64,000 nt of DNA from Flavivirga abyssicola (lineage in GTDB: Bacteria > Bacteroidota > Bacteroidia > Flavobacteriales > Flavobacteriaceae). Every line of letters begins with the position of its first letter. Within the stretch, counting starts at the first letter, position 1. Position numbers and translations under genes: made by a program. Positions 1 to 64,000 of this stretch are shown in pieces. The stretch spans positions 1,103,001-1,167,000 of the forward strand of contig NZ_CP141266.1 in NCBI RefSeq assembly GCF_030540775.2, read 5' to 3'. The notes under the pieces were generated by a model that did not search any database, had not been told where the DNA came from, and was given only the letters and a program-made list of their open reading frames with translations.

Positions 1-651
1 ATAATCCTGATTTTCAACCAATAACTGAGATGCTAAGAACATCCCCATCTGACTTCCTCTGGTTATAAGAATATTATCTTTGGTAATATTTAACCCTCTA
101 GTCTCATTTAAATAACAGACCAAGGTTTCTCTTAATTCCGGATTACCATAAGTCGTTCCATAATTCATATATTTAAGGGTACGTTTCTTATTCGCAATTT
201 TTCTATAAATGATCGATAATTCTTTAATAGGCATCAATCTTTCGTCTGAAACACCATCATTAACATACATATAATCATCTGCATAATCTTGCGGAAATTT
301 TCGGTCTAAAATAGGAGTTTGCTTAAAGGTGAATCCTGCCTTATCATCCTTTTTACTAGTAGTTTCTTTAATCCAATCTTGTTGCTGTAATATTGGAATG
401 TCTTTATGAACAAACGTCCCTTTTTTCGGAATACTCTCTATCCACCCTTGCAATGTAAGCTCTTCGTAACAAGCGATCACCGTTTTTCTGTGTAACCCAA
501 TTAAATCTGCCAATGTTCTACTTCCTGGTAATTTTGTGCGTGGTGGAAGAGTTCGCTTCTTGATTAAATCGATAAACTGATTCGTAAGCTGAATATAAAC
601 AGGCTGTTTACCAGCTCTGTCAATTTTAATAATGGTTTTATAAGGAATCAT
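1..651 (-). CDS. MocR/PdxR-family GntR-type regulator with aminotransferase domain (partial)
   Basis: The reverse strand is open from an ATG at 651 to the window edge, giving 217 residues with the C-terminus missing. The first 75 residues form a GntR-type winged helix, including LPGSRTLADLIGLHRKTV and a following GWIESIPKKGTFV wing. From about residue 110 the protein enters a class-I aminotransferase fold, with MNYGTTYGNPELRETL followed by NILITRGSQMGMFLAS. That order, a short GntR head on a large PLP-binding body, is diagnostic of MocR regulators such as PdxR. The gene is divergent from a PNPOx-like flavoprotein at 751, and MocR regulators often control an adjacent divergent gene. Control of the neighbour is therefore inferred from layout. 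The PLP lysine lies beyond the window and cannot be checked. Confidence 0.88.
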   Translation of the reverse strand, partial: MIPYKTIIKIDRAGKQPVYIQLTNQFIDLIKKRTLPPRTKLPGSRTLADLIGLHRKTVIACYEELTLQGWIESIPKKGTFVHKDIPILQQQDWIKETTSKKDDKAGFTFKQTPILDRKFPQDYADDYMYVNDGVSDERLMPIKELSIIYRKIANKKRTLKYMNYGTTYGNPELRETLVCYLNETRGLNITKDNILITRGSQMGMFLASQLLVENQDY

Positions 652-706
652 AACTGGACTATTTAAAAAATGATTTCTGGATGAATATGACAATCCATAA
701 ACTTAC

Positions 707-714
707 TAAATTTG
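707..714 (+). promoter_or_regulatory. Bacteroidota-type -7 box (TAAATTTG)
   Basis: TAAATTTG matches the Bacteroidota -7 consensus TAnnTTTG and lies 36 nt before the ATG at 751, in the gap between divergent genes. No convincing -33 TTTG is visible at the usual distance. It probably drives the PNPOx-like gene. Confidence 0.5.
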
Positions 715-750
715 TTTTAAATAACAAACATCAATCAAAATCGAACAGTT

Positions 751-1413
751 ATGTCAACTTACACAACATCAGAACTAAATCAGGTAAAACGAGGCCCTAA
801 AAGAGCCGTTTATGATGTCGAACAAATAAACAATATTCTGGACGCAGGATTTGTGGGTTATGTAGGCTACAACTACAATGGAAAAGCTATTTGTCTACCC
901 ATGGCTTATGGTAGAATAGACAACAAAATATACCTACATGGTTCTCTAAAAAACAGAATGCTGCTAGCGCTCTTAGAGGCTAAAGAAGCGAGTATGACCA
1001 TTATGCATTTAGATGCGCTCATATTAGCTCGTTCTGGATTTCATCATTCTGTAAATTACAGATCGGCAACACTATTTACAAGTATTACCAAAGTTGAAAA
1101 CCGAGCCGAAAAAGAAGCCGCTTTAAAATGTGTTGTAGATCATATGATTCCAGGGCGTTGGGATACGCTAAGACCTATGAATCTTAAAGAATTTAATAGC
1201 ACACTCGTTGTTGAAATGGAAATACAAACAGCATCCGCCAAAATTAGAGATGAGGGCGTATTAGATGAGAAAAGTGATTTAGACCTTCCTATCTGGGCGG
1301 GTGTTATACCACTAAAACAAGTAGCAAAACTTCCTGTTAAAGACGCCTTGTTACCTAGACAAATAAGAACTCCTAAGCATGTGGTATCCTATTACAAAAA
1401 GAATAAAGCCTAA
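751..1413 (+). CDS. Pyridoxamine 5'-phosphate oxidase-like flavin-binding protein
   Basis: A 220-residue protein with the FMN-binding split-barrel pattern of the PNPOx/NimA-like group: early VGYVGYNYNGKAICLPMAYG, then KIYLHGSLKNRMLLAL, then YRSATLFTSI and VVDHMIPGRWDTLRP. These correspond to the barrel strands and the flavin/dimer region. Members of this family bind FMN, F420 or heme and act as small oxidoreductases or nitroimidazole reductases, so the exact substrate is unknown. It lies divergent to a MocR regulator that would sense a B6-type ligand, a recurrent pairing for this family. No signal peptide is seen, so it is cytosolic. A DinB-like gene follows 4 nt after its stop, suggesting an operon. 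Confidence 0.8.
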   Translation: MSTYTTSELNQVKRGPKRAVYDVEQINNILDAGFVGYVGYNYNGKAICLPMAYGRIDNKIYLHGSLKNRMLLALLEAKEASMTIMHLDALILARSGFHHSVNYRSATLFTSITKVENRAEKEAALKCVVDHMIPGRWDTLRPMNLKEFNSTLVVEMEIQTASAKIRDEGVLDEKSDLDLPIWAGVIPLKQVAKLPVKDALLPRQIRTPKHVVSYYKKNKA

Positions 1414-1417
1414 AACA

Positions 1418-1933
1418 ATGAAAAAATCCGACTTAAAATTCATTCCAAATTTCTTTGATAGGTACATCGCTTTAATTGATGATAACACTCATTTAATAGA
1501 TGGCTTAAAGACTAATGAAACCATTTTTGAAACCATTTCTGAAAGATTGATTCAATATCAAGACTATAGGTACGAATCAAATAAATGGACGCCTAAAGAA
1601 TTGCTTCAACATGTTATCGATACCGAAAGAATCCTTACTTACAGAGCCTTGTGTATCTCCAGATTAGAACCAAAGGCACTATTGAGTTTTGATGAAAATA
1701 CGTATGCGGATAATTCAAATGCAAACCATAGAAGCATTAAAGATTTACTAAAAGAGTTTAGATTAGTAAGGCAATCGACAGTTCCTTTATTCGAAAGTTT
1801 TAATGAAGACATGCTTCATCGAGCTGGTATGAGTTCTGAAACTAAAATAAACACCTTGGCTCTTGGGTTTACTATTATTGGTCATGCAAAACATCATTTT
1901 AAGGTTTTAAATGAGCGCTACTTTTTAACTTGA
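1418..1933 (+). CDS. DinB-like metal-dependent four-helix protein
   Basis: A 171-residue all-helical protein of the DinB/YfiT fold. The ATG at 1418 is preferred over an in-frame ATG at 1379 because the latter would overlap the upstream gene by 35 nt and adds a basic, unlikely N-terminus. The DinB metal site is visible as LLQHVIDTER in the first third and the C-terminal GHAKHHFKVLNERY, which place the three histidines expected to hold a divalent metal. Family members include thiol transferases (bacillithiol, mycothiol) and many uncharacterised stress proteins, and no specific reaction can be assigned. It directly follows the PNPOx-like gene and is probably co-transcribed with it. Confidence 0.8.
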   Translation: MKKSDLKFIPNFFDRYIALIDDNTHLIDGLKTNETIFETISERLIQYQDYRYESNKWTPKELLQHVIDTERILTYRALCISRLEPKALLSFDENTYADNSNANHRSIKDLLKEFRLVRQSTVPLFESFNEDMLHRAGMSSETKINTLALGFTIIGHAKHHFKVLNERYFLT

Positions 1934-1969
1934 TTATTTGGTTAACTTGTTTATACACATATCATACTT

Positions 1970-2040
1970 GTCACGTTGAGCGCAGTCGAAACGTATCAAA
2001 AGAAGTACTTGACAAACCCTTATACTACACTCAGTGTGAC
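1970..2040. repeat. Dispersed intergenic hairpin repeat, copy 1
   Basis: GTCACGTTGAG at 1970-1980 and CTCAGTGTGAC at 2030-2040 form an imperfect inverted repeat in the 236-nt gap before 2170. The left arm continues CGCAGTCGAA. Related ends (TGTCATTC or TGTCATTCCGACGA) occur in the hairpins at 13098-13231 and 29586-29665. No coding sequence is visible in this gap. Confidence 0.6.
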
Positions 2041-2157
2041 AGTGGAAGCATCATTTTAAGATTTTAAATGAACGCTGCTTTACTAATAAGTAAACTTTAA
2101 TACTACGGCAGCTTTTAAGCATCGCATTCTTTTTCAAAATCTTCTCTTAAATTTGAG

Positions 2158-2165
2158 TAATTTTG
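2158..2165 (+). promoter_or_regulatory. -7 box abutting the start codon
   Basis: TAATTTTG matches TAnnTTTG and ends only 4 nt before the ATG at 2170. If it is used, the message would be leaderless or nearly so. The match could also be chance in AT-rich DNA. Confidence 0.45.
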
Positions 2166-2169
2166 CGTC

Positions 2170-3726
2170 ATGGTAAAAGAGATTCAGCTTCGTATTTCAC
2201 TTAAAGACGAAGAGCGCAGTGATATTTTAATAATAAAATCGGCATATGCGCTAGATATAGATAAAGAAGATATTACAGGTATTAAAGTCCTTCGAAAATC
2301 TATTGATGCTCGAAAACCAAAAATTATCTTCAACTATAAAGTTGCTGTTTATATTAGAGAAGCATTGCCAAAAACGTCTGATTATCAATTTGATTACAAA
2401 GACGTTTCAAAAGCCAAACCCGTTCATATTATTGGGTTTGGTCCAGCTGGTATGTATGCTGCTTTGCGTTGTATTGAATTGGGTTATAAGCCTATTGTCT
2501 TAGAACGCGGTAAAAATGTTCAAGACCGTAGACGGGATTTAAAAGCTATAAATCAAGATCATTTTGTTAATGAAGATTCCAACTATTGCTTTGGTGAAGG
2601 TGGTGCTGGTACTTATAGCGATGGAAAATTATATACCCGAAGTTTAAAACGAGGTGATGTACGCCGAATTTTTGAAAACTTAGTATTTCATGGTGCTACC
2701 GATCAAATTCTAGTGGATGCCCATCCACATATAGGTACTAATAAATTACCAAAAGTGGTTCAAAACATAAGAGAAACCATTTTAAATTATGGTGGTGAAG
2801 TACACTTTGAAACCAGAGTCACAGATTTCATCATAAAGGCCAATAAAATTCAAGCACTTCAACTTCAAAATGGTGAAGAAATAGCTGTAAACAGGGTTAT
2901 TTTAGCTACAGGGCATTCTGCTCGAGATATCTTTTATTTATTACATAAAAAGAAAATAGCCTTAGAAGCAAAATCATTCGCTATGGGGGTTCGGGTAGAA
3001 CACCCACAGCATATTATAGACTCTATACAATATCATTGCAGTGGAGAACGCAACGAATTACTCCCAGCAGCTTCATATAGTTTAGTAAACCAGATAAACA
3101 ACAGAGGAGTATATTCATTTTGTATGTGTCCCGGTGGATTTATAGTACCGGCAGCAACAGCTAATGGTGAAGTTGTAGTTAATGGTATGTCCCCTTCTAA
3201 ACGAAATAATCTGTATGCGAATTCTGGTATCGTTGTTGAAATTAATGCGGTGGCCGATTTACATAAATATGAAAAATTTGGCGTTTTAAAAGGCTTAGAG
3301 TATCAGAAAAACTTAGAAAAACTAGCTTTTACTTCGGGTGGAAGAAGCCAGGTGGCACCAGCGCAAAGGCTTACCGATTTTGTTGAAGGTAAACTATCGG
3401 AAGATTTAAACCCGACCTCCTATCAGCCAGGATTAAAATCTGCACCTTTGCATTCGTTATTACCTAAATTAATAGGGAGTAGGCTTAGAAAAGGGTTTCA
3501 AGCTTTCGGACAAAAAATGAAAGGCTATTATACCTCTGAAGCTAACATTGTTGGGGTAGAATCTAGAACCTCATCGCCAGTTTGCATCCCAAGAAACGAA
3601 CAATTAGAACATCCTGAAGTTTCTAATCTTTTCCCATGTGGTGAAGGTGGTGGATATGCAGGTGGTATTATATCTGCTGCTATGGACGGGGAACGTTGTG
3701 CTGAAGCTGCTGTTAGTGGTTTATAA
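2170..3726 (+). CDS. FAD-dependent dehydrogenase/oxidoreductase
   Basis: A 518-residue flavoprotein of the uncharacterised FAD-dependent dehydrogenase group often annotated as NAD(P)/FAD-dependent oxidoreductase. The N-terminal 85 residues form a small basic alpha/beta domain. The Rossmann dinucleotide motif follows as GFGPAGMYAALR at about 89-100, ending in the acidic VLERG. CFGEGGAGTYSDGKLYTR is the characteristic second FAD contact, RVILATGHSARD closes the insert domain, and FPCGEGGGYAGGIISAAMDG near the C-terminus holds the final FAD-binding loop. The C-terminal half also has a CMCPGG segment. It has no signal peptide and is predicted cytosolic. Substrate and electron acceptor are unknown. 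It stands alone, with fabD starting 278 nt downstream behind its own promoter. Confidence 0.85.
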   Translation: MVKEIQLRISLKDEERSDILIIKSAYALDIDKEDITGIKVLRKSIDARKPKIIFNYKVAVYIREALPKTSDYQFDYKDVSKAKPVHIIGFGPAGMYAALRCIELGYKPIVLERGKNVQDRRRDLKAINQDHFVNEDSNYCFGEGGAGTYSDGKLYTRSLKRGDVRRIFENLVFHGATDQILVDAHPHIGTNKLPKVVQNIRETILNYGGEVHFETRVTDFIIKANKIQALQLQNGEEIAVNRVILATGHSARDIFYLLHKKKIALEAKSFAMGVRVEHPQHIIDSIQYHCSGERNELLPAASYSLVNQINNRGVYSFCMCPGGFIVPAATANGEVVVNGMSPSKRNNLYANSGIVVEINAVADLHKYEKFGVLKGLEYQKNLEKLAFTSGGRSQVAPAQRLTDFVEGKLSEDLNPTSYQPGLKSAPLHSLLPKLIGSRLRKGFQAFGQKMKGYYTSEANIVGVESRTSSPVCIPRNEQLEHPEVSNLFPCGEGGGYAGGIISAAMDGERCAEAAVSGL

Positions 3727-3888
3727 TATTAAAAATAAGACCGCTTCACTTTCGGAAACAAGAATATAGACGTCTTATTAAATAAGATTCAATATTCTTC
3801 TAATCAAGTCAAAATTAAGTCTTGTTTCTATTTTCTAGCAGTTCTGAGTCTTCAAAACGATCTTATATCTTTTTAAAGATTTTATTTA
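3727..3888. other. Non-coding gap with inverted repeats between the FAD gene and fabD
   Basis: The first part of the 278-nt gap before fabD can fold. AATAAGAC near 3734 is complementary to GTCTTATT near 3772, and GAAACAAGA at 3755-3763 is complementary to TCTTGTTTC at 3820-3828. No U-tract follows, so this is not an ordinary terminator. No coding frame is convincing here. Confidence 0.4.
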
Positions 3889-3896
3889 TACTTTTG
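3889..3896 (+). promoter_or_regulatory. -7 box for fabD-lspA
   Basis: TACTTTTG matches TAnnTTTG and is followed by the C that often accompanies it. It lies 108 nt upstream of the fabD ATG, leaving a moderate 5' leader. Confidence 0.55.
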
Positions 3897-4004
3897 CAGC
3901 ACTAAAAAACCAATCAACATAAAACATTCTTAAGTAAACTTCTGTACCTCAGAAACTCATTAAATGAATGTTATATGTACTTTAAAAAACAATAATACAA
4001 GCAC

Positions 4005-4895
4005 ATGAAAGCATATATATTTCCGGGTCAAGGCGCTCAATTTTCAGGAATGGGTTTAGACTTATATGAAAAATCTCCTTTAGCTCAAGAATTATTTGAA
4101 AAAGCAAACGATATTCTTGGTTTCACAATTACAGATACTATGTTTGAAGGATCTGCTGAAGACCTTAAAGAGACCAAAGTAACACAACCTGCTATATTTT
4201 TACACTCTGTAATTCTAGCAAAAACTTTAGGGGATACTTTTAAACCAGAAATGGTTGCGGGGCATTCTCTTGGAGAATTTTCTGCATTAGTAGCCAATGG
4301 GGCTTTGAATTTTGAAGATGGTTTGAAATTAGTATCTCAAAGAGCTCTAGCTATGCAAAAAGCTTGTGAATTACAACCAAGTACCATGGCTGCCGTTTTA
4401 GGTTTGGAAGATAATATTGTTGAAAAAATATGTTCTGCGACTGACGGTGTTGTCGTTGCAGCAAATTATAACTGCCCTGGGCAATTAGTGATTTCTGGAG
4501 AGATTGATGCCATTAATGATGCATGCCAATCTTTAAAAGATGCAGGTGCTCGCCGTGCTCTAGTGTTACCTGTTGGAGGTGCTTTCCATTCTCCGTTAAT
4601 GGAACCTGCCCGTGAAGAGTTGGCAGCCGCTATAGAAAATACAACATTCAGCAAACCTAACTGTCCTATTTATCAAAACGTAACGGCTTATGCTGTTACA
4701 GATGAAACGGCTATAAAAACGAATTTAATTTCTCAGTTAACAGCTCCTGTACGTTGGACACAGTCTGTACAGCAAATGATTACAGATGGCGCTACTTTAT
4801 TCACCGAAGTTGGTCCTGGTAAAGTTTTACAAGGCTTGGTGAAGAAAATCAATAGAGAAGCTGAAACAGCTTCTGCAACTTTTGAAAATAACTAA
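4005..4895 (+). CDS. fabD: Malonyl CoA-acyl carrier protein transacylase
   Basis: A 296-residue cytosolic enzyme that moves malonyl from CoA to ACP to supply fatty-acid elongation. The N-terminus carries the FPGQGAQ motif. The nucleophile elbow GHSLGEFSAL places catalytic Ser at about residue 88, and GGAFHSPLM gives catalytic His at about 195. The Gln-containing VTQPAIF and the C-terminal VGPGKVLQGL are also family hallmarks. Length fits the family norm of about 290-310. lspA begins at the base after its stop, so the two genes are probably co-transcribed and translationally coupled. Its promoter-like box is at 3889. Confidence 0.97.
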   Translation: MKAYIFPGQGAQFSGMGLDLYEKSPLAQELFEKANDILGFTITDTMFEGSAEDLKETKVTQPAIFLHSVILAKTLGDTFKPEMVAGHSLGEFSALVANGALNFEDGLKLVSQRALAMQKACELQPSTMAAVLGLEDNIVEKICSATDGVVVAANYNCPGQLVISGEIDAINDACQSLKDAGARRALVLPVGGAFHSPLMEPAREELAAAIENTTFSKPNCPIYQNVTAYAVTDETAIKTNLISQLTAPVRWTQSVQQMITDGATLFTEVGPGKVLQGLVKKINREAETASATFENN

Positions 4896-5408
4896 ATGAA
4901 ATTATCAAAACGCTCTATTTATATTTTATTAGTTATCATTTTAACTATTGCTGTCGATCAAATTTCGAAAGTACTTGTTAGAGCTAATATTGATTTACGA
5001 ACCGACATTCATCCTGGTGAGCGTATTTCTTTAATAGGTGATACTTTCATTATGATGAATGTAGAAAATACCGGTGCTTTTTTAGGCATGGGTAGTGATT
5101 TAAATCCTACACTTAGAATTATCTTATTACTTATTTTACCTATAGTAGTACTTGGATTTGTATTGCGTCATATTTTCAAAGACAAAAGCTTAGATACATT
5201 TTCTCTTTTTGCTTTTGCAAGTATTATAGGGGGTGGTTTAGCTAATGTTTATGACCGTATTGTATATGGAAAAGTTACTGACTTCTTGTTTATCGATTTA
5301 GGTGGTGTTTTTAAAACAGGTATTTTTAATATGGCCGATTTATCAGTAACCACAGGCATGATTATTTTAGTTATTGCTAGCTTTAAGAAGAAGAAAATTG
5401 TTGAATAA
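4896..5408 (+). CDS. lspA: Lipoprotein signal peptidase (signal peptidase II)
   Basis: A 170-residue integral membrane aspartyl protease that cleaves prolipoprotein signal peptides after diacylglyceryl transfer. Four hydrophobic segments are visible (about 8-24, 70-90, 103-117 and 150-165). The conserved blocks are VENTGAFLG, GGGLANVYDRIVYGKVTDF and FNMADLSV. The catalytic aspartates are predicted at about D129 (VTDF) and D148 (MADLS). Length is typical of LspA. It abuts the fabD stop. The many lipoproteins in this window would be its clients. A strong hairpin overlaps its stop codon. Confidence 0.95.
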   Translation: MKLSKRSIYILLVIILTIAVDQISKVLVRANIDLRTDIHPGERISLIGDTFIMMNVENTGAFLGMGSDLNPTLRIILLLILPIVVLGFVLRHIFKDKSLDTFSLFAFASIIGGGLANVYDRIVYGKVTDFLFIDLGGVFKTGIFNMADLSVTTGMIILVIASFKKKKIVE

Positions 5409-5442
5409 TTTAAACCGAGAAATCAAATTCTCGGTTTAAATT
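5407..5442. terminator. Bidirectional terminator after lspA
   Basis: A perfect 15-bp inverted repeat (5407-5421 and 5428-5442, core TAAACCGAGAA / TTCTCGGTTTA) with a 6-nt loop sits between convergent genes. The A/T-rich flanks can serve as the tail in either direction. Confidence 0.8.
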
Positions 5443-5476
5443 AATAGTAAGTAGTTTAGTTAGTTTTTGTTAGAAT

Positions 5477-6181
5477 TTAATTTATCTGAAACGTTATTTC
5501 TTCACCAAAACCATGATTTCCATCACCTGTAACTAATACATTCCCGCTGTTAGTCATGGTATATGATCCTCCTCCATCTCCATAAGTATCGCCCATGAAA
5601 ATTTTATAAGTGCCACTTTCTAGGCAAAACGTTCTACTAAATTTTGTCGTTCCTTCTGGGTACGCCCCCCCTTCAAACAATAAAACATCGCTAGAATCAT
5701 ACAACTCCCAATATTGTTCTTGTGCAAAGTCATCAAATGCAATATCCAGTTGGGTTTCAGGGTATGGGCAAACCTGTTTAATATTAAATGTTATGGGGTC
5801 TCCAATAAACAAGCCTTCTTCTTTATTAAAAGAAAGTACTAGTGTTTCTCCTTCTACTCCAATATTCAAATCTGATATATTTACTGTAAAAACGCCTTCA
5901 TTAGAGTTCGCAGGCACAGAAACAGATCCAGGAACTGTATAGGATGCTGGATCGGCAGTTGACATATCTGTTTCTATATTGATGTTAAATACTCTTTCTA
6001 CATTTGAAATACGTGTTGTATAAATTTTAATGTCATTAGAATTACTACTTTGTATGTCTACTCCAAAATCATAAGACGTCGATTCAAAAGACACATAATT
6101 AATAATATTATGATCGTCACTATCACAGCTATAAAAAGCTAATAGTGGTATTGATAAAAATAAAAAGATTGTTTTTCTCAT
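5477..6181 (-). CDS. Surface lipoprotein of the first SusCD operon
   Basis: A 234-residue lipoprotein with a type II signal peptide ending LLAFYSC (Cys about 19). Residues of about 30-130 are beta-rich and Ig-like, with a Calx-beta-like pattern (YTVPGSVSVPANSNEGVFTV and VEGETLVLSF). The last about 90 residues form a second beta-sandwich with YWELYDSSDVLLFEGG and IFMGDTYGDGGGSY. It lies 15 nt downstream of a susD homologue, in the slot that SusE/SusF-like surface glycan-binding proteins usually occupy. Ligand binding at the cell surface is an inference from position. I do not recognise a named family for the whole protein. Confidence 0.7.
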   Translation of the reverse strand: MRKTIFLFLSIPLLAFYSCDSDDHNIINYVSFESTSYDFGVDIQSSNSNDIKIYTTRISNVERVFNINIETDMSTADPASYTVPGSVSVPANSNEGVFTVNISDLNIGVEGETLVLSFNKEEGLFIGDPITFNIKQVCPYPETQLDIAFDDFAQEQYWELYDSSDVLLFEGGAYPEGTTKFSRTFCLESGTYKIFMGDTYGDGGGSYTMTNSGNVLVTGDGNHGFGEEITFQIN

Positions 6182-6196
6182 AACTAAGTTTATTAA

Positions 6197-7660
6197 TTAT
6201 TGATTTATACTTTCGTCCATATTAGGATTAGCATCTATTTCTGACTGTGGAATAGTTAAATAAAACAATTCACTATCAGCAGGAACATTCACAATTACCC
6301 TATGTACAGCGTCTCTATTAATAGGCCTACTTAATCTTTTGGCATCAAACCATTCAATACCTAATTCGCCATATAACTCTTTGCGTCTTTCCAGTAAAAT
6401 CTCATCCATCAGATCGCTTCCGGAATTGGTGGATAATGTCGCTCCCGGATCTCTATCTTTTTGTAATGCAAAAAGTAAATCCCTAGCTCCAGATTCGTTA
6501 TTTAAATTATATTGAGCTTCAGCATCAATTAATACCATTTCAGACTTTCGCATTAAAGGAACATCTGATGCAAACGTAAAAACAAACTTAGTCGTCACGA
6601 ATTCTCTGTAAGGTGTTGCTGAATTATAAATATCCTGAAACAGCTTTCTAACATCGGTATCTGCAAACTCATCTCTGAAATTTGTATTTATATAGGTGTT
6701 TTGAAGCGATGCTGTTAAATGATCTGTGAATACATGAGGTGCCATCCAAAAAAAATTGCTTTCGTTTGTACCATTTTGAAAATGTCCCCATAGCCAATCT
6801 TGATCCGATAATTCATTAAACCCATTACCCCAATTTGAAGATACCACTGCCGTTGTCGCATTACCTCCATAAGCTGCTTTAGCAGCAGCAGAGGCTAAAT
6901 CCCAATCATCCTGAGTGACTAATAAAACTCTAGCTAATATCCCATTAGCAACAGCTTTATTAATATAACTTTTACCAAGCCTTTCCTCAGGTAAATCCTG
7001 AATTGCAGATTTAAGATCAGACAATATTAAGTCATAAACATCGGTTAATGGGCTTGGAGAGTTACCAGCTGAAGACCCTGTAGCTGGTTCTGTATAAATA
7101 GGAATTCTAGAGCTCGTCCTATCTGTATTATAATTAGGAGCGAACTCTAAGGCTATTTGAAAATAATGAAATGCCCTTATGGCTTTCCCCACAGCAGTAA
7201 ATTCTTTTTTCGTCGCATCATCGAGACTACTATTTGCTAATCCATTAATTAATACATTAGCATAATTAATTATTTCGTAATTAAAAGTCCACGTAAAACT
7301 TGTTCTTCTAAAAGTAGGCAGTCTATTATCATGGGCATAATCAAACCTATAAAATGTAGGTGCTAGGATTAAGTCATTTCCTTTAACTGTCCTCGCAAAA
7401 TACATGGCATATAAGCCCCCTGTATCTGGATCTGAAGTATTTTCACCATCTGTTAAATCATCATCCCACTGCCCTTTATATCTATCATAAATACCTGTTA
7501 TAAAAGACTGTACAATTTCTCTATCTGAAAAGACTATTGACTCTGGAAGGCCTGCCGTATTCTGAGGCTCATCTATAAACTCTTTTGAGCAACTAGACAA
7601 AAAGACTACCATTAAAACCAGTAGAAATTTTGTGCTTTTTGATGTATTATATATTTTCAT
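6197..7660 (-). CDS. SusD/RagB family nutrient-binding outer membrane lipoprotein
   Basis: A 487-residue lipoprotein (VFLSSCSKEFIDEP, Cys about 24) of the SusD/RagB family. The N-terminal part carries the tetratricopeptide-like helices (NYANVLINGLAN, KAIRAFHYFQIALEFAPNY). The C-terminus has the usual LLERRKELYGELGIEWFDAKRL segment and ends PQSEIDANPNMDESINQ. SusD proteins form the extracellular lid on SusC and capture ligand. Its susC partner lies 18 nt upstream. The operon has no carbohydrate-active enzymes, so the cargo could be a peptide or a glycan released by others. Confidence 0.93.
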   Translation of the reverse strand: MKIYNTSKSTKFLLVLMVVFLSSCSKEFIDEPQNTAGLPESIVFSDREIVQSFITGIYDRYKGQWDDDLTDGENTSDPDTGGLYAMYFARTVKGNDLILAPTFYRFDYAHDNRLPTFRRTSFTWTFNYEIINYANVLINGLANSSLDDATKKEFTAVGKAIRAFHYFQIALEFAPNYNTDRTSSRIPIYTEPATGSSAGNSPSPLTDVYDLILSDLKSAIQDLPEERLGKSYINKAVANGILARVLLVTQDDWDLASAAAKAAYGGNATTAVVSSNWGNGFNELSDQDWLWGHFQNGTNESNFFWMAPHVFTDHLTASLQNTYINTNFRDEFADTDVRKLFQDIYNSATPYREFVTTKFVFTFASDVPLMRKSEMVLIDAEAQYNLNNESGARDLLFALQKDRDPGATLSTNSGSDLMDEILLERRKELYGELGIEWFDAKRLSRPINRDAVHRVIVNVPADSELFYLTIPQSEIDANPNMDESINQ

Positions 7661-7678
7661 TTCTTTAATTTTTTGGTT

Positions 7679-10600
7679 TTAAAATTCTAAAATAATACCA
7701 GACGTTATTGTTTTAGATAATGGAGACCTACTATTGGCAACACCGTTAAATGATTGTTCTGGATCAATTCCTTTATGGGATTGCCAGGTTAAGATATTAT
7801 CTGCTTGTAAAAACAACCTTAACTTGCTTAATCCTACTCTTTCAATTACTGATTGCGGAAGATTGTAACCAAATGTTAAACTTTTCAATCTTACATAATC
7901 ATTTTTAAACAAGAAGCGTGTTGAACGGGAAGCATGATCATTGTTATTAGCTAATAATAATGGAAAATTGCTAATATCTCCGGGGTTTTGCCATGCATCA
8001 AAATTATCTGGATGGGCACTAGCTCCCGGGTTTTGGAAAGGGTTTATTAGTGATGAATAGTCTGAATCTAATAAATAAGCTCCAAAGCTAAAATTGAACA
8101 ATACATTCAAATCAAACTGTTTGTATCTAATAAAGGAAGTAAACCCGCCTTCTATATCTGGCAAAGAAGATTTCCCAGTATCATATCGAGTGGCCCTAGT
8201 ATCAGGATCCGAACTGTAATCCTTTGTTGTGACCCTATCAATTACATTACCTTCATCATCTAATACATCTCTATACCACATACCTTTACCATCGGCAGGG
8301 TCTACACCAGCCCATTCTGGGATAAAGAAATCGAAAATAGAGCCGCCAACTCTGTAACGTTTAGACCCATTTATAATTTGATCTTGTGATAACTTAGTCC
8401 ACTCGTTCTTATTTAGTGCCACGTTAATACCCGTAGTCCATGTAAAATCTTCTGTATTGAAATTAATAGAGCGTAACGATGCTTCCCATCCAAAGTTTTT
8501 AATAGACCCAATATTTGTTACAATTTTATTTACACCTAAAGATCGTGGTAATGGTTTATCTAAAATTAAATCTACAGACTCTTTATTATAGTATTCTAAA
8601 GTACCTGATATGGCTCCATTAAATAATTCGAAGTCTGCCCCAATATTTAAAGATTCTATTTTTTCCCATCTTAAATTCACATCGGCTACACCTTCAGGCA
8701 AAATACCTGGGTTACCTTCATTAACAAAACCTGTTTGAAAAACAGATTGATAAGGAAAAAGGTTTGCGGTTCTATTGTTTCCCAGTTCACCATAAGACCC
8801 TCTAAGTTTTAAATATGTAAGGACATTGCTTTCACTTAAAAAATGCTCTTTAGAAACAATCCAGCTCATACCTCCTGCTAAGAAATTACCCCACCTTGTG
8901 TCTTCATGAAAACGGGTAGATCCATCTCTTCTTATTGAAAACTCTCCAAAATACTTTTCATTAAAATTATAGCTAAGTCGACCTAGATAACTATTAATTC
9001 TTTCCGTAATAACATTACCTCCAACGCTTTCTGGTGTCGTACTGCTATCTAAGTTATCTACTCCTGGCAAAAATCCAGTACCTTGAGATAATAAATCATC
9101 TTGGGTATTTGTATAGGCTTCTGTAATAGCATCAATTGATACATGGTGATTTCCGAAGCTCTTTTTATAGTTTAAAGATTGAATCGCATTTAGAGTTGTT
9201 GTTAAATCTCGATCTTGCGATACACGCCCTTGTACATTAGCTGCAGCACCTGTCTTATCATCATCAAAACTAAAAGAATCGAACAGATAATTCTCATAAC
9301 TCAATCGCGTTTTGAATGTTAAACCTTCAAAAAGATTTACTTCTGCAAAAACATTGGCTAAATAATTAGTTCTTACTCTTCTTTCTTTCCCTAAAGTTAA
9401 AGTTGCCAAAATATTATCATCGTTAAAAACTGGTCTTGTACTATTTACTGCTTGACCAGTAACGAGTCCATTTCCTAAATCGAAAATTCGATCTCCGGCA
9501 TTATCTCTAATTAAATTTCCATTAGCATCACGTAAGTATATGGGATAAATACTTGACACCCCATAAATCCATGAAATTGCTTGTGTTGTACTGTCACTTG
9601 TTTGATCTGGGTTATTTGAACTAGAGCGTGAAAAACTAGAATTAAGACCTATCTTAAACCAATCATTTATCTGAGTTTCTAAATTTAATCTTGTAGCTAC
9701 TCTCTCAAAATCTGAAGGTCTTACCGGACCATCTTCATTCAAATAATCAAAAGACATAAAGTATCTTGTTTTATTGCTACCTCCAGAGACACCAATGTTA
9801 TGATTTACTCTAAGATAATCTTCTCTAATTATTTCATTTTCCCAGTTAGAATTCCATAATAGATTTGCATTTGCTACCAAATTACCATTAGTATCTATTG
9901 GGTTTCCAACACTATATGGATTATATCCTAAATAATCAACCAAACCATTTGTTGCGTTTTGAGCTGCATCGGTAGCAGTTTGACCATTTTCATATTGATT
10001 TGTATTCTTCAAAGCTTGCCAAGTTAGCTTTAAATAATCTTCTGGTTCAGTTAAATTGTGAACTCCTACAGCTGGGTTAGACAGCCCTATCTGTGACCTT
10101 AATGTCACTTTTGGAGCTGAGCCAATGTATCCTTTTTTAGTTGTAATTAATATCACTCCCCCAGAAGCTCTTGAACCATATAAAGCTGAAGAAGAGGCAT
10201 CTTTTAATACTGAGACTGACTCTATCTGATCCTGACTTATCGTATTAAGACTACCATTAAATGGCGCACCATCTACAACAATGAGTGGCCCCCTGGCTAA
10301 ACTTTCACTTGATATTCCTCTAATTCTAATCGTTGGATTACTCCCTGGTTGACCACCTGCTGTTAATAAACTTACTCCGGGTACAGTACCTTGTAATGCT
10401 CTTAATGGAGAGGTTACTTGTTGCGTTTCAATTGTAGTACTTGAAACAACTCCTACCGACCCTACTATAGATTCTCTTGTTTGTGAACCATATGCCACCA
10501 CAATAACTTCTTCAAGAGCCGTTGTATCGTCCTGCATAGTAACATTAATGGTGTTTGACGCACCTACTATGATCTCCTGATTTATATAGCCAATAAAACT

Positions 10601-10819
10601 AAATACCAGAATGTCTCCTTGATTAACCTGAATTGAATAATTCCCATCGAAATCTGTTGAACTTCCATTAATGGAGTTTTTAATCAAAATTGTTGCTCCT
10701 GGTAGTGGTAAATTGTTTTTATCCACAACTCGTCCAGAAACCATTTTTTCTTGTGCAAAAGATGATAACATACCAATCATCAAGAACACTAGAATTAAAT
10801 AGTAGTTTCTTACTTTCAT
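7679..10819 (-). CDS. SusC/RagA family TonB-linked outer membrane transporter
   Basis: A 1046-residue TonB-dependent transporter. It has a signal peptide (about 1-22, ending SSFAQ), then a carboxypeptidase-D-like regulatory domain (about 25-95, VSGRVVDKNNLPLPGATI, STDFDGNYSI, VFSFIGY). A TonB-box-like EEVIVVAYG lies at about 103-111. The plug carries IRIRGISS, PLIVVDGAP and VLKDASSSALYGSRASGGV, followed by a C-terminal beta-barrel ending in the aromatic F of IILEF. It imports ligand across the outer membrane with SusD. Its 263-nt upstream region contains a structured leader shared with the second susC. Confidence 0.95.
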   Translation of the reverse strand: MKVRNYYLILVFLMIGMLSSFAQEKMVSGRVVDKNNLPLPGATILIKNSINGSSTDFDGNYSIQVNQGDILVFSFIGYINQEIIVGASNTINVTMQDDTTALEEVIVVAYGSQTRESIVGSVGVVSSTTIETQQVTSPLRALQGTVPGVSLLTAGGQPGSNPTIRIRGISSESLARGPLIVVDGAPFNGSLNTISQDQIESVSVLKDASSSALYGSRASGGVILITTKKGYIGSAPKVTLRSQIGLSNPAVGVHNLTEPEDYLKLTWQALKNTNQYENGQTATDAAQNATNGLVDYLGYNPYSVGNPIDTNGNLVANANLLWNSNWENEIIREDYLRVNHNIGVSGGSNKTRYFMSFDYLNEDGPVRPSDFERVATRLNLETQINDWFKIGLNSSFSRSSSNNPDQTSDSTTQAISWIYGVSSIYPIYLRDANGNLIRDNAGDRIFDLGNGLVTGQAVNSTRPVFNDDNILATLTLGKERRVRTNYLANVFAEVNLFEGLTFKTRLSYENYLFDSFSFDDDKTGAAANVQGRVSQDRDLTTTLNAIQSLNYKKSFGNHHVSIDAITEAYTNTQDDLLSQGTGFLPGVDNLDSSTTPESVGGNVITERINSYLGRLSYNFNEKYFGEFSIRRDGSTRFHEDTRWGNFLAGGMSWIVSKEHFLSESNVLTYLKLRGSYGELGNNRTANLFPYQSVFQTGFVNEGNPGILPEGVADVNLRWEKIESLNIGADFELFNGAISGTLEYYNKESVDLILDKPLPRSLGVNKIVTNIGSIKNFGWEASLRSINFNTEDFTWTTGINVALNKNEWTKLSQDQIINGSKRYRVGGSIFDFFIPEWAGVDPADGKGMWYRDVLDDEGNVIDRVTTKDYSSDPDTRATRYDTGKSSLPDIEGGFTSFIRYKQFDLNVLFNFSFGAYLLDSDYSSLINPFQNPGASAHPDNFDAWQNPGDISNFPLLLANNNDHASRSTRFLFKNDYVRLKSLTFGYNLPQSVIERVGLSKLRLFLQADNILTWQSHKGIDPEQSFNGVANSRSPLSKTITSGIILEF

Positions 10820-10835
10820 AAAATTAAATGTTTAT

Positions 10836-11003
10836 TTGAATTAGTCAAGCAGATTGAAAAAAGGCAGGTAGTAAAGATGTTTTTTAAGTGACTAATTCAA
10901 AAAATTATACTTTACTATGGAATTAAAGCTTAGAAGAATCTAAAATGTTTGATAAGTAAAGTTCTATTACTGTCCTGCCTTGTTTGCAATTGCAGGAGTA
11001 AAA
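10836..11003 (-). promoter_or_regulatory. Structured 5' leader of the first susC (candidate switch RNA)
   Basis: Read in the sense direction, the elements come in this order. Arm a1 is TTACTCCTGC (11001-10992). Arm a2 is AAGGCAGGACAGTAA (10981-10967). A nested hairpin pairs ACTTTACT (10962-10955) with AGTAAAGT (10916-10909). Arm B5' is TTGAATTAGTC (10900-10890), arm a3 is TTACTACCTGCCTT (10874-10861), and arm B3' is GACTAATTCAA (10846-10836). The susC ATG is at 10819. Arm a2 can pair with a1 (TTACT/AGTAA and CCTGC/GCAGG) or with a3 (AAGGCAGG/CCTGCCTT and AGTAA/TTACT). B5':B3' is a perfect 11-bp helix whose loop contains a3, so a2:a3 plus B makes a pseudoknot. A second copy with compensating changes lies at 19090-19250. 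An alternative is a DNA operator built from repeated TTACTnCCTGC elements. Confidence 0.6.
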
Positions 11004-11082
11004 AAAAGAATAAAGTTATTATTTGATGGTAACTCTTATAATACCTTACTTCACCGAAGATAATTTACCTTGAATTTACTTG

Positions 11083-12645
11083 TTATTTAACTTTTTTAAG
11101 CTGAGAATTTATAAACTCTGAAGGTGTTTGTGAAGTTTCTTTTTTAAATGCTTTATTGAAAGTAACTTTATTATTATACCCTACCTCATAAGCAATGTCT
11201 ATAATATTAAGGCTTCCATGAACATCTTCTTTAAAAATGCTTATGGCTTCTTTAATTCTAAATTTATTTATAAGCTCAAAAAAATTGATATTAAAATGTT
11301 CGTTAATTATTTGAGACGTATTATGCCTAGTTGTATTTAATCTTTGAGACAATACTTCAAGATTAATATTGTTTTCTTTATATATTTTTTCTTCAACAAA
11401 TAACTTAATTAAATTCTCTTTGAGTTCTTGTGATAACGCATTAGTAAGTCCTGATTTTTGATACTTCTCTAAACACATAACATCTTTTAATGCATAATCA
11501 TATTTAAAAATTTCTGGTTGCACATAGGCCATATAAGCAAGATAAATGACCATAGTAGACATAATACTAACCTGTATATAGTTGATGAAATATGGAAAAG
11601 AGAGCAATAATCCACTTACTGGCAAACCATAGATAATATAAGAAACTAGATAAATAATGTGTATTCTATAGATGGTCTTCTTCCATTTATTAATAGGTTG
11701 CTTTTTATCTTCTGAATTAATTTCTTTTTTACCACGACCATACTGAAGTCTTCCTATTAAAACAGCGTATATAACAAGTGATGCTACTTTTGAAAAGAAT
11801 ATTACATATCTGTTATAAATATCATACGAATCATTTAATTCCAACATGAGCTCGATTTTTTCATTACCGGAGAGTGAATACATCGGAAATAAAAACACAA
11901 TTAAAGCAAGTGTTGGCACAAAATGTAATAAATCTATTTTTCTAAATTTAAAATTATACGTAACACTCTTAAAATAGAAGTAAAGCAGCGGCCCGTATAA
12001 AAGCGCCACAGATGAGGTCATTAAATATGTATGTGGGGCTTTATACTGAATATTGGATATGTAAAGAACAAACTCTAGAATAAACATCGAATGCACCCCA
12101 ACAAAACCACTGATAAATAGTTTTGCATAGCGATTTGACTTTTTAGAAAAATTGATGATTACGGTGAAAAAAAAGCCAATTAAAGCAACGTATAGAAACA
12201 AAAATGTAAGCCAGTCTATTTGCAATAAATAAGTTTCGGACAATTCTTTATACTCTTCGGAATCTTTTATAACATCATACGCTCCATTATTTAAAATTGA
12301 AAAGTCTAGCGTATTATTAATATACTTTTTAGTAAAGATTAAAGCATCTTTGGGTTGATCTAAATCTGCATTTAAAATCGCTAAATTTTTAAATATTTTG
12401 ATTGAATCTGAATGCTTTTCAATTAAAGCGTCATTATAAAGCACTAATAGCTCTAACTGAGTCATATCATTACTGATATTTTTCTGCTTTATTAAACTAT
12501 CTAGTTGCACTAAAAATAGATCTGGAGCAACATGTATCTTTGAAGCTGCAACTAATTTGTTAGACATAACAAATAAGCATAAAACAAAAAGAAATATTCT
12601 TGAATTATAAGACATCAAATTGGTCGATTGAGAGTGGTTATACAA
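11083..12645 (-). CDS. Membrane-spanning AraC-family transcriptional regulator
   Basis: A 520-residue protein with an N-terminal signal or anchor, an extracytoplasmic region of about 110 residues, and a block of hydrophobic helices from about residue 140 to 370 (DWLTFLFLYVALIGFFF and others). It ends in a cytoplasmic AraC HTH pair (about 410-515: LEVLSQRLNTTRHNTSQII, then IIDIAYEVGYNNKVTFNKAF). This layout is a membrane-embedded sensor fused to an AraC output, common next to flavobacterial SusCD operons. The start could be 12645 or the ATG at 12615, and the latter puts MSYNSRIFLFVLCLF directly into a signal sequence. It reads toward the first susC, 263 nt away, which makes that operon its likely target. 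The sensed ligand is unknown. Confidence 0.85.
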   Translation of the reverse strand: MYNHSQSTNLMSYNSRIFLFVLCLFVMSNKLVAASKIHVAPDLFLVQLDSLIKQKNISNDMTQLELLVLYNDALIEKHSDSIKIFKNLAILNADLDQPKDALIFTKKYINNTLDFSILNNGAYDVIKDSEEYKELSETYLLQIDWLTFLFLYVALIGFFFTVIINFSKKSNRYAKLFISGFVGVHSMFILEFVLYISNIQYKAPHTYLMTSSVALLYGPLLYFYFKSVTYNFKFRKIDLLHFVPTLALIVFLFPMYSLSGNEKIELMLELNDSYDIYNRYVIFFSKVASLVIYAVLIGRLQYGRGKKEINSEDKKQPINKWKKTIYRIHIIYLVSYIIYGLPVSGLLLSFPYFINYIQVSIMSTMVIYLAYMAYVQPEIFKYDYALKDVMCLEKYQKSGLTNALSQELKENLIKLFVEEKIYKENNINLEVLSQRLNTTRHNTSQIINEHFNINFFELINKFRIKEAISIFKEDVHGSLNIIDIAYEVGYNNKVTFNKAFKKETSQTPSEFINSQLKKVK

Positions 12646-13097
12646 TGCTTTTTATCAGCAAAACTAACATACCATGAAATTATAAATAAAGCCGTCTATT
12701 ATTCTTAAAAAAAACTTAAAAAAGTAACTCCCGATAATAATATACCTCATATTACCTTATTTTGTGGCTTTTTTAACATAAAAACTATAAAATGCGAAAA
12801 GTTTTTTTGTAAATTTCTTTTTAAAATAATTGGGCTTTGTAGTTTATTTATCATTAAACACCTTCATCTTTTTCAAGATTATATTAACCTTCTAAAACAG
12901 TTAAAATATAATAACACCTCGTCACAAAATAATTCAAACATAACACATTTGATATGCCATAGAAAGCACTCTTAAAAAACGAGCATTAACGTCAATAATT
13001 ATCAAAACTGATTTTATTGTTAACACGCATATAATCCATTTTATCAAATTAAGATAATTAGTATTAATCTTAAAAAGATCTAAATCAAAATCAATGG
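12646..13097. other. Non-coding gap, AT-rich
   Basis: A very AT-rich stretch upstream of the AraC-type regulator (its promoter should lie here). I see no coding frame and no exact TAnnTTTG box that I would defend. Confidence 0.4.
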
Positions 13098-13231
13098 TAA
13101 AGACTGCCTAAAAAATGGTTAATCTTGTCATTCAGAGCAACGCGAAGAATCTTATTTAACTCATAACCAGAGTCATTTATTTTAAAGAGATTCTTCATTC
13201 TATTCAGAATGACACTTTTTAGGCAGTCTTT
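13098..13231. repeat. Large intergenic hairpin repeat, copy 2 (MITE-like)
   Basis: A perfect 16-nt outer inverted repeat, AAAGACTGCCTAAAAA (about 13099-13115) and TTTTTAGGCAGTCTTT (13216-13231), encloses imperfect inner arms. These read TGTCATTCAGAG... and ...CTATTCAGAATGACA, with GAAGAATCT paired to AGATTCTTC. The whole 134 bp can form one long hairpin. It contains no gene. It lies downstream of the second lipoprotein operon, which ends at 13271, so it may also act as that operon's terminator. Confidence 0.75.
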
Positions 13232-13270
13232 CACTAGTTTATTGATTAGCAGTTATTTTAAATAACTATA

Positions 13271-14164
13271 TTAATTTGGTGTTAGTTGAAGTGTAAATTG
13301 AATTCCAGCCAAACCACAACATGAGGTTGCCGTATATGTTAAGTCGAGCGTAATTACACCAGTATCTTGATCTAAACTAGTTCCTGCACCTTGCACCCAA
13401 GCAACTTGAGAACCAAATGGAATAGAATTCTCGGTTACAGTAATAGTCCCACAAACATCAGTAAACTCAAGAGCAATAGGGAAATCTGGTCCAAAAATAT
13501 CTGCAGTACCATCACTTAAATTATAGGTTCCTGCTGCAGGCTGCGTTATTGTAACGGGTTGAGGGCTTCTAAAATTACCTGCAATTGGAAGGTTTGATGC
13601 TATTACAGTACTTATATAATTACCTTCTAACATGGTGGGACAAGAAACTGGATAACTTATTTTTGCTGTAAATAATCCAGAATTACTAACTGTAGTACCG
13701 GTATTATCTGTTCCATCGTCATTTAACAGACTCAAAACACGACCATCTGACATGGTAAACCTGGTAGATACTGTTAAAACATCACCAAGTTGAAAATCAT
13801 TAGTGCTATTTAATTCTGCAAAGGCATCAATAACATCACTAGTGCTTAACGAAAAATCTCCAGGTAAGGTTACATTAGTAAATAATACACTTGTATACGT
13901 TGGTCCTGCCAACGTAGAATACGTAGCAATTATATCTGCAGAACTAGGAGTTCCTTGTGCTACCGACGCATTAAAAGCTAGATTTACTGCCGTACCATTC
14001 AATATTTTGGTAAGATCGAATATCTGGTCTGATGCTGCATCTTTAACGAAATTTGGAACAGCACCTGTTTCTAAAACAAGCGCTGAATCCCCACCATCAT
14101 TATCGCAAGAAAAACTAGCGATAATGATTGTAGTTATAAGTAATAAAAATTTTATGTTTTTCAT
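13271..14164 (-). CDS. Lipoprotein of the second SusCD operon
   Basis: A 297-residue lipoprotein (IIIASFSC, Cys about 20) rich in beta strands and small residues. It has no motif I can name, but the layout is two or three beta-sandwich segments: ALVLETGAVPNFV, then VLTVSTRFTMSDGRVLS, then a C-terminal domain from about residue 170 starting CPTMLEGNY and ending ACG-like CCGLAGIQFTLQLTPN. The CC pair near the end is notable. It follows the SusD-like gene by 12 nt and is the third gene of a susC-susD-lipoprotein operon. Its signal-peptide start (MKNIKF) matches the first six residues of the SusD gene upstream, a sign of shared or duplicated leader sequence. Confidence 0.65.
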   Translation of the reverse strand: MKNIKFLLLITTIIIASFSCDNDGGDSALVLETGAVPNFVKDAASDQIFDLTKILNGTAVNLAFNASVAQGTPSSADIIATYSTLAGPTYTSVLFTNVTLPGDFSLSTSDVIDAFAELNSTNDFQLGDVLTVSTRFTMSDGRVLSLLNDDGTDNTGTTVSNSGLFTAKISYPVSCPTMLEGNYISTVIASNLPIAGNFRSPQPVTITQPAAGTYNLSDGTADIFGPDFPIALEFTDVCGTITVTENSIPFGSQVAWVQGAGTSLDQDTGVITLDLTYTATSCCGLAGIQFTLQLTPN

Positions 14165-14176
14165 TTTTTATGTTTT

Positions 14177-15871
14177 TTAATTATCCCAAAACACTCTATA
14201 AGTTGCTAACGTTTTTTGAGCTGGAGCATTTTCATTAAGATTCAACTCATTATCTGGCCAAAAGAATGTTCTATTAAATGGGTTATTTAACGCCGTATCC
14301 GTATCTAACAAAGGAAAACCGTCACCATTATCTAATTGATATTCATTTGTTCCATCAGGATCTGCCAATACGGGATACCCTGTTCTTCTATAATCATTAT
14401 ATTGATCCATCTGATCGCCATAAGTAGCTACCCATTTTTGGGTCATGATTATTTCTAACTGTTTATCTGCGCTTGCAGCAGCAAATTCCGCATCAATATT
14501 AGCTATGAAATCTGTAACTGCAGTAGAGCCGCTTAAAACAGGAACAGTTTGAGTTGTTCCAGTACCTGCTACCACTTGATCTACCTTAGCAAAACTTGCA
14601 GTAACAGCTTCGGTTAGCTTAGCAGCTGGGTCACCAGCAATTAATCCAACTTGCATTAACTCGGCCTCGATGTATAAAAACTCATCGTAGGTAAGTATTC
14701 TCCTTGGTGCTACTCCAGTACCACTAGCTACGGTTCTAGCAAAACCTAAACCATCATCATATCTACCACCACAAGGGAAAATCCCAGGAAAAGTAGCATC
14801 ATTAGCAACAGCTCCATCTCTCCAAGGGCCTACACTACTAAAACGGATTGTAAAGAAGCCTGTAGAAGCATCCCAATAATCGGCTCTAGGATCCCCAGAA
14901 ATAGGGTCTGATTGATCTCTGGGAAACTGTCCTGCTGTTAGTTGGTTAGCCCAATAATATGGTATTCTGGGATCTTTATTGTTAGTATGAATATTAGGAT
15001 TCATTCCCATTAAAATTTCATAGAACCAAGGACTAATGTAATGATCTACTTGAGCGCCACCATAAGCAGCTTGGAATAGCTGATTGCGTTCGTCTTGTGG
15101 TGACACTGTAGCGGTATGAGTAAATTGAAAATCATCTGCATTTGTGGTGAAGAAATTGTTTTCCGCTACCAATGCATCCAATACCGATTGACTAAACAAA
15201 GGAGAAGATGATAAGCGTATTTGGTTTAATAATTTTAACTTAAGCGTATTAGCAAACTTAATCCATTGAGCGGCTGAACCTGCATAATAAAAATCGTCTG
15301 CTCCAGGAAGCAAACCTGCTGGATTACTTAAATTTGTCTTAGCACTGTCAATTAAATCAAAAACGGCTTGATATACTGATTCTGAACTATCAAAAACTGG
15401 ACTAACAGTACCTTCTATTAATAAGGTAGCTTCAGTATAAGGAACATCTCCCCATAAATCTACAGCAACCGACATCATATAGGCTTTTAATAATTCGCCT
15501 ATCCCTTTATAAACTGTTGCTCCTTCTGCATCAGACTGAGAGATTAACGTTTCTAAATCTGTTAAAGTTAAATAAACATTATTCCAATCATTATTAAGAA
15601 CTATATTATCTGCTTTTGTTCCATATTGATCTTGTTCACTTCTTGAAACGCCTTGATGTGTTTGTGTTCCAAGAACTTCACCACTGAAATTATTCCAATC
15701 GGCAAGTAGCGCTACTGTTATTTCAATATTTGGTAACAATTGGTTAATTGGTGCTACTGTTGGGTTATCCGTATCAGTATCGACATCCAAATAGTTACTA
15801 CATCCAAAAAGGGATACAGTCACCATAAAGACTATTAATATGTGATACCTTTTAAATTTTATATTTTTCAT
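14177..15871 (-). CDS. SusD-like outer membrane lipoprotein (SusD-like_2 type)
   Basis: A 564-residue lipoprotein (VSLFGCSNYLDVDTDTDNPT, Cys about 24). The LDVDTDTDNPT opening, the WNNVYLTLTDLETL helices, GIGELLKAYMMSVAVDLWGDVPY and the late QKWVATYGDQMDQYNDYRRTGYP are typical of the SusD-like_2 branch rather than canonical SusD. It should cap the SusC encoded 10 nt upstream and capture an unknown ligand. No polysaccharide enzymes are next to it. This branch often accompanies non-glycan or peptide-type uptake systems, so carbohydrate specificity should not be assumed. Confidence 0.9.
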   Translation of the reverse strand: MKNIKFKRYHILIVFMVTVSLFGCSNYLDVDTDTDNPTVAPINQLLPNIEITVALLADWNNFSGEVLGTQTHQGVSRSEQDQYGTKADNIVLNNDWNNVYLTLTDLETLISQSDAEGATVYKGIGELLKAYMMSVAVDLWGDVPYTEATLLIEGTVSPVFDSSESVYQAVFDLIDSAKTNLSNPAGLLPGADDFYYAGSAAQWIKFANTLKLKLLNQIRLSSSPLFSQSVLDALVAENNFFTTNADDFQFTHTATVSPQDERNQLFQAAYGGAQVDHYISPWFYEILMGMNPNIHTNNKDPRIPYYWANQLTAGQFPRDQSDPISGDPRADYWDASTGFFTIRFSSVGPWRDGAVANDATFPGIFPCGGRYDDGLGFARTVASGTGVAPRRILTYDEFLYIEAELMQVGLIAGDPAAKLTEAVTASFAKVDQVVAGTGTTQTVPVLSGSTAVTDFIANIDAEFAAASADKQLEIIMTQKWVATYGDQMDQYNDYRRTGYPVLADPDGTNEYQLDNGDGFPLLDTDTALNNPFNRTFFWPDNELNLNENAPAQKTLATYRVFWDN

Positions 15872-15881
15872 TTTCTTTTAT

Positions 15882-18800
15882 TTAAAAAGTTAAGTTGATT
15901 TTAAATCCATAGCGTTTTGAAGTTGGCGCCGAAGAGTTTTCAATACCTTGAACTCTACCAGAACCGAAAGAAGTGACTTCAGGATCATAATTAGTATATC
16001 TTGGAACATTTGGTGCAAAATACCATAAATTGTTACCTACCGCACTAAATGAAACTTTGCCAAAGGGTGTCTTATCTAACCATTTTGATGGCACATCATA
16101 CGTTAAACTTAATTCTCTTAAACGATACACGGTACCATCAAAAACGGTTCCTTGGTCTGTTGAGTTTATCCCCCAAGTATTACTAGGCCCACCGCCTGTA
16201 AAATACAAATCGTTAGTATCAATCTGTGTTGTATTTGGTATTCTATTTCCACTCGAATCCAGTGTATAATTTCCATTTACATCGCCATAAAAACCTGGAA
16301 TAACATGTGTACGTTCTCTATCTTCAGTATCCCTGGTAACTCCTCTTCCTAAAAGAGATCCTATACTTATAGATTGTATATCGCCTCCTTCTCTCCAATC
16401 AATCTGAGCACGTAAGCTGAAGCTTTTATAGGTAAATGTATTGATAAAACCTATTTTAAAATCTGGAGTAGGATCACCAATAATGTCACTGACAGGGTCT
16501 TGAAATATCCATCCCGTAGACTGATCGATGATATAATTCCCTTCATCATCTCTAAGATGCTGTGACCCAAAAAAGACACCAAAAGGTTGGCCTTTAATAG
16601 CATATGCAATTTGGTTACCGTCTAACCTAATTCTTTCAAGACCTTCTACCAATTCGGTTACCTCATTGGTGTTTTTTGTGAATGTGGTAAATATATTCCA
16701 TGTGAAATTATCTGTTTGAATAGGTACCAATGTTAATCCAATTTCTACACCTGTATTTGTCATTTCACCAATATTGGTATTAAATGATGTAAATCCACTA
16801 GAACGTGGTACAGATACAGGGGAAATTAAATCGGTTGTTGTTTTTTTATACCATGTAAAATCAACAGCTACGCGTCTTTTAAAAAATTCTAAGTCGGCTC
16901 CAATTTCAATTTCGTCTGTAAATTCCGGAGTAATTTCTTGATCACCTAGACCTACTCTATTTCCAACTACAGGAATTGCTGCAAAAGGAACTCCTAATGC
17001 AAATGTTGTATTTAAAAACTCAGCAGCGGCATCATTACCAACAGACGCCCAACCTCCTCTTAGTTTAGCAAATGTTAGCACATTACTATCTAATTTAAAC
17101 GCTTCAGTAACAATTAATGACAAACTGGCTGATGGGTAAAAGTAAGACCTGTTATCTAACGGTAACGTAGAAGACCAATCATTTCTTCCTGTTCCATTTA
17201 AAAACAGAAAATCTTTGTATGATAATGTTAAATCTGCAAAGACTCCAACATTACGTTTTCTTTCATAAGAATCGTCTAAATTAGATGTTGTAATGGTATT
17301 CGCAAGTGTGTAAATATTTGGAGAAATAAATGTGGTTCCTAAATTCGCATCTCGTTTAAAAGTATTTTGATAGGTATTTAATCCAGCTATAGCAGATAAA
17401 CCAATATCATCTGTTAAATCGTAATTAAAATTCAATAAAAGAGTAGATTCAAGATCCTCATTAACAGCACTATCTGTTATAAGTGTTCCGCCTGTTAAAG
17501 CTGAAGCTATAGAGGCTGGATGCCTAATCTCTCTTCTATTTAAATTATATTTATTGTAACCTACTCTAAACGATGCTGAAATATGATCGTTAATTGGTAC
17601 TCCAATATTTAAATTTGTAACGACTCTATTCGTATTGGTTATAATTTGATCATTTTTCCATGACCAAAGCGGGTGATCCCATCCTGTATTCGGAATAACA
17701 GAACCTCCAGTAGTTGGATTAGTAAAAGGAATCGATAAATCCCAAGCACGTCCTAACCATAATGATCTTGCAAAAGAAGATGACGACCCAGCAAACTGCT
17801 GATTACCAAAAAAACCTCCTACCTGATCTGTATCTGAATAAGCAACAGAACCTCCAACGGTTATGTTATTTGGAAGTTTAAAATTACCCCCAGCAGAAAA
17901 AGACGTTCTTTCATAAGTATTAAAAGGCATGTAACCTTTTTGTTGTAAATCTGAAAGCGTTACACTAAAACTTCCTTTTTCGCTGCTAGAAGAGGCTGTT
18001 ACTGAGTTATCTAAAACAACTCCCGTTTCAAATAAATCTTCAACATTATTTGGTTGTGCCTCGTAAGGTAGCGTTTCTATTAAACCAGGTCCATAAACAT
18101 CTGGAAAAGCTGTTACCCAGCTATTCCAAACAGGAATAGTTTCTAAAGTGTCAAAAGCTGGTCCCCATGACCCATTAGAACCTGCATTAAATTTAAATTG
18201 TGTTCCTTGTCCATACTTGTTCTGATAGTCTGGTAAGTTTGCAATTTTTTCAAAATACGTTCCACTACTAATATTAACACTTAATTTATTATTTGCATCT
18301 TTATTAAGTGATGAACCGGATTTTGTAGTTATAACAATAACACCATTTGTTGCTCTAGAACCATATAATGCTGCTGCAGCCGTACTTTTTAATACCGTTA
18401 CGGTTTCTATATTATTAGGATCTAAACTGGAAATACCAGACTCATATCCTCCACCTCCAGTGCTAAACCCGCTTGGTGGTTGTAATTCTACTGTTGAAAC
18501 TTGTCGGTTGTCGTAAGCAATACCATCAACAATAAACAACGGTTGACTGGCTCCACCTATAGTTGTTTGCCCCCTAATACTAATTTGGTTTGAAGCTCCT
18601 GCAACACCATTAGAGAAATTCACATTAACACCAGCAACTTTTCCTGATAGGGATCTTAATAAATCTGGCTCTGAGTTTTCAATAACTTCCTTAGATTCTA
18701 CCTGACTTACAGCGTATCCTAAGTTTTTAGCATTCCTTTTAATACCAAAAGCAGTTACTACCACCTCTTCTAGTGTTGTTGCGTCCTGTTCCAATGTCAC

Positions 18801-19076
18801 ATTAATTGTATTGGAAGCATTAACGGTAACTTCGGTACTTGTATACCCAACAAAACTAAACACAAGGACAGCGCCTTGACTTGCTTTTATTGAATATTTA
18901 CCGTCAAAATCTGAAGACGTTCCAGATGTGGTTCCTTTAACAAGGACTGTTGCCCCAGGAAGCGGCAGACCAGAAATATCGGAGACTGTACCCGATATCG
19001 TTTTTTCTTGTGCAAAAGATAATTGCACGACAAACGCTAGTAATAGCGTTAGTAATCCACTAAACTTTTTTTTCAT
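15882..19076 (-). CDS. SusC/RagA family TonB-linked outer membrane transporter
   Basis: A 1064-residue transporter with a signal peptide (about 1-22, VVQLSFAQ) and a carboxypeptidase-like domain (ISGTVSDISGLPLPGATV, SSDFDGKYSI, VFSFVGY). A TonB-box-like EEVVVTAFG lies at about 103-111. The plug has ISIRGQTTI, PLFIVDGIAYD and VLKSTAAAALYGSRATNGV, and a long beta-barrel ends in NLTF. It pairs with the SusD-like gene 10 nt downstream. Residues 20-100 closely resemble those of the first SusC, suggesting related origin. Upstream there is a structured leader of the same kind as the first susC and then a divergent LytTR two-component operon. Confidence 0.95.
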   Translation of the reverse strand: MKKKFSGLLTLLLAFVVQLSFAQEKTISGTVSDISGLPLPGATVLVKGTTSGTSSDFDGKYSIKASQGAVLVFSFVGYTSTEVTVNASNTINVTLEQDATTLEEVVVTAFGIKRNAKNLGYAVSQVESKEVIENSEPDLLRSLSGKVAGVNVNFSNGVAGASNQISIRGQTTIGGASQPLFIVDGIAYDNRQVSTVELQPPSGFSTGGGGYESGISSLDPNNIETVTVLKSTAAAALYGSRATNGVIVITTKSGSSLNKDANNKLSVNISSGTYFEKIANLPDYQNKYGQGTQFKFNAGSNGSWGPAFDTLETIPVWNSWVTAFPDVYGPGLIETLPYEAQPNNVEDLFETGVVLDNSVTASSSSEKGSFSVTLSDLQQKGYMPFNTYERTSFSAGGNFKLPNNITVGGSVAYSDTDQVGGFFGNQQFAGSSSSFARSLWLGRAWDLSIPFTNPTTGGSVIPNTGWDHPLWSWKNDQIITNTNRVVTNLNIGVPINDHISASFRVGYNKYNLNRREIRHPASIASALTGGTLITDSAVNEDLESTLLLNFNYDLTDDIGLSAIAGLNTYQNTFKRDANLGTTFISPNIYTLANTITTSNLDDSYERKRNVGVFADLTLSYKDFLFLNGTGRNDWSSTLPLDNRSYFYPSASLSLIVTEAFKLDSNVLTFAKLRGGWASVGNDAAAEFLNTTFALGVPFAAIPVVGNRVGLGDQEITPEFTDEIEIGADLEFFKRRVAVDFTWYKKTTTDLISPVSVPRSSGFTSFNTNIGEMTNTGVEIGLTLVPIQTDNFTWNIFTTFTKNTNEVTELVEGLERIRLDGNQIAYAIKGQPFGVFFGSQHLRDDEGNYIIDQSTGWIFQDPVSDIIGDPTPDFKIGFINTFTYKSFSLRAQIDWREGGDIQSISIGSLLGRGVTRDTEDRERTHVIPGFYGDVNGNYTLDSSGNRIPNTTQIDTNDLYFTGGGPSNTWGINSTDQGTVFDGTVYRLRELSLTYDVPSKWLDKTPFGKVSFSAVGNNLWYFAPNVPRYTNYDPEVTSFGSGRVQGIENSSAPTSKRYGFKINLTF

Positions 19077-19089
19077 TTTATTTATTTTA

Positions 19090-19250
19090 TGAGTTAGTCA
19101 ATGCAGATTGTAAGAAAGGAAGGCAGAAAAGAATATTTTTTAAAGACTAATTCAAAAAAATTACATAAATGAATCCAAAGTTTAGTGCAACTCTGGTTTT
19201 TTGTAAAGCTCTTTTACTGCCTTACCTTTACAATTGCACTAGTAAAAGAA
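19090..19250 (-). promoter_or_regulatory. Structured 5' leader of the second susC (candidate switch RNA)
   Basis: Sense-strand order: a1 CTTTTACT (19248-19241); a2 AAGGCAGTAAAAGA (19223-19210); an 8-bp hairpin CCAGAGTT/AACTTTGG (within 19196-19175); B5' TGAATTAGTC (19154-19145); a3 TCTTTTCTGCCTT (19132-19120); B3' GACTAACTCA (19099-19090). The ATG follows at 19076. a2 pairs either with a1 (CTTTTACT/AGTAAAAG) or with a3 (AAGGCAG/CTGCCTT plus AAAAGA/TCTTTT). The inner half of the a2:a3 helix differs from the first leader (AGTAA/TTACT there) yet stays complementary, which is covariation. B has one A.C mismatch. The element CAATCTGC and an AATTG segment after a1 are conserved in both leaders. Confidence 0.6.
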
Positions 19251-19611
19251 GAACTTTAATAGTGTCTTTTATGTAACTTTGATTTGAAGTAGTTATTTAT
19301 TGAATTTACATGGCTTATTTTGACGGTAAATGATTACATCGCTTATTTAACTTTCCTAAACAATTATTCGACAAAATACATAACTCATTAAAAATCATTA
19401 AATTATACTCAAAAATCAGTGTTATTATCATATTTATAAAATGAAAGTCTACTATTTATGAAACCATTAAAAATTGATTTAAACAGCTTCTTTAATGAAT
19501 TGTAATAAATTTATTATGATTTGAAATTATCATTTTATGCAGTGAACATTATCTGTACATGATTTTAAGTCATTTTTTTATAGTAGTTTTAGGATACCAA
19601 ATTAATCCCCT
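19251..19611. other. Intergenic region between divergent susC leader and LytTR operon
   Basis: About 360 nt of AT-rich DNA that must hold promoters for both directions. GTAAATTC, also present upstream of the first susC leader, recurs here. I see no gene and no confident -7 box. Confidence 0.35.
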
Positions 19612-20394
19612 ATGAGTAATCTTATTAAAGCTTTAATTATTGATGATGAAAGCTTAGCAAGAAAAAGAATCTCAAATTTGTTAAGTGATATAAAAGAAAT
19701 TGAAGTACTTGAAGAGTGTAGTTCTGGTAAAGAGGCTATAAACGCCATCTCTAATAAAAAACCTGACTTAATATTTCTTGATATTCAAATAACGGATATG
19801 ACAGGGTTTGATGTTTTAAAACAAATAGATCCCTTAACCAGACCCTTAATCATTTTTATTACTGCTTTTGATGAATTTGCTCTTAAAGCTTTTGATTTTT
19901 TTGCTTTTGACTATTTATTGAAGCCTTTTAAAGATGAACGCTTTTTTCAATCTACAAATAAGGTCATTGAGTTACTTACTTCTAACAAATCGAATATATT
20001 AAATAGAAAAATAAGTGATTTGCTCCGTTATATTGAAAATCCTAACGAAGATTTTCCAGAAACTAAAAAAACCAAACTGGCCATAAGAGCTAACGGCAAA
20101 ATTTCTTTTATTGAAAAAAATAATATTAAGTACATACAAGCTTCAGGATATTATGCTGAGATTTTTACTGAACACAAAAAATTTCTTTTAAGAGAATCCC
20201 TAAACTCTTTATTAGATCAATTAAAACCTTATAATTTTGCCAGAATTCACAGATCTACAATTATAAACACTTCCTTTATTTCTGAAGTGCTATACTCAAA
20301 CTATGGTGAAATTGATGTAAAAATGCAGGATGAAAAATTATTTAGAATTAGTAAGACTTATAAAAAAGAGTTTCAGAAAAAAATGGGGATTTAA
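19612..20394 (+). CDS. LytTR-family response regulator
   Basis: A 260-residue two-component regulator. The receiver domain (about 4-120) has the acidic pocket IIDDESLARKR, the phosphoacceptor D57 in LIFLDIQITDMTGFD, ITAFDEFALKAFDF and the lysine of DYLLKPFKDERF. The LytTR DNA-binding domain (about 155-258) shows IKYIQASGYYAEIFTE, FARIHRSTIINTSFI and the C-terminal ISKTYKKEFQKKMG. Two paralogous LytS-type kinases follow at once: the first starts 3 nt after its stop, the second 132 nt after that. It lies divergent to the second susC operon, which is a plausible target, though LytTR regulators also control envelope and exopolysaccharide genes. Confidence 0.92.
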   Translation: MSNLIKALIIDDESLARKRISNLLSDIKEIEVLEECSSGKEAINAISNKKPDLIFLDIQITDMTGFDVLKQIDPLTRPLIIFITAFDEFALKAFDFFAFDYLLKPFKDERFFQSTNKVIELLTSNKSNILNRKISDLLRYIENPNEDFPETKKTKLAIRANGKISFIEKNNIKYIQASGYYAEIFTEHKKFLLRESLNSLLDQLKPYNFARIHRSTIINTSFISEVLYSNYGEIDVKMQDEKLFRISKTYKKEFQKKMGI

Positions 20395-20397
20395 TTT

Positions 20398-21513
20398 ATG
20401 ATTAAAAGGGTAAAACCATATTTAGATTTAAAACTTATAGGCATTTTATCTTTGTTCTATTTCATATTTGTAGTTATTTATGCTTCTAAGAATGCTTATT
20501 TAAGAATCTATTCTAAAAGACAGGTGGATTGGGGTGAATTTATTTTTGCAAATTTATTAGACTGGGCAATTATCGTCATTTTTATGATGTTTATAGCTTT
20601 TACTACCAAACTTTTGATGCAGAAAAAGACAAAATTAGTTTATATTATATCTATACATTTATTTTTCTCATTTTTTATTGGTGCTTTTACAATTGGCTTG
20701 TCACAAATTGTGGAACAACTTAAAAGCCCCTGGCCAATGAAAGAAAACTCTATCGCCAGTTTATTTACATCTTATATAAGACTTATAGATTTACATTTCT
20801 TAATTTATATGTCCTTAGTAACCATGATTTATATGTATTATTATTTTCAAAAAATTCAAGAAAGTAAAATACAAACCATAAAACTACAAGATCAACTTTC
20901 AAAAACGCATTTAAAGTTTTTACAGACTCAAATGCACCCACATTTTTTATTCAATACTTTAAATGGGATCCACTCCTTAATGGACATAAACATTGCAAAA
21001 TCTAAAAGCATGGTAGTCGATCTAAGTGATTTACTAAGAAATGTTTTAGAAAAAAAAGATCAAAACCTCATTGAATTACAAGAAGAATTAGAAATACTTA
21101 AAAAATATATTCACATTAAAAAGGCTCGTTTCTCTGATCAATTAAATATTCACCTTAATATTGAAGAGGGCTTAGAAAATGTTTTGGTGCCAAATATGTT
21201 ATTACAACCCATTGTAGAAAACTCTACAAAACATGGTTATGATAAAGAACATTTATCACTCGACATAACTATAAACATTTTTAGAAAAAATGATAAGCTT
21301 ATAGTGAAGATTAAAAATAATGGTAAAGAATTGAAAGATAAACTTTCTGTTCTATTAAAAAAAGGGACTGGTCTTAATAACATAAAAGAAAGACTAGACT
21401 CTCTTTATAACAATAATTATAAGTTAAAAATTTATAACAAATCAAATAGTGTAATTACTGAAGTAAATATCCCGATTAAATTGTCTATATCCCAAATCGA
21501 AAAAGGTTTTTAA
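20398..21513 (+). CDS. LytS-type sensor histidine kinase, paralogue 1
   Basis: A 371-residue kinase of the His_kinase (LytS/YehU) type. Four membrane helices lie within the first 150 residues (about 13-29, 53-72, 80-100 and 130-150), with no large extracytoplasmic domain. A coiled-coil linker (KIQESKIQTIKLQDQL) leads to the phosphorylation motif QTQMHPHFLFNTLNGIHSLM with the His of HPHF at about 182. The ATPase N-box is VPNMLLQPIVENSTKHGY and the glycine loop is GTGLNNIKERL. It probably phosphorylates the LytTR regulator encoded 3 nt upstream. The C-terminal SISQIEKGF is shared with its paralogue. Confidence 0.9.
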   Translation: MIKRVKPYLDLKLIGILSLFYFIFVVIYASKNAYLRIYSKRQVDWGEFIFANLLDWAIIVIFMMFIAFTTKLLMQKKTKLVYIISIHLFFSFFIGAFTIGLSQIVEQLKSPWPMKENSIASLFTSYIRLIDLHFLIYMSLVTMIYMYYYFQKIQESKIQTIKLQDQLSKTHLKFLQTQMHPHFLFNTLNGIHSLMDINIAKSKSMVVDLSDLLRNVLEKKDQNLIELQEELEILKKYIHIKKARFSDQLNIHLNIEEGLENVLVPNMLLQPIVENSTKHGYDKEHLSLDITINIFRKNDKLIVKIKNNGKELKDKLSVLLKKGTGLNNIKERLDSLYNNNYKLKIYNKSNSVITEVNIPIKLSISQIEKGF

Positions 21514-21645
21514 GACGCCCTTTTCTAGATATTGTATAAGTCATTTAATTCAATTTAAATTTAATTCTCTCATATTTTTATAAAGTATATTTAAGTAATT
21601 TATTTGTATGGTGTTCATTTATATTATAATCAAATGTTTTAAATC

Positions 21646-22770
21646 ATGATAGGTTTTTTTAAAAAATACACCGATTTAAAACTCATTTTAATAATAGTAA
21701 TAGTACAGTTAACCCTAAATTTATATGATGTATTTCAACGCTCGTTTATTACAAAAAAAGGAGTTCTTAATTTAAACTATGATCTACAAGGTGAAGAAAT
21801 ATTTGGCAAATTAGCGGAATTTACAGGCGTAATTATCTACATGGTTATTGTATCTGTCATTGTCAACTTTTTTATAAAAAAAAGGACCTCGATTTGGATT
21901 GTCTCTACATTTCATTTAATAATCCCTATCACGTTACCTCAGTTTACCTGGACAATTTACCATATTCCAGAAATTATAAGAGAGAAAAGCTTAAAGTCTC
22001 TTGAGTTTACCGATTTTTATATTTCTAGATATGTTTTACATATTAGGTATTATTATACCTTATACTTTCTTATTCTGGGGATTATATATCTGTACTTCTA
22101 TTTCAAAAAAATTCAAGAAAACAAAATCCAGACCGCCCGTTTACAGGCTCAACTTTCTGATACAAAATTAAAATTTTTGCAATCTCAAATCCACCCACAC
22201 TTCCTTTTCAATACTTTAAATAGTGTCTATTCCCTAATGGATATTGACGCTTCAAAATCGAAAGATATGGTTATAAGTTTAAGTGATTTGTTAAGAACTG
22301 TTTTAGACAAAAAAGACCAGAATCTCATAGAATTTCAGGAGGAATTATTCATTCTTAAAAAATACATTCATATTAATGAAATGAGGTTTTCAGATAACTT
22401 AAAATTTCATATAAATATTGAAACTGGGTTAGATAATATTTTAATTCCGAATATGTTAATTCAACCTATAATAGAAAACGCCATAAAGCATGGATATAGT
22501 GAAGAGCATGTAACATTAGATGTATTTGTAAACATTTACAAAAAACTCGATGCCTTGTTTATTATAATAGAAAATAACGGGGAAAAACTCGATAGTAATC
22601 TATCGAGTTTATTAAAAAAAGGACATGGGTTATCCAATATTAAAGATCGATTGCAAACACTTTACGAAGAAAACCATCAATTCGAAATGTTTAACAAAAA
22701 CAATCATGTTGTTACTTCAATAACATTTCCTGTACAGCTATCAATATCGAAAATTGAAAACGATATTTAA
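21646..22770 (+). CDS. LytS-type sensor histidine kinase, paralogue 2
   Basis: A 374-residue tandem paralogue of the kinase just upstream, with the same plan: four N-terminal membrane helices, the linker KIQENKIQTARLQAQL, and the phosphorylation motif QSQIHPHFLFNTLNSVYSLM (His of HPHF about 185). The N-box is IPNMLIQPIIENAIKHGY and the glycine loop GHGLSNIKDRL. The catalytic half is much closer to paralogue 1 than the membrane half, as expected if the sensing region diverged after duplication. No second response regulator is present, so both kinases probably converge on the LytTR regulator at 19612. The 3' end overlaps the convergent galE stop by 4 nt. Confidence 0.9.
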   Translation: MIGFFKKYTDLKLILIIVIVQLTLNLYDVFQRSFITKKGVLNLNYDLQGEEIFGKLAEFTGVIIYMVIVSVIVNFFIKKRTSIWIVSTFHLIIPITLPQFTWTIYHIPEIIREKSLKSLEFTDFYISRYVLHIRYYYTLYFLILGIIYLYFYFKKIQENKIQTARLQAQLSDTKLKFLQSQIHPHFLFNTLNSVYSLMDIDASKSKDMVISLSDLLRTVLDKKDQNLIEFQEELFILKKYIHINEMRFSDNLKFHINIETGLDNILIPNMLIQPIIENAIKHGYSEEHVTLDVFVNIYKKLDALFIIIENNGEKLDSNLSSLLKKGHGLSNIKDRLQTLYEENHQFEMFNKNNHVVTSITFPVQLSISKIENDI

Positions 22771-23789
22771 TTTTCTCTAACTTTTTGCTCCCATTGCCAA
22801 GCAGAACGCATAGCATCATCTAAAGATAATTCGGTTTTCCATCCTAATTCATCATTAGCTTTATTGGTATCTGCATAGGCTGAGATTATATCTCCTTCTC
22901 TTCTACCTACGATTTTATAGTTTAGTTTTACTCCAGAAACACGCTCAAAAGACTCTACTACTTCTAATACAGAACTCCCTTTTCCAGTTCCTAAATTAAA
23001 TGTTTCGTAATTAGATTTGTTCTTGTTTTGAAGTAAGCGTCCTAATGCAACTACATGTGCTTTTGCTAAATCAACTACATGAATATAATCTCGAATACAG
23101 GTCCCATCTGGTGTTGGGTAATCATCTCCAAATACAGATAATTCCTGACGTAACCCAATCGCTGTTTGCGTAATAAAAGGCACTAAATTTTGAGGCACCC
23201 CAATTGGAAGTTCTCCAATATTCACAGATTCATGTGCTCCCACTGGGTTAAAATAACGTAAGGCAATCGCTTTTAAATTTGGTGACACTTTACAAGTATC
23301 ATTAATTATTTCTTCTCCTATTTGTTTTGTGTTTCCATAAGGAGACTCTGCTTGCTTCACAGGGGCATTTTCGGTAATTGGTAACTCATCGGCTTGTCCA
23401 TAAACCGTACAAGATGAACTAAAAATAAATCCAGCAGAAGGTAATTTTTTTAATTCTTTAAGGATGTAAACTAATGTACTGATATTGTTCTCATAGTATA
23501 ACAATGGTTCTTTTACACTTTCACCTACAGCTTTACTTGCAGCAAAATGAATCACCCCTTTTATATCATTATGCTTCTTAAAAAAACGTTCTACTTTCTC
23601 TTTTTCTTTAAGATCTAACTTTTCAAAAATAGGCGTTTTACCAGTTATTGCAGTTATTCCATCTAGCACTTTTTCCGAAGAATTTGATAAATCGTCAATG
23701 ATAACAACTTCGTAACCTTCATTCTGTAATTCAACAACGGTATGTGATCCTATAAAACCTAATCCGCCAGTAACTAATATTTTATCCAT
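22767..23789 (-). CDS. galE: UDP-glucose 4-epimerase
   Basis: A 340-residue extended short-chain dehydrogenase that interconverts UDP-glucose and UDP-galactose using bound NAD. The glycine motif TGGLGFIGSHT lies at about 7-17, HFAASKAVGESV follows, the catalytic Ser lies in FSSSCTVYG (about 124-126), and YGNTK gives Tyr about 151 and Lys about 155, positions nearly equal to E. coli GalE. RYFNPVGAHES and GTCIRDYIHVVDLA are family signatures. Its ATG lies inside the end of the upstream DegT aminotransferase gene (8-nt overlap), so the two are one operon, probably for nucleotide-sugar supply to surface polysaccharide. Its stop overlaps the convergent kinase gene. Confidence 0.96.
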   Translation of the reverse strand: MDKILVTGGLGFIGSHTVVELQNEGYEVVIIDDLSNSSEKVLDGITAITGKTPIFEKLDLKEKEKVERFFKKHNDIKGVIHFAASKAVGESVKEPLLYYENNISTLVYILKELKKLPSAGFIFSSSCTVYGQADELPITENAPVKQAESPYGNTKQIGEEIINDTCKVSPNLKAIALRYFNPVGAHESVNIGELPIGVPQNLVPFITQTAIGLRQELSVFGDDYPTPDGTCIRDYIHVVDLAKAHVVALGRLLQNKNKSNYETFNLGTGKGSSVLEVVESFERVSGVKLNYKIVGRREGDIISAYADTNKANDELGWKTELSLDDAMRSAWQWEQKVREN

Positions 23790-24939
23790 TTATAAATTTA
23801 ATAATTGTTGATGTAATATATGCTATTTGTTCGTCGTCCAATTCGGTATGCATTGGTAACGAAATAACTTCTTTAACTAATTGATTTGTGACTTTAAAAT
23901 CATCTTCATTATATCTTTCATCTGTGTATGCTTTTTGATTATGAAGTGGTATTGGATAATACACCCCACAAGGTATATTATGCTCGTTTAAATATTTTAC
24001 CAAAGCATCTCTATCAATTCCTTTTATTTTGAGTGTATATTGATGAAAAACATGACAATCGCATGAAGTATCGCAAATCTCTGAACAGCCATTCGATATT
24101 TTTGGAACCATAATATTTTCATAGCCTTCAAATGCTTTACTATATTTTTTAGCAGCATTTTGTCGTGCTTTGTTATAACTATCCAAATTTGGTAATTTAG
24201 CATCTAAAACTGCGGCTTGAATACTGTCTAAACGTGAATTCACGCCTACCACATCATGGTGGTAACGCTCATACATCCCATGATTTACAATACCTCTAAT
24301 GGTATGAGCTAAATCGTCATCATTTGTAAAAATAGCACCTCCATCTCCATAGCATCCTAAATTTTTAGATGGGAAAAAGGACGTAGAAGCTACATGACCA
24401 ATAGCTCCCGCTTTGATTTTATTACCATTTTTATATGTATAAGATGCCCCTATAGCTTGTGCATTGTCTTCTATTACGAATAAATTATGCGTTTGGGCAA
24501 TCTCCATAATCGCTTCCATATTAGCACACTGACCAAATAAATGCACAGGCACAATGGCCTTCGTTTTTGGTGTAATGGCTTTTTTTATAGCCTCAATATT
24601 TATATTAAAGTCATCTTCATTAACATCTACCAAAACCGGTGTTAATTGTAATAATGCTATCACCTCTACAGTGGCAGCAAAAGTAAAATCAGCAGTAATT
24701 ACCTCATCGCCTGGCTTTAAGCCCAACCCCATCATGGCTATTTGCAATGCATCGGTGCCATTAGCACAAGGAATAACATGCTTAACTCCTAAATACTGCT
24801 CTAAATTCTTTTGAAACTCGTGAACTTTAGGTCCATTTATGAATGAGGTGTTCTCTATAACTTCTTGAATAGAATGATTAACGACATCTTTTATGCCATT
24901 ATACTGACCTTTAAGGTCAACCATTTGAATTTTCTTCAT
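23782..24939 (-). CDS. DegT/DnrJ/EryC1/StrS family sugar aminotransferase
   Basis: A 385-residue PLP enzyme of the sugar-aminotransferase family that aminates keto nucleotide-sugars. Visible blocks are CANGTDALQIAMMGLGLKPG (about 58-77), DEVITADFTFAATVEV, VPVHLFGQCA, IEDNAQAIGA (PLP-contacting Asp) and the PLP lysine in STSFFPSKNLGCYGDGGA at about K192. NHGMYERYHHDVVGVNSRLD and the C-terminal ISLPMHTEL are also typical. An insertion near 285-295 carries a C-x3-C-x3-C-x-C cluster just before HQYTLK, which is unusual. It overlaps galE by 8 nt. The substrate is probably a UDP- or dTDP-keto sugar of surface glycan synthesis, but the sequence does not identify it. Confidence 0.9.
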   Translation of the reverse strand: MKKIQMVDLKGQYNGIKDVVNHSIQEVIENTSFINGPKVHEFQKNLEQYLGVKHVIPCANGTDALQIAMMGLGLKPGDEVITADFTFAATVEVIALLQLTPVLVDVNEDDFNINIEAIKKAITPKTKAIVPVHLFGQCANMEAIMEIAQTHNLFVIEDNAQAIGASYTYKNGNKIKAGAIGHVASTSFFPSKNLGCYGDGGAIFTNDDDLAHTIRGIVNHGMYERYHHDVVGVNSRLDSIQAAVLDAKLPNLDSYNKARQNAAKKYSKAFEGYENIMVPKISNGCSEICDTSCDCHVFHQYTLKIKGIDRDALVKYLNEHNIPCGVYYPIPLHNQKAYTDERYNEDDFKVTNQLVKEVISLPMHTELDDEQIAYITSTIIKFING

Positions 24940-25068
24940 CTAGAAAAATTAAGACTAATTTTAATGAATACCCAATCGTGGGTTAACAGTATACAAAATT
25001 ACAAAATTCCTTTACGCTAACCAATGAATTTGTTTCAAAGAAATGTATTTTAGCACCAAAGAAAAGAA

Positions 25069-26304
25069 TTGAGTTTTATTTACAACATAGGCATTGGCAT
25101 CTTGCGTTTTGGATTAAAATGCGCCTCCTTATTTAATGAAAAAATCAAAAAAGGAGTTGTTGGTCGTCAAAACAGTTTTAAAGTTCTTAAAAACCATTTA
25201 AATTCCGGTGACAAAACGTTATGGTTTCACTGTGCTTCTTTAGGTGAGTATGAGCAGGGGCTTCCTGTTTTTAAAGAATTAAGAAAACGTTATAAACAAC
25301 ACAAAATTGTTCTTAGTTTTTTCTCTCCTTCTGGTTACGAGATTCGCAAAAACTCACCAATAGCAGATATTGTTGTTTATTTACCATTAGACAGTAAAAA
25401 GCTTTCAAAACGATTTGTAAATCTTCTTAATCCTGAACTTAGTGTTTTTGTTAAGTACGATATTTGGCCTAATTTTTTAAATGAATTAAAAAGAAAAAAG
25501 TGCCGCGCTATTTTAATTTCAGCTGCCTTTAGAAAAAATCAACCTTATTTTAAATTCTATGGTAAAGCATTAAGGCGTGCTTTATTTACTTTCGAACATA
25601 TTTTCACCCAGAATGACGTTTCAAAAGCATTGCTGAAATCGATAAACTATAACGATGTGACTGTTAGTGGGGATACTCGTTTCGATCGTGTTTTTAGTCA
25701 ATTAGAATTAAACAACGACTTACCTTTTATTGAAACTTTTAAAGACGATAAATTATGTGTAGTTGCAGGTAGTACATGGCCTGAAGACGAAAACTTACTG
25801 ATTGACTATATTAATTCCAGCAATCATAAAAACGTAAAATTTATTATTGCGCCCCATAACATAAAGCCTTCTCAAATAAATAATATCCAGGAAAAGCTAA
25901 ACGTTACATCTGTTCTATATTCTAAAAAGGACGACAAACAACTAGCCAGTGCTCAGGTTTTTATAATAGACACTATTGGAATACTTTCCAAAGTCTATAG
26001 CTATGCAAATATTGCCTATGTAGGCGGTGCTATGGGACATACTGGCTTACATAACACTCTAGAACCTGCTGTATTTGGAGTACCCATTATTATTGGCCCT
26101 AATCATCAAAAATTTCCAGAGGCTAATGCCATGATAAATATCAATGGTATGTTCTCTATTTCGAATCAAGAATCGTTTAATACTATTTTAAACGAATTGA
26201 TTCAAAACAAGGAAAAACGTTTGTCTTGTGGGAAAAATTGTAGCGATTATATTCAAAAAAATAAAGGTGCCGTCATCCAAATAATAGATTATCTGCGTAT
26301 ATAG
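25069..26304 (+). CDS. waaA: 3-deoxy-D-manno-octulosonic acid (Kdo) transferase
   Basis: A 411-residue GT-B glycosyltransferase that adds Kdo to lipid A precursor at the inner membrane (also called kdtA). It has an N-terminal hydrophobic anchor (YNIGIGILRFGLK). WFHCASLGEYEQGLPVF places the predicted catalytic base at about E60, and FFSPSGYEIRKN, DIWPNFLNEL and ISAAFRKNQPYF follow. The C-terminal domain has VAGSTWPEDE, FIIAPHN, AYVGGAMGHTGLHNTLEPA and GVPIIIGPNHQKFPEA. The start is TTG at 25069. The only nearby ATG (25043) is out of frame and stops at once, and homology begins right after the TTG. A TATTTTAG box at 25046 resembles a -7 element. It is divergent to the DegT/galE operon, consistent with an envelope-sugar neighbourhood. 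Confidence 0.92.
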   Translation: MSFIYNIGIGILRFGLKCASLFNEKIKKGVVGRQNSFKVLKNHLNSGDKTLWFHCASLGEYEQGLPVFKELRKRYKQHKIVLSFFSPSGYEIRKNSPIADIVVYLPLDSKKLSKRFVNLLNPELSVFVKYDIWPNFLNELKRKKCRAILISAAFRKNQPYFKFYGKALRRALFTFEHIFTQNDVSKALLKSINYNDVTVSGDTRFDRVFSQLELNNDLPFIETFKDDKLCVVAGSTWPEDENLLIDYINSSNHKNVKFIIAPHNIKPSQINNIQEKLNVTSVLYSKKDDKQLASAQVFIIDTIGILSKVYSYANIAYVGGAMGHTGLHNTLEPAVFGVPIIIGPNHQKFPEANAMININGMFSISNQESFNTILNELIQNKEKRLSCGKNCSDYIQKNKGAVIQIIDYLRI

Positions 26305-26449
26305 TGTATTTCGTAGAATAATTGTTAAAAAAATTAACATAATATTCTTAGAATATACTAAAAGTTATTAAATTCGTGACTAACGTTTTAATACCTGATT
26401 AGTAATCAGTATTTTAACACTCAAATAATTAACACTAAAACAAAGAACA

Positions 26450-26803
26450 ATGAAAAAATTATTATTAAGTACTGCTTTATTACTTGTACTAAGTTTATCT
26501 TTTACTTCTTGTAGAGATACTAAAAAAGCTGAAGACGCTGCTGATGCGGCTGTAGAAGCCGCTACTGATGCTGCAGAAAACGCTGCTGACGCTGCCGGAG
26601 AAGCTGTAGAGGCTGCTGCTGATGCCGCTGGAGAAGCTGCTGATGCGGCTGTAGAAAGTGCTACTGAAGCTGTAGAAGGCGCTGCTGATGCTGCCGGAGA
26701 AGCTGTAGAAGGTGCTGCAAAAGCTGCTGGTGAAGCAGTAGATGCTGCTGCTGACGCTGCAAAAAGCAAAGTTGAAGAAGTAAAGAAAGAAGCTGGTCAC
26801 TAA
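26450..26803 (+). CDS. Small alanine-rich repeat lipoprotein
   Basis: A 117-residue protein with a lipoprotein signal (LVLSLSFTSC, Cys about 21). It is followed by about 85 residues of near-perfect A/E/D/G repeats such as EAADAAGEAVEGAADAAGEA, then a basic tail KSKVEEVKKEAGH. The Ala/acid pattern predicts one long amphipathic alpha helix, resembling LEA-like or Lpp-like low-complexity envelope proteins. The repeats are visible in the DNA too (GCTGCTGATGC, GAAGCTGTAGA), so unit number may vary by slippage. It stands alone and ends at a strong terminator. A structural or stress role in the envelope is a guess. Confidence 0.8.
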   Translation: MKKLLLSTALLLVLSLSFTSCRDTKKAEDAADAAVEAATDAAENAADAAGEAVEAAADAAGEAADAAVESATEAVEGAADAAGEAVEGAAKAAGEAVDAAADAAKSKVEEVKKEAGH

Positions 26804-26821
26804 TACCAACAATATTCTTTA

Positions 26822-26851
26822 AAAAAAGACTGCTATATGGCAGTCTTTTTT
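26822..26851 (+). terminator. Intrinsic terminator of the alanine-rich lipoprotein gene
   Basis: AAAAGACTGC-TATATG-GCAGTCTTTT followed by TTTATTTAT, 18 nt after the stop: a G/C-containing 6-bp core extended by A-T pairs with a U-rich tail. Confidence 0.85.
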
Positions 26852-27202
26852 ATTTATATACGTTTATTTAATACCTATTAAAAAACGATCATTATTCTCT
26901 ACTACCAATAAAATGCCTCTATTAAGCCTACTTCGTAAGATTATACCTTCGTAATGTTTCCTTAATTTAAGAAACTCCCAATCACCCTTCTTTTTATTTG
27001 AATTAAAAATAGTATCATTAATTGATTATAAAAGGCAATTTAATATGTATCAATACATCTATTTTTGTAAAAAATATTCATAAAAAGAATTATTTCGGCT
27101 TTTATTTTAAGAACAAAATTTACAAAACCAGCTTAATATATGCCTTATAGTCTCCCGGGATACTTCAATGAGATTTAAACAACTAAAAAATGTTTTATTA
27201 TT
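26852..27202. other. Non-coding gap before the GH3 gene
   Basis: About 350 nt, AT-rich. It should hold the GH3 promoter. No exact TAnnTTTG box, gene or strong repeat was seen. Confidence 0.35.
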
Positions 27203-29506
27203 ATGAAAATAAAATCTAAACTTATTATATATATAATAGTAACAATAATGTTTATGGCCTGCACCGATAATCACAATGAAAATACTATAACTCATTCTAA
27301 TGTAAATCTAATCAATGAAAAAGTAGATTCTCTCATTAAAATAATGACTCTAAAAGAAAAAATTGGTCAAATGAACCAATATAATGGCTTTTGGGATGTT
27401 ACCGGCCCTGTTCCTAATGGTGGGGATGCTCAGAAAAAATACGAACACTTAAAAAATGGACTTGTTGGTTCTATGCTCACTGTAAGAGGTACAAAAGCTG
27501 TTAGAGCTGTACAAAAAATTGTTGTGGAAGAATCCAGACTAGGCATTCCATTAATAATTGGTTTTGATGTTATTCATGGCTATAAAACGTTAAGCCCTAT
27601 ACCGCTGGCAGAAGCTGCCAGTTGGGATTTAGAAGCTATAAAAAAATCTGCTCAAGTCGCAGCGGCAGAAGCATCTGCATCAGGTATAAATTGGACGTTT
27701 GCTCCAATGGTGGACATTTCTAGAGATGCTAGATGGGGACGTGTTATGGAAGGCTCCGGTGAGGATCCCTTTTTAGGAAGCAAAATTGCAGCAGCAAGAG
27801 TTAAAGGTTTTCAGGGAGATGATCTATCTGCGGTCAATACTATAGCTGCTTGCGCTAAACATTTTGCAGCTTATGGGTTTTCTGAAGCTGGAAAAGAATA
27901 CAACACAGTAGATATTGGAAGCTCGACATTACACAATATAGCATTACCTCCATTTAAGGCTGCTGTAGATGCCAATGTTAAGACTTTAATGAATGCTTTT
28001 AATGAGTATGATGGTGTACCTGCAACTGGAAACAAATATTTATTAAGAGACATCTTAAAAGATAAATGGAATTTTAAAGGTTTTGTAATTTCCGATTGGG
28101 CCTCTATAAAAGAACTCGTTGTATGGGGCTACGCAAAAGATAACAAAGACGCTGCTAAAATGGCGGCATTAGCTGGTTCTGATATGGATATGGAATCACA
28201 TATTTACATTTCTGAATTAGAGCAACTAGTAAAGGATGGTGTAATAAGTGAGACTATTATTGATGATGCTGTTAGCAGGATTTTAACTGTAAAATTTGAA
28301 TTGGGATTATTTGACGATCCATACAGGTATTGTGATGAAACCAGAGAGAAGGAAATTGTAAACAACCCAAAACATTTAGATGCCGTACTAGACATGGCAA
28401 AGAAATCTATTGTTCTGCTCAAAAACGAAAATCAGTTATTACCTCTAAAAAAAGAAGGACAAAACATTGCTTTAATTGGTGCTTTAGCAAATGAAAAAAA
28501 CAGCCCGCTAGGAAGTTGGAGAATTGCCTCAAAAGACAATACCGCAGTTTCGGTACTAGAAGGCATGCAAAACTATAAAAACAATAATTTAGTTTACAAA
28601 AAAGGAGCAAATGTATTTATTGGAGACGTCCAATTCGTTAATGAAATTGAAATAAATACTACTGATAAAAGTGAATTCAAAGACGCTATAACTGTAGCTA
28701 AAAAAGCGGACGTAGTCGTTATGGTTTTAGGAGAACATGGTTTTCAAAGCGGTGAAGCCAGAAGTAGAACAAATATTGATCTGCCCGGTGTTCAACAAGA
28801 ATTATTAGAAGCCGTTTATAAAGTAAACAAAAACATTGTTTTAGTATTAAATAACGGAAGACCGTTATCTATCAATTGGGCAGATAAACATATCCCTGCC
28901 ATTCTTGAGACATGGCAACTTGGCACACAAGCAGGAAACGCAGTGGCACAGGTGTTATATGGAGACTACAACCCTAGCGGAAAGCTTCCTATGACTTTTC
29001 CTAGAAATGTTGGCCAAATACCAATATATTATAATCACAAAAACACAGGAAGGCCTGTTAAAGATGAGGGCAATCCTAATTTAGTCTTTTGGTCTCATTA
29101 TAGCGATGTAGAAAACACACCACTTTATCCGTTTGGTTACGGTTTAAGTTATACGACTTTTGAGTATGATAATTTAATACTTAACAAAAAGGTGTTTGAC
29201 ATTGACGAAGACGTCCATATTTCTGTCAACATTACCAATGCAGGAAAAGTAGCAGGTAAGGAAGTTGCTCAACTTTATATTAGAGATCTTGTAGCAAGTA
29301 TAACACGTCCCGTAAAAGAATTAAAAGGGTTTGAATTAATCGAATTGCAAGCTGGTGAGACCAAAACAGTACATTTTATTTTAAACAAAGACCGTTTAGG
29401 TTTTTATAATAATCAAGGGGAATTTATCATTGAACCTGGAGACTTTGACGTTTTTGTTGGGGGCCGCTCTGATAAAACTTTAAATACGCATTTTGAACTA
29501 AAATAA
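27203..29506 (+). CDS. Glycoside hydrolase family 3 beta-glucosidase (BglX-like) lipoprotein
   Basis: A 767-residue exported enzyme with a lipoprotein signal (TIMFMACTDN, Cys about 20). It removes terminal beta-linked glucose or xylose from oligosaccharides. The GH3 N-terminal barrel carries EKIGQMNQYNG, GIPLIIGFDVIHGYKT and WTFAPMVDISRDARWGR, and the nucleophile loop FKGFVISDWASIKEL gives D of about 298. The second GH3 domain runs from about 400 to 630 (VLLKNENQLLPLKKEGQNIA, VLGEHGFQSGEARSRTNIDL). A C-terminal fibronectin-III-like domain ends VFVGGRSDK. Order and length match BglX-type enzymes. It lies about 9 kb from the PUL sulfatase and has no SusCD beside it, so any joint action with the PUL is inference. 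Confidence 0.93.
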   Translation: MKIKSKLIIYIIVTIMFMACTDNHNENTITHSNVNLINEKVDSLIKIMTLKEKIGQMNQYNGFWDVTGPVPNGGDAQKKYEHLKNGLVGSMLTVRGTKAVRAVQKIVVEESRLGIPLIIGFDVIHGYKTLSPIPLAEAASWDLEAIKKSAQVAAAEASASGINWTFAPMVDISRDARWGRVMEGSGEDPFLGSKIAAARVKGFQGDDLSAVNTIAACAKHFAAYGFSEAGKEYNTVDIGSSTLHNIALPPFKAAVDANVKTLMNAFNEYDGVPATGNKYLLRDILKDKWNFKGFVISDWASIKELVVWGYAKDNKDAAKMAALAGSDMDMESHIYISELEQLVKDGVISETIIDDAVSRILTVKFELGLFDDPYRYCDETREKEIVNNPKHLDAVLDMAKKSIVLLKNENQLLPLKKEGQNIALIGALANEKNSPLGSWRIASKDNTAVSVLEGMQNYKNNNLVYKKGANVFIGDVQFVNEIEINTTDKSEFKDAITVAKKADVVVMVLGEHGFQSGEARSRTNIDLPGVQQELLEAVYKVNKNIVLVLNNGRPLSINWADKHIPAILETWQLGTQAGNAVAQVLYGDYNPSGKLPMTFPRNVGQIPIYYNHKNTGRPVKDEGNPNLVFWSHYSDVENTPLYPFGYGLSYTTFEYDNLILNKKVFDIDEDVHISVNITNAGKVAGKEVAQLYIRDLVASITRPVKELKGFELIELQAGETKTVHFILNKDRLGFYNNQGEFIIEPGDFDVFVGGRSDKTLNTHFELK

Positions 29507-29585
29507 TAGCGCTTTAATATAGCTAACCTGAGTTCGACGTAAACTTTATTAAAAACATCTTATAATCCAACGAAATACAGTTGTT

Positions 29586-29665
29586 TGTCATGTCGACGGA
29601 GCGAAGCATGAGTGACGAGACATCTCATCATGATGAGATTCCTCCTCGTTCCTCGTCGGAATGAC
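29586..29665. repeat. Dispersed intergenic hairpin repeat, copy 3
   Basis: An imperfect 80-bp palindrome in the 269-nt gap after the GH3 gene. The right arm, read in reverse, is TGTCATTCCGACGAGG..., the left arm is TGTCATGTCGACGGAG..., and the centre is the perfect palindrome TCTCATCATGATGAGA. Its ends match the family seen at 1970-2040 and 13098-13231. The rest of this gap holds no gene I can support. Confidence 0.75.
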
Positions 29666-29775
29666 ATGATTTCTTCTTTAAAACCTTTTAAGTGTCTAAT
29701 TATCAGTTTATAACATATCGAACTAACATTAGCTAGGAAAAAAGAGGTTCTCTAAAAAATAATATACCTACAACG

Positions 29776-30147
29776 TTAATGCTGGTAACACCTACCATTA
29801 GCACTTTTCGTTTTGCGCTTACAGCGTGATCCAGATTTTGTTTTTCCAGTGCATTGGGTTGCCGTGGTTTTTTTTCTTGATGCACTACCTTTATTATCGC
29901 TTGTTAAAGAAGTTGAAGTTGTTGTCTCCTTTTTTGAATTATTTGCAGTTGGTTTACAAACCAGACATTTAGTATAGCCTCGTGATTTTGCTTTTTCTAA
30001 AGTCATTTCTTTTTTGGAATACTTTAAATATCTACAATTTCCTTTATGATATTTAGCTCCTGTTTTTGTAACATAAACTGCTTGAGACGAAACATTTATG
30101 CTAAATGTCAGCGTAAGCACAAACAATACTATTTTTAAAGCTCTCAT
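29776..30147 (-). CDS. Small secreted Cys-rich protein (DUF5763-like tail)
   Basis: A 123-residue exported protein with signal peptide ending NVSSQA. The first domain (about 25-65) has KYHKGNCRYLKYS followed by YTKCLVCKP, a His/Cys arrangement that could bind a metal and resembles short Ada-like or zinc-ribbon modules. After a Ser/Thr/Lys-rich linker, the last 27 residues, QCTGKTKSGSRCKRKT then GRCYQH, match the small DUF5763-type motif found in Bacteroidota. It overlaps the start of the thermonuclease gene's stop by 4 nt (ATGA), so it is translated from the same transcript. Function unknown. Confidence 0.7.
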   Translation of the reverse strand: MRALKIVLFVLTLTFSINVSSQAVYVTKTGAKYHKGNCRYLKYSKKEMTLEKAKSRGYTKCLVCKPTANNSKKETTTSTSLTSDNKGSASRKKTTATQCTGKTKSGSRCKRKTKSANGRCYQH

Positions 30148-30671
30148 TGTTTTACAGCCTTCTTCTTATTACCTCTCCAGACCCAAGGTGCTATAGCATT
30201 TTCATCCACCCATAAACCAACCCGATTTAATTTAGCGTTATCCTCAAGACTTTGTAAAATAGTATCCTTAGAGTATTTTTTATAGTGCCATGCCAATCCC
30301 TGTTTTACTAGTTCATAACTTAAGTTTAAGGAATCACCATAAATCACATTGGCAATGTAGCGTTGATATCTATCTCTTTTTAAAACATGAACTGTAACTG
30401 TTTTGTTGAATATGGTATTCGACACAAACTGTTTTGCTTTTTTAGAAAAGGGTTGCTTTTTCTCAGGGCAATCTATATTGGCTAGACGGACTTTTATAAG
30501 TGTGGAATCTTTTTTTAGAAATTTAAAAGTGTCTCCGTCGGTAATTGCTACGACCTTTCCGATGAAAGTTTCTTTTTTTAGAGTATGTTTTTTGCCAATG
30601 AACGACAATAAAACTAAAAATGAAATGATTAATACTAAAGAATAAAAAAACTTATTAAGTATTATTTGCAT
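30144..30671 (-). CDS. Thermonuclease (staphylococcal nuclease-like), membrane anchored
   Basis: A 175-residue SNase-fold nuclease with an N-terminal hydrophobic anchor (FYSLVLIISFLVLLSFIG), so it should act outside the cytoplasm. The active site is intact: DGDTFK (calcium ligand), VRLANIDCPE with Arg about 62, Asp 67 and Glu 70, and KRDRYQRY with Arg about 104, corresponding to R35/D40/E43/R87 of the staphylococcal enzyme. GLAWHYKKYS and NRVGLW are family features. It lies 41 nt downstream of the vWA-like lipoprotein gene and is coupled by a 4-nt overlap to the small Cys-rich gene. It hydrolyses DNA and RNA in family members; its role here, whether nutrient, defence or biofilm, is unknown. 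Confidence 0.9.
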   Translation of the reverse strand: MQIILNKFFYSLVLIISFLVLLSFIGKKHTLKKETFIGKVVAITDGDTFKFLKKDSTLIKVRLANIDCPEKKQPFSKKAKQFVSNTIFNKTVTVHVLKRDRYQRYIANVIYGDSLNLSYELVKQGLAWHYKKYSKDTILQSLEDNAKLNRVGLWVDENAIAPWVWRGNKKKAVKQ

Positions 30672-30712
30672 TTGATAAATTGTACCTATTAGTATGAACT
30701 AATATAATGATT

Positions 30713-31618
30713 TTACTCCTTTAGGATAAAGTCTTTTATAATTTTATCCATATTTGAAGGTAAACTCGCTGTTTTTATCTCATAATAGCCTACATTCATT
30801 TTATCAAACCAATCACTCCAATATTTAATGATCACGTCTTCTTCATATGGGTTTTTTATATCTGGATTAATCCCAAGAACTAAAACTTCTAAATCTTGTA
30901 AACTGTCAGTTGCAGGGATAAAACCAAAACCATGTTCCATTATCTTATTCTCCCACTTAGCTGTATTCAATTTAAAATTACGAATGTCTTGTGGTCTTAT
31001 ATAAGTAGTTAAATTTCCTTCTTTAATTATATTGTTTTTATGATATATATAACCATCTGTTAAAATCACTAAAATATTTCTATGGTTTTTCTCGATACAA
31101 TAATCTTTAGCTTTAGTTTTTACAAATCGCCATGTATCTGATCCCACGTATGCAGCATCATTAATAGCAGATTCATAGATTGATTTAGAAATACTATCGT
31201 AACTTTTTGATATTTTTAAAATCATTGCCTTTGTTGCATTATCTCTGGTAAAAGACATTTTGAGATGATTGATTTTATTATTTAAGTTTTTATCTGCAGG
31301 TTCTGGGTCTAAAAACAATTGAATATTATCATGAATCTTAATACTTTTTTTATTTCTCAAATGAAGCTCGAAACTCTCAGCTATAGATTTTATATAACCA
31401 ATATCTCTTAAATAAAAATCCATTGCTGGGTTAGGGTATTTTTCAGGGTTTATTCTATCGGACAAATCCAATAAAATACTGATATTAAGATTTGGTCTAT
31501 TTGATGACAACTTCACTGATGTGTAATCTGCAGAAACCTCATGAATAATGGTTTCTTCTTTCTCTTTTTTGCAAGAGTATATTAATAAGCATAAAATAAC
31601 AAAAACATAATTATTCAT
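30713..31618 (-). CDS. Lipoprotein with von Willebrand factor A-like fold
   Basis: A 301-residue lipoprotein (LLIYSC, Cys about 16). NISILLDLSDRI at about 46-56 is a MIDAS-like first strand, though the usual DxSxS is here D51-L-S53-D-R, so the fifth position is altered. YVGSDTWRF (about 158-165) and ILVILTDGYIY (about 182-192) supply the later vWA strands and the conserved TDG. The long stretch between includes TRDNATKAMILKISKSYDS. It reads as a surface or periplasmic vWA-type interaction protein. Its gene starts 4 nt after the coiled-coil membrane protein and follows a TerB-like gene. vWA and TerB proteins co-occur in tellurite-type stress modules, which is the main hint to function. Confidence 0.7.
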   Translation of the reverse strand: MNNYVFVILCLLIYSCKKEKEETIIHEVSADYTSVKLSSNRPNLNISILLDLSDRINPEKYPNPAMDFYLRDIGYIKSIAESFELHLRNKKSIKIHDNIQLFLDPEPADKNLNNKINHLKMSFTRDNATKAMILKISKSYDSISKSIYESAINDAAYVGSDTWRFVKTKAKDYCIEKNHRNILVILTDGYIYHKNNIIKEGNLTTYIRPQDIRNFKLNTAKWENKIMEHGFGFIPATDSLQDLEVLVLGINPDIKNPYEEDVIIKYWSDWFDKMNVGYYEIKTASLPSNMDKIIKDFILKE

Positions 31619-31622
31619 AAGA

Positions 31623-32885
31623 TTAGTTTATTAGTTTGTATAATCTGCCCTCATAACTTTCATCGTCAATGTTATGCTTATCTAAATGTATTTTCTCTTC
31701 TTCTTTACATTTTGATAATAATTCATCCCTTCTTTTTAATGAATCGAAATTATCAGCAATAGCTAAAAACCATCCCTTAACATACTCTGTGTGATATGTT
31801 AGGTAATGTTTATTAGAAAATATAAAACCGTCAATGGTTCTTTGTAAATCTTCTATTTTCCCCTCAATTCCTGATATTTCTTCTTTTATTGGATTTAACT
31901 TAGTAATAAGTTTAGAAATACTTTGTTCTGAATTTTTAATCTCTTCTCTTTTTGATCTAATAAAAGACTTTATTTTATCAAAATTATCATACTCTTTCAT
32001 TATAAAATCAAATACTAACCCCCAAATAATATACACTACAAATCCAGCAAAAATAATTCCCCAAAATTCTGCTTTAGAAAAAGCTATTCCTATATCGAAC
32101 ATGGGGGAATCTGGTGTTCGCTCAATATCATAAATCTTTTTCTCTATTTGGTATGCAAGTATTGCGTCAAAAATAAAAGTTACAATAAATAGTGTCGCTA
32201 TCTTTACATAAGACAACCAATTCTTATGTTTTTGAAACATGTGAACTAAATAACCTAGTCCCATAAAAGCAAATGGGATTGTAATTATAAAAACACCTTC
32301 TAGCCATCCTCCATCTATTGCTTTTGATAATGCTTTACCATCAAATATCGCTGCCGTAAGTTCTTCAGTCTCAAAATTCTTGAAGAATGCAGAAAAAGAT
32401 GCAGACATGTAAAAGACCAACAAGTAAAATGTTATCGGAATTAACACAATAAGTCCAAGATAAAATTGTGCTTTTGGTTTCTTATCTACATCTTCTACGT
32501 ATTTTTCTGGATTGTGTTTTACTTCAGCAATATCAGATGTATATTCTTTTATCTTTTTTTCTATTTTTATAATTGATTCTTCAATCAACCCTTTTGCTGT
32601 CTTTCTTTTTTTCAACTCCGTTTCATGTTTACCTTTTTCTTGAACATAAGGTGCCTTTAGATCGTTTTGCAATTTATCATCTTCTCTGCATTTCCCCTTA
32701 TAATCCATATAAACGTCTTCCAAACAAGCCCTAAAGATCATATGATTTCCTTCAGATTGTTTTGAAGACCCATAGCCACTTTCAAAAAAAGTGAGTTTAA
32801 CTTTTTTTATATCTTCTTCTGGAAGTTTTTCAGCCCCTTTTGGTTCATTATTTTTTAATGTGAACATTTTTTTTAAAGCACTCAT
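31623..32885 (-). CDS. Coiled-coil membrane protein of unknown function
   Basis: A 420-residue protein with no family I recognise. Residues 80-125 are a charged coiled coil (KGKHETELKKRKTAKGL). Four membrane helices follow at about 141-160, 196-215, 225-245 and 273-294, and residues 300-355 form a second coiled coil (SKREEIKNSEQSISKLITKL). A C-terminal segment with GWFLAIADNFDSLKRRDELL closes the protein. There is no signal peptide, so both coiled-coil ends are probably cytoplasmic and face the TerB-like partner. The gene lies 1 nt after the TerB-like gene and 4 nt before the vWA-like lipoprotein, implying a stoichiometric envelope complex. This is inference from spacing only. Confidence 0.75.
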   Translation of the reverse strand: MSALKKMFTLKNNEPKGAEKLPEEDIKKVKLTFFESGYGSSKQSEGNHMIFRACLEDVYMDYKGKCREDDKLQNDLKAPYVQEKGKHETELKKRKTAKGLIEESIIKIEKKIKEYTSDIAEVKHNPEKYVEDVDKKPKAQFYLGLIVLIPITFYLLVFYMSASFSAFFKNFETEELTAAIFDGKALSKAIDGGWLEGVFIITIPFAFMGLGYLVHMFQKHKNWLSYVKIATLFIVTFIFDAILAYQIEKKIYDIERTPDSPMFDIGIAFSKAEFWGIIFAGFVVYIIWGLVFDFIMKEYDNFDKIKSFIRSKREEIKNSEQSISKLITKLNPIKEEISGIEGKIEDLQRTIDGFIFSNKHYLTYHTEYVKGWFLAIADNFDSLKRRDELLSKCKEEEKIHLDKHNIDDESYEGRLYKLIN

Positions 32886-32886
32886 A

Positions 32887-33279
32887 TCAACTTTGCATTT
32901 TATTTATTAATTCATGCTTCGAAACATTCTCTTTTGCATTCTCTAATAAAAATTGGGTTAACTCATCTATGTTTTCTTCTAAAAAACCAAATTTTAAACA
33001 ATACTTTTCTAGGGTAGTCTTTTCATCATCTGTAACAATATTATCTGCCCAGATCATAATAGCCAAATCGTAGAGGTACTCTATTTTCTTTTCTAATGTT
33101 TCTGGAGTGAATGTGTCATGAGAAGGAGACAGTAACACAGTATCCAACTGTTCTTTTGTCACTCCTCTATCTTCTGCAAACTTATAAAGCATTTGCATTT
33201 CTATGACATTAAAATTATCATCTGAAAATGCCATTTGATACAGCCTTAAGAAATGACTTTTTAATTCGGTTGATATCAT
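32887..33279 (-). CDS. TerB-like all-helical protein
   Basis: A 130-residue helical protein with the two acidic helix starts of the TerB fold: MAFSDDNFNVIEMQML near residue 17 and MIWADNIVTDDEKTTLEKYC near 75. These correspond to the D-G-x-x-x-x-E metal-binding turns of tellurite-resistance TerB domains. It is cytosolic. Its ATG overlaps the TGA of the preceding 55-residue gene by 4 nt, and the next gene follows after 1 nt. TerB proteins work with membrane and vWA partners in several stress and defence settings, and that combination is repeated here. No other ter genes (terC, terD, terZ) are visible. Confidence 0.7.
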   Translation of the reverse strand: MISTELKSHFLRLYQMAFSDDNFNVIEMQMLYKFAEDRGVTKEQLDTVLLSPSHDTFTPETLEKKIEYLYDLAIMIWADNIVTDDEKTTLEKYCLKFGFLEENIDELTQFLLENAKENVSKHELINKMQS

Positions 33280-33443
33280 AATTGATTAATTAAATACACT
33301 GTAAAACTTAGGCTGAGCATTAATAAAAATATTCCTGCACATCCTTTTCTATTTTTATTCGAATAGGCCTTCCGTCTAGGTTTAGTATAATGACCTTGTA
33401 CATAAGTGCCGTCTTTTTTATAATATCCTCTTCTATACCCCAT
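33276..33443 (-). CDS. Small membrane protein (55 aa), overlapped on both sides
   Basis: A 55-residue frame from ATG 33443 to TGA 33276. The basic N-terminus MGYRRGYYKKDGTYVQGHY carries the short GTYVxGHyR motif common in small Bacteroidota proteins. The C-terminal 20 residues (CAGIFLLMLSLSFTVYLINQ) form one membrane helix. It overlaps the end of the DUF4236 gene by 11 nt and the TerB-like start by 4 nt (ATGA). Such double overlap is strong evidence that it is real and translated in the operon. Function unknown. The N-in topology suggested by the basic head would leave the motif cytoplasmic. Confidence 0.75.
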   Translation of the reverse strand: MGYRRGYYKKDGTYVQGHYTKPRRKAYSNKNRKGCAGIFLLMLSLSFTVYLINQL

Positions 33444-33690
33444 ATCTTAGATACTTTATAATTGTGAATCCTAACATTAAAAAGACCATTAATACAACCA
33501 AGCAGCCTCCCCTTGAAGATTTACTAAATATTTTCCTGTATGTTAAACCTGGTATTCCTGTTTTAATAGAATACCCCTTAGAACTTATTGAACCTTTTTT
33601 AGTTCTATAACTTGGTGTTATACTAGACTTACTAATATTAACACCTAAATTCTTCCCTAGCTTTATTCTTTTTTGAAACCTAAACCCCAT
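33433..33690 (-). CDS. DUF4236 domain protein with C-terminal membrane helix
   Basis: An 85-residue protein. The first 55 residues, MGFRFQKRIKLGKNLGVNIS then GIPGLTYRK, match the DUF4236 pattern (GFRF.+r.+..pg.+lNiSksg). That domain is a small beta-rich module of unknown function seen in many bacterial membrane and envelope proteins. A hydrophobic helix follows (CLVVLMVFLMLGFTIIKYL). It starts 9 nt after the stop of the upstream small lipoprotein and overlaps the next small gene by 11 nt, so it is an internal member of the small-protein operon. Confidence 0.8.
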   Translation of the reverse strand: MGFRFQKRIKLGKNLGVNISKSSITPSYRTKKGSISSKGYSIKTGIPGLTYRKIFSKSSRGGCLVVLMVFLMLGFTIIKYLRYGV

Positions 33691-33699
33691 AGCTATTGA

Positions 33700-33918
33700 T
33701 TAGCAATTACATTCTGATCTATCAACATAAGTCTTATTCCCATTACTATTGTAGTAATAACACCCTCCTTTTGGACCAGTCCAAAGAGTTTTTCCATTAT
33801 GAGTCCCACATTCCCACTCAGATAAAATGCTATCGTCATACTCAAAGTCTTCAGCATTAGTTTCGCTAGTTGAACAAGCTATAAACAACGCAGATAGGAT
33901 TACAATTAATTTTTTCAT
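33700..33918 (-). CDS. Small lipoprotein with PBCV-basic-adaptor-like motif
   Basis: A 72-residue lipoprotein (ILSALFIACSTSE, Cys about 15). The C-terminal third, WTGPKGGCYYYNSNGNKTYV, strongly resembles the PBCV-type basic adaptor motif (tGprGG.yY.n..GkK.Yv), a small beta module, and it ends RSECNC. Four cysteines besides the lipid-bearing one may form disulfides in the exported domain. It lies 8 nt after the upstream 45-residue gene and 9 nt before the DUF4236 gene. Function is unknown. The motif is often fused to nucleases and other surface proteins. Confidence 0.75.
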   Translation of the reverse strand: MKKLIVILSALFIACSTSETNAEDFEYDDSILSEWECGTHNGKTLWTGPKGGCYYYNSNGNKTYVDRSECNC

Positions 33919-33926
33919 ATTTAATT

Positions 33927-34064
33927 TTATTTAGCAGGTGTTCTTCGATGTGGTTTAACAGGAACTGTTTTTGGTCCTGGTTTTGGCTTGCTAGGATTTG
34001 GTTTTGGAGTAGGTGAAGGTTTTGATCTTCTATGAGGTTTTACTGGTACTGTTTTATTTGCCAT
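33927..34064 (-). CDS. 45-residue Pro/Lys-rich protein with terminal repeats
   Basis: A 45-residue frame, start ATG 34064, stop 33927. It is nearly all Pro, Lys, Ser, Arg and begins and ends with the same block: TVPVKPHRR occurs at about residues 5-13 and again at 33-41, joined by SKPSPTPKPNPSKPKPGPK. It has no signal peptide and is predicted disordered and strongly basic, so it may bind nucleic acid or acidic partners. It lies 15 nt after the 49-residue gene and 8 nt before the small lipoprotein gene, within the operon. The opening MANK resembles MAVK and MARK of the two genes upstream. Confidence 0.65.
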   Translation of the reverse strand: MANKTVPVKPHRRSKPSPTPKPNPSKPKPGPKTVPVKPHRRTPAK

Positions 34065-34079
34065 AATACTTTTTGTTAG

Positions 34080-34229
34080 TTAATTTTTACAACCATTTTT
34101 ATCACAACTAATTTTCTCACTAGTGTTTACCCAATGGTCAGAATGTTCTTTTGTGTCAAAACCACAACCTGTAGTTCCTCCTTTTTGCCCTTTATGAACT
34201 TCTCCTGTAGGTTTATGCTTTACTGCCAT
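34080..34229 (-). CDS. 49-residue Cys/His-rich small protein, first gene of the operon
   Basis: A 49-residue protein started at ATG 34229 (MAVKHKPTGEVHKGQKGG). A longer in-frame ATG at 34307 would cross the promoter-like box and the upstream terminator, so I reject it. Cysteines and histidines lie in TTGCGFDTKEHSDHW and ISCDKNGCKN, a possible metal site or disulfide set. There is no signal peptide. A TAnnTTTG box ends 27 nt upstream, making this the first gene of the small-protein operon running to 29776. Function unknown. Confidence 0.65.
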   Translation of the reverse strand: MAVKHKPTGEVHKGQKGGTTGCGFDTKEHSDHWVNTSEKISCDKNGCKN

Positions 34230-34255
34230 AATATTTATTTTAAAATTTAATTCCT

Positions 34256-34263
34256 CAAACTTA
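34256..34263 (-). promoter_or_regulatory. -7 box of the small-protein operon
   Basis: On the minus strand TAAGTTTG fits TAnnTTTG and lies 26 nt before the ATG at 34229, immediately downstream of the HNH gene terminator. This supports a new transcript starting here. Confidence 0.6.
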
Positions 34264-34270
34264 AACCCAT

Positions 34271-34302
34271 TAAAAAACAAAACCTTACGGAATTCCGTAA
34301 GG
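34271..34302 (-). terminator. Terminator of the HNH gene (20-bp palindrome)
   Basis: CCTTACGGAATTCCGTAAGG (34283-34302) is a perfect palindrome able to form an 8-bp stem with AATT loop. Reading on the minus strand it is followed by TTTTGTTTTTTAA, a good U-tract, 25 nt after the HNH stop. The palindrome also contains TACGGnnnnCCGTA, repeated nearby. Confidence 0.8.
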
Positions 34303-34326
34303 CTCAACTCACATCATATCCATGTA

Positions 34327-34629
34327 TTATTTAGGACATGTCCAATAAAGCTTATCCGCTTTATCTGCATTATTTTCCCAATGCAAAGGCTGTAAATTAT
34401 CAATATGGTCACTTCCACCATTTGACACAGGGTCAATATGGTCAATTTCCCATCCATATGAGGAATTTCTATCACCATGATCATCCCACTTCATTTTTTT
34501 TCTACAATCATCATTTCTCCAGGTATCCGAATCTAAACCAGGTATTATTTTTCCTTTTTTCCATACTGCTAATTTTTGAGATCCACTCCAATTACCTCCA
34601 TTTCTGTTTGTGTTTACTTTTCTTGCCAT
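34327..34629 (-). CDS. HNH endonuclease family protein
   Basis: A 100-residue protein with an intact HNH motif: GWEIDHIDPVSNGGSDHIDN (about 59-78) then LQPLHWENNADK, giving the DH pair at about 63-64, Asn 78, His 83 and Asn 87. There is no fused DNA-binding domain or signal peptide, only a basic N-terminal half (GSQKLAVWKKGKIIPG, RNDDCRKKMKWDD). HNH nucleases of this size act as small nickases, toxins, or phage and restriction factors. The gene has its own terminator and sits between the two-component operon and the small-protein operon. No immunity or partner gene could be identified with confidence. Confidence 0.85.
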   Translation of the reverse strand: MARKVNTNRNGGNWSGSQKLAVWKKGKIIPGLDSDTWRNDDCRKKMKWDDHGDRNSSYGWEIDHIDPVSNGGSDHIDNLQPLHWENNADKADKLYWTCPK

Positions 34630-34708
34630 TACTTTAAAGTTTTAAATTAATAATACCCAAACCTAAAACACTTTAAAAATCAATCCTTACGGTAAACCAG
34701 AAACACTA

Positions 34709-34740
34709 TAAAAACAAAAAGCACGCTTTTAAAACGTGCC
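34709..34740 (-). terminator. Terminator of the TPR-kinase/NarL operon
   Basis: On the minus strand GGCACGTTTTAAAAGCGTGC is followed by TTTTTGTTTTTATAG. The stem pairs GCACG with CGTGC, flanked by T-A pairs. It lies about 107 nt beyond the response regulator stop. Confidence 0.75.
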
Positions 34741-34846
34741 ATTTGCCCCTCTTGGTTGGTAATTATTAATAGCATTACAAAACTACCATCTTTAGATAAT
34801 AGTTTTATACGGAAAACCGCAATTACTTAAAAAACGTAGACGGAAT

Positions 34847-35515
34847 TTAGATTAAGCCTCGATCTATAGCAATAGCTACAAGCTGCTCAGAGGTATTAGC
34901 ATCAAAAAGAACTTTGAGTTTATTGATACGCTTCTCGATACTACTTAAACTACGAGCTGGAAAGTCTTTCTCTTCAAAATATAGAGCGATTTGATCTCTT
35001 TTTAACCCTTTTGCTAATAATTGTAAAAGCAACTCATCGTACTTATCTGTTTGAGAAATGTCATCTGCACTACGAAGTAACTGTGCTAGATTATGCGAAT
35101 AATAAATTCCATCTTCTAATATAGCATGGATTGCTTTTACTATTTCTTTAGATTCTTCTCTACCTTTCTCAACATAAGCATTTATTTTAGAAACCTCTAT
35201 CAAGCTTTTTATTTTTCCAATACGATGTTCTACAGAGAATACCACAACCTTTAATTTTGGCTGTATATCCTTAACCGCTTTTATTAATGTTTCTCCCGAT
35301 GTTAACGTTCTATCACGATAATCCTCCTTAAAAGACAAATCTGTTATTAGAAGGTCAAACGGACTTTCCGCTTTTAAAGATGCTTTAATTTTCAAAAGGG
35401 CATCGTCACAATATTGTACCGTGACTATTTCTTTAATATTTAACTCTTTAAGTGTGTTTTCTAGACCTTTATGAATTGAATTCTGATCTTCTGCAATTAA
35501 AACCTTTTGAAACAT
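34847..35515 (-). CDS. NarL/LuxR-family response regulator
   Basis: A 222-residue regulator. The receiver domain (about 3-125) has LIAEDQNSIHKG, the phosphoacceptor D59 in DLLITDLSF, VVVFSVEHRIGKIKSL and the conserved lysine of INAYVEKGREE. The C-terminal LuxR-type helix-turn-helix (about 155-220) reads LLAKGLKRDQIALYF then RSLSSIEKRINKLKVLF. It starts 9 nt after the TPR histidine kinase stop, so the pair is a dedicated two-component system. TACGG-type palindromes flank the operon and could be its binding sites. Confidence 0.9.
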   Translation of the reverse strand: MFQKVLIAEDQNSIHKGLENTLKELNIKEIVTVQYCDDALLKIKASLKAESPFDLLITDLSFKEDYRDRTLTSGETLIKAVKDIQPKLKVVVFSVEHRIGKIKSLIEVSKINAYVEKGREESKEIVKAIHAILEDGIYYSHNLAQLLRSADDISQTDKYDELLLQLLAKGLKRDQIALYFEEKDFPARSLSSIEKRINKLKVLFDANTSEQLVAIAIDRGLI

Positions 35516-35524
35516 ATTGGCATA

Positions 35525-37198
35525 TTAACTATTAAACTTTAATATGGCCTTAAAGCCATTTCCTTTTGAAGTTGTAAAATTAAAGCTTCCTCCAATGCTT
35601 TTAATACGGGATTCCACATTTAGCAATCCATTAAGTTTAACATCCTTAACTGAAACACCAATACCATCATCTGAATAAACAATCTCTTTTTTACGATGAT
35701 GTTCCTTAAACACGATACTCACGACTTTGGCCTGACTATGTTTTTTCATATTCACCAATAACTCCTGAATACTTCTAAAAACAGCCATTTTTTTATGACC
35801 TGAAACTTTGGACCAATTAATAGCATCAATATTATTTGTAATGATTTTTGTTTCCTTTCGTTTATGCTGAATTAGTAAATGTTTAAGACTTTCTGAAAAA
35901 TTGATTAAATCTATACTTGCCGTTTGAGTTGATATGTCACGCGTACGTATATAAAGATCTTCTAAGTTATTTAACAATACAGTTTTCTTATCTGTAGGTG
36001 CTTCCAAACTGTTTTCTATAAAACTTATAACATCAGACATATCATTTGCCAGCTCATCATGTACTTTTTTAGACATGCGTGTTTCGGCAAAATAAACCTT
36101 TTTAATATTGTCTTTTTTGTGCTTAGATTTTAAAATAATGATCAAAAATATGGATGACAACAAAATAAGACCAGCTATAGATCGATAGAGAATTTTTAAG
36201 CTTTTCTCTTTTTCTTTTGCAAGCTCATTTTCTTTGGCAATTTTTTCCTTTTCAGTGTAATCATACTTCATTTTAGCATATTTATTCTCTTGCCTCTGCT
36301 TTGCTAATGACATGCTATCAACAATCTTAACATATTCAACGATATTACTATCTTGATTTAAATCAATAAGACGAGACAAAGCATCTTTAATAAACGATGG
36401 ACTATTAATGTTTTTTGCCATTTCATAACCTTTATGAGCATAGTTCGTTGCCTTTTTTAAATCTTTTCTATCCTTATAAACCTCAACCAAGTGTTTATAG
36501 CTTGCATAAATTCCAGGACTATCATTTATAGCCTTTCTCTGTTCCAGTGCCATCATTAATTTCTCCAATCCTTCTGATTTATTTAGTTTTGATTGAACAA
36601 ACCCTAAATTATCTAAAGCCCTCGAAAGTTGCTTTTTATCATCTTGTAAAAGACTATTTTCATAAACTTTTAAAAATTCATTTTCTGCTAATTCATATTT
36701 ATGCAACTGAATATATACCAGCGCTTTATTATTTTGAATAATATTAATATCTTTTTCAAGCTTAGCTATTTTTAGTCCTTTATCATAATACTTTATAGCC
36801 TCGTCATAATCCAACAACGCCATATAAATTCTCCCTAATTGATTATATAGACCAACTTTATGATTTACAACATCTTCAGACTCTTTTACAGATTCTAACA
36901 ATTTTAATGCCTCCACAACAGATACCTCGCCCCCAAAATAATCCCCCAACTCGTTCTGTATAATAGCAATTTGCCTTAAATGATAAATTGCCGACATAAT
37001 ATTATTTGACGCAATGCTTTTCTTCTTTTCTTGTTCGAAATAAATATATGCTTTAGTAAGGCATGAATCTGTTTTAGGGCTATTAGCCATATGAAAAAAA
37101 TAGTTCAAACTATCTATTTGTTGACTATTAATTATGGTATTACTGAATCCGCTTACACCAAGACAAAAAAAGAGGAATGAAAATGTAATATATTTCAT
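35525..37198 (-). CDS. TPR-containing sensor histidine kinase (NarX/DegS-like)
   Basis: A 557-residue kinase with a signal peptide (about 1-20), a periplasmic TPR solenoid (about 50-290, for example LYNQLGRIYMALLDYDEAIK and SRALDNLGFVQSKLNKSEGL), a charged coiled coil and one membrane helix at about 337-357. The cytoplasmic half has a HisKA_3-like helix with His about 380 in RMSKKVHDELANDMSDV, the ATP-binding N-box FRSIQELLVNMKKHSQAKVV and the D-box YSDDGIGV. Bacteroidota TPR kinases of this type pair with NarL-type regulators, as here. The signal is unknown. A 55-residue lipoprotein gene lies 35 nt upstream and could encode a sensed or modulating partner. Confidence 0.9.
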   Translation of the reverse strand: MKYITFSFLFFCLGVSGFSNTIINSQQIDSLNYFFHMANSPKTDSCLTKAYIYFEQEKKKSIASNNIMSAIYHLRQIAIIQNELGDYFGGEVSVVEALKLLESVKESEDVVNHKVGLYNQLGRIYMALLDYDEAIKYYDKGLKIAKLEKDINIIQNNKALVYIQLHKYELAENEFLKVYENSLLQDDKKQLSRALDNLGFVQSKLNKSEGLEKLMMALEQRKAINDSPGIYASYKHLVEVYKDRKDLKKATNYAHKGYEMAKNINSPSFIKDALSRLIDLNQDSNIVEYVKIVDSMSLAKQRQENKYAKMKYDYTEKEKIAKENELAKEKEKSLKILYRSIAGLILLSSIFLIIILKSKHKKDNIKKVYFAETRMSKKVHDELANDMSDVISFIENSLEAPTDKKTVLLNNLEDLYIRTRDISTQTASIDLINFSESLKHLLIQHKRKETKIITNNIDAINWSKVSGHKKMAVFRSIQELLVNMKKHSQAKVVSIVFKEHHRKKEIVYSDDGIGVSVKDVKLNGLLNVESRIKSIGGSFNFTTSKGNGFKAILKFNS

Positions 37199-37233
37199 TC
37201 CTCTAATGTAGTAACTAATTTTTATTTAGCAAT

Positions 37234-37401
37234 TTAGTTACCATTTGGCGGCGGCGGTGGAGGTGGTATATTCCCTCCATCACCACAACATTCTGGAGGA
37301 TCTGTTTGATGTACATCTGTCTCTGTCATACCTTGAGGGGTACATGATGTAAAATTCGCTCCAATAAAAAGAAATACTAATACATATAAAATAGTTTTCA
37401 T
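37234..37401 (-). CDS. Tiny proline-rich lipoprotein upstream of the TPR kinase
   Basis: A 55-residue frame, ATG 37401 to TAA 37234. It has a good lipoprotein signal (LFIGANFTSC, Cys 20). The mature part is 35 residues: acidic, with a CC pair in PPECCGDGG and a run of seven prolines near the end (IPPPPPPPNGN). It lies 35 nt upstream of the TPR histidine kinase on the same strand and is likely co-transcribed. Given the periplasmic TPR sensor next to it, it may be a ligand, anchor or regulator of that kinase. That is inference from position alone. Confidence 0.7.
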   Translation of the reverse strand: MKTILYVLVFLFIGANFTSCTPQGMTETDVHQTDPPECCGDGGNIPPPPPPPNGN

Positions 37402-37766
37402 GATTTAAAATTTTGTAAAGGGGTTCCTGTCCGAGTTTTTACTCAGATAATTTTGTTTACAGCAACCCCTTCGGGTTATTAAAGTTTCTTATTTTGGGAA
37501 GTGGAAAGTATATTGTGATAACTTATGATTACTTCCCAAGGCAATCATTAGAACACCACTTTACGGTTTTCCGCACGAATCCGTTTTGTACATTTGTTAT
37601 GTTAGCAAAGCATAACTTGAACTGATTCTGAAGCGAATTACGTGAGGTTTTGAAAAAAAACTATTGACATACTAATGTCAAGTTTTTGTCATTTTTTTGA
37701 CACGCAGACCAAAGCCCCTCAAAGGATTAACCTACAACACATTAAACCCTTTAAAACTGTACGATT
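37402..37766. promoter_or_regulatory. Divergent control region with palindromic motifs
   Basis: This 365-nt gap separates divergent genes. Near 37470-37483 AACCC-CTTC-GGGTT forms a short hairpin in the likely leader of the lipoprotein gene. TTACGGTTTTCCGCA (about 37561-37575) is the inverted form of TACGGAAAACCGCA at 34808-34821. TTGACAT-ACTA-ATGTCAA (37664-37681) and TGTCA-n6-TGACA (37687-37702) are tandem palindromes 65-100 nt before the gene at 37767 and look like operator sites for a dimeric regulator. No additional gene was seen. Confidence 0.5.
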
Positions 37767-38492
37767 GTGGAAATAGGAAAAGAAGAATTAATTCAAGAAT
37801 TATTAGAATTAGTATTTACAAAAGCTATAAAAGCATCTAAAAAAACAAAGATCCATGGCATTTCAAAGTACCTACAAGAAGCACTAGATGAAAAGATTGA
37901 CAAAAGAACGCTTACTAGATATTATGATGGGTATATTTTAAATAAGGCAAGCGAACGAAAGACTATTACTGAATATTATCTAGACATTTTGAGCGAATAT
38001 CTGGGATATGAGAATTATAAAAAATTCGAATTAAACAGAGAAGCCGAAATTGAAAAGAAGGTATTAAGACACGAAATTATTAATATCAATAATAAACTAA
38101 ATAAAATAAAAAGAATAGGGCTATGCTCTAGCTTAGCTTTACTTGTAATATCACTATTATTTATTTCAAAATATTATAAAAAGAATTGCATGATATGGGT
38201 CAACGACCATTATGAAAAAATAAGGTGTTCTGGTTTAGATAATGAAAAGAGATTAAATAAAGTAGTCTTAAAAGATTTTAAAAAAATCTATGTCTGTAAA
38301 GATTCTACTTTCTTTAAAGAAGGGAAACCAATAGTACACTATACAAGGCATAATAATGATACTGAATTCTTTACCATGGATGGTGAGCATCCAATATACG
38401 AAGGCGTATATACAGATCCTATAACCAGAACTATAATCGATTCACGGGTACCTCCATGTGATTCAACAAATTCATTTAACACGCTTCAATAA
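37767..38492 (+). CDS. Single-pass membrane protein of unknown function
   Basis: A 241-residue protein beginning at GTG (37767, VEIGKEELIQELLELV read with fMet). The first 95 residues are helical and charged (HGISKYLQEALDEKIDKRTL, EYYLDILSEYLGYENYKKFE) and look like a conserved cytoplasmic module found at the N-terminus of varied Bacteroidota membrane proteins. A helix at about 117-133 (GLCSSLALLVISLLFIS) crosses the membrane, leaving about 105 residues outside with HYTRHNNDTEFFTMDGEHPI and two or three cysteines. No enzyme motif is visible. It has its own palindrome-rich upstream region and is divergent from the TPR-kinase operon. Function unknown. Confidence 0.7.
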   Translation: MEIGKEELIQELLELVFTKAIKASKKTKIHGISKYLQEALDEKIDKRTLTRYYDGYILNKASERKTITEYYLDILSEYLGYENYKKFELNREAEIEKKVLRHEIININNKLNKIKRIGLCSSLALLVISLLFISKYYKKNCMIWVNDHYEKIRCSGLDNEKRLNKVVLKDFKKIYVCKDSTFFKEGKPIVHYTRHNNDTEFFTMDGEHPIYEGVYTDPITRTIIDSRVPPCDSTNSFNTLQ

Positions 38493-38576
38493 AATATTTG
38501 TATCTAAATAGTGTTTGTATCGTTAGAATTAACTTTTTTTGTATTTTTAAGATCGAAAAAAATTATTTTACCTCAA

Positions 38577-40145
38577 ATGAAGAGCATATTAAACCCGCTT
38601 ATTTGGATAGCACTTATTGTTTTTTGTACTGCATGTCAATCAAAAAAGAAAGCAGACACTGAACCCGTAGTTGAAAAAAATGAAAATAAACTACCTAATA
38701 TCGTGATTATATATCTGGACGATTTAGGTTATGGAGACCTAAGTGCTTATGGAGCTACCGAATTAATCACACCAAACATTGATGCTTTAGCAAGTGGCGG
38801 GGTACGTTTTACAGATGCCTATGCGTCTTCGGCAACCTGCACACCTAGTAGATATGCTCTATTAACGGGTATGTACCCATGGCGTAACAAAAACGCAAAG
38901 ATTTTACCAGGAACAGCGCCTTTATTAATTAGTACAGAACAGCAAACACTACCTAAATTACTTAATAAAAAAGGATACCAAACCGCCATTGTTGGTAAAT
39001 GGCACCTTGGCTTAGGTACTGGTGTTGTAGACTGGAATCAAAGAGTTTCTCCAGGACCAAATGAAGTAGGTTTTGAAGAATCCTATATTCTTGCAGCTAC
39101 ACAAGATAGAGTTCCAACCGTTTATATTAATAATGGAAATGTAGTTGGTTTAAATCCAGACGACCCTATTGAAATAGACTACAAAAACAACTTTGAAGGC
39201 GAACCAACTGCCATAAGTAATCCTGAAATGGTTACTATGAAATGGCATCATGGTCATAATAACAGTATTGTAAATGGCATTCCTCGGATTGGTTATATGA
39301 AAGGTGGTGATGCTGCCAAGTGGAGTGATATTGATATGGCAGATCATTTTTTAGAAAAAGCCCAGACTTATGTAAAGGAACATAAAGACAAGCCATTCTT
39401 TTTATATTATGCTATGCAACAGCCTCATGTACCACGAACACCACATCCTCGATTTGTTGGAAAATCAGGTTTAGGGCCAAGAGGAGATGTTATTTTAGAA
39501 GCTGATTGGTGTATCGGTGAGTTTATAAAAACATTAGAAACAGAAGGCATATTGGAAAATACATTGATTGTATTTTCTAGTGATAATGGTCCTGTTTTAA
39601 ATGATGGTTATTATGACGATGCTGTTGAAAAAATTGGTAATCACTCGCCTTCAGGAAAGTTAAGAGGTGGAAAATATAGTCTGTTCGAAGCAGGAACTCG
39701 AATGCCTTTTATAACCTATTGGAAAGGAGCCATTAAACCCGGAGTTTCTAATGCCTTGGTATGCCAAATGGATTTATTGGCTTCTATAGCAAAATTAGTA
39801 GGAACGGAAGAAAACACAACGGATAGTAAAGAATTACTAGATGTATTTCTAGGAAAAAGCCAAGATGGTAGAGATGACTTAATTTTAGAAGCTACGAGCA
39901 GAACAGCTTTAAGAAGTGGTGATTGGTTAATGATTCCTCCTTATGAAGGAAAAGCTTTTGAAGAAAAAGTGGGCATCGAAATGGGGAACTCATTGGAATT
40001 TCAGCTATACAATCTAAAAGAAGACATTGGACAGACAACAAATCTGACAACATCCAATCCTGAAAAGCTTAAAGAAATGGTTGAAAAATTTGAAACTTTA
40101 AGAGGGAAAGATTATAATAAAATTGAACAGTTAAAACTTAGATAA
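38577..40145 (+). CDS. S1-family sulfatase lipoprotein
   Basis: A 522-residue formylglycine-dependent sulfatase. The ATG at 38577 is preferred over an in-frame ATG at 38511 because it gives a clean lipoprotein signal (LIVFCTACQS, Cys about 20). The metal ligands are in IIYLDDLGYGDL (about D48/D49). The maturation motif is CTPSR (about 88-92), so Cys 88 should be converted to formylglycine. VGKWHLG and FSSDNGPVL are other active-site blocks. It removes sulfate esters from a polysaccharide outside the cytoplasm. It opens the PUL region but runs on the opposite strand to the hydrolases. Sulfatase subfamily and target sugar cannot be read from the sequence. Maturation needs an anaerobic sulfatase-maturing enzyme or FGE, not present here. 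Confidence 0.93.
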   Translation: MKSILNPLIWIALIVFCTACQSKKKADTEPVVEKNENKLPNIVIIYLDDLGYGDLSAYGATELITPNIDALASGGVRFTDAYASSATCTPSRYALLTGMYPWRNKNAKILPGTAPLLISTEQQTLPKLLNKKGYQTAIVGKWHLGLGTGVVDWNQRVSPGPNEVGFEESYILAATQDRVPTVYINNGNVVGLNPDDPIEIDYKNNFEGEPTAISNPEMVTMKWHHGHNNSIVNGIPRIGYMKGGDAAKWSDIDMADHFLEKAQTYVKEHKDKPFFLYYAMQQPHVPRTPHPRFVGKSGLGPRGDVILEADWCIGEFIKTLETEGILENTLIVFSSDNGPVLNDGYYDDAVEKIGNHSPSGKLRGGKYSLFEAGTRMPFITYWKGAIKPGVSNALVCQMDLLASIAKLVGTEENTTDSKELLDVFLGKSQDGRDDLILEATSRTALRSGDWLMIPPYEGKAFEEKVGIEMGNSLEFQLYNLKEDIGQTTNLTTSNPEKLKEMVEKFETLRGKDYNKIEQLKLR

Positions 40146-40231
40146 CAGGAAAAATTGTAAGATTACAATATTACTGATATAGCAATAATATATCTCTACA
40201 AAAATCTCATATCATAATTAAAGCAGATGTT

Positions 40232-42817
40232 TTAAAATGCATCAAACAATGATGTTAGTTTCAAACTATTCTTAAATGCATCAGCTGAAATACCTGTTAA
40301 TTCTGAATGAAATGAAATTTTATAATTTTTAGAAGGTAAAAGATCCATAAAGTTTTGAGAAAAACGACCTTTTGCATTGCTTTTTAAAAACACATTTTTA
40401 GCTAAAATATCACTATTTATAGTGACTTCAAAAGTATTAATATCTTTTTTAGTACAATTAAAACTTATATTTGGTTTGGTTAATTTTAGGTCTTTGGGCT
40501 CTGTAAAATAAAAGACTTTATCATCAATTTCTATATTTTCCTCTCCTATTAACTCCACATGAATTAGAGATTTTGCTAAAAGTTTTTTATCGAGAATATC
40601 AAAAACATCTTTAGAAAAATATAATGCACTTGTATTTGGTTTAACTGAAATTACTTGCTCCTCTTTGAATAAAATTTCCCCATTAAAGTCTAAGACCTTG
40701 AATCTTAAAATGGCATTTTGAGTCTTTAATTCATCTGAAACGACATATACCTCTATACTATCATCTTTCTGAAATGGTATCACCGAAATGGGCTTGAAAG
40801 CTTCTTTTACGCTATACTGCAAGGCTTTCCAATTCCCGTAATAATCTATACTCGACCAGGAAGCAGCAGGCCAGCAATCATTAAATTGCCAGTATAGCGA
40901 GCCCATACAATAAGGCATATTTCGTCTATGCGCTTCAATAGCTGTTGTAATCCCTTTGGCTTGCAGTAACTGTCCAACGTATAAAAAAGACTCAAAATCT
41001 TTGGGTTTATTATAGCTTTTTAGCATATAATATTCAATATTCTCATTACCGACTGATGAACGTTGGTGTGATTTCATGACTTCGGAATAGATGTCCCAAT
41101 CTTGTTTTTCGGTATATCTTTTTATACTCTCGAATTCCGGAAATGATTGAAAACCATACTCAGACATAAATCTGGGAATGACTTTATTATATTCAGAAAA
41201 TGGTTCTTTATCAGACCATACTTTCCAATAATGATAATCTCCAGCTGTTAAACTATCTAAGGTTCCAAAACCAGAACTTGGCGATGATGACCAATAAAGT
41301 CTATCACGATCATATTTTTTTATGATATTTGGTAAAATACCATGAAACACATCTTCATAAGCTTTCCATACTCTGTCTTTTATAGCCTCTCCTTGACTTT
41401 CGGTTACCTGGTCTATCCAACCCCAATTATTCCAAGCTGTTAATATTTCATTATCACCACACCACAATGCAATACTTGGGTGTTGGCGTAAGCGTTTCAC
41501 ATTATATTCTGCTTCTTTTTTTACATTATTTAAAAACGCATCATTTCCTGGATACATGACACATGCAAACATAAAATCTTGCCAAACTAGCATCCCATAT
41601 CTGTCGCATAAATCGTAAAAAGTATCCTTTTCATAGATGCCGCCACCCCAAACGCGAATCATATTAAAATTAGATTCTGCTGCTGCTTTAATAACACGCT
41701 CGTAATCTTCTTTAGAAACTCTATTTAAAAATACATCTTGAGGAATATAATTAGCACCTTTCATAAAAACAGGTACACCATTTAGCTCAAAATAAAAACT
41801 CTTCCCTACACCATCTTTTTCCTGTACAACTTTAATAGTCCGTAAGCCTATTGTTTTTGAAATAGTATCAATAATAGTATTACTCTCTTTTACGATAGTC
41901 TCTATCTTGTATAATTTTTGATTGCCCAAGCCATTTGTCCACCACAATTCCGGACTATGAATTGTTATTGGGATTTTTAAGTTATTTGTTCCTTTTTTTA
42001 ATGTAATTTCTTTATTTATTTCTCTTGTTGAATCGATTGAAATTTCGATTGTGGCATCAAAATCTTTACTAGCTTTAATTTCAATTTCTGCAATTAAACT
42101 GGCTTCCGTTTCACTTAATTTCTTTTGATTGATAAAAACATCTGTAAATTTAGCCGTATCCCAGGCAACTACTTTAACTTTTTTCCAAATACCACTAGTT
42201 ACTAATCTTGGTCCCCAATCCCATCCAAAATGATATCCTGGTTTTCTTGAAAATACAGCGACTTGTTTTTTACCTAATCCTCCTTTTTCAGATTGATCAT
42301 TGACCGCATTAGGCAACTCATATCCTAATTTTTTTCTTTTTTTTAACCCTATTTTAATAGGTGATTCTAAAACAATTCGTAATACGTTTATACCTTCTTT
42401 TAACAAGGGTTTACATGGTACTTCCCAAGCTAAAAACATATTATCAGCTTTTAAAACAAGGGAGTCATTCAAATAAACATTTGCGTACGTATCCAATCCT
42501 TCAAAATGAAGTTGAACATATTCTTTCTTTAATATATCTTTAGGAATGGTAAACGTTTTTCTATATTCCCAATCTTTTTTATCAATCCATTGTAATGTAT
42601 CCTCATTTATACGATAAAATGGATCTTCAATAATTTTATTGTTTATTAAATCTGTATGAACTGAACCTGGAACGGTTGCCGGGAGCCATCCTACGCCTTC
42701 AACATCTTTAAAAGTCCAATGTTCATCTATCACTTGTATATATTGATTTGGTTCATTTTGACAGCAAGCTGATAAGCATAAAAAAACTAAAAAATATTTA
42801 AAAAAATTGAAAAACAT
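40232..42817 (-). CDS. Glycoside hydrolase family 2 beta-mannosidase
   Basis: An 861-residue exported enzyme with a lipoprotein signal (FLVFLCLSACCQ). The N-terminal galactose-binding-like domain carries WTFKDVEGVGWLPATVPGSV and YANVYLNDSLVLKADNMFL. A beta-sandwich precedes the GH2 barrel, in which NMIRVWGGGIYEKDTFYDLC, ALWCGDNE (acid/base Glu about 457) and FMSEYGFQSFPE (nucleophile Glu about 553) are the beta-mannosidase signatures. GSLYWQFNDCWPAASWSS follows. The length fits the family. It trims beta-mannosyl residues from the non-reducing end. It is the last gene of the minus-strand PUL, behind a terminator at 42909, so it may have its own promoter in the 153-nt gap. Confidence 0.92.
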   Translation of the reverse strand: MFFNFFKYFLVFLCLSACCQNEPNQYIQVIDEHWTFKDVEGVGWLPATVPGSVHTDLINNKIIEDPFYRINEDTLQWIDKKDWEYRKTFTIPKDILKKEYVQLHFEGLDTYANVYLNDSLVLKADNMFLAWEVPCKPLLKEGINVLRIVLESPIKIGLKKRKKLGYELPNAVNDQSEKGGLGKKQVAVFSRKPGYHFGWDWGPRLVTSGIWKKVKVVAWDTAKFTDVFINQKKLSETEASLIAEIEIKASKDFDATIEISIDSTREINKEITLKKGTNNLKIPITIHSPELWWTNGLGNQKLYKIETIVKESNTIIDTISKTIGLRTIKVVQEKDGVGKSFYFELNGVPVFMKGANYIPQDVFLNRVSKEDYERVIKAAAESNFNMIRVWGGGIYEKDTFYDLCDRYGMLVWQDFMFACVMYPGNDAFLNNVKKEAEYNVKRLRQHPSIALWCGDNEILTAWNNWGWIDQVTESQGEAIKDRVWKAYEDVFHGILPNIIKKYDRDRLYWSSSPSSGFGTLDSLTAGDYHYWKVWSDKEPFSEYNKVIPRFMSEYGFQSFPEFESIKRYTEKQDWDIYSEVMKSHQRSSVGNENIEYYMLKSYNKPKDFESFLYVGQLLQAKGITTAIEAHRRNMPYCMGSLYWQFNDCWPAASWSSIDYYGNWKALQYSVKEAFKPISVIPFQKDDSIEVYVVSDELKTQNAILRFKVLDFNGEILFKEEQVISVKPNTSALYFSKDVFDILDKKLLAKSLIHVELIGEENIEIDDKVFYFTEPKDLKLTKPNISFNCTKKDINTFEVTINSDILAKNVFLKSNAKGRFSQNFMDLLPSKNYKISFHSELTGISADAFKNSLKLTSLFDAF

Positions 42818-42908
42818 AACTATTAAATACTAGATTAATCTATTTAAAGTAGGAATTGGGATTAGCTAATCTTAAGTAAGCAAAAATATTAAGCACATAT
42901 GGTTTTAT

Positions 42909-42946
42909 AAAAAAACACCACTTCCTTTAACAGAAGCAGTGCTTTT
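42909..42946 (-). terminator. Terminator after the T9SS protein gene
   Basis: On the minus strand AAGCACTGCTTC-n8-GAAGTGGTGTTT pairs over 12 bp, with three G-U pairs, and runs into TTTTATAAAA. It lies 25 nt past the stop at 42971, separating the upstream PUL transcript from the GH2 gene. Confidence 0.75.
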
Positions 42947-42970
42947 AATTTGCTAATACTAATCTCTATA

Positions 42971-43948
42971 TTAATTTTTAACAAATTTTTTAGTTGTGGT
43001 ATTTCCATTTTCATCTTGAACTGATAACATATATATGCCAGAGCTTAAATCTTCTACTTCGATTTCAACAGTATTGGATTCTTTTACTAGTTGACCTGTT
43101 AAAGAGTATATCGAAATTTTTAATATTTCATTCAAGGTGTTAGCATTCGCTTGAATATTAACAACATTGGCTACAGGATTTGGGGATACACTAAAATTCA
43201 CCTCATTAATATCATTTGCTGAAAGTGTTCCTGTTGTTGTTTCTGAATACGCATTAAAATTAGAATCAGGTTGCGCTTGTAATTTTACTGTATAAGTTCC
43301 TCCATCTGCAATTGTGATTTCTGCAGGCGTACCTGACCCGTAGGTTCCTGAAAAGAGATAAGATGTTCCTGTTGTATAGCCCCATTCAATCCAAATATCT
43401 GAACCATCTGCACCAACTATACCTATATTGAATCCTCCTGTTGCTAACGCATCAGCGTCCCAGGTTAAAGTAAATTGGTTTGACGTAATAGCCGTAGTAG
43501 CTAAACCTGTTGGAGCTTCAGGGTCCATCGGAGGTGTCCCATTTACCGTTACGTCAAGATCAGAATAAGCGTTAAAATCGGTATCTGGTTGTGCTTGCAA
43601 TTTTACTTTATAAGTTTGTCCATCTGTTATTGTTATTTCTGCGGGTCCACCAGCCCCATAGGTTCCTGAAAACACATAAGATGTTCCTGTTGTATAGCCC
43701 CATTCAATCCAAATATCTGAACCATCTGCACCAACTATACCTATATTGAATCCCCCAGTAGCTAACGCATCAGCATCCCAAGTTAAGGTAAATTGATTTG
43801 GCGTACCACCTGTATAAGCGAGTCCTGTTGGAGCACCTGGTTCTTGTGCATTAATCATACTCGTTGACATAAAAAATACAAGTATTAAAAGACTTGAAAG
43901 AAATGAAGAAATCTTAATAGATTTTCTTTGAGTAGTTTTACAAATCAT
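42971..43948 (-). CDS. T9SS-sorted protein with two near-identical domains
   Basis: A 325-residue secreted protein: signal peptide to about A34, two tandem domains of about 100 residues, then a type A T9SS sorting domain (about 250-325) with FSVSPNPVANVVNIQ, KISIYSLTGQLVKE and LSSGIYMLSVQDENGNTTTKKFV. The repeated domain starts with an fn3-like strand (PTGLAYTGGTPNQFTLTWDA) and contains GFNIGIVGADGSDIWIEWGY and TYKVKLQAQPDTDFNAYSD. I do not recognise a named family. The pair is probably a carbohydrate-binding or adhesin module displayed on the surface. It follows the SSS symporter gene in the PUL. Confidence 0.85.
   Translation of the reverse strand: MICKTTQRKSIKISSFLSSLLILVFFMSTSMINAQEPGAPTGLAYTGGTPNQFTLTWDADALATGGFNIGIVGADGSDIWIEWGYTTGTSYVFSGTYGAGGPAEITITDGQTYKVKLQAQPDTDFNAYSDLDVTVNGTPPMDPEAPTGLATTAITSNQFTLTWDADALATGGFNIGIVGADGSDIWIEWGYTTGTSYLFSGTYGSGTPAEITIADGGTYTVKLQAQPDSNFNAYSETTTGTLSANDINEVNFSVSPNPVANVVNIQANANTLNEILKISIYSLTGQLVKESNTVEIEVEDLSSGIYMLSVQDENGNTTTKKFVKN
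43358..43753. repeat. Direct repeat inside the T9SS protein gene
   Basis: A block of 78 bp at 43358-43435 is identical to 43676-43753, within a longer near-identical unit spaced 318 bp apart. It encodes the core of the two tandem domains and indicates a recent internal duplication or gene conversion. Confidence 0.85.
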
Positions 43949-44046
43949 ATTTTAAATTTTTAAAAGGTTAATGTTCTTTGTAAAATTAACTCTCTATATA
44001 AGGCGAAAATGACTAAATACTGTTGAAAACTTCCTCTTTTATGAAT

Positions 44047-45642
44047 TTATTGATATAAATACATCACTACAAAACAAAATGTTATAAGTACTAGAGACCA
44101 AAATCTGAAATTTTTGTAAAACGGTACTCCTACTAATTCTTGTGTTTCTTCTTTGTAGATTTTTTTAGACCAGATATAATCCTCTATTGCCTTTTCATCA
44201 TCAGGAGGTGATAATAGACTTACTGTAATTATAATAACACAACTTATAACAAAATATACTGGTACTTTAAGTAGAAAATGAATATCTCCCAATAACTCAT
44301 AATTAAATGTAAATTTCAGCAATACTGTTAAAAAAGCTGCTATAGCTCCACCTATCAATCCCCAAAAGGCGCCATGCTTATTGATACGTTTCCAAAAAAC
44401 ACCCAGCATAAATACTGCTACTACTGGAGGCGCAATATAAGTAAGCATTTCTTGATAATATTTTAATAGAGAATCAAATTTAGACACAAAAGGAACCCAT
44501 ACAACTGCCAATACTAAAACAACCATAGAAACAACTTTACCTACATACACCTGTTCTTTTTGTGAGGTATCCTTTTTAAACTTGGTATAAAAATCCATGG
44601 TAAATAAGGTCGCAACAGAATTAAGTAAGGCACTTAATGTAGAGGTTAATGCTGCAATCATTGCAGCTAGCATCAAGCCCAGTAAACCTATTGGCATAAG
44701 TTCTATAACTAGTTTAGGGTATACCATATCATTTTTTGGTAAACCTGGAAATAAATGTTTCCCTATAACTGCTGGAAATATGATAATAAAAAGGATTAAT
44801 ACGGTTAAAAAACCGACCATTAAAATGCCTTTTCTACCATGATCAACAGATTTTGCTGTAAGTACGCGTTGCACCAACATTTGGTTATTTCCCCAAAAGT
44901 AAAAACCCAAAATTGGAATCCCAACAATCATCCCCAACCACGGCACCGAACTATCGTTTAATGGTCTTATAAGTTTCATCATGGTATCGTCTTCTAGAAG
45001 CAAACGTTTTAAATAATCTAATCCGCCATTATTCATAGCTAAAAAGGTTAGGATAAGCGTACCAAAAAGCAACAAAACACCTTGTATTAAATCTACACGG
45101 ATAGCAGCAGATAGTCCCCCTGGTATCGTATAAGCGGCCACTATAATTGCAAAAATCACAGATAGTTCTACTATTGATAGTGATGGAAATACCAGTTTCA
45201 TCAATAATGAAGCGGCATATAACGCCCCTGCTGCATCGAGAAATGTTGACCCTAAAAGGGTTATGAATGAAAAATAATATCTGGAACGTTTATCAAAACG
45301 CCTTTCCAAAAATTCTGGTATCGTAAAAATTCCGGATTTAATATAAAACGGCAGGAAGAACATAGCAAAAAATACCATGACCAACACCGAAATTAAATCG
45401 TAATTAAAAACAGCTATACCCGTAGAATAGGCATCACCACTTTTACCTATTAAAGTGGTACTTGAAATACTTGCAGCAAATAACGAAAACCCAATAATGG
45501 GCCAGGTCATTTTTCTTCCTGCTAAGAAATAATTATCTGTAGAATTGCTTCCTTTTTTTGAATATTTAATCCCAAACCATACTATAAAAATAAAATAAAC
45601 AATGAGTACTATATTATCTACTAGTCCTAAATTATATTCCAT
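44047..45642 (-). CDS. SSS-family sodium:solute symporter
   Basis: A 531-residue inner membrane transporter with about 14 hydrophobic helices. Characteristic SSS/SGLT features are NYFLAGRKMTWPIIGFSLFA, SSTTLIGKSGDAYSTG, FTIPEFLERRFDKRSR, AYTIPGGLSAAIRVD and ALTSTLSALLNSVATLFTMD. It uses the sodium gradient to import a small solute, most likely a mono- or disaccharide. In the PUL it lies between a GH-A hydrolase and the T9SS repeat protein, and with GH130 nearby the expected cargo is mannose or a mannoside. SSS symporters in PULs commonly bring the final product across the inner membrane. Confidence 0.92.
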   Translation of the reverse strand: MEYNLGLVDNIVLIVYFIFIVWFGIKYSKKGSNSTDNYFLAGRKMTWPIIGFSLFAASISSTTLIGKSGDAYSTGIAVFNYDLISVLVMVFFAMFFLPFYIKSGIFTIPEFLERRFDKRSRYYFSFITLLGSTFLDAAGALYAASLLMKLVFPSLSIVELSVIFAIIVAAYTIPGGLSAAIRVDLIQGVLLLFGTLILTFLAMNNGGLDYLKRLLLEDDTMMKLIRPLNDSSVPWLGMIVGIPILGFYFWGNNQMLVQRVLTAKSVDHGRKGILMVGFLTVLILFIIIFPAVIGKHLFPGLPKNDMVYPKLVIELMPIGLLGLMLAAMIAALTSTLSALLNSVATLFTMDFYTKFKKDTSQKEQVYVGKVVSMVVLVLAVVWVPFVSKFDSLLKYYQEMLTYIAPPVVAVFMLGVFWKRINKHGAFWGLIGGAIAAFLTVLLKFTFNYELLGDIHFLLKVPVYFVISCVIIITVSLLSPPDDEKAIEDYIWSKKIYKEETQELVGVPFYKNFRFWSLVLITFCFVVMYLYQ

Positions 45643-45690
45643 AGTGATGATTTCGTCTGTATTAAATTATATGTTAAAATGTAGTGATTA

Positions 45691-47250
45691 CTAATTGAGT
45701 AATATAGAACTTAAAAACACAACACTTTTTGGCTGGACAGTAATATTTACGACCTCATCTTCATTATATTCAAAAGCTTTTGAAGGCACTGGAAAACCAT
45801 CAGCATTTAATGCTCTTTTACCATCTACATATTCATACATATATAGATTCTGTTTTTTTATCAATCCTTCGGTTTCAATATTAAATGTTTTGCATGCTTT
45901 TGATTGATTAACGACTGCAAGCGTCACACTTTTATTTGTAACTGAAGCGATAGCACGAATGCTATCATTTTTTATCGAAAATTCAGGCTTGTACAATTTA
46001 GTATTGGGAGGAAATAAATTACATAGTAAGGTCCATGAATAAGACCAAGGCCTTGGTGTTTTATCTATCTCAAGGTCTCCAAATTCTTCGGCTAAAATAT
46101 TCCACATACCCCATTTTTTTAATTGACTTTTCTCGCCTAAATCCCCTACTGTATGCATAGCATCATCTAGATCCCATGCAACGGCCCCTCCTACTCCAGC
46201 AAGCATGCTTTGTATGGCTGCATCTGCCATATCGACCCCGTAAAAATAGTCGTAAACAAACATACTGGAATCGTCGGGACCTGCAAAAGGATCGGCTTTC
46301 CCTTTTTTAAAGTTTTCTTCCTTAAGATCACCGCTATATTTCATTCCTAACTCACCAAGAATTAATGGTTTCTTTGTCTTTTTAACTTCGGTCGTAAATG
46401 GTGTTAAGTAGGTTTGAAAATTCCCTGTTCTAATGAGCTCTTGATCTGCATAAATATGAAAATCGTATAGAGCTGTTATACTATCCAAATCATTTATTGT
46501 GGAATACACCCAATCTTCGGCTTTTTTGGGATGTGTTGGATGATTCCATTGTGTTACTGCATCTGGCCCTGCCAAGGTTACGTATTTATCTAGCCCTTTA
46601 GATTTTAAAGCGTTATTTAGCATCTGGTAACCTGCCTTCCATTGTTCCCAGTCTCCATTTGTGGATGCCCAATAGCCATTAGGTTCGTTAACTAAATTAT
46701 AATACTTAATACAGGTGTATCCTTTTTCAACAATTAGATGGTCAAGGTATTTAGTAATCATTTCAACCCAACGAATATCGTCTGCTCTATTAATATTGTT
46801 TGGATTTTCATCTGTTTTCCAAAGTCCTGGAGCTCCCCATTCTCCAAAAAGAACTGTAATGTCATTTTTTTGGCAATAGTCCAAAACTTTATATAAACTT
46901 TTAACCTCTTGAGTATTGAAATCCAAAATGGGTTGATTATTTACATCTAACCCTTTGTAATAACGCCAAGTTGAAACATCCATAACACGAATTATGTGTG
47001 GATTCACAAAATCTAGTCGTTTGTATAATTCGTTCCATTTTTCATCTGTCATTAAGAAGCCCCACTCCGCTTCATATGAATCGGCATGGGGATATGCAGA
47101 CCACTGCACCCCATGACCGATAAATGGCAGATCGATGATATTAGATTTCTTAAACTTAAGCGTATATCTTTTATCAATCGTACCTGCTTCCTTACAACTA
47201 AACAAAACAATTAATAATATGAAACTAAAACTAACTAAAACTTTAGGCAT
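45691..47250 (-). CDS. Clan GH-A glycoside hydrolase lipoprotein, family unassigned (copy 1)
   Basis: A 519-residue exported lipoprotein (LIVLFSC, Cys about 19). It begins FIGHGVQWSAYPHADSY and folds as a (beta/alpha)8 barrel of clan GH-A: IRVMDVSTW, ITVLFGEWGAPG, IKYYNLVNEPNGYW (predicted acid/base E189), YDFHIYAD, PLILGELGMKY (predicted nucleophile E300) and GGAVAWDLDDAMHTVG. The last about 100 residues form a beta domain (VTLAVVNQS to PKSVVFLSS). It resembles GH5/GH30/GH39-type barrels but I cannot place it in a CAZy family by eye. The gene overlaps the upstream GH130 gene by 8 nt. In this context an endo- or exo-acting beta-mannan enzyme is the leading guess. Confidence 0.8.
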   Translation of the reverse strand: MPKVLVSFSFILLIVLFSCKEAGTIDKRYTLKFKKSNIIDLPFIGHGVQWSAYPHADSYEAEWGFLMTDEKWNELYKRLDFVNPHIIRVMDVSTWRYYKGLDVNNQPILDFNTQEVKSLYKVLDYCQKNDITVLFGEWGAPGLWKTDENPNNINRADDIRWVEMITKYLDHLIVEKGYTCIKYYNLVNEPNGYWASTNGDWEQWKAGYQMLNNALKSKGLDKYVTLAGPDAVTQWNHPTHPKKAEDWVYSTINDLDSITALYDFHIYADQELIRTGNFQTYLTPFTTEVKKTKKPLILGELGMKYSGDLKEENFKKGKADPFAGPDDSSMFVYDYFYGVDMADAAIQSMLAGVGGAVAWDLDDAMHTVGDLGEKSQLKKWGMWNILAEEFGDLEIDKTPRPWSYSWTLLCNLFPPNTKLYKPEFSIKNDSIRAIASVTNKSVTLAVVNQSKACKTFNIETEGLIKKQNLYMYEYVDGKRALNADGFPVPSKAFEYNEDEVVNITVQPKSVVFLSSILLN

Positions 47251-48298
47251 TTAAACTATTTTTTAATTGACCTAGCAATTCATTCACACTACATGTTGCC
47301 AGACCAACGTACTTATCTGCACCGCCATAGTATATATATAGTGTATCTTCTATAATAACATTTCCTGTTGGAAACACACAGCCATTATAATAACCGTTAA
47401 TTTCATAGTCATGTTCTGGCTCCATGATCCAATCTTTAATACGGCCTATTACCTTTGTGGGGTCATTAATATCTAATAGCGCAGCACCCACTCTGTAATA
47501 ACCTAGGCCTCCATTTTCCACACCATGATATATAATTAACCAACCCTCTTTCGTTCTTAAAGGGGGTGTGCTTCCTCCTATTTTTACTTCCCAAGAATCT
47601 TCCTTACCTTTAAGTAATAGCGTACTTGGCTCTTCCCACACCATTAAATCATCTGAGAAACGAATCCATATGGCAGGGTGATTTGTACCATACTTTTCTC
47701 CAATCCATTCTTTTGGTCTATGTAGCATGGCAAATTTTCCATTTATTTTTTCAGGAAACAGAATAACATCTCTATCATCTAAATTCGAAGAAGTAATCCT
47801 TCCCAACCGTTTAAAAGTCCTGAGATTTCTAGAAATCGCCAAACCTGAGTTTGCTATGTTATTTTTATACACTAAAGGGGTATATTCACCAGACTCTGGT
47901 AACATAATAACATCGTGTTCAAATTTCCAATACTGTCCTGGTGGAAACGGCCTGTAAGCATACGTTATATAAAATTCGTCTCCAAATTTTATTATTCGGG
48001 CATCTTCTACACCTCCCATATCGGGTCCATCAACGCTAGGTGAGAATACAGGATCGTTCGATACTCTTGTAAAGTTAATACCATCTACACTTTCAGCTAA
48101 TCCAAATCTGATTAAATGTTCTTTATCATTTCCAGCTGCTCTGTATAGCATAGAAAATTTACCGTTTTCATACCAAACTCCGGGATTACAAACTACTAAG
48201 CTTTCCCATTCGTTTATTGGATTTGGGCTTAAAATAGGATTGTTTTCATGTTTTTTTAAACGAATGGTACTTGCTTTAGTTGTGCTATTATTGTTCAT
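47243..48298 (-). CDS. Glycoside hydrolase family 130 (beta-mannoside phosphorylase type)
   Basis: A 351-residue five-bladed propeller protein. GH130 hallmarks are NPILSPNPINEWESLVVCNPG, FSMLYRAAG, FGLAESVDGINF, MGGVEDARII (catalytic Asp about 99), IIYHGVENGGLGYYRVGAALLD and a C-terminal FPTGNVIIEDTLYIYYGGAD. There is no signal peptide, so it should act in the cytoplasm on imported beta-mannosides, releasing mannose 1-phosphate, or as a beta-mannosidase in some subfamilies. It overlaps the following GH-A gene by 8 nt, so the two are translationally coupled. Subfamily (GH130_1 to _4) cannot be fixed by eye. Confidence 0.92.
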   Translation of the reverse strand: MNNNSTTKASTIRLKKHENNPILSPNPINEWESLVVCNPGVWYENGKFSMLYRAAGNDKEHLIRFGLAESVDGINFTRVSNDPVFSPSVDGPDMGGVEDARIIKFGDEFYITYAYRPFPPGQYWKFEHDVIMLPESGEYTPLVYKNNIANSGLAISRNLRTFKRLGRITSSNLDDRDVILFPEKINGKFAMLHRPKEWIGEKYGTNHPAIWIRFSDDLMVWEEPSTLLLKGKEDSWEVKIGGSTPPLRTKEGWLIIYHGVENGGLGYYRVGAALLDINDPTKVIGRIKDWIMEPEHDYEINGYYNGCVFPTGNVIIEDTLYIYYGGADKYVGLATCSVNELLGQLKNSLNA

Positions 48299-48333
48299 TA
48301 GTTATTCTTATTGAGAGACTTTAATACTTTAAT

Positions 48334-49878
48334 TTAAAAATCAAAGTTTGTATATACGGTAAGCGTTTGAGATTGAATGCTAATTTCTTTTCCTTTTCCT
48401 ATTGATAGGTTTTGTTCTTCTGGTAAAGGAAATCCATTAGCATCCGTTAATCTGTTATCTTCCTTATATATGAACTTTTTTAATCCCGAAAGTTCACTAC
48501 CATTATCTAATGAAAAATTTAGATGGTATTCATTCTCGCTCATGTTGTTAATAGCAATCATATATTTTCCATCTTTTTCTACTGCGATGGCATCTAATCC
48601 AACTAATTCCGGAACTTCTACGTTATACACTTTAGATCCTTTTTGCATGTATCTTGATATGAGAGAAAACGAATAAAAATGAGGTCTTATGGTTTCTTTT
48701 TCAGGGTTACCTAACAGTTCTTCTCCTAAGATATTCCAATACCCCCAAATTTTTAAATCCTGACCCGAAGTTGAGCTACTATGCATCGCATCATCTAAAT
48801 TCCAATTAATGGCACCTGCGAATCCAGAATTTATAATTTTCATATTCAATCCAACTAAGTCTACACCATGTATATATTGGTCTACCAAAGTGTTAGAATC
48901 GATTCCAATAAATGGATCTGTATTAATATTATTCAAATTCTCGCTGCTTAATTCTTTATCTATTATTGAAGTGCCTGTCTCATACTTAAAACCAAATTCT
49001 CCAATAACAGCTTGTTTTCCTTCTGGCATTTTAGATTTGTAAGCATCAAGTAAGGCTTCAAATTCTCCGCTAAACAAAGCACCTTTTGATGGATACGTAT
49101 GAATATCGTATAAGTCTATTTTATCACCTAAATCTGTTTCTGTATTTGAAATCCAGGACACATCGTTATCATTAAAAATAGCAATATCCGGTCCTGCTAA
49201 TTTCACTTTAGTATGTAATCCAGCATCAACCATTTTATCATAAAAATAGGCCGTTGCATCTTTCCAAACCTTATAATTACCGTTAGCTGCAGATCCGTTT
49301 AGATTAGGCTCATTTATTGTTGTATAATATTTAATACATGTAAAACCTTGAGTGTTTACCAAATAATCTAAGTAATTCACGGCGTTATCAATTCTACTTT
49401 CAAAAATCATATCTTGATTAGAATCGACTTGATTATATCCCCAATCTCCTAGCATAACCGTAATATCATTATCTTGGCAGTATTGTAAAATCTTACCTAA
49501 TCCTTCATACATTGCTGTTGGCTCGTAATTATCTACTCCAGATATTGCATATTTATCATAAGAGCCAAATACGACACGTATAAAACTTGGTTTCATATAA
49601 TCTAGACGTGTATACATCTTATTCCAGTCAGCATCTTGTATTGGTTTATTCCAATAACGGTATGCTTGTGGATATGGATCCCATTGCACACCATTACCTA
49701 TATAAGACTCTATTAATACGTCTCCAGTTTTTACAACGATGTCTTTAGATTGTTCTTCAATTTTAACTTCATATTCGTCATCATCACAACCAAAAGCGGT
49801 CATTATTATTGTAAAATATGTTATAACTATAAATAGTAAACTTAGTTTATGACGCGTTTTTAAATTTCCTTTTTTCAT
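48334..49878 (-). CDS. Clan GH-A glycoside hydrolase lipoprotein, family unassigned (copy 2)
   Basis: A 514-residue lipoprotein (IIMTAFGCDDDE, Cys about 31), paralogous to the hydrolase at 45691. It has YIGNGVQWDPYPQAYRYW, IRVVFGSYD, ITVMLGDWGYNQ, IKYYTTINEPNLNG (predicted acid/base E190), YDIHTYPSKG, AVIGEFGFKY (predicted nucleophile E294) and GFAGAINWNLDDAMH. The C-terminal beta domain contains NGFPLPEEQNLSIGKGKEIS. Both copies share the order of all barrel motifs but differ widely between them, suggesting different linkage or chain-length preferences. It lies 10 nt after the surface lipoprotein gene and 35 nt before GH130. Surface location is likely, as with other PUL endo-hydrolases. Confidence 0.8.
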   Translation of the reverse strand: MKKGNLKTRHKLSLLFIVITYFTIIMTAFGCDDDEYEVKIEEQSKDIVVKTGDVLIESYIGNGVQWDPYPQAYRYWNKPIQDADWNKMYTRLDYMKPSFIRVVFGSYDKYAISGVDNYEPTAMYEGLGKILQYCQDNDITVMLGDWGYNQVDSNQDMIFESRIDNAVNYLDYLVNTQGFTCIKYYTTINEPNLNGSAANGNYKVWKDATAYFYDKMVDAGLHTKVKLAGPDIAIFNDNDVSWISNTETDLGDKIDLYDIHTYPSKGALFSGEFEALLDAYKSKMPEGKQAVIGEFGFKYETGTSIIDKELSSENLNNINTDPFIGIDSNTLVDQYIHGVDLVGLNMKIINSGFAGAINWNLDDAMHSSSTSGQDLKIWGYWNILGEELLGNPEKETIRPHFYSFSLISRYMQKGSKVYNVEVPELVGLDAIAVEKDGKYMIAINNMSENEYHLNFSLDNGSELSGLKKFIYKEDNRLTDANGFPLPEEQNLSIGKGKEISIQSQTLTVYTNFDF

Positions 49879-49888
49879 CTCTCTTTAA

Positions 49889-50836
49889 TTATTTATCTAA
49901 TTCAAAATTGTAATAAATCGTGTAAGCACTTTGTATGTGTGATTCTGCATCCCAATGATCCCACGAAAAAGTATCTTCCCATACATTAAAATTTATGCTA
50001 ATATTACCTTGCGCATCTACTGTTACGTTTCCTTTTATTCCAAGTCCATTTTTACTGCCTTTCCAAAAAGTTATTACCTTCCCAAGCTCATTAAATTCCC
50101 AAACACCGTTTCCTTCTGGCATTTTTCTGAATCTATGTGAATAATCTCTAACTTCTCCTTTATGATCTGGATCTAACACGAAAGAAGAGAAGGTATTATC
50201 TTCTCCTGCTCCAGAAGAAAAAGTTCCTTCTGCGTTACCTTTTTCGTTAATCAAAACCGTTTTTAATTCTATAGTATTGTCTTCTTCAAAAGCTGCATCG
50301 GGAAAATCCTTAGAAAGTACTTCTGGTACATAATTGGCCGGATCATAAGAGCTTGTTGCTGGATCATACGTACCAAAAACGCCCCAACCCCAATCTACAT
50401 TCAAACCTATTTGCCAATCGAAAAGCAATGAGCTTACTTTCCAATTACCATCTAAAACCGGATCGTATTTCTTAATATTTACAGTCCATTCTCGTACTTT
50501 ACCTGATTCTGAAACAATTTTATATGTATAAGAACCATCATTAGTATCAAAATTTATAGTCTCTCCCTTTTGCGGAGAAACAGATGCTTTTTCAGACACT
50601 TCAAATTCTGGCGTGATACTGCTTAAGTCAAAATCATCTCCAAAAACAAATAAATCTACGGTTCCGGAACTATCTTTGGTAGGTTTTATTATTGTTGGTC
50701 CTACCTGTCCTTCTACTTTAAATGATAAAAACTGCCTGTCATTACTTACAATGTCCTCTAAAGGATCGTCTTGACATGATGTAATAAAAGTTGTAACGAA
50801 AATAAAAAGTGCTAATTTTAAAATTTGATTTTTCAT
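49889..50836 (-). CDS. PUL surface lipoprotein (SusE-position glycan-binding candidate)
   Basis: A 315-residue lipoprotein (TTFITSCQDDP, Cys about 21). The first 125 residues form Ig-like domains: FLSFKVEGQVGP then YTYKIVSESGKVREWTVNIK, a DUF5018/DUF1735-like pattern. The second half is a lipocalin- or beta-sandwich-like domain rich in Trp (LDGNWKVSSLLFDWQIGLNV, VWEDTFSWDHWDAESHIQSA), and exposed Trp residues suit glycan stacking. It lies 13 nt after susD and 10 nt before a hydrolase, the normal place for a surface glycan-binding protein. No catalytic motif is evident. Confidence 0.75.
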   Translation of the reverse strand: MKNQILKLALFIFVTTFITSCQDDPLEDIVSNDRQFLSFKVEGQVGPTIIKPTKDSSGTVDLFVFGDDFDLSSITPEFEVSEKASVSPQKGETINFDTNDGSYTYKIVSESGKVREWTVNIKKYDPVLDGNWKVSSLLFDWQIGLNVDWGWGVFGTYDPATSSYDPANYVPEVLSKDFPDAAFEEDNTIELKTVLINEKGNAEGTFSSGAGEDNTFSSFVLDPDHKGEVRDYSHRFRKMPEGNGVWEFNELGKVITFWKGSKNGLGIKGNVTVDAQGNISINFNVWEDTFSWDHWDAESHIQSAYTIYYNFELDK

Positions 50837-50849
50837 AATTCTCTTTTTT

Positions 50850-52319
50850 TTATTTGTTTAACTCGCCTTCAATTGCTGGAATTGGGAAAAAATAAGCACT
50901 ATTAGTGATTGTTTTGCCATAAACTCCAGTTAGAACGGATTGTATTTTATTGGTTCTTCTTAAATCATAAAGTCTATGCCCTTCAAAAGCTAATTCGAAA
51001 GCGCGTTCTTCTATAATTTTTTCTCTAAAGTCTGCAACAGATAACCCTGAGAGCAAACCTACTAAACCGGCTCTGTCCCTAACCTGATTAACAGCGTTAT
51101 AACCTTCGGGTGTTGGCCCTTGTGCTTCTGCATAAATTAAAAGAATGTCTGAATATCTCAGTAAATATGGGTGCGTACTTGTGTTATCTCCAATAAAGTT
51201 TGGATCGATGTATTTTCTTGAAAAAGGTTGAGATTCTCCTCCCGTTGGTGTCCATTGTAAATCTCCATTTTCTCTATACAACTCATCGATTACAAGCTCA
51301 TTTCTTCTTCTATCATTAACATTGAACGACGATAGGAAAGAGGCTTCTGTAACGTATACTCCAAACCCTCCATGGGTAGGCGTTCCATCTGGTAAGAAAG
51401 AAGAACTTGGCGCATTGGCTGGAATAAAGAATTTTGATAATTTTGAAAACTCCCCTTCAGCTAATCCACTTCTGTCTTGAGGAATAAAAAAGATATGCTC
51501 TGGACCGTTAAATGCCTCAGATGTCGATACATCATAAATATGAATTAAATCTGGATCGAATGTATAAACCGATTGATTATTGATGACTTCTGAAGCCGTT
51601 TGAGACGCTAAATTATAATACGTATCAGCATTAGAAACCCAATCATACCCTGGACTTCCTGTACTTTTTGCTGATGCCATAGTAATGTATACTTTAGAAA
51701 GTAATCCTTGTGCTGCAACTTTATCTGCTCTGCCTCCCACTCGTTCTATTGGAAGCAAATCTATAGCTGTATTTAAGTCTGATATTATTGACATATAAAT
51801 AGATTCTATAGATGCATTTTCTGCACCAAATACTTCACTCAGCTCATCTACTGCACTTATTTTTAATGGAACTTCTCCAAATAACCTTACTAACATAAAG
51901 TGATGCCAGGCTCTTAAGAATAATCCCTCTCCTCTGAATTTATTTCCTAAATCTCTATTATAACTGACTTCTTCAGTCTTTTCAATGACCGTATTTGCTC
52001 TGTTTAACCCAATGTAAGTCAGTCTAAAGAATTGTTCTAAATTCTGATTTTTATCATCGACGTTAAAGATTTCAAATTGATCGATATTTAGACCTTCTCC
52101 TTCTTTTGGGAATGTTTCTTCTGAAGCTGTTGTTGGAATATTCATATAAGGTCTTGAATAATCCAAAAACGTCATAGATTGGTAACTGTGTAATACAGCC
52201 GAATTTGCTTCTTCTGCAGTATTGTAAAAGTTGGAATCCGACAAAAAAGTTGTTGGTTCTGGCTCTAAAGAACATGAAGCCAACACAAGTCCGAGTATTA
52301 ATGTATATATTTTTTTCAT
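50850..52319 (-). CDS. SusD/RagB family glycan-binding lipoprotein of the PUL
   Basis: A 489-residue SusD homologue (LILGLVLASCSLEP, Cys about 16). Typical blocks are LGNKFRGEGLFLRAWHHFML, VRLFGEVPL, RADKVAAQGLLSKVYITMAS, the late YLLRYSDILLIYAEAQG and IIEERAFELAFEGHRLYDLR, ending YFFPIPAIEGELNK. It belongs to the canonical RagB/SusD branch, unlike the SusD-like_2 protein at 14177. It caps the SusC encoded 10 nt upstream and captures oligosaccharides, here probably beta-mannan fragments. Confidence 0.94.
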   Translation of the reverse strand: MKKIYTLILGLVLASCSLEPEPTTFLSDSNFYNTAEEANSAVLHSYQSMTFLDYSRPYMNIPTTASEETFPKEGEGLNIDQFEIFNVDDKNQNLEQFFRLTYIGLNRANTVIEKTEEVSYNRDLGNKFRGEGLFLRAWHHFMLVRLFGEVPLKISAVDELSEVFGAENASIESIYMSIISDLNTAIDLLPIERVGGRADKVAAQGLLSKVYITMASAKSTGSPGYDWVSNADTYYNLASQTASEVINNQSVYTFDPDLIHIYDVSTSEAFNGPEHIFFIPQDRSGLAEGEFSKLSKFFIPANAPSSSFLPDGTPTHGGFGVYVTEASFLSSFNVNDRRRNELVIDELYRENGDLQWTPTGGESQPFSRKYIDPNFIGDNTSTHPYLLRYSDILLIYAEAQGPTPEGYNAVNQVRDRAGLVGLLSGLSVADFREKIIEERAFELAFEGHRLYDLRRTNKIQSVLTGVYGKTITNSAYFFPIPAIEGELNK

Positions 52320-52329
52320 AATTAATTTT

Positions 52330-55300
52330 CTAAAATGTTACTTCTAAACCTAATGTTAATCTTCTTAACCTTGGCACGCTATTTTGATCGGTACCTTGTA
52401 AATTGACCTCGGGATCTATACCACTATAATTGGTGAAATTGTATAAATTATCTCCACTAAAATAAACCTTGGCTTTATCGATTAATTTTATGGCATTAAC
52501 CTCTAAATTGTAACCAAGTCTTACATTTTGAATTCTAACAAAGCTTCCATCTTCGATCCACCAATCTGAAAAGGCTACATTTCTATTCTCTCTTAAGGAA
52601 GGGTATGACGTTGAAGGATTATCTGCAGACCATCGTTGCAAAAGATTGCTTACTTGTCCGCCACCAGCACCTGTAGCATATTTGTTAATGTTTGCAACAT
52701 CACCACCAAACGACCCATTAAATAATGCGGTTAGCTCCCAATTTTTATATGTTAAATCTAAAGTAAAACTGGCGGTAAAGTCGGGGTTCGGATCTCCAAT
52801 TATGGTTCTATCTGCTCCAAAAGGATCTATTTGACCGTCTCCATTTATATCTTCGTACAAGAACTCTCCTGGTTGAGCAGCTGCTCCTGTAAATCCATTA
52901 AACAATCCTTCTGCCTCACTTTGAATAATTCCTTTAACTACAGCTCCATAAAATACATTTACTGGTTGGTCTATAGCAAAAACATTAATTCTAGATCTGT
53001 ATTGGTCTCTAAAATTTGTCCCAGTAAATCTAAATTGATTACCAAAATCATCACTTAAAACAGTCGTGCTTTCTGGCGGTCCTAAGCTTAATACTTTGTT
53101 GTTATTCTTATTAAATATAATCCCTGTAGAGATTTTAAAATTCGCTTTTCTTACAACATCACAATTTAAACTTAACTCAATACCTTGGTTTTCAATTTCA
53201 CCTGCATTAATTCTTAAAAAGTCAAAACCTGACGTTGGTGGTAATGTACTATCTACCAGTAAATCATTTGTAACTTTATTGTAAAAATCAAAAGAAAAAT
53301 CCAATCGGTGATTAAATGCTGAAAAATCAAGACCTACATTAAAAACTTTGGTTGTTTCCCACTTTAGGTCTGGATTACCTAAACCTCTGGATTCTATAAA
53401 AATACCATTGTTTGAGATGATGCCTGGTCCGATTGTGGTTACAAAACCACCATTTGTAAAATAACGTCCATTTCCTAATCTGTTTAATGTTTCAAATGGA
53501 CCAATTGCCTGATTACCTACAATTCCATAACTTACTCTTGGTTTTAATTGGTTTATAAATGGCAGTCCGTCTTCAATAAAAGGCTCCTTTTGCATTTTCC
53601 AACTTATGGCTCCAGAAGGGAAGAACGCATACCTGTTATTAGCTCCAAAATTTGAAGAACCGTCTAAACGACCTGTAAAAGTAAATAATACTTTTTCTTT
53701 AAAAGCGTAGTTAAATCTTGAGATTGCTGAAGATAGTGCTGTTTCTATAAAGTTATTAGAAGTACGTTGTTCATTACCCAAGCTTAAATTTCCAGCACCT
53801 AAAGACCCATTAACAAATCCTTGAGATCTAAGTTGCGATGTTCTTACCTCAAAATATTCACTGGAATAACCCGCCAATAAAGTCAAGGCATGTTTTTCTG
53901 CAAACGTTTTATTATAAGTAAAATACGCATCTGCAACGACTCGTTGATTTTGAAAATTATCGTTAAAAGCCACGCCTTTACCTTCAAAACCTAATTGTGT
54001 GTATGTATCAGGGAAATAGCGTTCTTGAAATGAAGAACCTAAACTATAGTTAAATTGAGACTTAAACTTTAAAGACTCATTTATTTCCCATAAAAATATA
54101 GATGAAGATATGAGATCTAATGTTGTAGTCTCATTAACTCTCAACTCTGTAAGCGCTACTGGGTTGAAAAAATCATTATCATTCGCTTTAAAAAAGCTAC
54201 CATCCTCATTATAAATAGGAAATAATATATTTCTATTAAAAGAAATACCTCCATTATCACTTCTCTCTCCTCTAGAGAAATTCATATTTGTAGAGAGCGT
54301 TACTTTCTCATTAAGTTTTTGATCTATTCCAAAGCTGACCGTTACTTTAGATAAATCATTATCTCTTACAATACCATCTTGTGTATTCAGGTTTAATCCA
54401 AAATTGTATTTTGTTTTTTCGGTTCCACCATAAACACTTACGTTATAGTTATGATTTAGGGGTGTTCTAAAAACATAATCAACATAATCTGTCGTAGGAT
54501 ACCCTTCTCTTATCTGTGAAATGGAAGGAAAAAAAGTACCGTTAACATCTTCTGCTCCTATATAAATAGGTACTAATCCAGAATTCACTCTGCCTTCATC
54601 TGTTAATACGGCAAGGTTTACTGGGTTTTTGTATATATCAAATTCTGTAGCAAAATCACTATAGGTTGAGTTTGCAGTAAAATTAACAATCATCTTACCT
54701 TCTTTGCCTCTTCTGGTTGTTACCAATATAACACCATTTGCCCCTCTGGAACCATAAATTGCTGACGCAGAGGCATCTTTTAACACCTCAACAGAAACAA
54801 TATCTGCTGGGTTAATTTGTTTTAAATTACCAGCATCTCCAAGAGGAAATCCATCAACTACTATTAAAGGTGTTGTCGCTGTAAACGAACTGGCTCCACG
54901 TATTCTAACATTTAATCCAGCCCCAGGGTCATCTGAAGGATTCCCGATTACTAAACCTGAAACACGACCTATTAATAATTCTTCTACCGAGTTTGCAGGT
55001 ATTTCTGATAGGTCTTCAGTGTTAATCTTACTAACAGCCCCGGTAACATCACTTTTTTTAACCGTTTGATAACCGATTATAACAACTTCATCTAATTCTG
55101 AAATGTCTTCAGATAAAACAACATTAAAAGTTGATCCACCCGCAATTGGTATTTCCACGGTTTTATAACCCATTGAAGAGATCTCCAAAATGGCATTATC
55201 ACTCGATACATATAAAGTAAAAGATCCATCGAAATCTGTAGATACACCATTAGGTGTATTTTTTTCAACAACTGAAGTTCCTGGGATGGAGTAACCTAAT

Positions 55301-55407
55301 TCGCTTACAACTTTTCCTTGCACCTTTATTGATTGGGCATAAGAAAAACTTGCATATAAACTGAGTAATAGCAATATTACAAATGACTTGTTTTTTAATT
55401 TTTTCAT
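52330..55407 (-). CDS. SusC/RagA family TonB-linked transporter of the PUL
   Basis: A 1025-residue transporter: signal peptide (about 1-24, SFSYAQ), carboxypeptidase-like domain (VQGKVVSELGYSIPGTSV, STDFDGSFTLYV), TonB-box-like DELDEVVIIGYQTV, plug (VRIRGASSFT, PLIVVDGFPLG, VEVLKDASASAIYGSRGANG) and a beta-barrel ending LGLEVTF. It is the first gene of the PUL operon running on the minus strand to at least 42971. Its short leader, about 25 nt after a TAATTTTG box, lacks the switch-like structure seen before the other two susC genes. An AraC regulator is divergent. Confidence 0.96.
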   Translation of the reverse strand: MKKLKNKSFVILLLLSLYASFSYAQSIKVQGKVVSELGYSIPGTSVVEKNTPNGVSTDFDGSFTLYVSSDNAILEISSMGYKTVEIPIAGGSTFNVVLSEDISELDEVVIIGYQTVKKSDVTGAVSKINTEDLSEIPANSVEELLIGRVSGLVIGNPSDDPGAGLNVRIRGASSFTATTPLIVVDGFPLGDAGNLKQINPADIVSVEVLKDASASAIYGSRGANGVILVTTRRGKEGKMIVNFTANSTYSDFATEFDIYKNPVNLAVLTDEGRVNSGLVPIYIGAEDVNGTFFPSISQIREGYPTTDYVDYVFRTPLNHNYNVSVYGGTEKTKYNFGLNLNTQDGIVRDNDLSKVTVSFGIDQKLNEKVTLSTNMNFSRGERSDNGGISFNRNILFPIYNEDGSFFKANDNDFFNPVALTELRVNETTTLDLISSSIFLWEINESLKFKSQFNYSLGSSFQERYFPDTYTQLGFEGKGVAFNDNFQNQRVVADAYFTYNKTFAEKHALTLLAGYSSEYFEVRTSQLRSQGFVNGSLGAGNLSLGNEQRTSNNFIETALSSAISRFNYAFKEKVLFTFTGRLDGSSNFGANNRYAFFPSGAISWKMQKEPFIEDGLPFINQLKPRVSYGIVGNQAIGPFETLNRLGNGRYFTNGGFVTTIGPGIISNNGIFIESRGLGNPDLKWETTKVFNVGLDFSAFNHRLDFSFDFYNKVTNDLLVDSTLPPTSGFDFLRINAGEIENQGIELSLNCDVVRKANFKISTGIIFNKNNNKVLSLGPPESTTVLSDDFGNQFRFTGTNFRDQYRSRINVFAIDQPVNVFYGAVVKGIIQSEAEGLFNGFTGAAAQPGEFLYEDINGDGQIDPFGADRTIIGDPNPDFTASFTLDLTYKNWELTALFNGSFGGDVANINKYATGAGGGQVSNLLQRWSADNPSTSYPSLRENRNVAFSDWWIEDGSFVRIQNVRLGYNLEVNAIKLIDKAKVYFSGDNLYNFTNYSGIDPEVNLQGTDQNSVPRLRRLTLGLEVTF

Positions 55408-55434
55408 AGATTAGGGTATAAAATTTATCTATGA

Positions 55435-55442
55435 CAAAATTA
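55435..55442 (-). promoter_or_regulatory. -7 box for the PUL susC
   Basis: On the minus strand TAATTTTG fits TAnnTTTG and lies 27 nt before the susC ATG at 55407, in the 209-nt divergent gap. Confidence 0.6.
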
Positions 55443-55570
55443 AATCACTTGAATAGTTGAGAGTGACACTTTTCCACCTAAAACTGTGCTTATAATGAAT
55501 TTATTGGTAATAAAAAGTTAGTTGTAATCAGATTATTAAGACATTGTTTATCATTAAAATAGTATTTTAC

Positions 55571-55578
55571 TAATTTTG
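55571..55578 (+). promoter_or_regulatory. -7 box for the PUL AraC regulator
   Basis: TAATTTTG fits TAnnTTTG and lies 38 nt before the ATG at 55617. Together with the box at 55435 it defines a divergent promoter pair. Confidence 0.6.
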
Positions 55579-55616
55579 TCGCAAATTAGTTAACACTTCA
55601 TTAAGCCCCCTATACC

Positions 55617-56477
55617 ATGAAGACTATTAAAGAAATAACACCATTAAAGTCGAATGCGCCATTTGTTATACTAAGACATAAGAATGCAAAATTTGACTAT
55701 TCCATTCACTATCATAATGAATTTGAATTAAATTTAATAACCAATTTAAAAGGAAAAAGAATTGTAGGAGATTCTATTGAAGAATGTGACTCTGTTGATT
55801 TAACATTATTAGGTCCTGATTTAAAACATATCTGGAAATCTAATGAAGAGATTAGCAATGCTGATGTTACAACCATTCAATTTCAAGAACAATTCTTACC
55901 TCCAAAAATACTTGATTACGAAATATTTAAAGACATACGAACATTATTAGAATCGTCTAAAAGAGGCATTTCTATTCAAGATCCAACAAAAACTAAAATT
56001 GTAAAAAAAATATCAAGGCTAAAGGATGCCGATCATTTTGGTTCTTTTCTATTATTTTTAGAAATTTTGCATGATTTATCTAAATCTGACGATAAAAAGA
56101 TATTAAGTAGCGCAGCTGGCAATAACTACAGTCAACATAGTGAAAGTAGACGCATTACGATAGTTATCAATTATATTGAAAACAACTACAATAAGCAAAT
56201 TAAGTTAGCAACATTAGCAGAAATGATTAATATGTCCGAATCGGCTTTTAGTCACTATTTTAAAAAGCGGACAGGTCAGAGTTTTATAAAATATTTGCTT
56301 GATCATAGATTATCTATTGTTACCAAATTACTATCTGAAACCAACATCCCTATTAATGAGATTTCATACATGACTGGTTTTATCACTTTATCAAACTTCA
56401 ACAGATCTTTTAAAAAAAAGCACGGGGTTTCTCCTAAACAATACAGGATTAATTATATTAACCATGTAGAAGAGTAA
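55617..56477 (+). CDS. AraC-family transcriptional regulator of the PUL
   Basis: A 286-residue cytosolic regulator. The N-terminal about 150 residues form a cupin-like sensing domain (FVILRHKNAKFDYSIHYHNE, where the two His could line the pocket, and LTLLGPDLKHIW). The C-terminal HTH_18 pair (about 185-283) shows IKLATLAEMINMSESAFSHY, then INEISYMTGFITLSNFNRSF and the closing KKKHGVSPKQYR. It is divergent from the susC operon with a shared control region, so it most likely controls this PUL in response to an imported mono- or oligosaccharide. Activation rather than repression is typical for the family. Confidence 0.92.
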   Translation: MKTIKEITPLKSNAPFVILRHKNAKFDYSIHYHNEFELNLITNLKGKRIVGDSIEECDSVDLTLLGPDLKHIWKSNEEISNADVTTIQFQEQFLPPKILDYEIFKDIRTLLESSKRGISIQDPTKTKIVKKISRLKDADHFGSFLLFLEILHDLSKSDDKKILSSAAGNNYSQHSESRRITIVINYIENNYNKQIKLATLAEMINMSESAFSHYFKKRTGQSFIKYLLDHRLSIVTKLLSETNIPINEISYMTGFITLSNFNRSFKKKHGVSPKQYRINYINHVEE

Positions 56478-56595
56478 CAGTGATTTTTAAAACTTAAATC
56501 AATGTATTTAACAAGAAACCAAGATACTCAATAGATAACAAGTAAAATAGTTTTTATTTTGATGGCGTAAAAAAGCCCCCTTCAATGAAGCAAAG

Positions 56596-56748
56596 CCTAT
56601 CCTGATATAGAACTCATTTAGACTTTTTCAATTTGCTAAAAAATTGCTGTTTTCAGCTCTGTTTTTGCTTAAATCCAAAAAGTCTAAATGAGTTCATAAT
56701 TAATTACATAATAAGTTCGAGGTTTATGTTTTTTAATTATAGGATAGG
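56596..56748. repeat. Nested inverted repeats
   Basis: A perfect 19-bp inverted repeat, GAACTCATTTAGACTTTTT (56610-56628) and its complement (56677-56695), is nested within CCTATCCT (56596-56603) and AGGATAGG (56741-56748). No transposase gene lies inside or near. It could be a mobile-element footprint or a strong cruciform. It also follows the AraC gene by about 130 nt. The gap 56478-56595 shows nothing else. Confidence 0.75.
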
Positions 56749-56822
56749 TTTCTATTTTTATACAAAAGAATAAAAGACACTTCTTTAATGCTTGATTCGA
56801 AGCGATCAATAGCCCAAATTAT

Positions 56823-56902
56823 TTAACTATACGTTTTTTGATGACCATCTTTGTTGTACCAGATATCTTAACAAAATACATTCTAGAAGAAAGACCAGGT
56901 TA
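56823..56902 (-). pseudogene. Remnant of a T9SS C-terminal sorting domain
   Basis: On the minus strand a frame with no start reads PGLSSRMYFVKISGTTKMVI then KKRIVK and stops at 56823. This is the typical end of a type A sorting domain (GLSSGMYFVKI...KKIVK). An in-frame stop lies just before it, so only the tail of a former secreted protein is left, next to the adhesin-like gene array. Confidence 0.7.
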
Positions 56903-56914
56903 CATATTGGTCTT
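56891..56914 (-). terminator. Probable terminator of the four-gene paralogue operon
   Basis: AAGACCA and TGGTCTT form a 7-bp hairpin directly after the stop at 56915 on the minus strand, followed by TCTTCT. The tail is a weak U-tract. The hairpin reuses part of the T9SS remnant. Confidence 0.5.
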
Positions 56915-58105
56915 TTATTTATTATTAAGTAATTTTTCAATTTCTGCTAATCTCATAGAAAGTGATTTTAACTCTCTATTTTCTTTCTCTAGTTTTTCTA
57001 TCTTATTATTTTGAATTTCTATTTCTTTTTGTTGCTCAATAGTATAAAGCGTTAATTCTTCTATCTTTTGTAACAATTTAGAATCCATGTCTCCTAAAAA
57101 GAAACCATCATTTTTTACTTCTTTGGCACTGGGGATATCTTTTAAATGCCCGTTTTCTTTGATATGTTCTTCTACTTCTTTAAGGGTTGGTAGGTTGTAA
57201 TTTTTTTCGAAAACGAAATCTGCCCAATTCGAATAGGCGGCTACCTTAACTTCTGTTGCTGCTATTTTACCGTTGACGCCTAGTTTGAAGCCTTTGGTAT
57301 CTGTGGTGCCGATGCCGACATCTCCATTTCCAGCTACAGTAACTCTGTCCACCGCTGAAGATCTCAGCCTAAGCAAGTATCCATTAGTTGTTGATGTATT
57401 ATTTACTGTTAGCCCATAATTTGTCATAGATGATGAGCTACTTTCAATTATTAAACCATTTTGATTTCCACTATTAAAAACATGTAGTTTGCTTGCAGGA
57501 GTTGTAGTTCCTATAGCTACATTGCCTGTATTTACAAATGTCATTAATTTACCTGCTCCTACTGTTACTCCTTGAGATATATGTAACCTATTGTCATGTC
57601 CATGACTTAAATGAAATACAGAATTACCATTATTTGGTCTAAAAGTGACAGCTGATTCATTATTAAAATTAAGCCAAACTCCTTTGCCATCTGAGGTGCG
57701 AACATCAAGTTGACTAGCCGGTCCAGTAGTCCCAATTCCAACATATCCATTTGGCAATATTGATAATTTTTCAACTAAAGGATTATTATTAGGATTAGTT
57801 CCATTTTCTTGTAGAAAAAAACCAAGTCTGTCTCCTGCATTTCCACTTCCATTCATAATGGATGAAATCTTTGATGTAGGTACTGACTTAAGAGATCCCG
57901 TTTTAAATTCCAATGAGGTGGACATGTTAGAAGACCATCCTGAATTAGTTAACCTTAGAGCCACGGCATCAGTACTACTATTTTCAGTTATTTCTAATTT
58001 TCTTGCTGGTGTTGTTGTTCCTATACCTACCTTATCACTAGTATCTGTAACTTGCGCACATACTGCACTACTAATAAAGAAGCTTAATAAAACTAGTTTT
58101 TTCAT
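56915..58105 (-). CDS. Adhesin/tail-fibre-like secreted protein, array member 4
   Basis: A 396-residue secreted protein. The start at 58105 (MKKLVLLSFFISSAVCAQ) is chosen over ATG 58141, which would overlap the previous gene and precede the signal peptide. The mature N-terminus and middle carry GIGTTTPARKLEI-type beta turns repeated several times (VGIGTTGPASQLDV, VAIGTTTPASKLHV), as in trimeric fibre proteins. The last about 130 residues are the conserved module: GIGTTDTKGFKLGVNGKIAA, NWADFVFEKNYNLPTLKEVE, HLKDIPSAKEV, GDMDSKLLQKIEELTLYTIE and a coiled coil (IEIQNNKIEKLEKENRELKS). It is the last gene of the coupled four-gene operon, 4 nt after member 3. A surface fibre role is inferred. Confidence 0.8.
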   Translation of the reverse strand: MKKLVLLSFFISSAVCAQVTDTSDKVGIGTTTPARKLEITENSSTDAVALRLTNSGWSSNMSTSLEFKTGSLKSVPTSKISSIMNGSGNAGDRLGFFLQENGTNPNNNPLVEKLSILPNGYVGIGTTGPASQLDVRTSDGKGVWLNFNNESAVTFRPNNGNSVFHLSHGHDNRLHISQGVTVGAGKLMTFVNTGNVAIGTTTPASKLHVFNSGNQNGLIIESSSSSMTNYGLTVNNTSTTNGYLLRLRSSAVDRVTVAGNGDVGIGTTDTKGFKLGVNGKIAATEVKVAAYSNWADFVFEKNYNLPTLKEVEEHIKENGHLKDIPSAKEVKNDGFFLGDMDSKLLQKIEELTLYTIEQQKEIEIQNNKIEKLEKENRELKSLSMRLAEIEKLLNNK

Positions 58106-58109
58106 AATA

Positions 58110-59090
58110 TTATTGTTTTTTAGAATATAATAGTTTTTCAATTTTTTTTAATCTCTCTTCTAAAGCTTCATTAATTACTTTTTGATTTTGAAGTTCTTTT
58201 TGTTGCTCAATAGTATAAAGTGTTAACTCTTCTATTTTTTGAAGCAATTTTGAATCCATGTCTCCTAAAAAGAAACCGTCTTTTATTACTTCTTTGGCAC
58301 TAGGGATGTCTTTTAAATGCCCATTTTCTTTGATGTGTTCTTCAACTTCTTTAAGGGTTGGTAATTTGTAATTTTTTTCGAAAACGAAATCTGCCCAATT
58401 CGAATAGGCGGCTACTTTCACTTCTGTCGCTGCTATTTTTCCTTGAACTCCTAGTTTGAAACCTTTGGTGTCTGTGGTGCCGATGCCTACATCTCCATTC
58501 TGATTTATCCTCATTTTCTCTGAAGAATTAGCATATAAAGATAAATCATGCCCTCCTTTAGATCCTATTATAGCTCTTCCAGTATCCCAAGACAAAATCC
58601 CTTGATTACTAGATGCTCCCCATTCTAAAACACCATCACTTCTAAACTTCATTTTATCGGCTAGTTTTAAAAAATATGAAGAAGAACTTATAGGCATATC
58701 TATTTGCAATTTTGCGCTTGGGCTAGTGGTGCCAATACCTACATAACCACTATTTTTTATTGTTATTCCTTTTTTATTATTCCACAATTTTAAATCATAT
58801 CCATTTCGATTGGTGAAAAACCCTAATGATTTATTATTGGCACTGCCTTCTCCTAGATACCAAATCTCGTCACCACTTTTATCATAACCTCCTAACCAGC
58901 CATAAAAAGCATTTTCGGTATCTTCATAATTCGTGTTTTGTAACTTAATAACTGCTCCGTTTCCTGCTACATGAAGCTTTGATGTTGGGGTAGTAGTACC
59001 TATCCCAACTTCATCACCAGTATCGGTAATAGCCTGAGAAAATCCCAAATGAGTTATTATTAATCCTAAAATAATTACTGTCTTTTTCAT
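58110..59090 (-). CDS. Adhesin/tail-fibre-like secreted protein, array member 3
   Basis: A 326-residue member of the same family and the shortest of the four. Signal peptide to about Q19 (LGFSQ), then fewer GIGTT repeats (VGIGTTTPTSKLHVAGNGAV, VGIGTTSPSAKLQI), a variable segment (MKFRSDGVLEWGASSNQGIL), and the common C-terminal module GIGTTDTKGFKLGVQGKIAA and KLPTLKEVEEHIKENGHLKD, ending in a coiled coil with LQNQKVINEALEERLKKIEK. That end sequence is shared with array member 1 rather than with its neighbours. Its ATG overlaps the stop of member 2 by 4 nt (ATGA), so translation is coupled. Confidence 0.8.
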   Translation of the reverse strand: MKKTVIILGLIITHLGFSQAITDTGDEVGIGTTTPTSKLHVAGNGAVIKLQNTNYEDTENAFYGWLGGYDKSGDEIWYLGEGSANNKSLGFFTNRNGYDLKLWNNKKGITIKNSGYVGIGTTSPSAKLQIDMPISSSSYFLKLADKMKFRSDGVLEWGASSNQGILSWDTGRAIIGSKGGHDLSLYANSSEKMRINQNGDVGIGTTDTKGFKLGVQGKIAATEVKVAAYSNWADFVFEKNYKLPTLKEVEEHIKENGHLKDIPSAKEVIKDGFFLGDMDSKLLQKIEELTLYTIEQQKELQNQKVINEALEERLKKIEKLLYSKKQ

Positions 59091-60199
59091 TTTTGCATTA
59101 TATTTAATTGTTGTTCTAGTTTTGTTACTCTTTCTAATAAGAGTTTAAGCTCCTTATTTTCTTCTTTAAGTTCTTTTATTTCAGAAACTTGTTCTTCAAG
59201 TTGCTTTATCTTATTTTTTTGAATTTCTATTTCTTTTTGTTGCTCAATAGTATAAAGCGTTAATTCTTCAATTTTTTGAAGCAATTTTGAATCCATGTCT
59301 CCTAAAAAGAAACCGTCTTTTTCTACTTCTTTGGCACTAGGGATATCTTTTAAATGCCCTTTTTCTTTGATGTGTTCTTCAACTTCTTTAAGAGTTGGTA
59401 GGTTGTAATCCTTTTCAAAAACAAAATCTGCCCAATTCGAATAAGTAGCTACTTTTACTTCGGTTGCTGCTATTTTGCCATTCACTCCTAATTTAAAACC
59501 TTTGGTGTCTGTGGTGCCGATACCCAAATTCCCTCCATTTATATAAGAATTACCCCCAGAAATAAATCTTACTTTCACTTCATTATTACTGTTATATATA
59601 TTCATATAATGCTCATTTGCTCCTCCAAAAAAGAACTGAGTCCTTTCTCCTAATGAGCTATTTCTTTTAAAATAAATGTTACCTCCCCATCTGTTATTTT
59701 TGAACGTAGTTGTTCCTTCCCCGCCATCAACATAGTCAATTCTGAAACCTTCTGAGTTGGATCCACTCATAATTCCAACTCCAATTACTCCATTCACATG
59801 AAGTTTTTTACTAGGATTGATAACACCTATTCCCAAATTACCATTTGGTAATATTGATACTTTTTCGACTAAAGGATTGTTATTAGGGTTTGTCCCGTTT
59901 TCTTGCAAAAAGAAACTAAGTCTATCACCAGCATTACCACTCCCATTCATGATAGAAGAAATCTTTGAAGTAGGCACGGACTTTTGAGACCCTGTTTTAA
60001 ATTCTAATGAGGTGGACATGTGAGAAATCCATCCTGAATTAGTTAATCTTAACGCCGCAGCATCAGTACTACTATTTTCAGTTATTTCTAATTTTCTTGC
60101 TGGTGTTGTTGTTCCTACACCTACCTTATCACCAGTATCTGTAACTTGCGCACATATTGCACTACTAATAAAGAAGCTTAATAAAACTAGTTTTTTCAT
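59087..60199 (-). CDS. Adhesin/tail-fibre-like secreted protein, array member 2
   Basis: A 370-residue paralogue, start 60199 (MKKLVLLSFFISSAICAQ), again preferred to the upstream ATG 60235. The first about 110 mature residues are nearly identical to those of member 4 (PARKLEITENSSTDAAALRL, LEFKTGSQKSVPTSKISSIM). The middle differs (GSNSEGFRIDYVDGGEGTTT and GERTQFFFGGANEHYMNIYN). The C-terminal module returns (FEKDYNLPTLKEVEEHIKEK) with a longer coiled coil ending EELKLLLERVTKLEQQLNIM. The pattern of shared ends and changed middle indicates recombination between copies. It lies 4 nt after member 1 and overlaps member 3 by 4 nt. Confidence 0.8.
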   Translation of the reverse strand: MKKLVLLSFFISSAICAQVTDTGDKVGVGTTTPARKLEITENSSTDAAALRLTNSGWISHMSTSLEFKTGSQKSVPTSKISSIMNGSGNAGDRLSFFLQENGTNPNNNPLVEKVSILPNGNLGIGVINPSKKLHVNGVIGVGIMSGSNSEGFRIDYVDGGEGTTTFKNNRWGGNIYFKRNSSLGERTQFFFGGANEHYMNIYNSNNEVKVRFISGGNSYINGGNLGIGTTDTKGFKLGVNGKIAATEVKVATYSNWADFVFEKDYNLPTLKEVEEHIKEKGHLKDIPSAKEVEKDGFFLGDMDSKLLQKIEELTLYTIEQQKEIEIQKNKIKQLEEQVSEIKELKEENKELKLLLERVTKLEQQLNIMQK

Positions 60200-60203
60200 A
60201 ATA

Positions 60204-61499
60204 TTATTGTTTTTTAGAATATAATAGTTTTTCATTTTTTTTTAATCTCTCTTCTAAAGCTTCATTAATTACTTTTTGATTTTGAAGTTCTTTTTGTTGC
60301 TCAATAGTATAAAGCGTTAATTCTTCAATTTTTTGAAGCAATTTGGAATCCATATCTCCTAAAAAGAAACCGTCTTTTTTTACTTCTTTGGCACTAGGGA
60401 TGTCTTTTAAATGCCCGTTTTCTTTGATGTGTTCTTCTACTTCTTTAAGAGTTGGTAGATTGTAATTTTTTTCGAAAACAAAATCTGCCCAATTCGAATA
60501 GGTGGCTACTTTTACTTCTGTTGCTGCTATTTTACCGTTGACGCCTAGTTTGAAACCTTTGGTGTCTGTGGTGCCGATGCCGACAGTACCATTATTAATG
60601 GTTAAGTTATCTCCGCCTCCATCCCAATCGTAAAATCTAAGTTGACGAAAAGCTATTCTGTGAAAACCGTTCTGAGATTCAAATCTAATTTCATCATCAG
60701 TTTGAGAACCGTTAATCTTTAAATTTCCAGCAATTTCTAGCATATCGGTTGGTGAAGTAGTACCAATTCCAACTCTACTAGAGTTAACAAATGTCATTAG
60801 CTTAGTTGCGCCAACATTGCTCCCATGAGACAGATATAATTTATTGTCATGTCCATGACTCAAATGAAATACAGAATTACCATTATTAGGCCAAAAAGTT
60901 ATTGCTGATTCATCATTATAATTAAACCTAAGCCCTTTATTATCTGATGTGCGAACATCTAATAAACTATAAGGATTTGTAGTACCTATACCTATTTTAC
61001 CATCTCCTAATATAGTCATCCTAGCATTGGCTCCACCACCAGCATTACTAGTTTTAAAAAATATTTTAGCTGATGCTGAATCATTATTTTCTATCTCAAT
61101 TTCTCCTCTAGTATAGCTGTCATTTGAAACTCCAATCCTTAATGTTCTAGATGTCAAATTATTGGTTAAAATATAGTTTCCCCAAACACCTTCGGATATA
61201 GAACCTTCTGATGCAAAATTATTTTCAGTTGAAACTTTTAGAGCATTGTTTAAAATAAAATCATTTGGCACTCTTGTTTCTCCAGATGGAGTTACCTGAA
61301 AATAGGTAGTACCTGAGTGAAATAAACGAAAATGACCAGCATAATTGTCAATATGCCAAGGGTTATAGCTAGAATTACTGTTCAACAACCTTATTTCCCC
61401 TCCCTCAACTCCACTATTTTGAGGGTCAACATCTAGTGTTTGTGCAAATACTGAAAAAGATGTGATTAATAGTATAAATAAAAGAATTAGTTTTTTCAT
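60204..61499 (-). CDS. Adhesin/tail-fibre-like secreted protein, array member 1
   Basis: A 431-residue protein and the longest and first gene of the operon. The start at 61499 (MKKLILLFILLITSFSVFAQ) gives a direct signal peptide; an ATG at 61511 is an alternative. The N-terminal part has its own sequence (LDVDPQNSGVEGGEIRLLNS, HIDNYAGHFRLFHSGTTYFQ), then GIGTTNPYSLLDV, VGIGTTSPTDMLEIAGNLKI and NNGTVGIGTTDTKGFKLGVN, then the shared module and the coiled coil ending LKKNEKLLYSKKQ, as in member 3. A segment FWPNNGNSVFHLSHGHDNKL is also shared with member 4. A hairpin-forming leader lies 51-88 nt upstream. Confidence 0.8.
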   Translation of the reverse strand: MKKLILLFILLITSFSVFAQTLDVDPQNSGVEGGEIRLLNSNSSYNPWHIDNYAGHFRLFHSGTTYFQVTPSGETRVPNDFILNNALKVSTENNFASEGSISEGVWGNYILTNNLTSRTLRIGVSNDSYTRGEIEIENNDSASAKIFFKTSNAGGGANARMTILGDGKIGIGTTNPYSLLDVRTSDNKGLRFNYNDESAITFWPNNGNSVFHLSHGHDNKLYLSHGSNVGATKLMTFVNSSRVGIGTTSPTDMLEIAGNLKINGSQTDDEIRFESQNGFHRIAFRQLRFYDWDGGGDNLTINNGTVGIGTTDTKGFKLGVNGKIAATEVKVATYSNWADFVFEKNYNLPTLKEVEEHIKENGHLKDIPSAKEVKKDGFFLGDMDSKLLQKIEELTLYTIEQQKELQNQKVINEALEERLKKNEKLLYSKKQ

Positions 61500-61549
61500 A
61501 AGAATATTCATTATAGTTTGAAATAAAGCTTAAAACTAATGAGATCTTA

Positions 61550-61587
61550 TAAATAAAAAGTAAGGTTTTACCTTACTAATGGTAAGG
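61550..61587 (-). promoter_or_regulatory. Three-arm hairpin leader of the paralogue operon (attenuator-like)
   Basis: On the minus strand three arms occur in order: CCTTAC (61587-61582), GTAAGG (61576-61571), CCTTAC (61565-61560), followed by TTTTTATTT. Arm 2 can pair with arm 1, or with arm 3 to make a U-tailed terminator. It lies about 50 nt before the first adhesin-like gene. On the plus strand arms 2 and 1 give another hairpin with a long T-run, so a plain bidirectional terminator is an alternative. Confidence 0.5.
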
Positions 61588-61637
61588 TTTTTGTTTTTTT
61601 TTATATTTTAAAGAGAAGTTATTAAATAATAAAAACA

Positions 61638-61669
61638 AAAAAGCCTTATCAAGAATTTGATAAGGCTTT
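61638..61669 (-). terminator. Terminator of the tRNA unit
   Basis: AAAGCCTTATCAA and TTGATAAGGCTTT form a 13-bp stem. On the minus strand it is followed by TTTTGTTTTTATTATT, just after the tRNA-Leu 3' end. Confidence 0.9.
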
Positions 61670-61670
61670 G

Positions 61671-61754
61671 TACTGAAGGCGGGACTTGAACCCGCACGGA
61701 CTAATGTCCATTGGATTTTAAGTCCAACGTGTCTACCAATTCCACCACTTCAGC
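61671..61754 (-). tRNA. tRNA-Leu (UAA)
   Basis: The minus strand folds as a class II tRNA with acceptor GCTGAAG/CTTCAGT, discriminator A, D-loop TGGTAGACACG, anticodon stem TTGGA/TCCAA with loop CTTAAAA (anticodon TAA), a variable arm and T-arm GCGGGTTCAAGTCCCGC. No CCA is encoded. Length is about 84 nt, fitting leucine. Confidence 0.95.
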
Positions 61755-61780
61755 ATTGGTATATTTTAAGAAAGTATCAG

Positions 61781-61852
61781 AGCGAAAGACGGGATTTGAA
61801 CCCGCGACCCCCACCTTGGCAAGGTGATGCTCTACCCCTGAGCTACTTTCGC
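61781..61852 (-). tRNA. tRNA-Gly (GCC)
   Basis: The minus strand has acceptor GCGAAAG/CTTTCGC, discriminator U, D-arm GCTCAGGGGTAGAGC, anticodon stem CACCT/AGGTG around TGCCA (anticodon GCC) and T-arm GCGGGTTCAAATCCCGT. It is 72 nt long, 26 nt upstream of tRNA-Leu, and shares its transcript and terminator. No CCA is encoded. Confidence 0.95.
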
Positions 61853-61969
61853 AGTCATTTTTAATGAACTTACCTGCGATAAGCAGGCGGTGCAATCGTG
61901 ATTGCGGATGCAAATTTAAAATATTTATATTAATTGCAAAGCCTTTTAGTAAAATAAATGAAATTTATT

Positions 61970-64000
61970 TTACGCCCGCTTTTTTTTGACCAACATTCGT
62001 TTAATTTCGTTGAGTTTCATGAGCGCTTCCACCGGTGTAAGTGTATCAATATCAGTACATAATATTTCTTCCTTAATATTTTCCAATAACGGATCATCTA
62101 AATTGAAAAAACTTAACTGCATCTCGTCTTCTATGGATTTAACCTTATCTGTTAACTCTTCACTAGAATGAGACTTCTCTAATTTCTTCAAAATTTTATT
62201 TGCGCGACGCAATACCTGTTGTGGCATGCCTGCCATTTTAGCTACATGAATCCCAAAACTATGCTCACTACCACCTTCAACCAGCTTTCTTAAAAAAAGC
62301 ACATGGTCTTTCAATTCTTTAACCGATACGTTGAAATTTTTAATACGATCAAATGTTTCGGTCATTTCATTTAACTCATGGTAATGTGTTGCGAACAACG
62401 TTTTTGGTTTCGCAGGATGTTCATGCAAATATTCACTAATTGCCCAAGCTATTGAAATACCATCATAGGTACTCGTTCCACGCCCTATTTCATCAAGTAA
62501 CACCAAACTTCTGTCTGATATATTATTAAGAATAGAAGCTGTTTCATTCATTTCTACCATGAAAGTCGATTCTCCCATAGAGATATTATCACTCGCCCCA
62601 ACTCTGGTAAAAATCTTATCTACTAAACCAATACGCGCTTCATTGGCAGGTACAAAGCTACCTATTTGGGCTAAAAGCACAATTAATGCTGTTTGGCGTA
62701 AAATAGCCGACTTACCAGACATGTTAGGTCCCGTAATCATAATAATCTGCTGAGTCGCCCTATCTAAAAATACATCGTTGGCTATATAGGCTTCCCCGAT
62801 AGGCAATTGCTTTTCTATGACTGGATGACGACCATCTTTAATCACTAAATCAAAAGAATCATCAATAACAGGATATATATAGTTGTTGTCTTTTGCCAGT
62901 TGAGAAAATCCACATAAACAATCTAACTGCCCTACTAAATAAGCATTTTGCTGCACTACTTTTATATATAGGTTCATCCAGCTAACCAATTCTGCAAATA
63001 GCTGTTGCTCTATAGCCTGAATTCTATCCTCTGCACCTAATATTTTTGCTTCATATTCTTTAAGTTCCTCTGTAATGTACCTTTCCGCACTTACTAAAGT
63101 TTGTTTTCTAATCCAGTCCTCAGGTACTTTATCTTTATGTGTATTACGTACTTCAATATAATACCCAAACACATTGTTTGAGGCTATTTTAAGAGACGTA
63201 ATGCCAGTACGTTCACTTTCACGCTCCAGCATATTATCTAAATAATCTTTTCCCGATTTAGACAAATCTCTCAATTCATCTAATTCCGATGAGAAACCAG
63301 AAGCAATACTATTTCCTTTTAATACATTTACGGGAGCATCTTCATTGAGCGTTTCTTTAATTTTTTCACGAAGCACGTCACAACCTTGAAGATTATCTCC
63401 AATAGCCTTAAGCGATTCATTTTCGCAATTTGACGCCAACGATTTTATAGGCACAATAGCCTCCAAAGAGTTCTTAAGCTGAATAACTTCTCGCGGATTT
63501 ACCTTACCCGTTGCTATTTTAGAAATGAGTCGCTCTAAATCGCCAATATGTTTAATATGACTTTGAATTTCTTGAAGTACAGTATGTTCCTGAGTTAAAA
63601 AACTAACGACTTCATGACGCTGCTTGATCTTTTCAACATTTTTTAAAGGCAAGGCCAGCCAACGCTTCAATAACCTTCCGCCCATAGGTGAAATGGTTTT
63701 ATCAATCACATTTAAAAGGGTAACAGCATTATTATTAGTCGAATTATAAAGTTCTAAATTCCTAATGGTGAATTTATCCATCCATACATATTCGTCTTCT
63801 GCTATTCTGGAAATAGAGGTAATATGTTGTAGTTTGTTATGCTGCGTTTCCGATAAATAATGGAGAATAGACCCAGATGCAATAATACCTTCGTACAAAT
63901 CTTCAATACCAAAACCTTTTAGTGTTTTAGTATCGAAATGCTTTATTAGTGTTTCATAGGCATAATCGGTTTGATAGATCCAATCTTCCATATAAAATGT
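61970..64000 (-). CDS. mutS: DNA mismatch repair protein MutS (partial)
   Basis: The frame is open to the window edge. Upstream of the ATG at 63991 the same frame continues (TFY), so that ATG is internal and the N-terminal mismatch-recognition domain lies outside. The visible 677 residues cover the connector, core/lever, clamp and ATPase domains: [14 protein letters not shown] (core), [13 protein letters not shown] (clamp region), Walker A GPNMSGKS in [50 protein letters not shown] (Walker B) and [11 protein letters not shown]. The C-terminal helices contain [12 protein letters not shown]. It binds mismatches and recruits MutL in the cytosol. The ATPase domain is intact, with no sign of decay. 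Confidence 0.96.

Follow-up and report, generated by a model that had tools for sequence, protein, structure and literature searches.

The leader preceding the first susC gene of the analysed window (a 64,000-nucleotide stretch of Flavivirga abyssicola DNA) is quite probably a trans-acting structured antisense RNA, which would be made from the promoter of an alternative susCD pair and would repress a distant gene, here called the core susC. At the level of sequence, this RNA forms a family characterised by covarying stems, linkage to susC genes, complementarity to and co-variation with the core susC start, and the occurrence of copies that lack a susC and lie beside AraC-type genes.

Two leaders with one predicted fold

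The susC1 gene lies on the minus strand with its ATG at 10819, and leader 1 is consequently read from 11003 down to 10820. A second copy is placed directly 5' of susC2 (minus strand, ATG at 19076), and the two leaders can be aligned end to end (Table 1). The folds of leaders 1 and 2 each beat 200 of 200 shuffled sequences (dinucleotide shuffles for leader 1; z of -4.28 and -4.49, respectively), and both leaders share one predicted shape, with P0 and P1 outside and stem P3 and hairpin P5 inside. In the predicted fold, P5 is a stem of a T-run with an A-run, and GAATTAGTC is exposed in its loop. The search of the whole window against Rfam 15 returned two tRNAs only and no known family at the leaders; at E<=10, the region 10700-11200 gave seven chance-level matches with no bacterial family among them. 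The first-pass annotation, which knew of no described riboswitch or attenuator of this layout before a SusC gene and had read the arms as structured RNA in this sense, is borne out on both points: as the folds beat shuffled sequences and the stem covaries, the arms are best explained as a structured, susC-linked RNA of about 150 nt.

Table 1. Genes, leader RNAs and leader parts (window coordinates, except for the core susC)
Feature	Position	Strand	Remarks
susC1, TonB-dependent transporter	7679..10819	-	Pfam Plug, CarbopepD_reg_2
susD1, after susC1	6197-7660		Pfam SusD families
ORF after susD1	5477-6181		no Pfam family matched
susC2	15882..19076	-	Pfam match
susD2, after susC2	14177-15871		Pfam match
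ORF after susD2	13271-14164
AraC-type regulator adjoining leader 1	11083..12645	-	HTH_18, HTH_AraC
LytTR response regulator diverging from leader 2	19612..20394	+	Pfam match
Histidine kinase beside the LytTR gene	20398-21513		Pfam match
Core susC, own genome	L061 9483-12677	-	2.7 kb from ribosomal protein S12 gene
Leader RNA 1, 5' of susC1	10837..10993	-	cmsearch R1 141.6 bits; span of the covariance model; model seed
Leader RNA 2, 5' of susC2	19090..19237	-	cmsearch R1 134.1 bits
P0, 5' strand GCAATTG	10987..10993	-	partner CAATCTGC at 10856-10849; 94-98% of cells paired (alignment A4)
P1, 5' strand (arm a2) AAGGCAGGACAGTAATAGA	10981-10963	-	covarying stem with 10877-10861
P1, 3' strand (arm a3) TCTTTACTACCTGCCTT	10877-10861	-	covarying stem with a2
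Stem P3 and loop	10910..10961	-	CTTTAC 10961-10956 with GTAAAG 10915-10910
Antisense block 1 CTAAGCTTTAATTCCAT	10917..10933	-	complement of the core susC AUG and its first codons
Antisense block 2 TATAATTTTTTGAATTAGTC	10890..10909	-	complementary to core susC 5'UTR; doubles as helix B 5' arm
Helix B, 5' arm GAATTAGTC	10898-10890	-	pairs with GACTAATTC; 11 bp including flanking TT/AA
Helix B, 3' arm GACTAATTC, before susC1 ATG	10846-10838	-	cis partner of block 2
Arm a1 TTACTCCTGC	10994..11003	-	probable promoter box just upstream of the RNA start, rather than an RNA arm

The two leaders differ in the upstream element and in the type of the neighbouring regulator. Upstream of leader 1 (11028-11070, minus strand), a conserved TTCGG..GTAAGGTATTATAAG..TTACC element is found, which is probably the site of the AraC-type regulator. 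A CCGTTT[TA]AAAGTAC-like upstream word is common to the leaders in L142, L144, L146, L149, L163, L166 and L168 and differs from the element, GTAAACTATTATAGG..TTACC-like, that lies upstream of numerous others; several promoter types seem to drive the same RNA.

Distribution of the family and covariation of its stems

The first-pass annotation had proposed a covariance-model search of flavobacterial genomes, and this search yielded many further susC-linked copies as well as covariation in a2:a3. The model, R1, was built from 18 leaders. At E<=0.1, it matched 76 of the 397 genomes of the family Flavobacteriaceae, partial matches to core susC starts included, while full-length matches at E<=0.001 occurred in 42 of 397 (a hand count from the match list). 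From the fetched loci, 67 matches at E<=0.001 were collected, the 18 seeds among them, and 62 of these copies end 11-44 nt (median 17) upstream of the ATG of a susC, called as such when blastp matched its protein to that of susC1 or susC2; in many cases the downstream SusC is only 30-40% identical to these two. A further susC-linked copy was found in G113 (39.2 bits). All 12 searched genomes of the own genus have a leader match, and in the nearest named records, Flavivirga rizhaonensis (97% SusC identity) and F. aquimarina, the RNA lies just 5' of that susC. Two wider samples were scored under strict filtering, with only a few candidates taken from each genome. The sample of the order had matches at E<=0.01 in 14 of 296 genomes, none outside the own family and many being core starts, not RNA; that of the phylum had matches at E<=0.001 in 2 of 395 genomes, which again belong to the own family.

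In an alignment fitted to the structure, the stem pairs are 90.2% paired and changes on both sides were observed in 34 of 36 pairs, with 199 cells changed on both sides versus 45 +/- 8 after shuffling and far lower values in slid controls. The a2:a3 pairing claimed at first corresponds to the core stem P1, one of these covarying stems, and P3 shows changes on both sides in 6 of 6 pairs (alignment A4). The unfitted alignment of 18 leaders follows the same trend with less power (6 pairs versus 2.1 shuffled, with slid controls reaching 5), and RNAalifold alone, run on this unfitted alignment, recovered no more than 16 pairs, with a small term for covariation.

Arm a1, helix B and the putative switch

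Other parts of the initial reading fared differently. The three-arm switch, in which a2 would pair with either a1 or a3, is not upheld, as the pairing of a1 with its own a2 was no better than with swapped partners (-0.05, sd 0.20, 67 homologues; 40% of permutations as low). A terminator at a3 is likewise not conserved, a run of at least five T following the arm in only 25 of 65 leaders. With neither alternative arms (67 leaders) nor a T-run terminator (65 leaders) conserved, a cis-acting riboswitch or attenuator is not supported as the main function.

Arm a1 lies directly upstream of the near-invariant GCAATTG, at a conserved T-rich box. In 63 of 67 copies, a T[AT]nnTTT[GA] box, easily matched in T-rich sequence, lies within the 14 nt that precede the model start, and the strict form TAnnTTTG occurs in none of the 67. 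In F. psychrophilum, the sigma-A box is reported at -12 to -5 (PMC9723704), which would place the RNA start near the G of GCAATTG and leave most of a1 untranscribed. On this sequence-based reasoning, a1 is probably a promoter rather than an RNA arm.

Helix B, described as 11 bp enclosing a3, is present as such in leader 1, and its third pair is non-standard in 10 of 16 scored leaders. What did not stand is its rank as the main partner of GAATTAGTC, since the core susC 5'UTR fits this arm better. Block 2 pairs 9/9 with the core GACTAATTC, and over the family the core 5'UTR beats the best downstream cis site for the nine-base arm in 47 of 64 leaders, equals it in 14 and is worse in 3 (two leaders with the arm off-pattern were left out). 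Helix B may still play a secondary part in cis, as suggested by a slight cis fit and by the fully paired cis helix in L147, L148 and L155.

The core susC start as the probable partner of the loops

Read as reverse complement, the leader loops match the 5'UTR, AUG and first codons of another susC, the core susC of MKTKFSG type, and the partial matches of the model (about positions 30-115) correspond to the core susC start in this same inverted sense. The match of block 1 to the core susC is weak in leader 1 and strong in leader 2. The core gene lies at about G000:C1:2734677 and the two RNAs elsewhere in the genome, at 1113837-1113993 and 1122090-1122237. In a set of 50 core starts, drawn from 35 genomes, there is very little variation from the 5'UTR through the AUG into the first codons, even at silent positions; GACTAATTCAAATAATTATAAAATGAAAACAAAGTTTAGTGGAATT is typical, and several paralogous starts differ. 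A promoter-like sequence, TTG-N20-GATTTTTG, is often found upstream. Core starts in L061, L062, L063, L102-L113 and L180-L199 run into AACGCTATTACTAGCGTT, which is able to form a small hairpin. A second GACTAATTCAAA site is present 0.5 kb from the own-genome core start (L061:13149-13160, minus strand), followed by what appears by eye to be a truncated susC fragment.

The matched sequence is not a general motif of susC 5'UTRs. In the own genome, 33 susC genes passed the family cut-off and 30 starts were read; GACTAA[CT]TC is absent from 27 of these, which rules out such a motif, and the three starts that carry it are those of susC1, susC2 and the core susC. The start in L099, flagged by a looser pattern, has only AACTAATTCAAA.

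Core starts are equally conserved in genomes where the leader RNA was not found. The exact core pattern is present in 33 of 34 core-start genomes without the RNA, a count that gives no frequency, as the genomes were preselected for a core-like start. In those 34 genomes, model R2 with laxer filters gave no full-length non-core match better than E 0.04 (G094). This conservation implies that there is either another constraint on the core start or a set of other RNAs. In G094 (L295, match 1789-1937, plus strand; weak R2 match, 30.9 bits), TTAATTATTTGAGTTAGTCA lies near an apparent CDS end and is followed by a terminator-like hairpin; this element is possibly a different antisense RNA against the core susC. 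In G065 (L246, 1501-1620, plus strand), a stem-loop with TTATTTGAATTAGCTATC and a weak R2 match (34.3 bits) is possibly a stand-alone relative.

Strength and co-variation of the predicted pairing

Among 85 start regions of the own genome (a few entered twice), the core susC ranks first for both leaders: -33.2 for leader 1 (next susC1, -22.8; median -11.4) and -49.5 for leader 2 (next susC2, -29.9; median -12.3). Over the family, 60 of 61 leaders have a stronger predicted duplex with the core start than with their downstream susC (mean energies of -41.3 and -20.5 kcal/mol; five copies without a susC within 50 nt and G360 were left out). The block-2 arm has an unpaired value of 0.62 (n=65) versus 0.35 for the RNA as a whole, and block 1, computed with a narrow pattern for 7 leaders only, of 0.55.

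The own-versus-swapped test covered 66 of the 67 leaders (G360, having no core start, was left out) from 51 genomes with 40 distinct core starts, one start per genome, the most MKTKFSG-like, being used. The centred own-genome energy was -5.93 kcal/mol versus 0.00 +/- 0.66 in permutations, none of the 5000 being as low. Relatedness was only partly controlled in this test; when permuted within two target classes only, the expectation was -3.05 +/- 0.46 and again 0/5000 were as low. Both blocks carry the signal on their own (AUG/codon block -3.11, 5'UTR block -2.58, each 0/5000) and pass within classes too. Reverse-complemented targets gave no signal (0.34) and reversed targets a slight one (-0.51; 53/5000 overall, 558/5000 within classes). 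The own target ranked poorly among the 51 for L160_10194 (41), L167_1580 (36) and L158_8750 (34). Inspected by eye, joint changes of leader and core are lineage-specific, as in G119 (CTAAATGG), G373 (GATTTAATGG), G401, G234 and G262 (AAACTTAATGG) and the AGCTAATTC genomes. Repeated copying of the loops from the core susC is a possible source of the match.

Copies without a downstream susC

Five of the 67 copies are not followed by a susC, and two of these precede convergent genes. In L162 (G203) and L159 (G163), an AraC-type gene and the RNA are followed by a convergent signal peptidase II gene, in L159 with only a 63-codon ORF between the RNA and that gene. The window has the order acyl transferase, signal peptidase II, susCD, RNA and AraC-type gene, and by this comparison of gene orders L162 and L159 look like the window locus minus susCD. 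Both keep matching loops though no gene follows on the same strand. The terminator-hairpin scan found none in L162 or L159.

In L151 (G273) and L152 (G424), both of genus g7, the RNA is followed 136-141 nt on by an amidohydrolase gene of the same strand, and the AraC-type gene beside the RNA was confirmed in L151. A hairpin GACTGC..GCAGTC followed by six T was read on the RNA strand of these loci, whereas the scan calls this hairpin on the opposite strand only. The g7 copies may be the leader of the amidohydrolase gene. The remaining copy, L158:8750-8885 (minus strand, G129), is a weak match by an AraC-like gene that lacks both susC and matching loops and is perhaps a decayed copy. The arm matching the core is kept in 4 of the 5 copies without susC.

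Alternative explanations

The position of 62 of 67 copies just before a susC would also be expected of a cis-acting leader, in which the GAATTAGTC:GACTAATTC pseudoknot before the own ATG controls the downstream susC and the likeness to the core is merely inherited. Among the 18 seeds, 91.9% of helix B is paired, and the helix is complete, with G-C replacing A.C, in L147, L148 and L155; in fitting the downstream susC start, own leaders have a slight advantage over swapped ones (-1.41, 2/5000). Yet where the arm has changed to GAATTAGCT, it is the core 5'UTR that has changed to match (AGCTAATTC), the cis arm remaining unchanged; moreover, cis duplexes are about half as strong as core duplexes, copies without susC exist, and no terminator or alternative arm is conserved. 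We consider control confined to the downstream susC improbable as the explanation of the family. The same duplexes would also serve in the reverse direction, with core susC mRNA binding the leader and altering expression of the alternative susC, all the more as both the cis arm and the core 5'UTR are possible partners of block 2. This direction appears very unlikely, as the duplex covers the AUG of the core susC and not that of the downstream one, and as L162 and L159 keep matching loops where no same-strand gene follows.

An entirely different reading takes the leader not as RNA but as a DNA element, be it three operator sites, named as the main rival in the first-pass annotation, or what is left of a susC shufflon or invertible promoter. 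The middle of the leader does repeat a susC start region in inverted orientation, as invertible loci would, and AAGGTAAGG-like words recur upstream in loci of the leader-1 type. However, the stem arms covary as pairs, leaders 1 and 2 have a common RNA but different upstream elements and types of regulator, so that one binding word with one regulator was not found, and the loop-by-loop match to and co-variation with one distant mRNA start would be left unexplained. As to a shufflon or invertible promoter in particular, the other GACTAATTCAAA sites of the core locus are, by eye, a gene start and a susC fragment, and the likeness obeys pairing rules genome by genome; both observations led us to set it aside. 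Overall, a DNA element is very unlikely here.

A proposed antisense mechanism and its relatives

The antisense RNA reading accounts for extended complementarity to a distant translation start that co-varies, as judged by permutation, with the RNA. In the proposed mechanism, the alternative susCD promoter would transcribe the leader RNA, and the scaffold of P0, P1, P3 and P5 would present two loops; block 1 would bind the AUG and first 6-7 codons of the core susC and block 2 its 5'UTR. With the 5'UTR, the AUG and the first codons held in a duplex, ribosome entry on the core susC mRNA would be expected to be blocked and its translation lowered; the actor could be a short RNA or the long mRNA. 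Switching on the alternative SusC would then bring the core SusC down, tying an exchange of outer-membrane transporters to one promoter. We also lean, with less assurance, towards a bifunctional leader, in which the 5' end of the alternative susC mRNA is itself the two-loop antisense RNA silencing the core susC, and the unit of regulator and RNA can lose susCD, leaving a free antisense RNA.

Repression of susC translation at the start codon is a known mode. FopS RNAs of Bacteroides thetaiotaomicron, as described in PMC11697453, bind near the start codon of susC mRNA and repress its translation; they are about 65-70 nt long, carry an extended seed close to the 5' end, associate with the RRM protein RbpB, and are of intergenic (9), antisense (4) or 3'UTR (1) origin. 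The leader RNA resembles FopS/GibS in being a multicopy RNA that would act on PUL transporters at susC starts. It is set apart, by comparison with that description, by its length of about 150 nt (154-157 model positions), its two loops and its usual place as another susC's leader. No RRM_1 match was found in the own genome at E<=0.001 (Bacteroides ihuae, as control, was positive), so that an RbpB-like partner is not evident. Cis-encoded antisense RNAs on Bacteroides PUL genes (Cao et al. 2016, as cited in PMC9723704) likewise act antisense on PUL genes but are encoded opposite their target, whereas the leader RNA lies elsewhere. Rfp18, whose targets are metalloproteases and an adhesin (PMC9723704), and other flavobacterial RNAs are also regulatory with strong folds, but, compared by their descriptions in the portion of that source at hand, none is described as a susC leader. 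A literature search, in which subscription journals were thinly covered, found no such RNA as the leader of another susC. Porin-switching sRNAs of the MicF type, which are enterobacterial and free-standing, lower one outer-membrane protein in favour of another; the leader RNA differs in being mostly the replacement transporter's own leader.

SusC-type transporters have a prominent place in the outer membrane of Bacteroidota and, to our knowledge, it is poorly understood how cells make room when they switch to a new SusC. Fjoh_0403-0405 is the most abundant SUS complex of Flavobacterium johnsoniae (PMC12611786); if this is the core susC, a switch to an alternative SusC would release capacity in the membrane and in assembly. 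The leader RNA would provide a specific RNA circuit for transporter choice in Flavobacteriaceae, with mapped loops and target and, if it acts as proposed, RNA silencing of susC starts would, together with FopS, exist in two unlike forms within the phylum.
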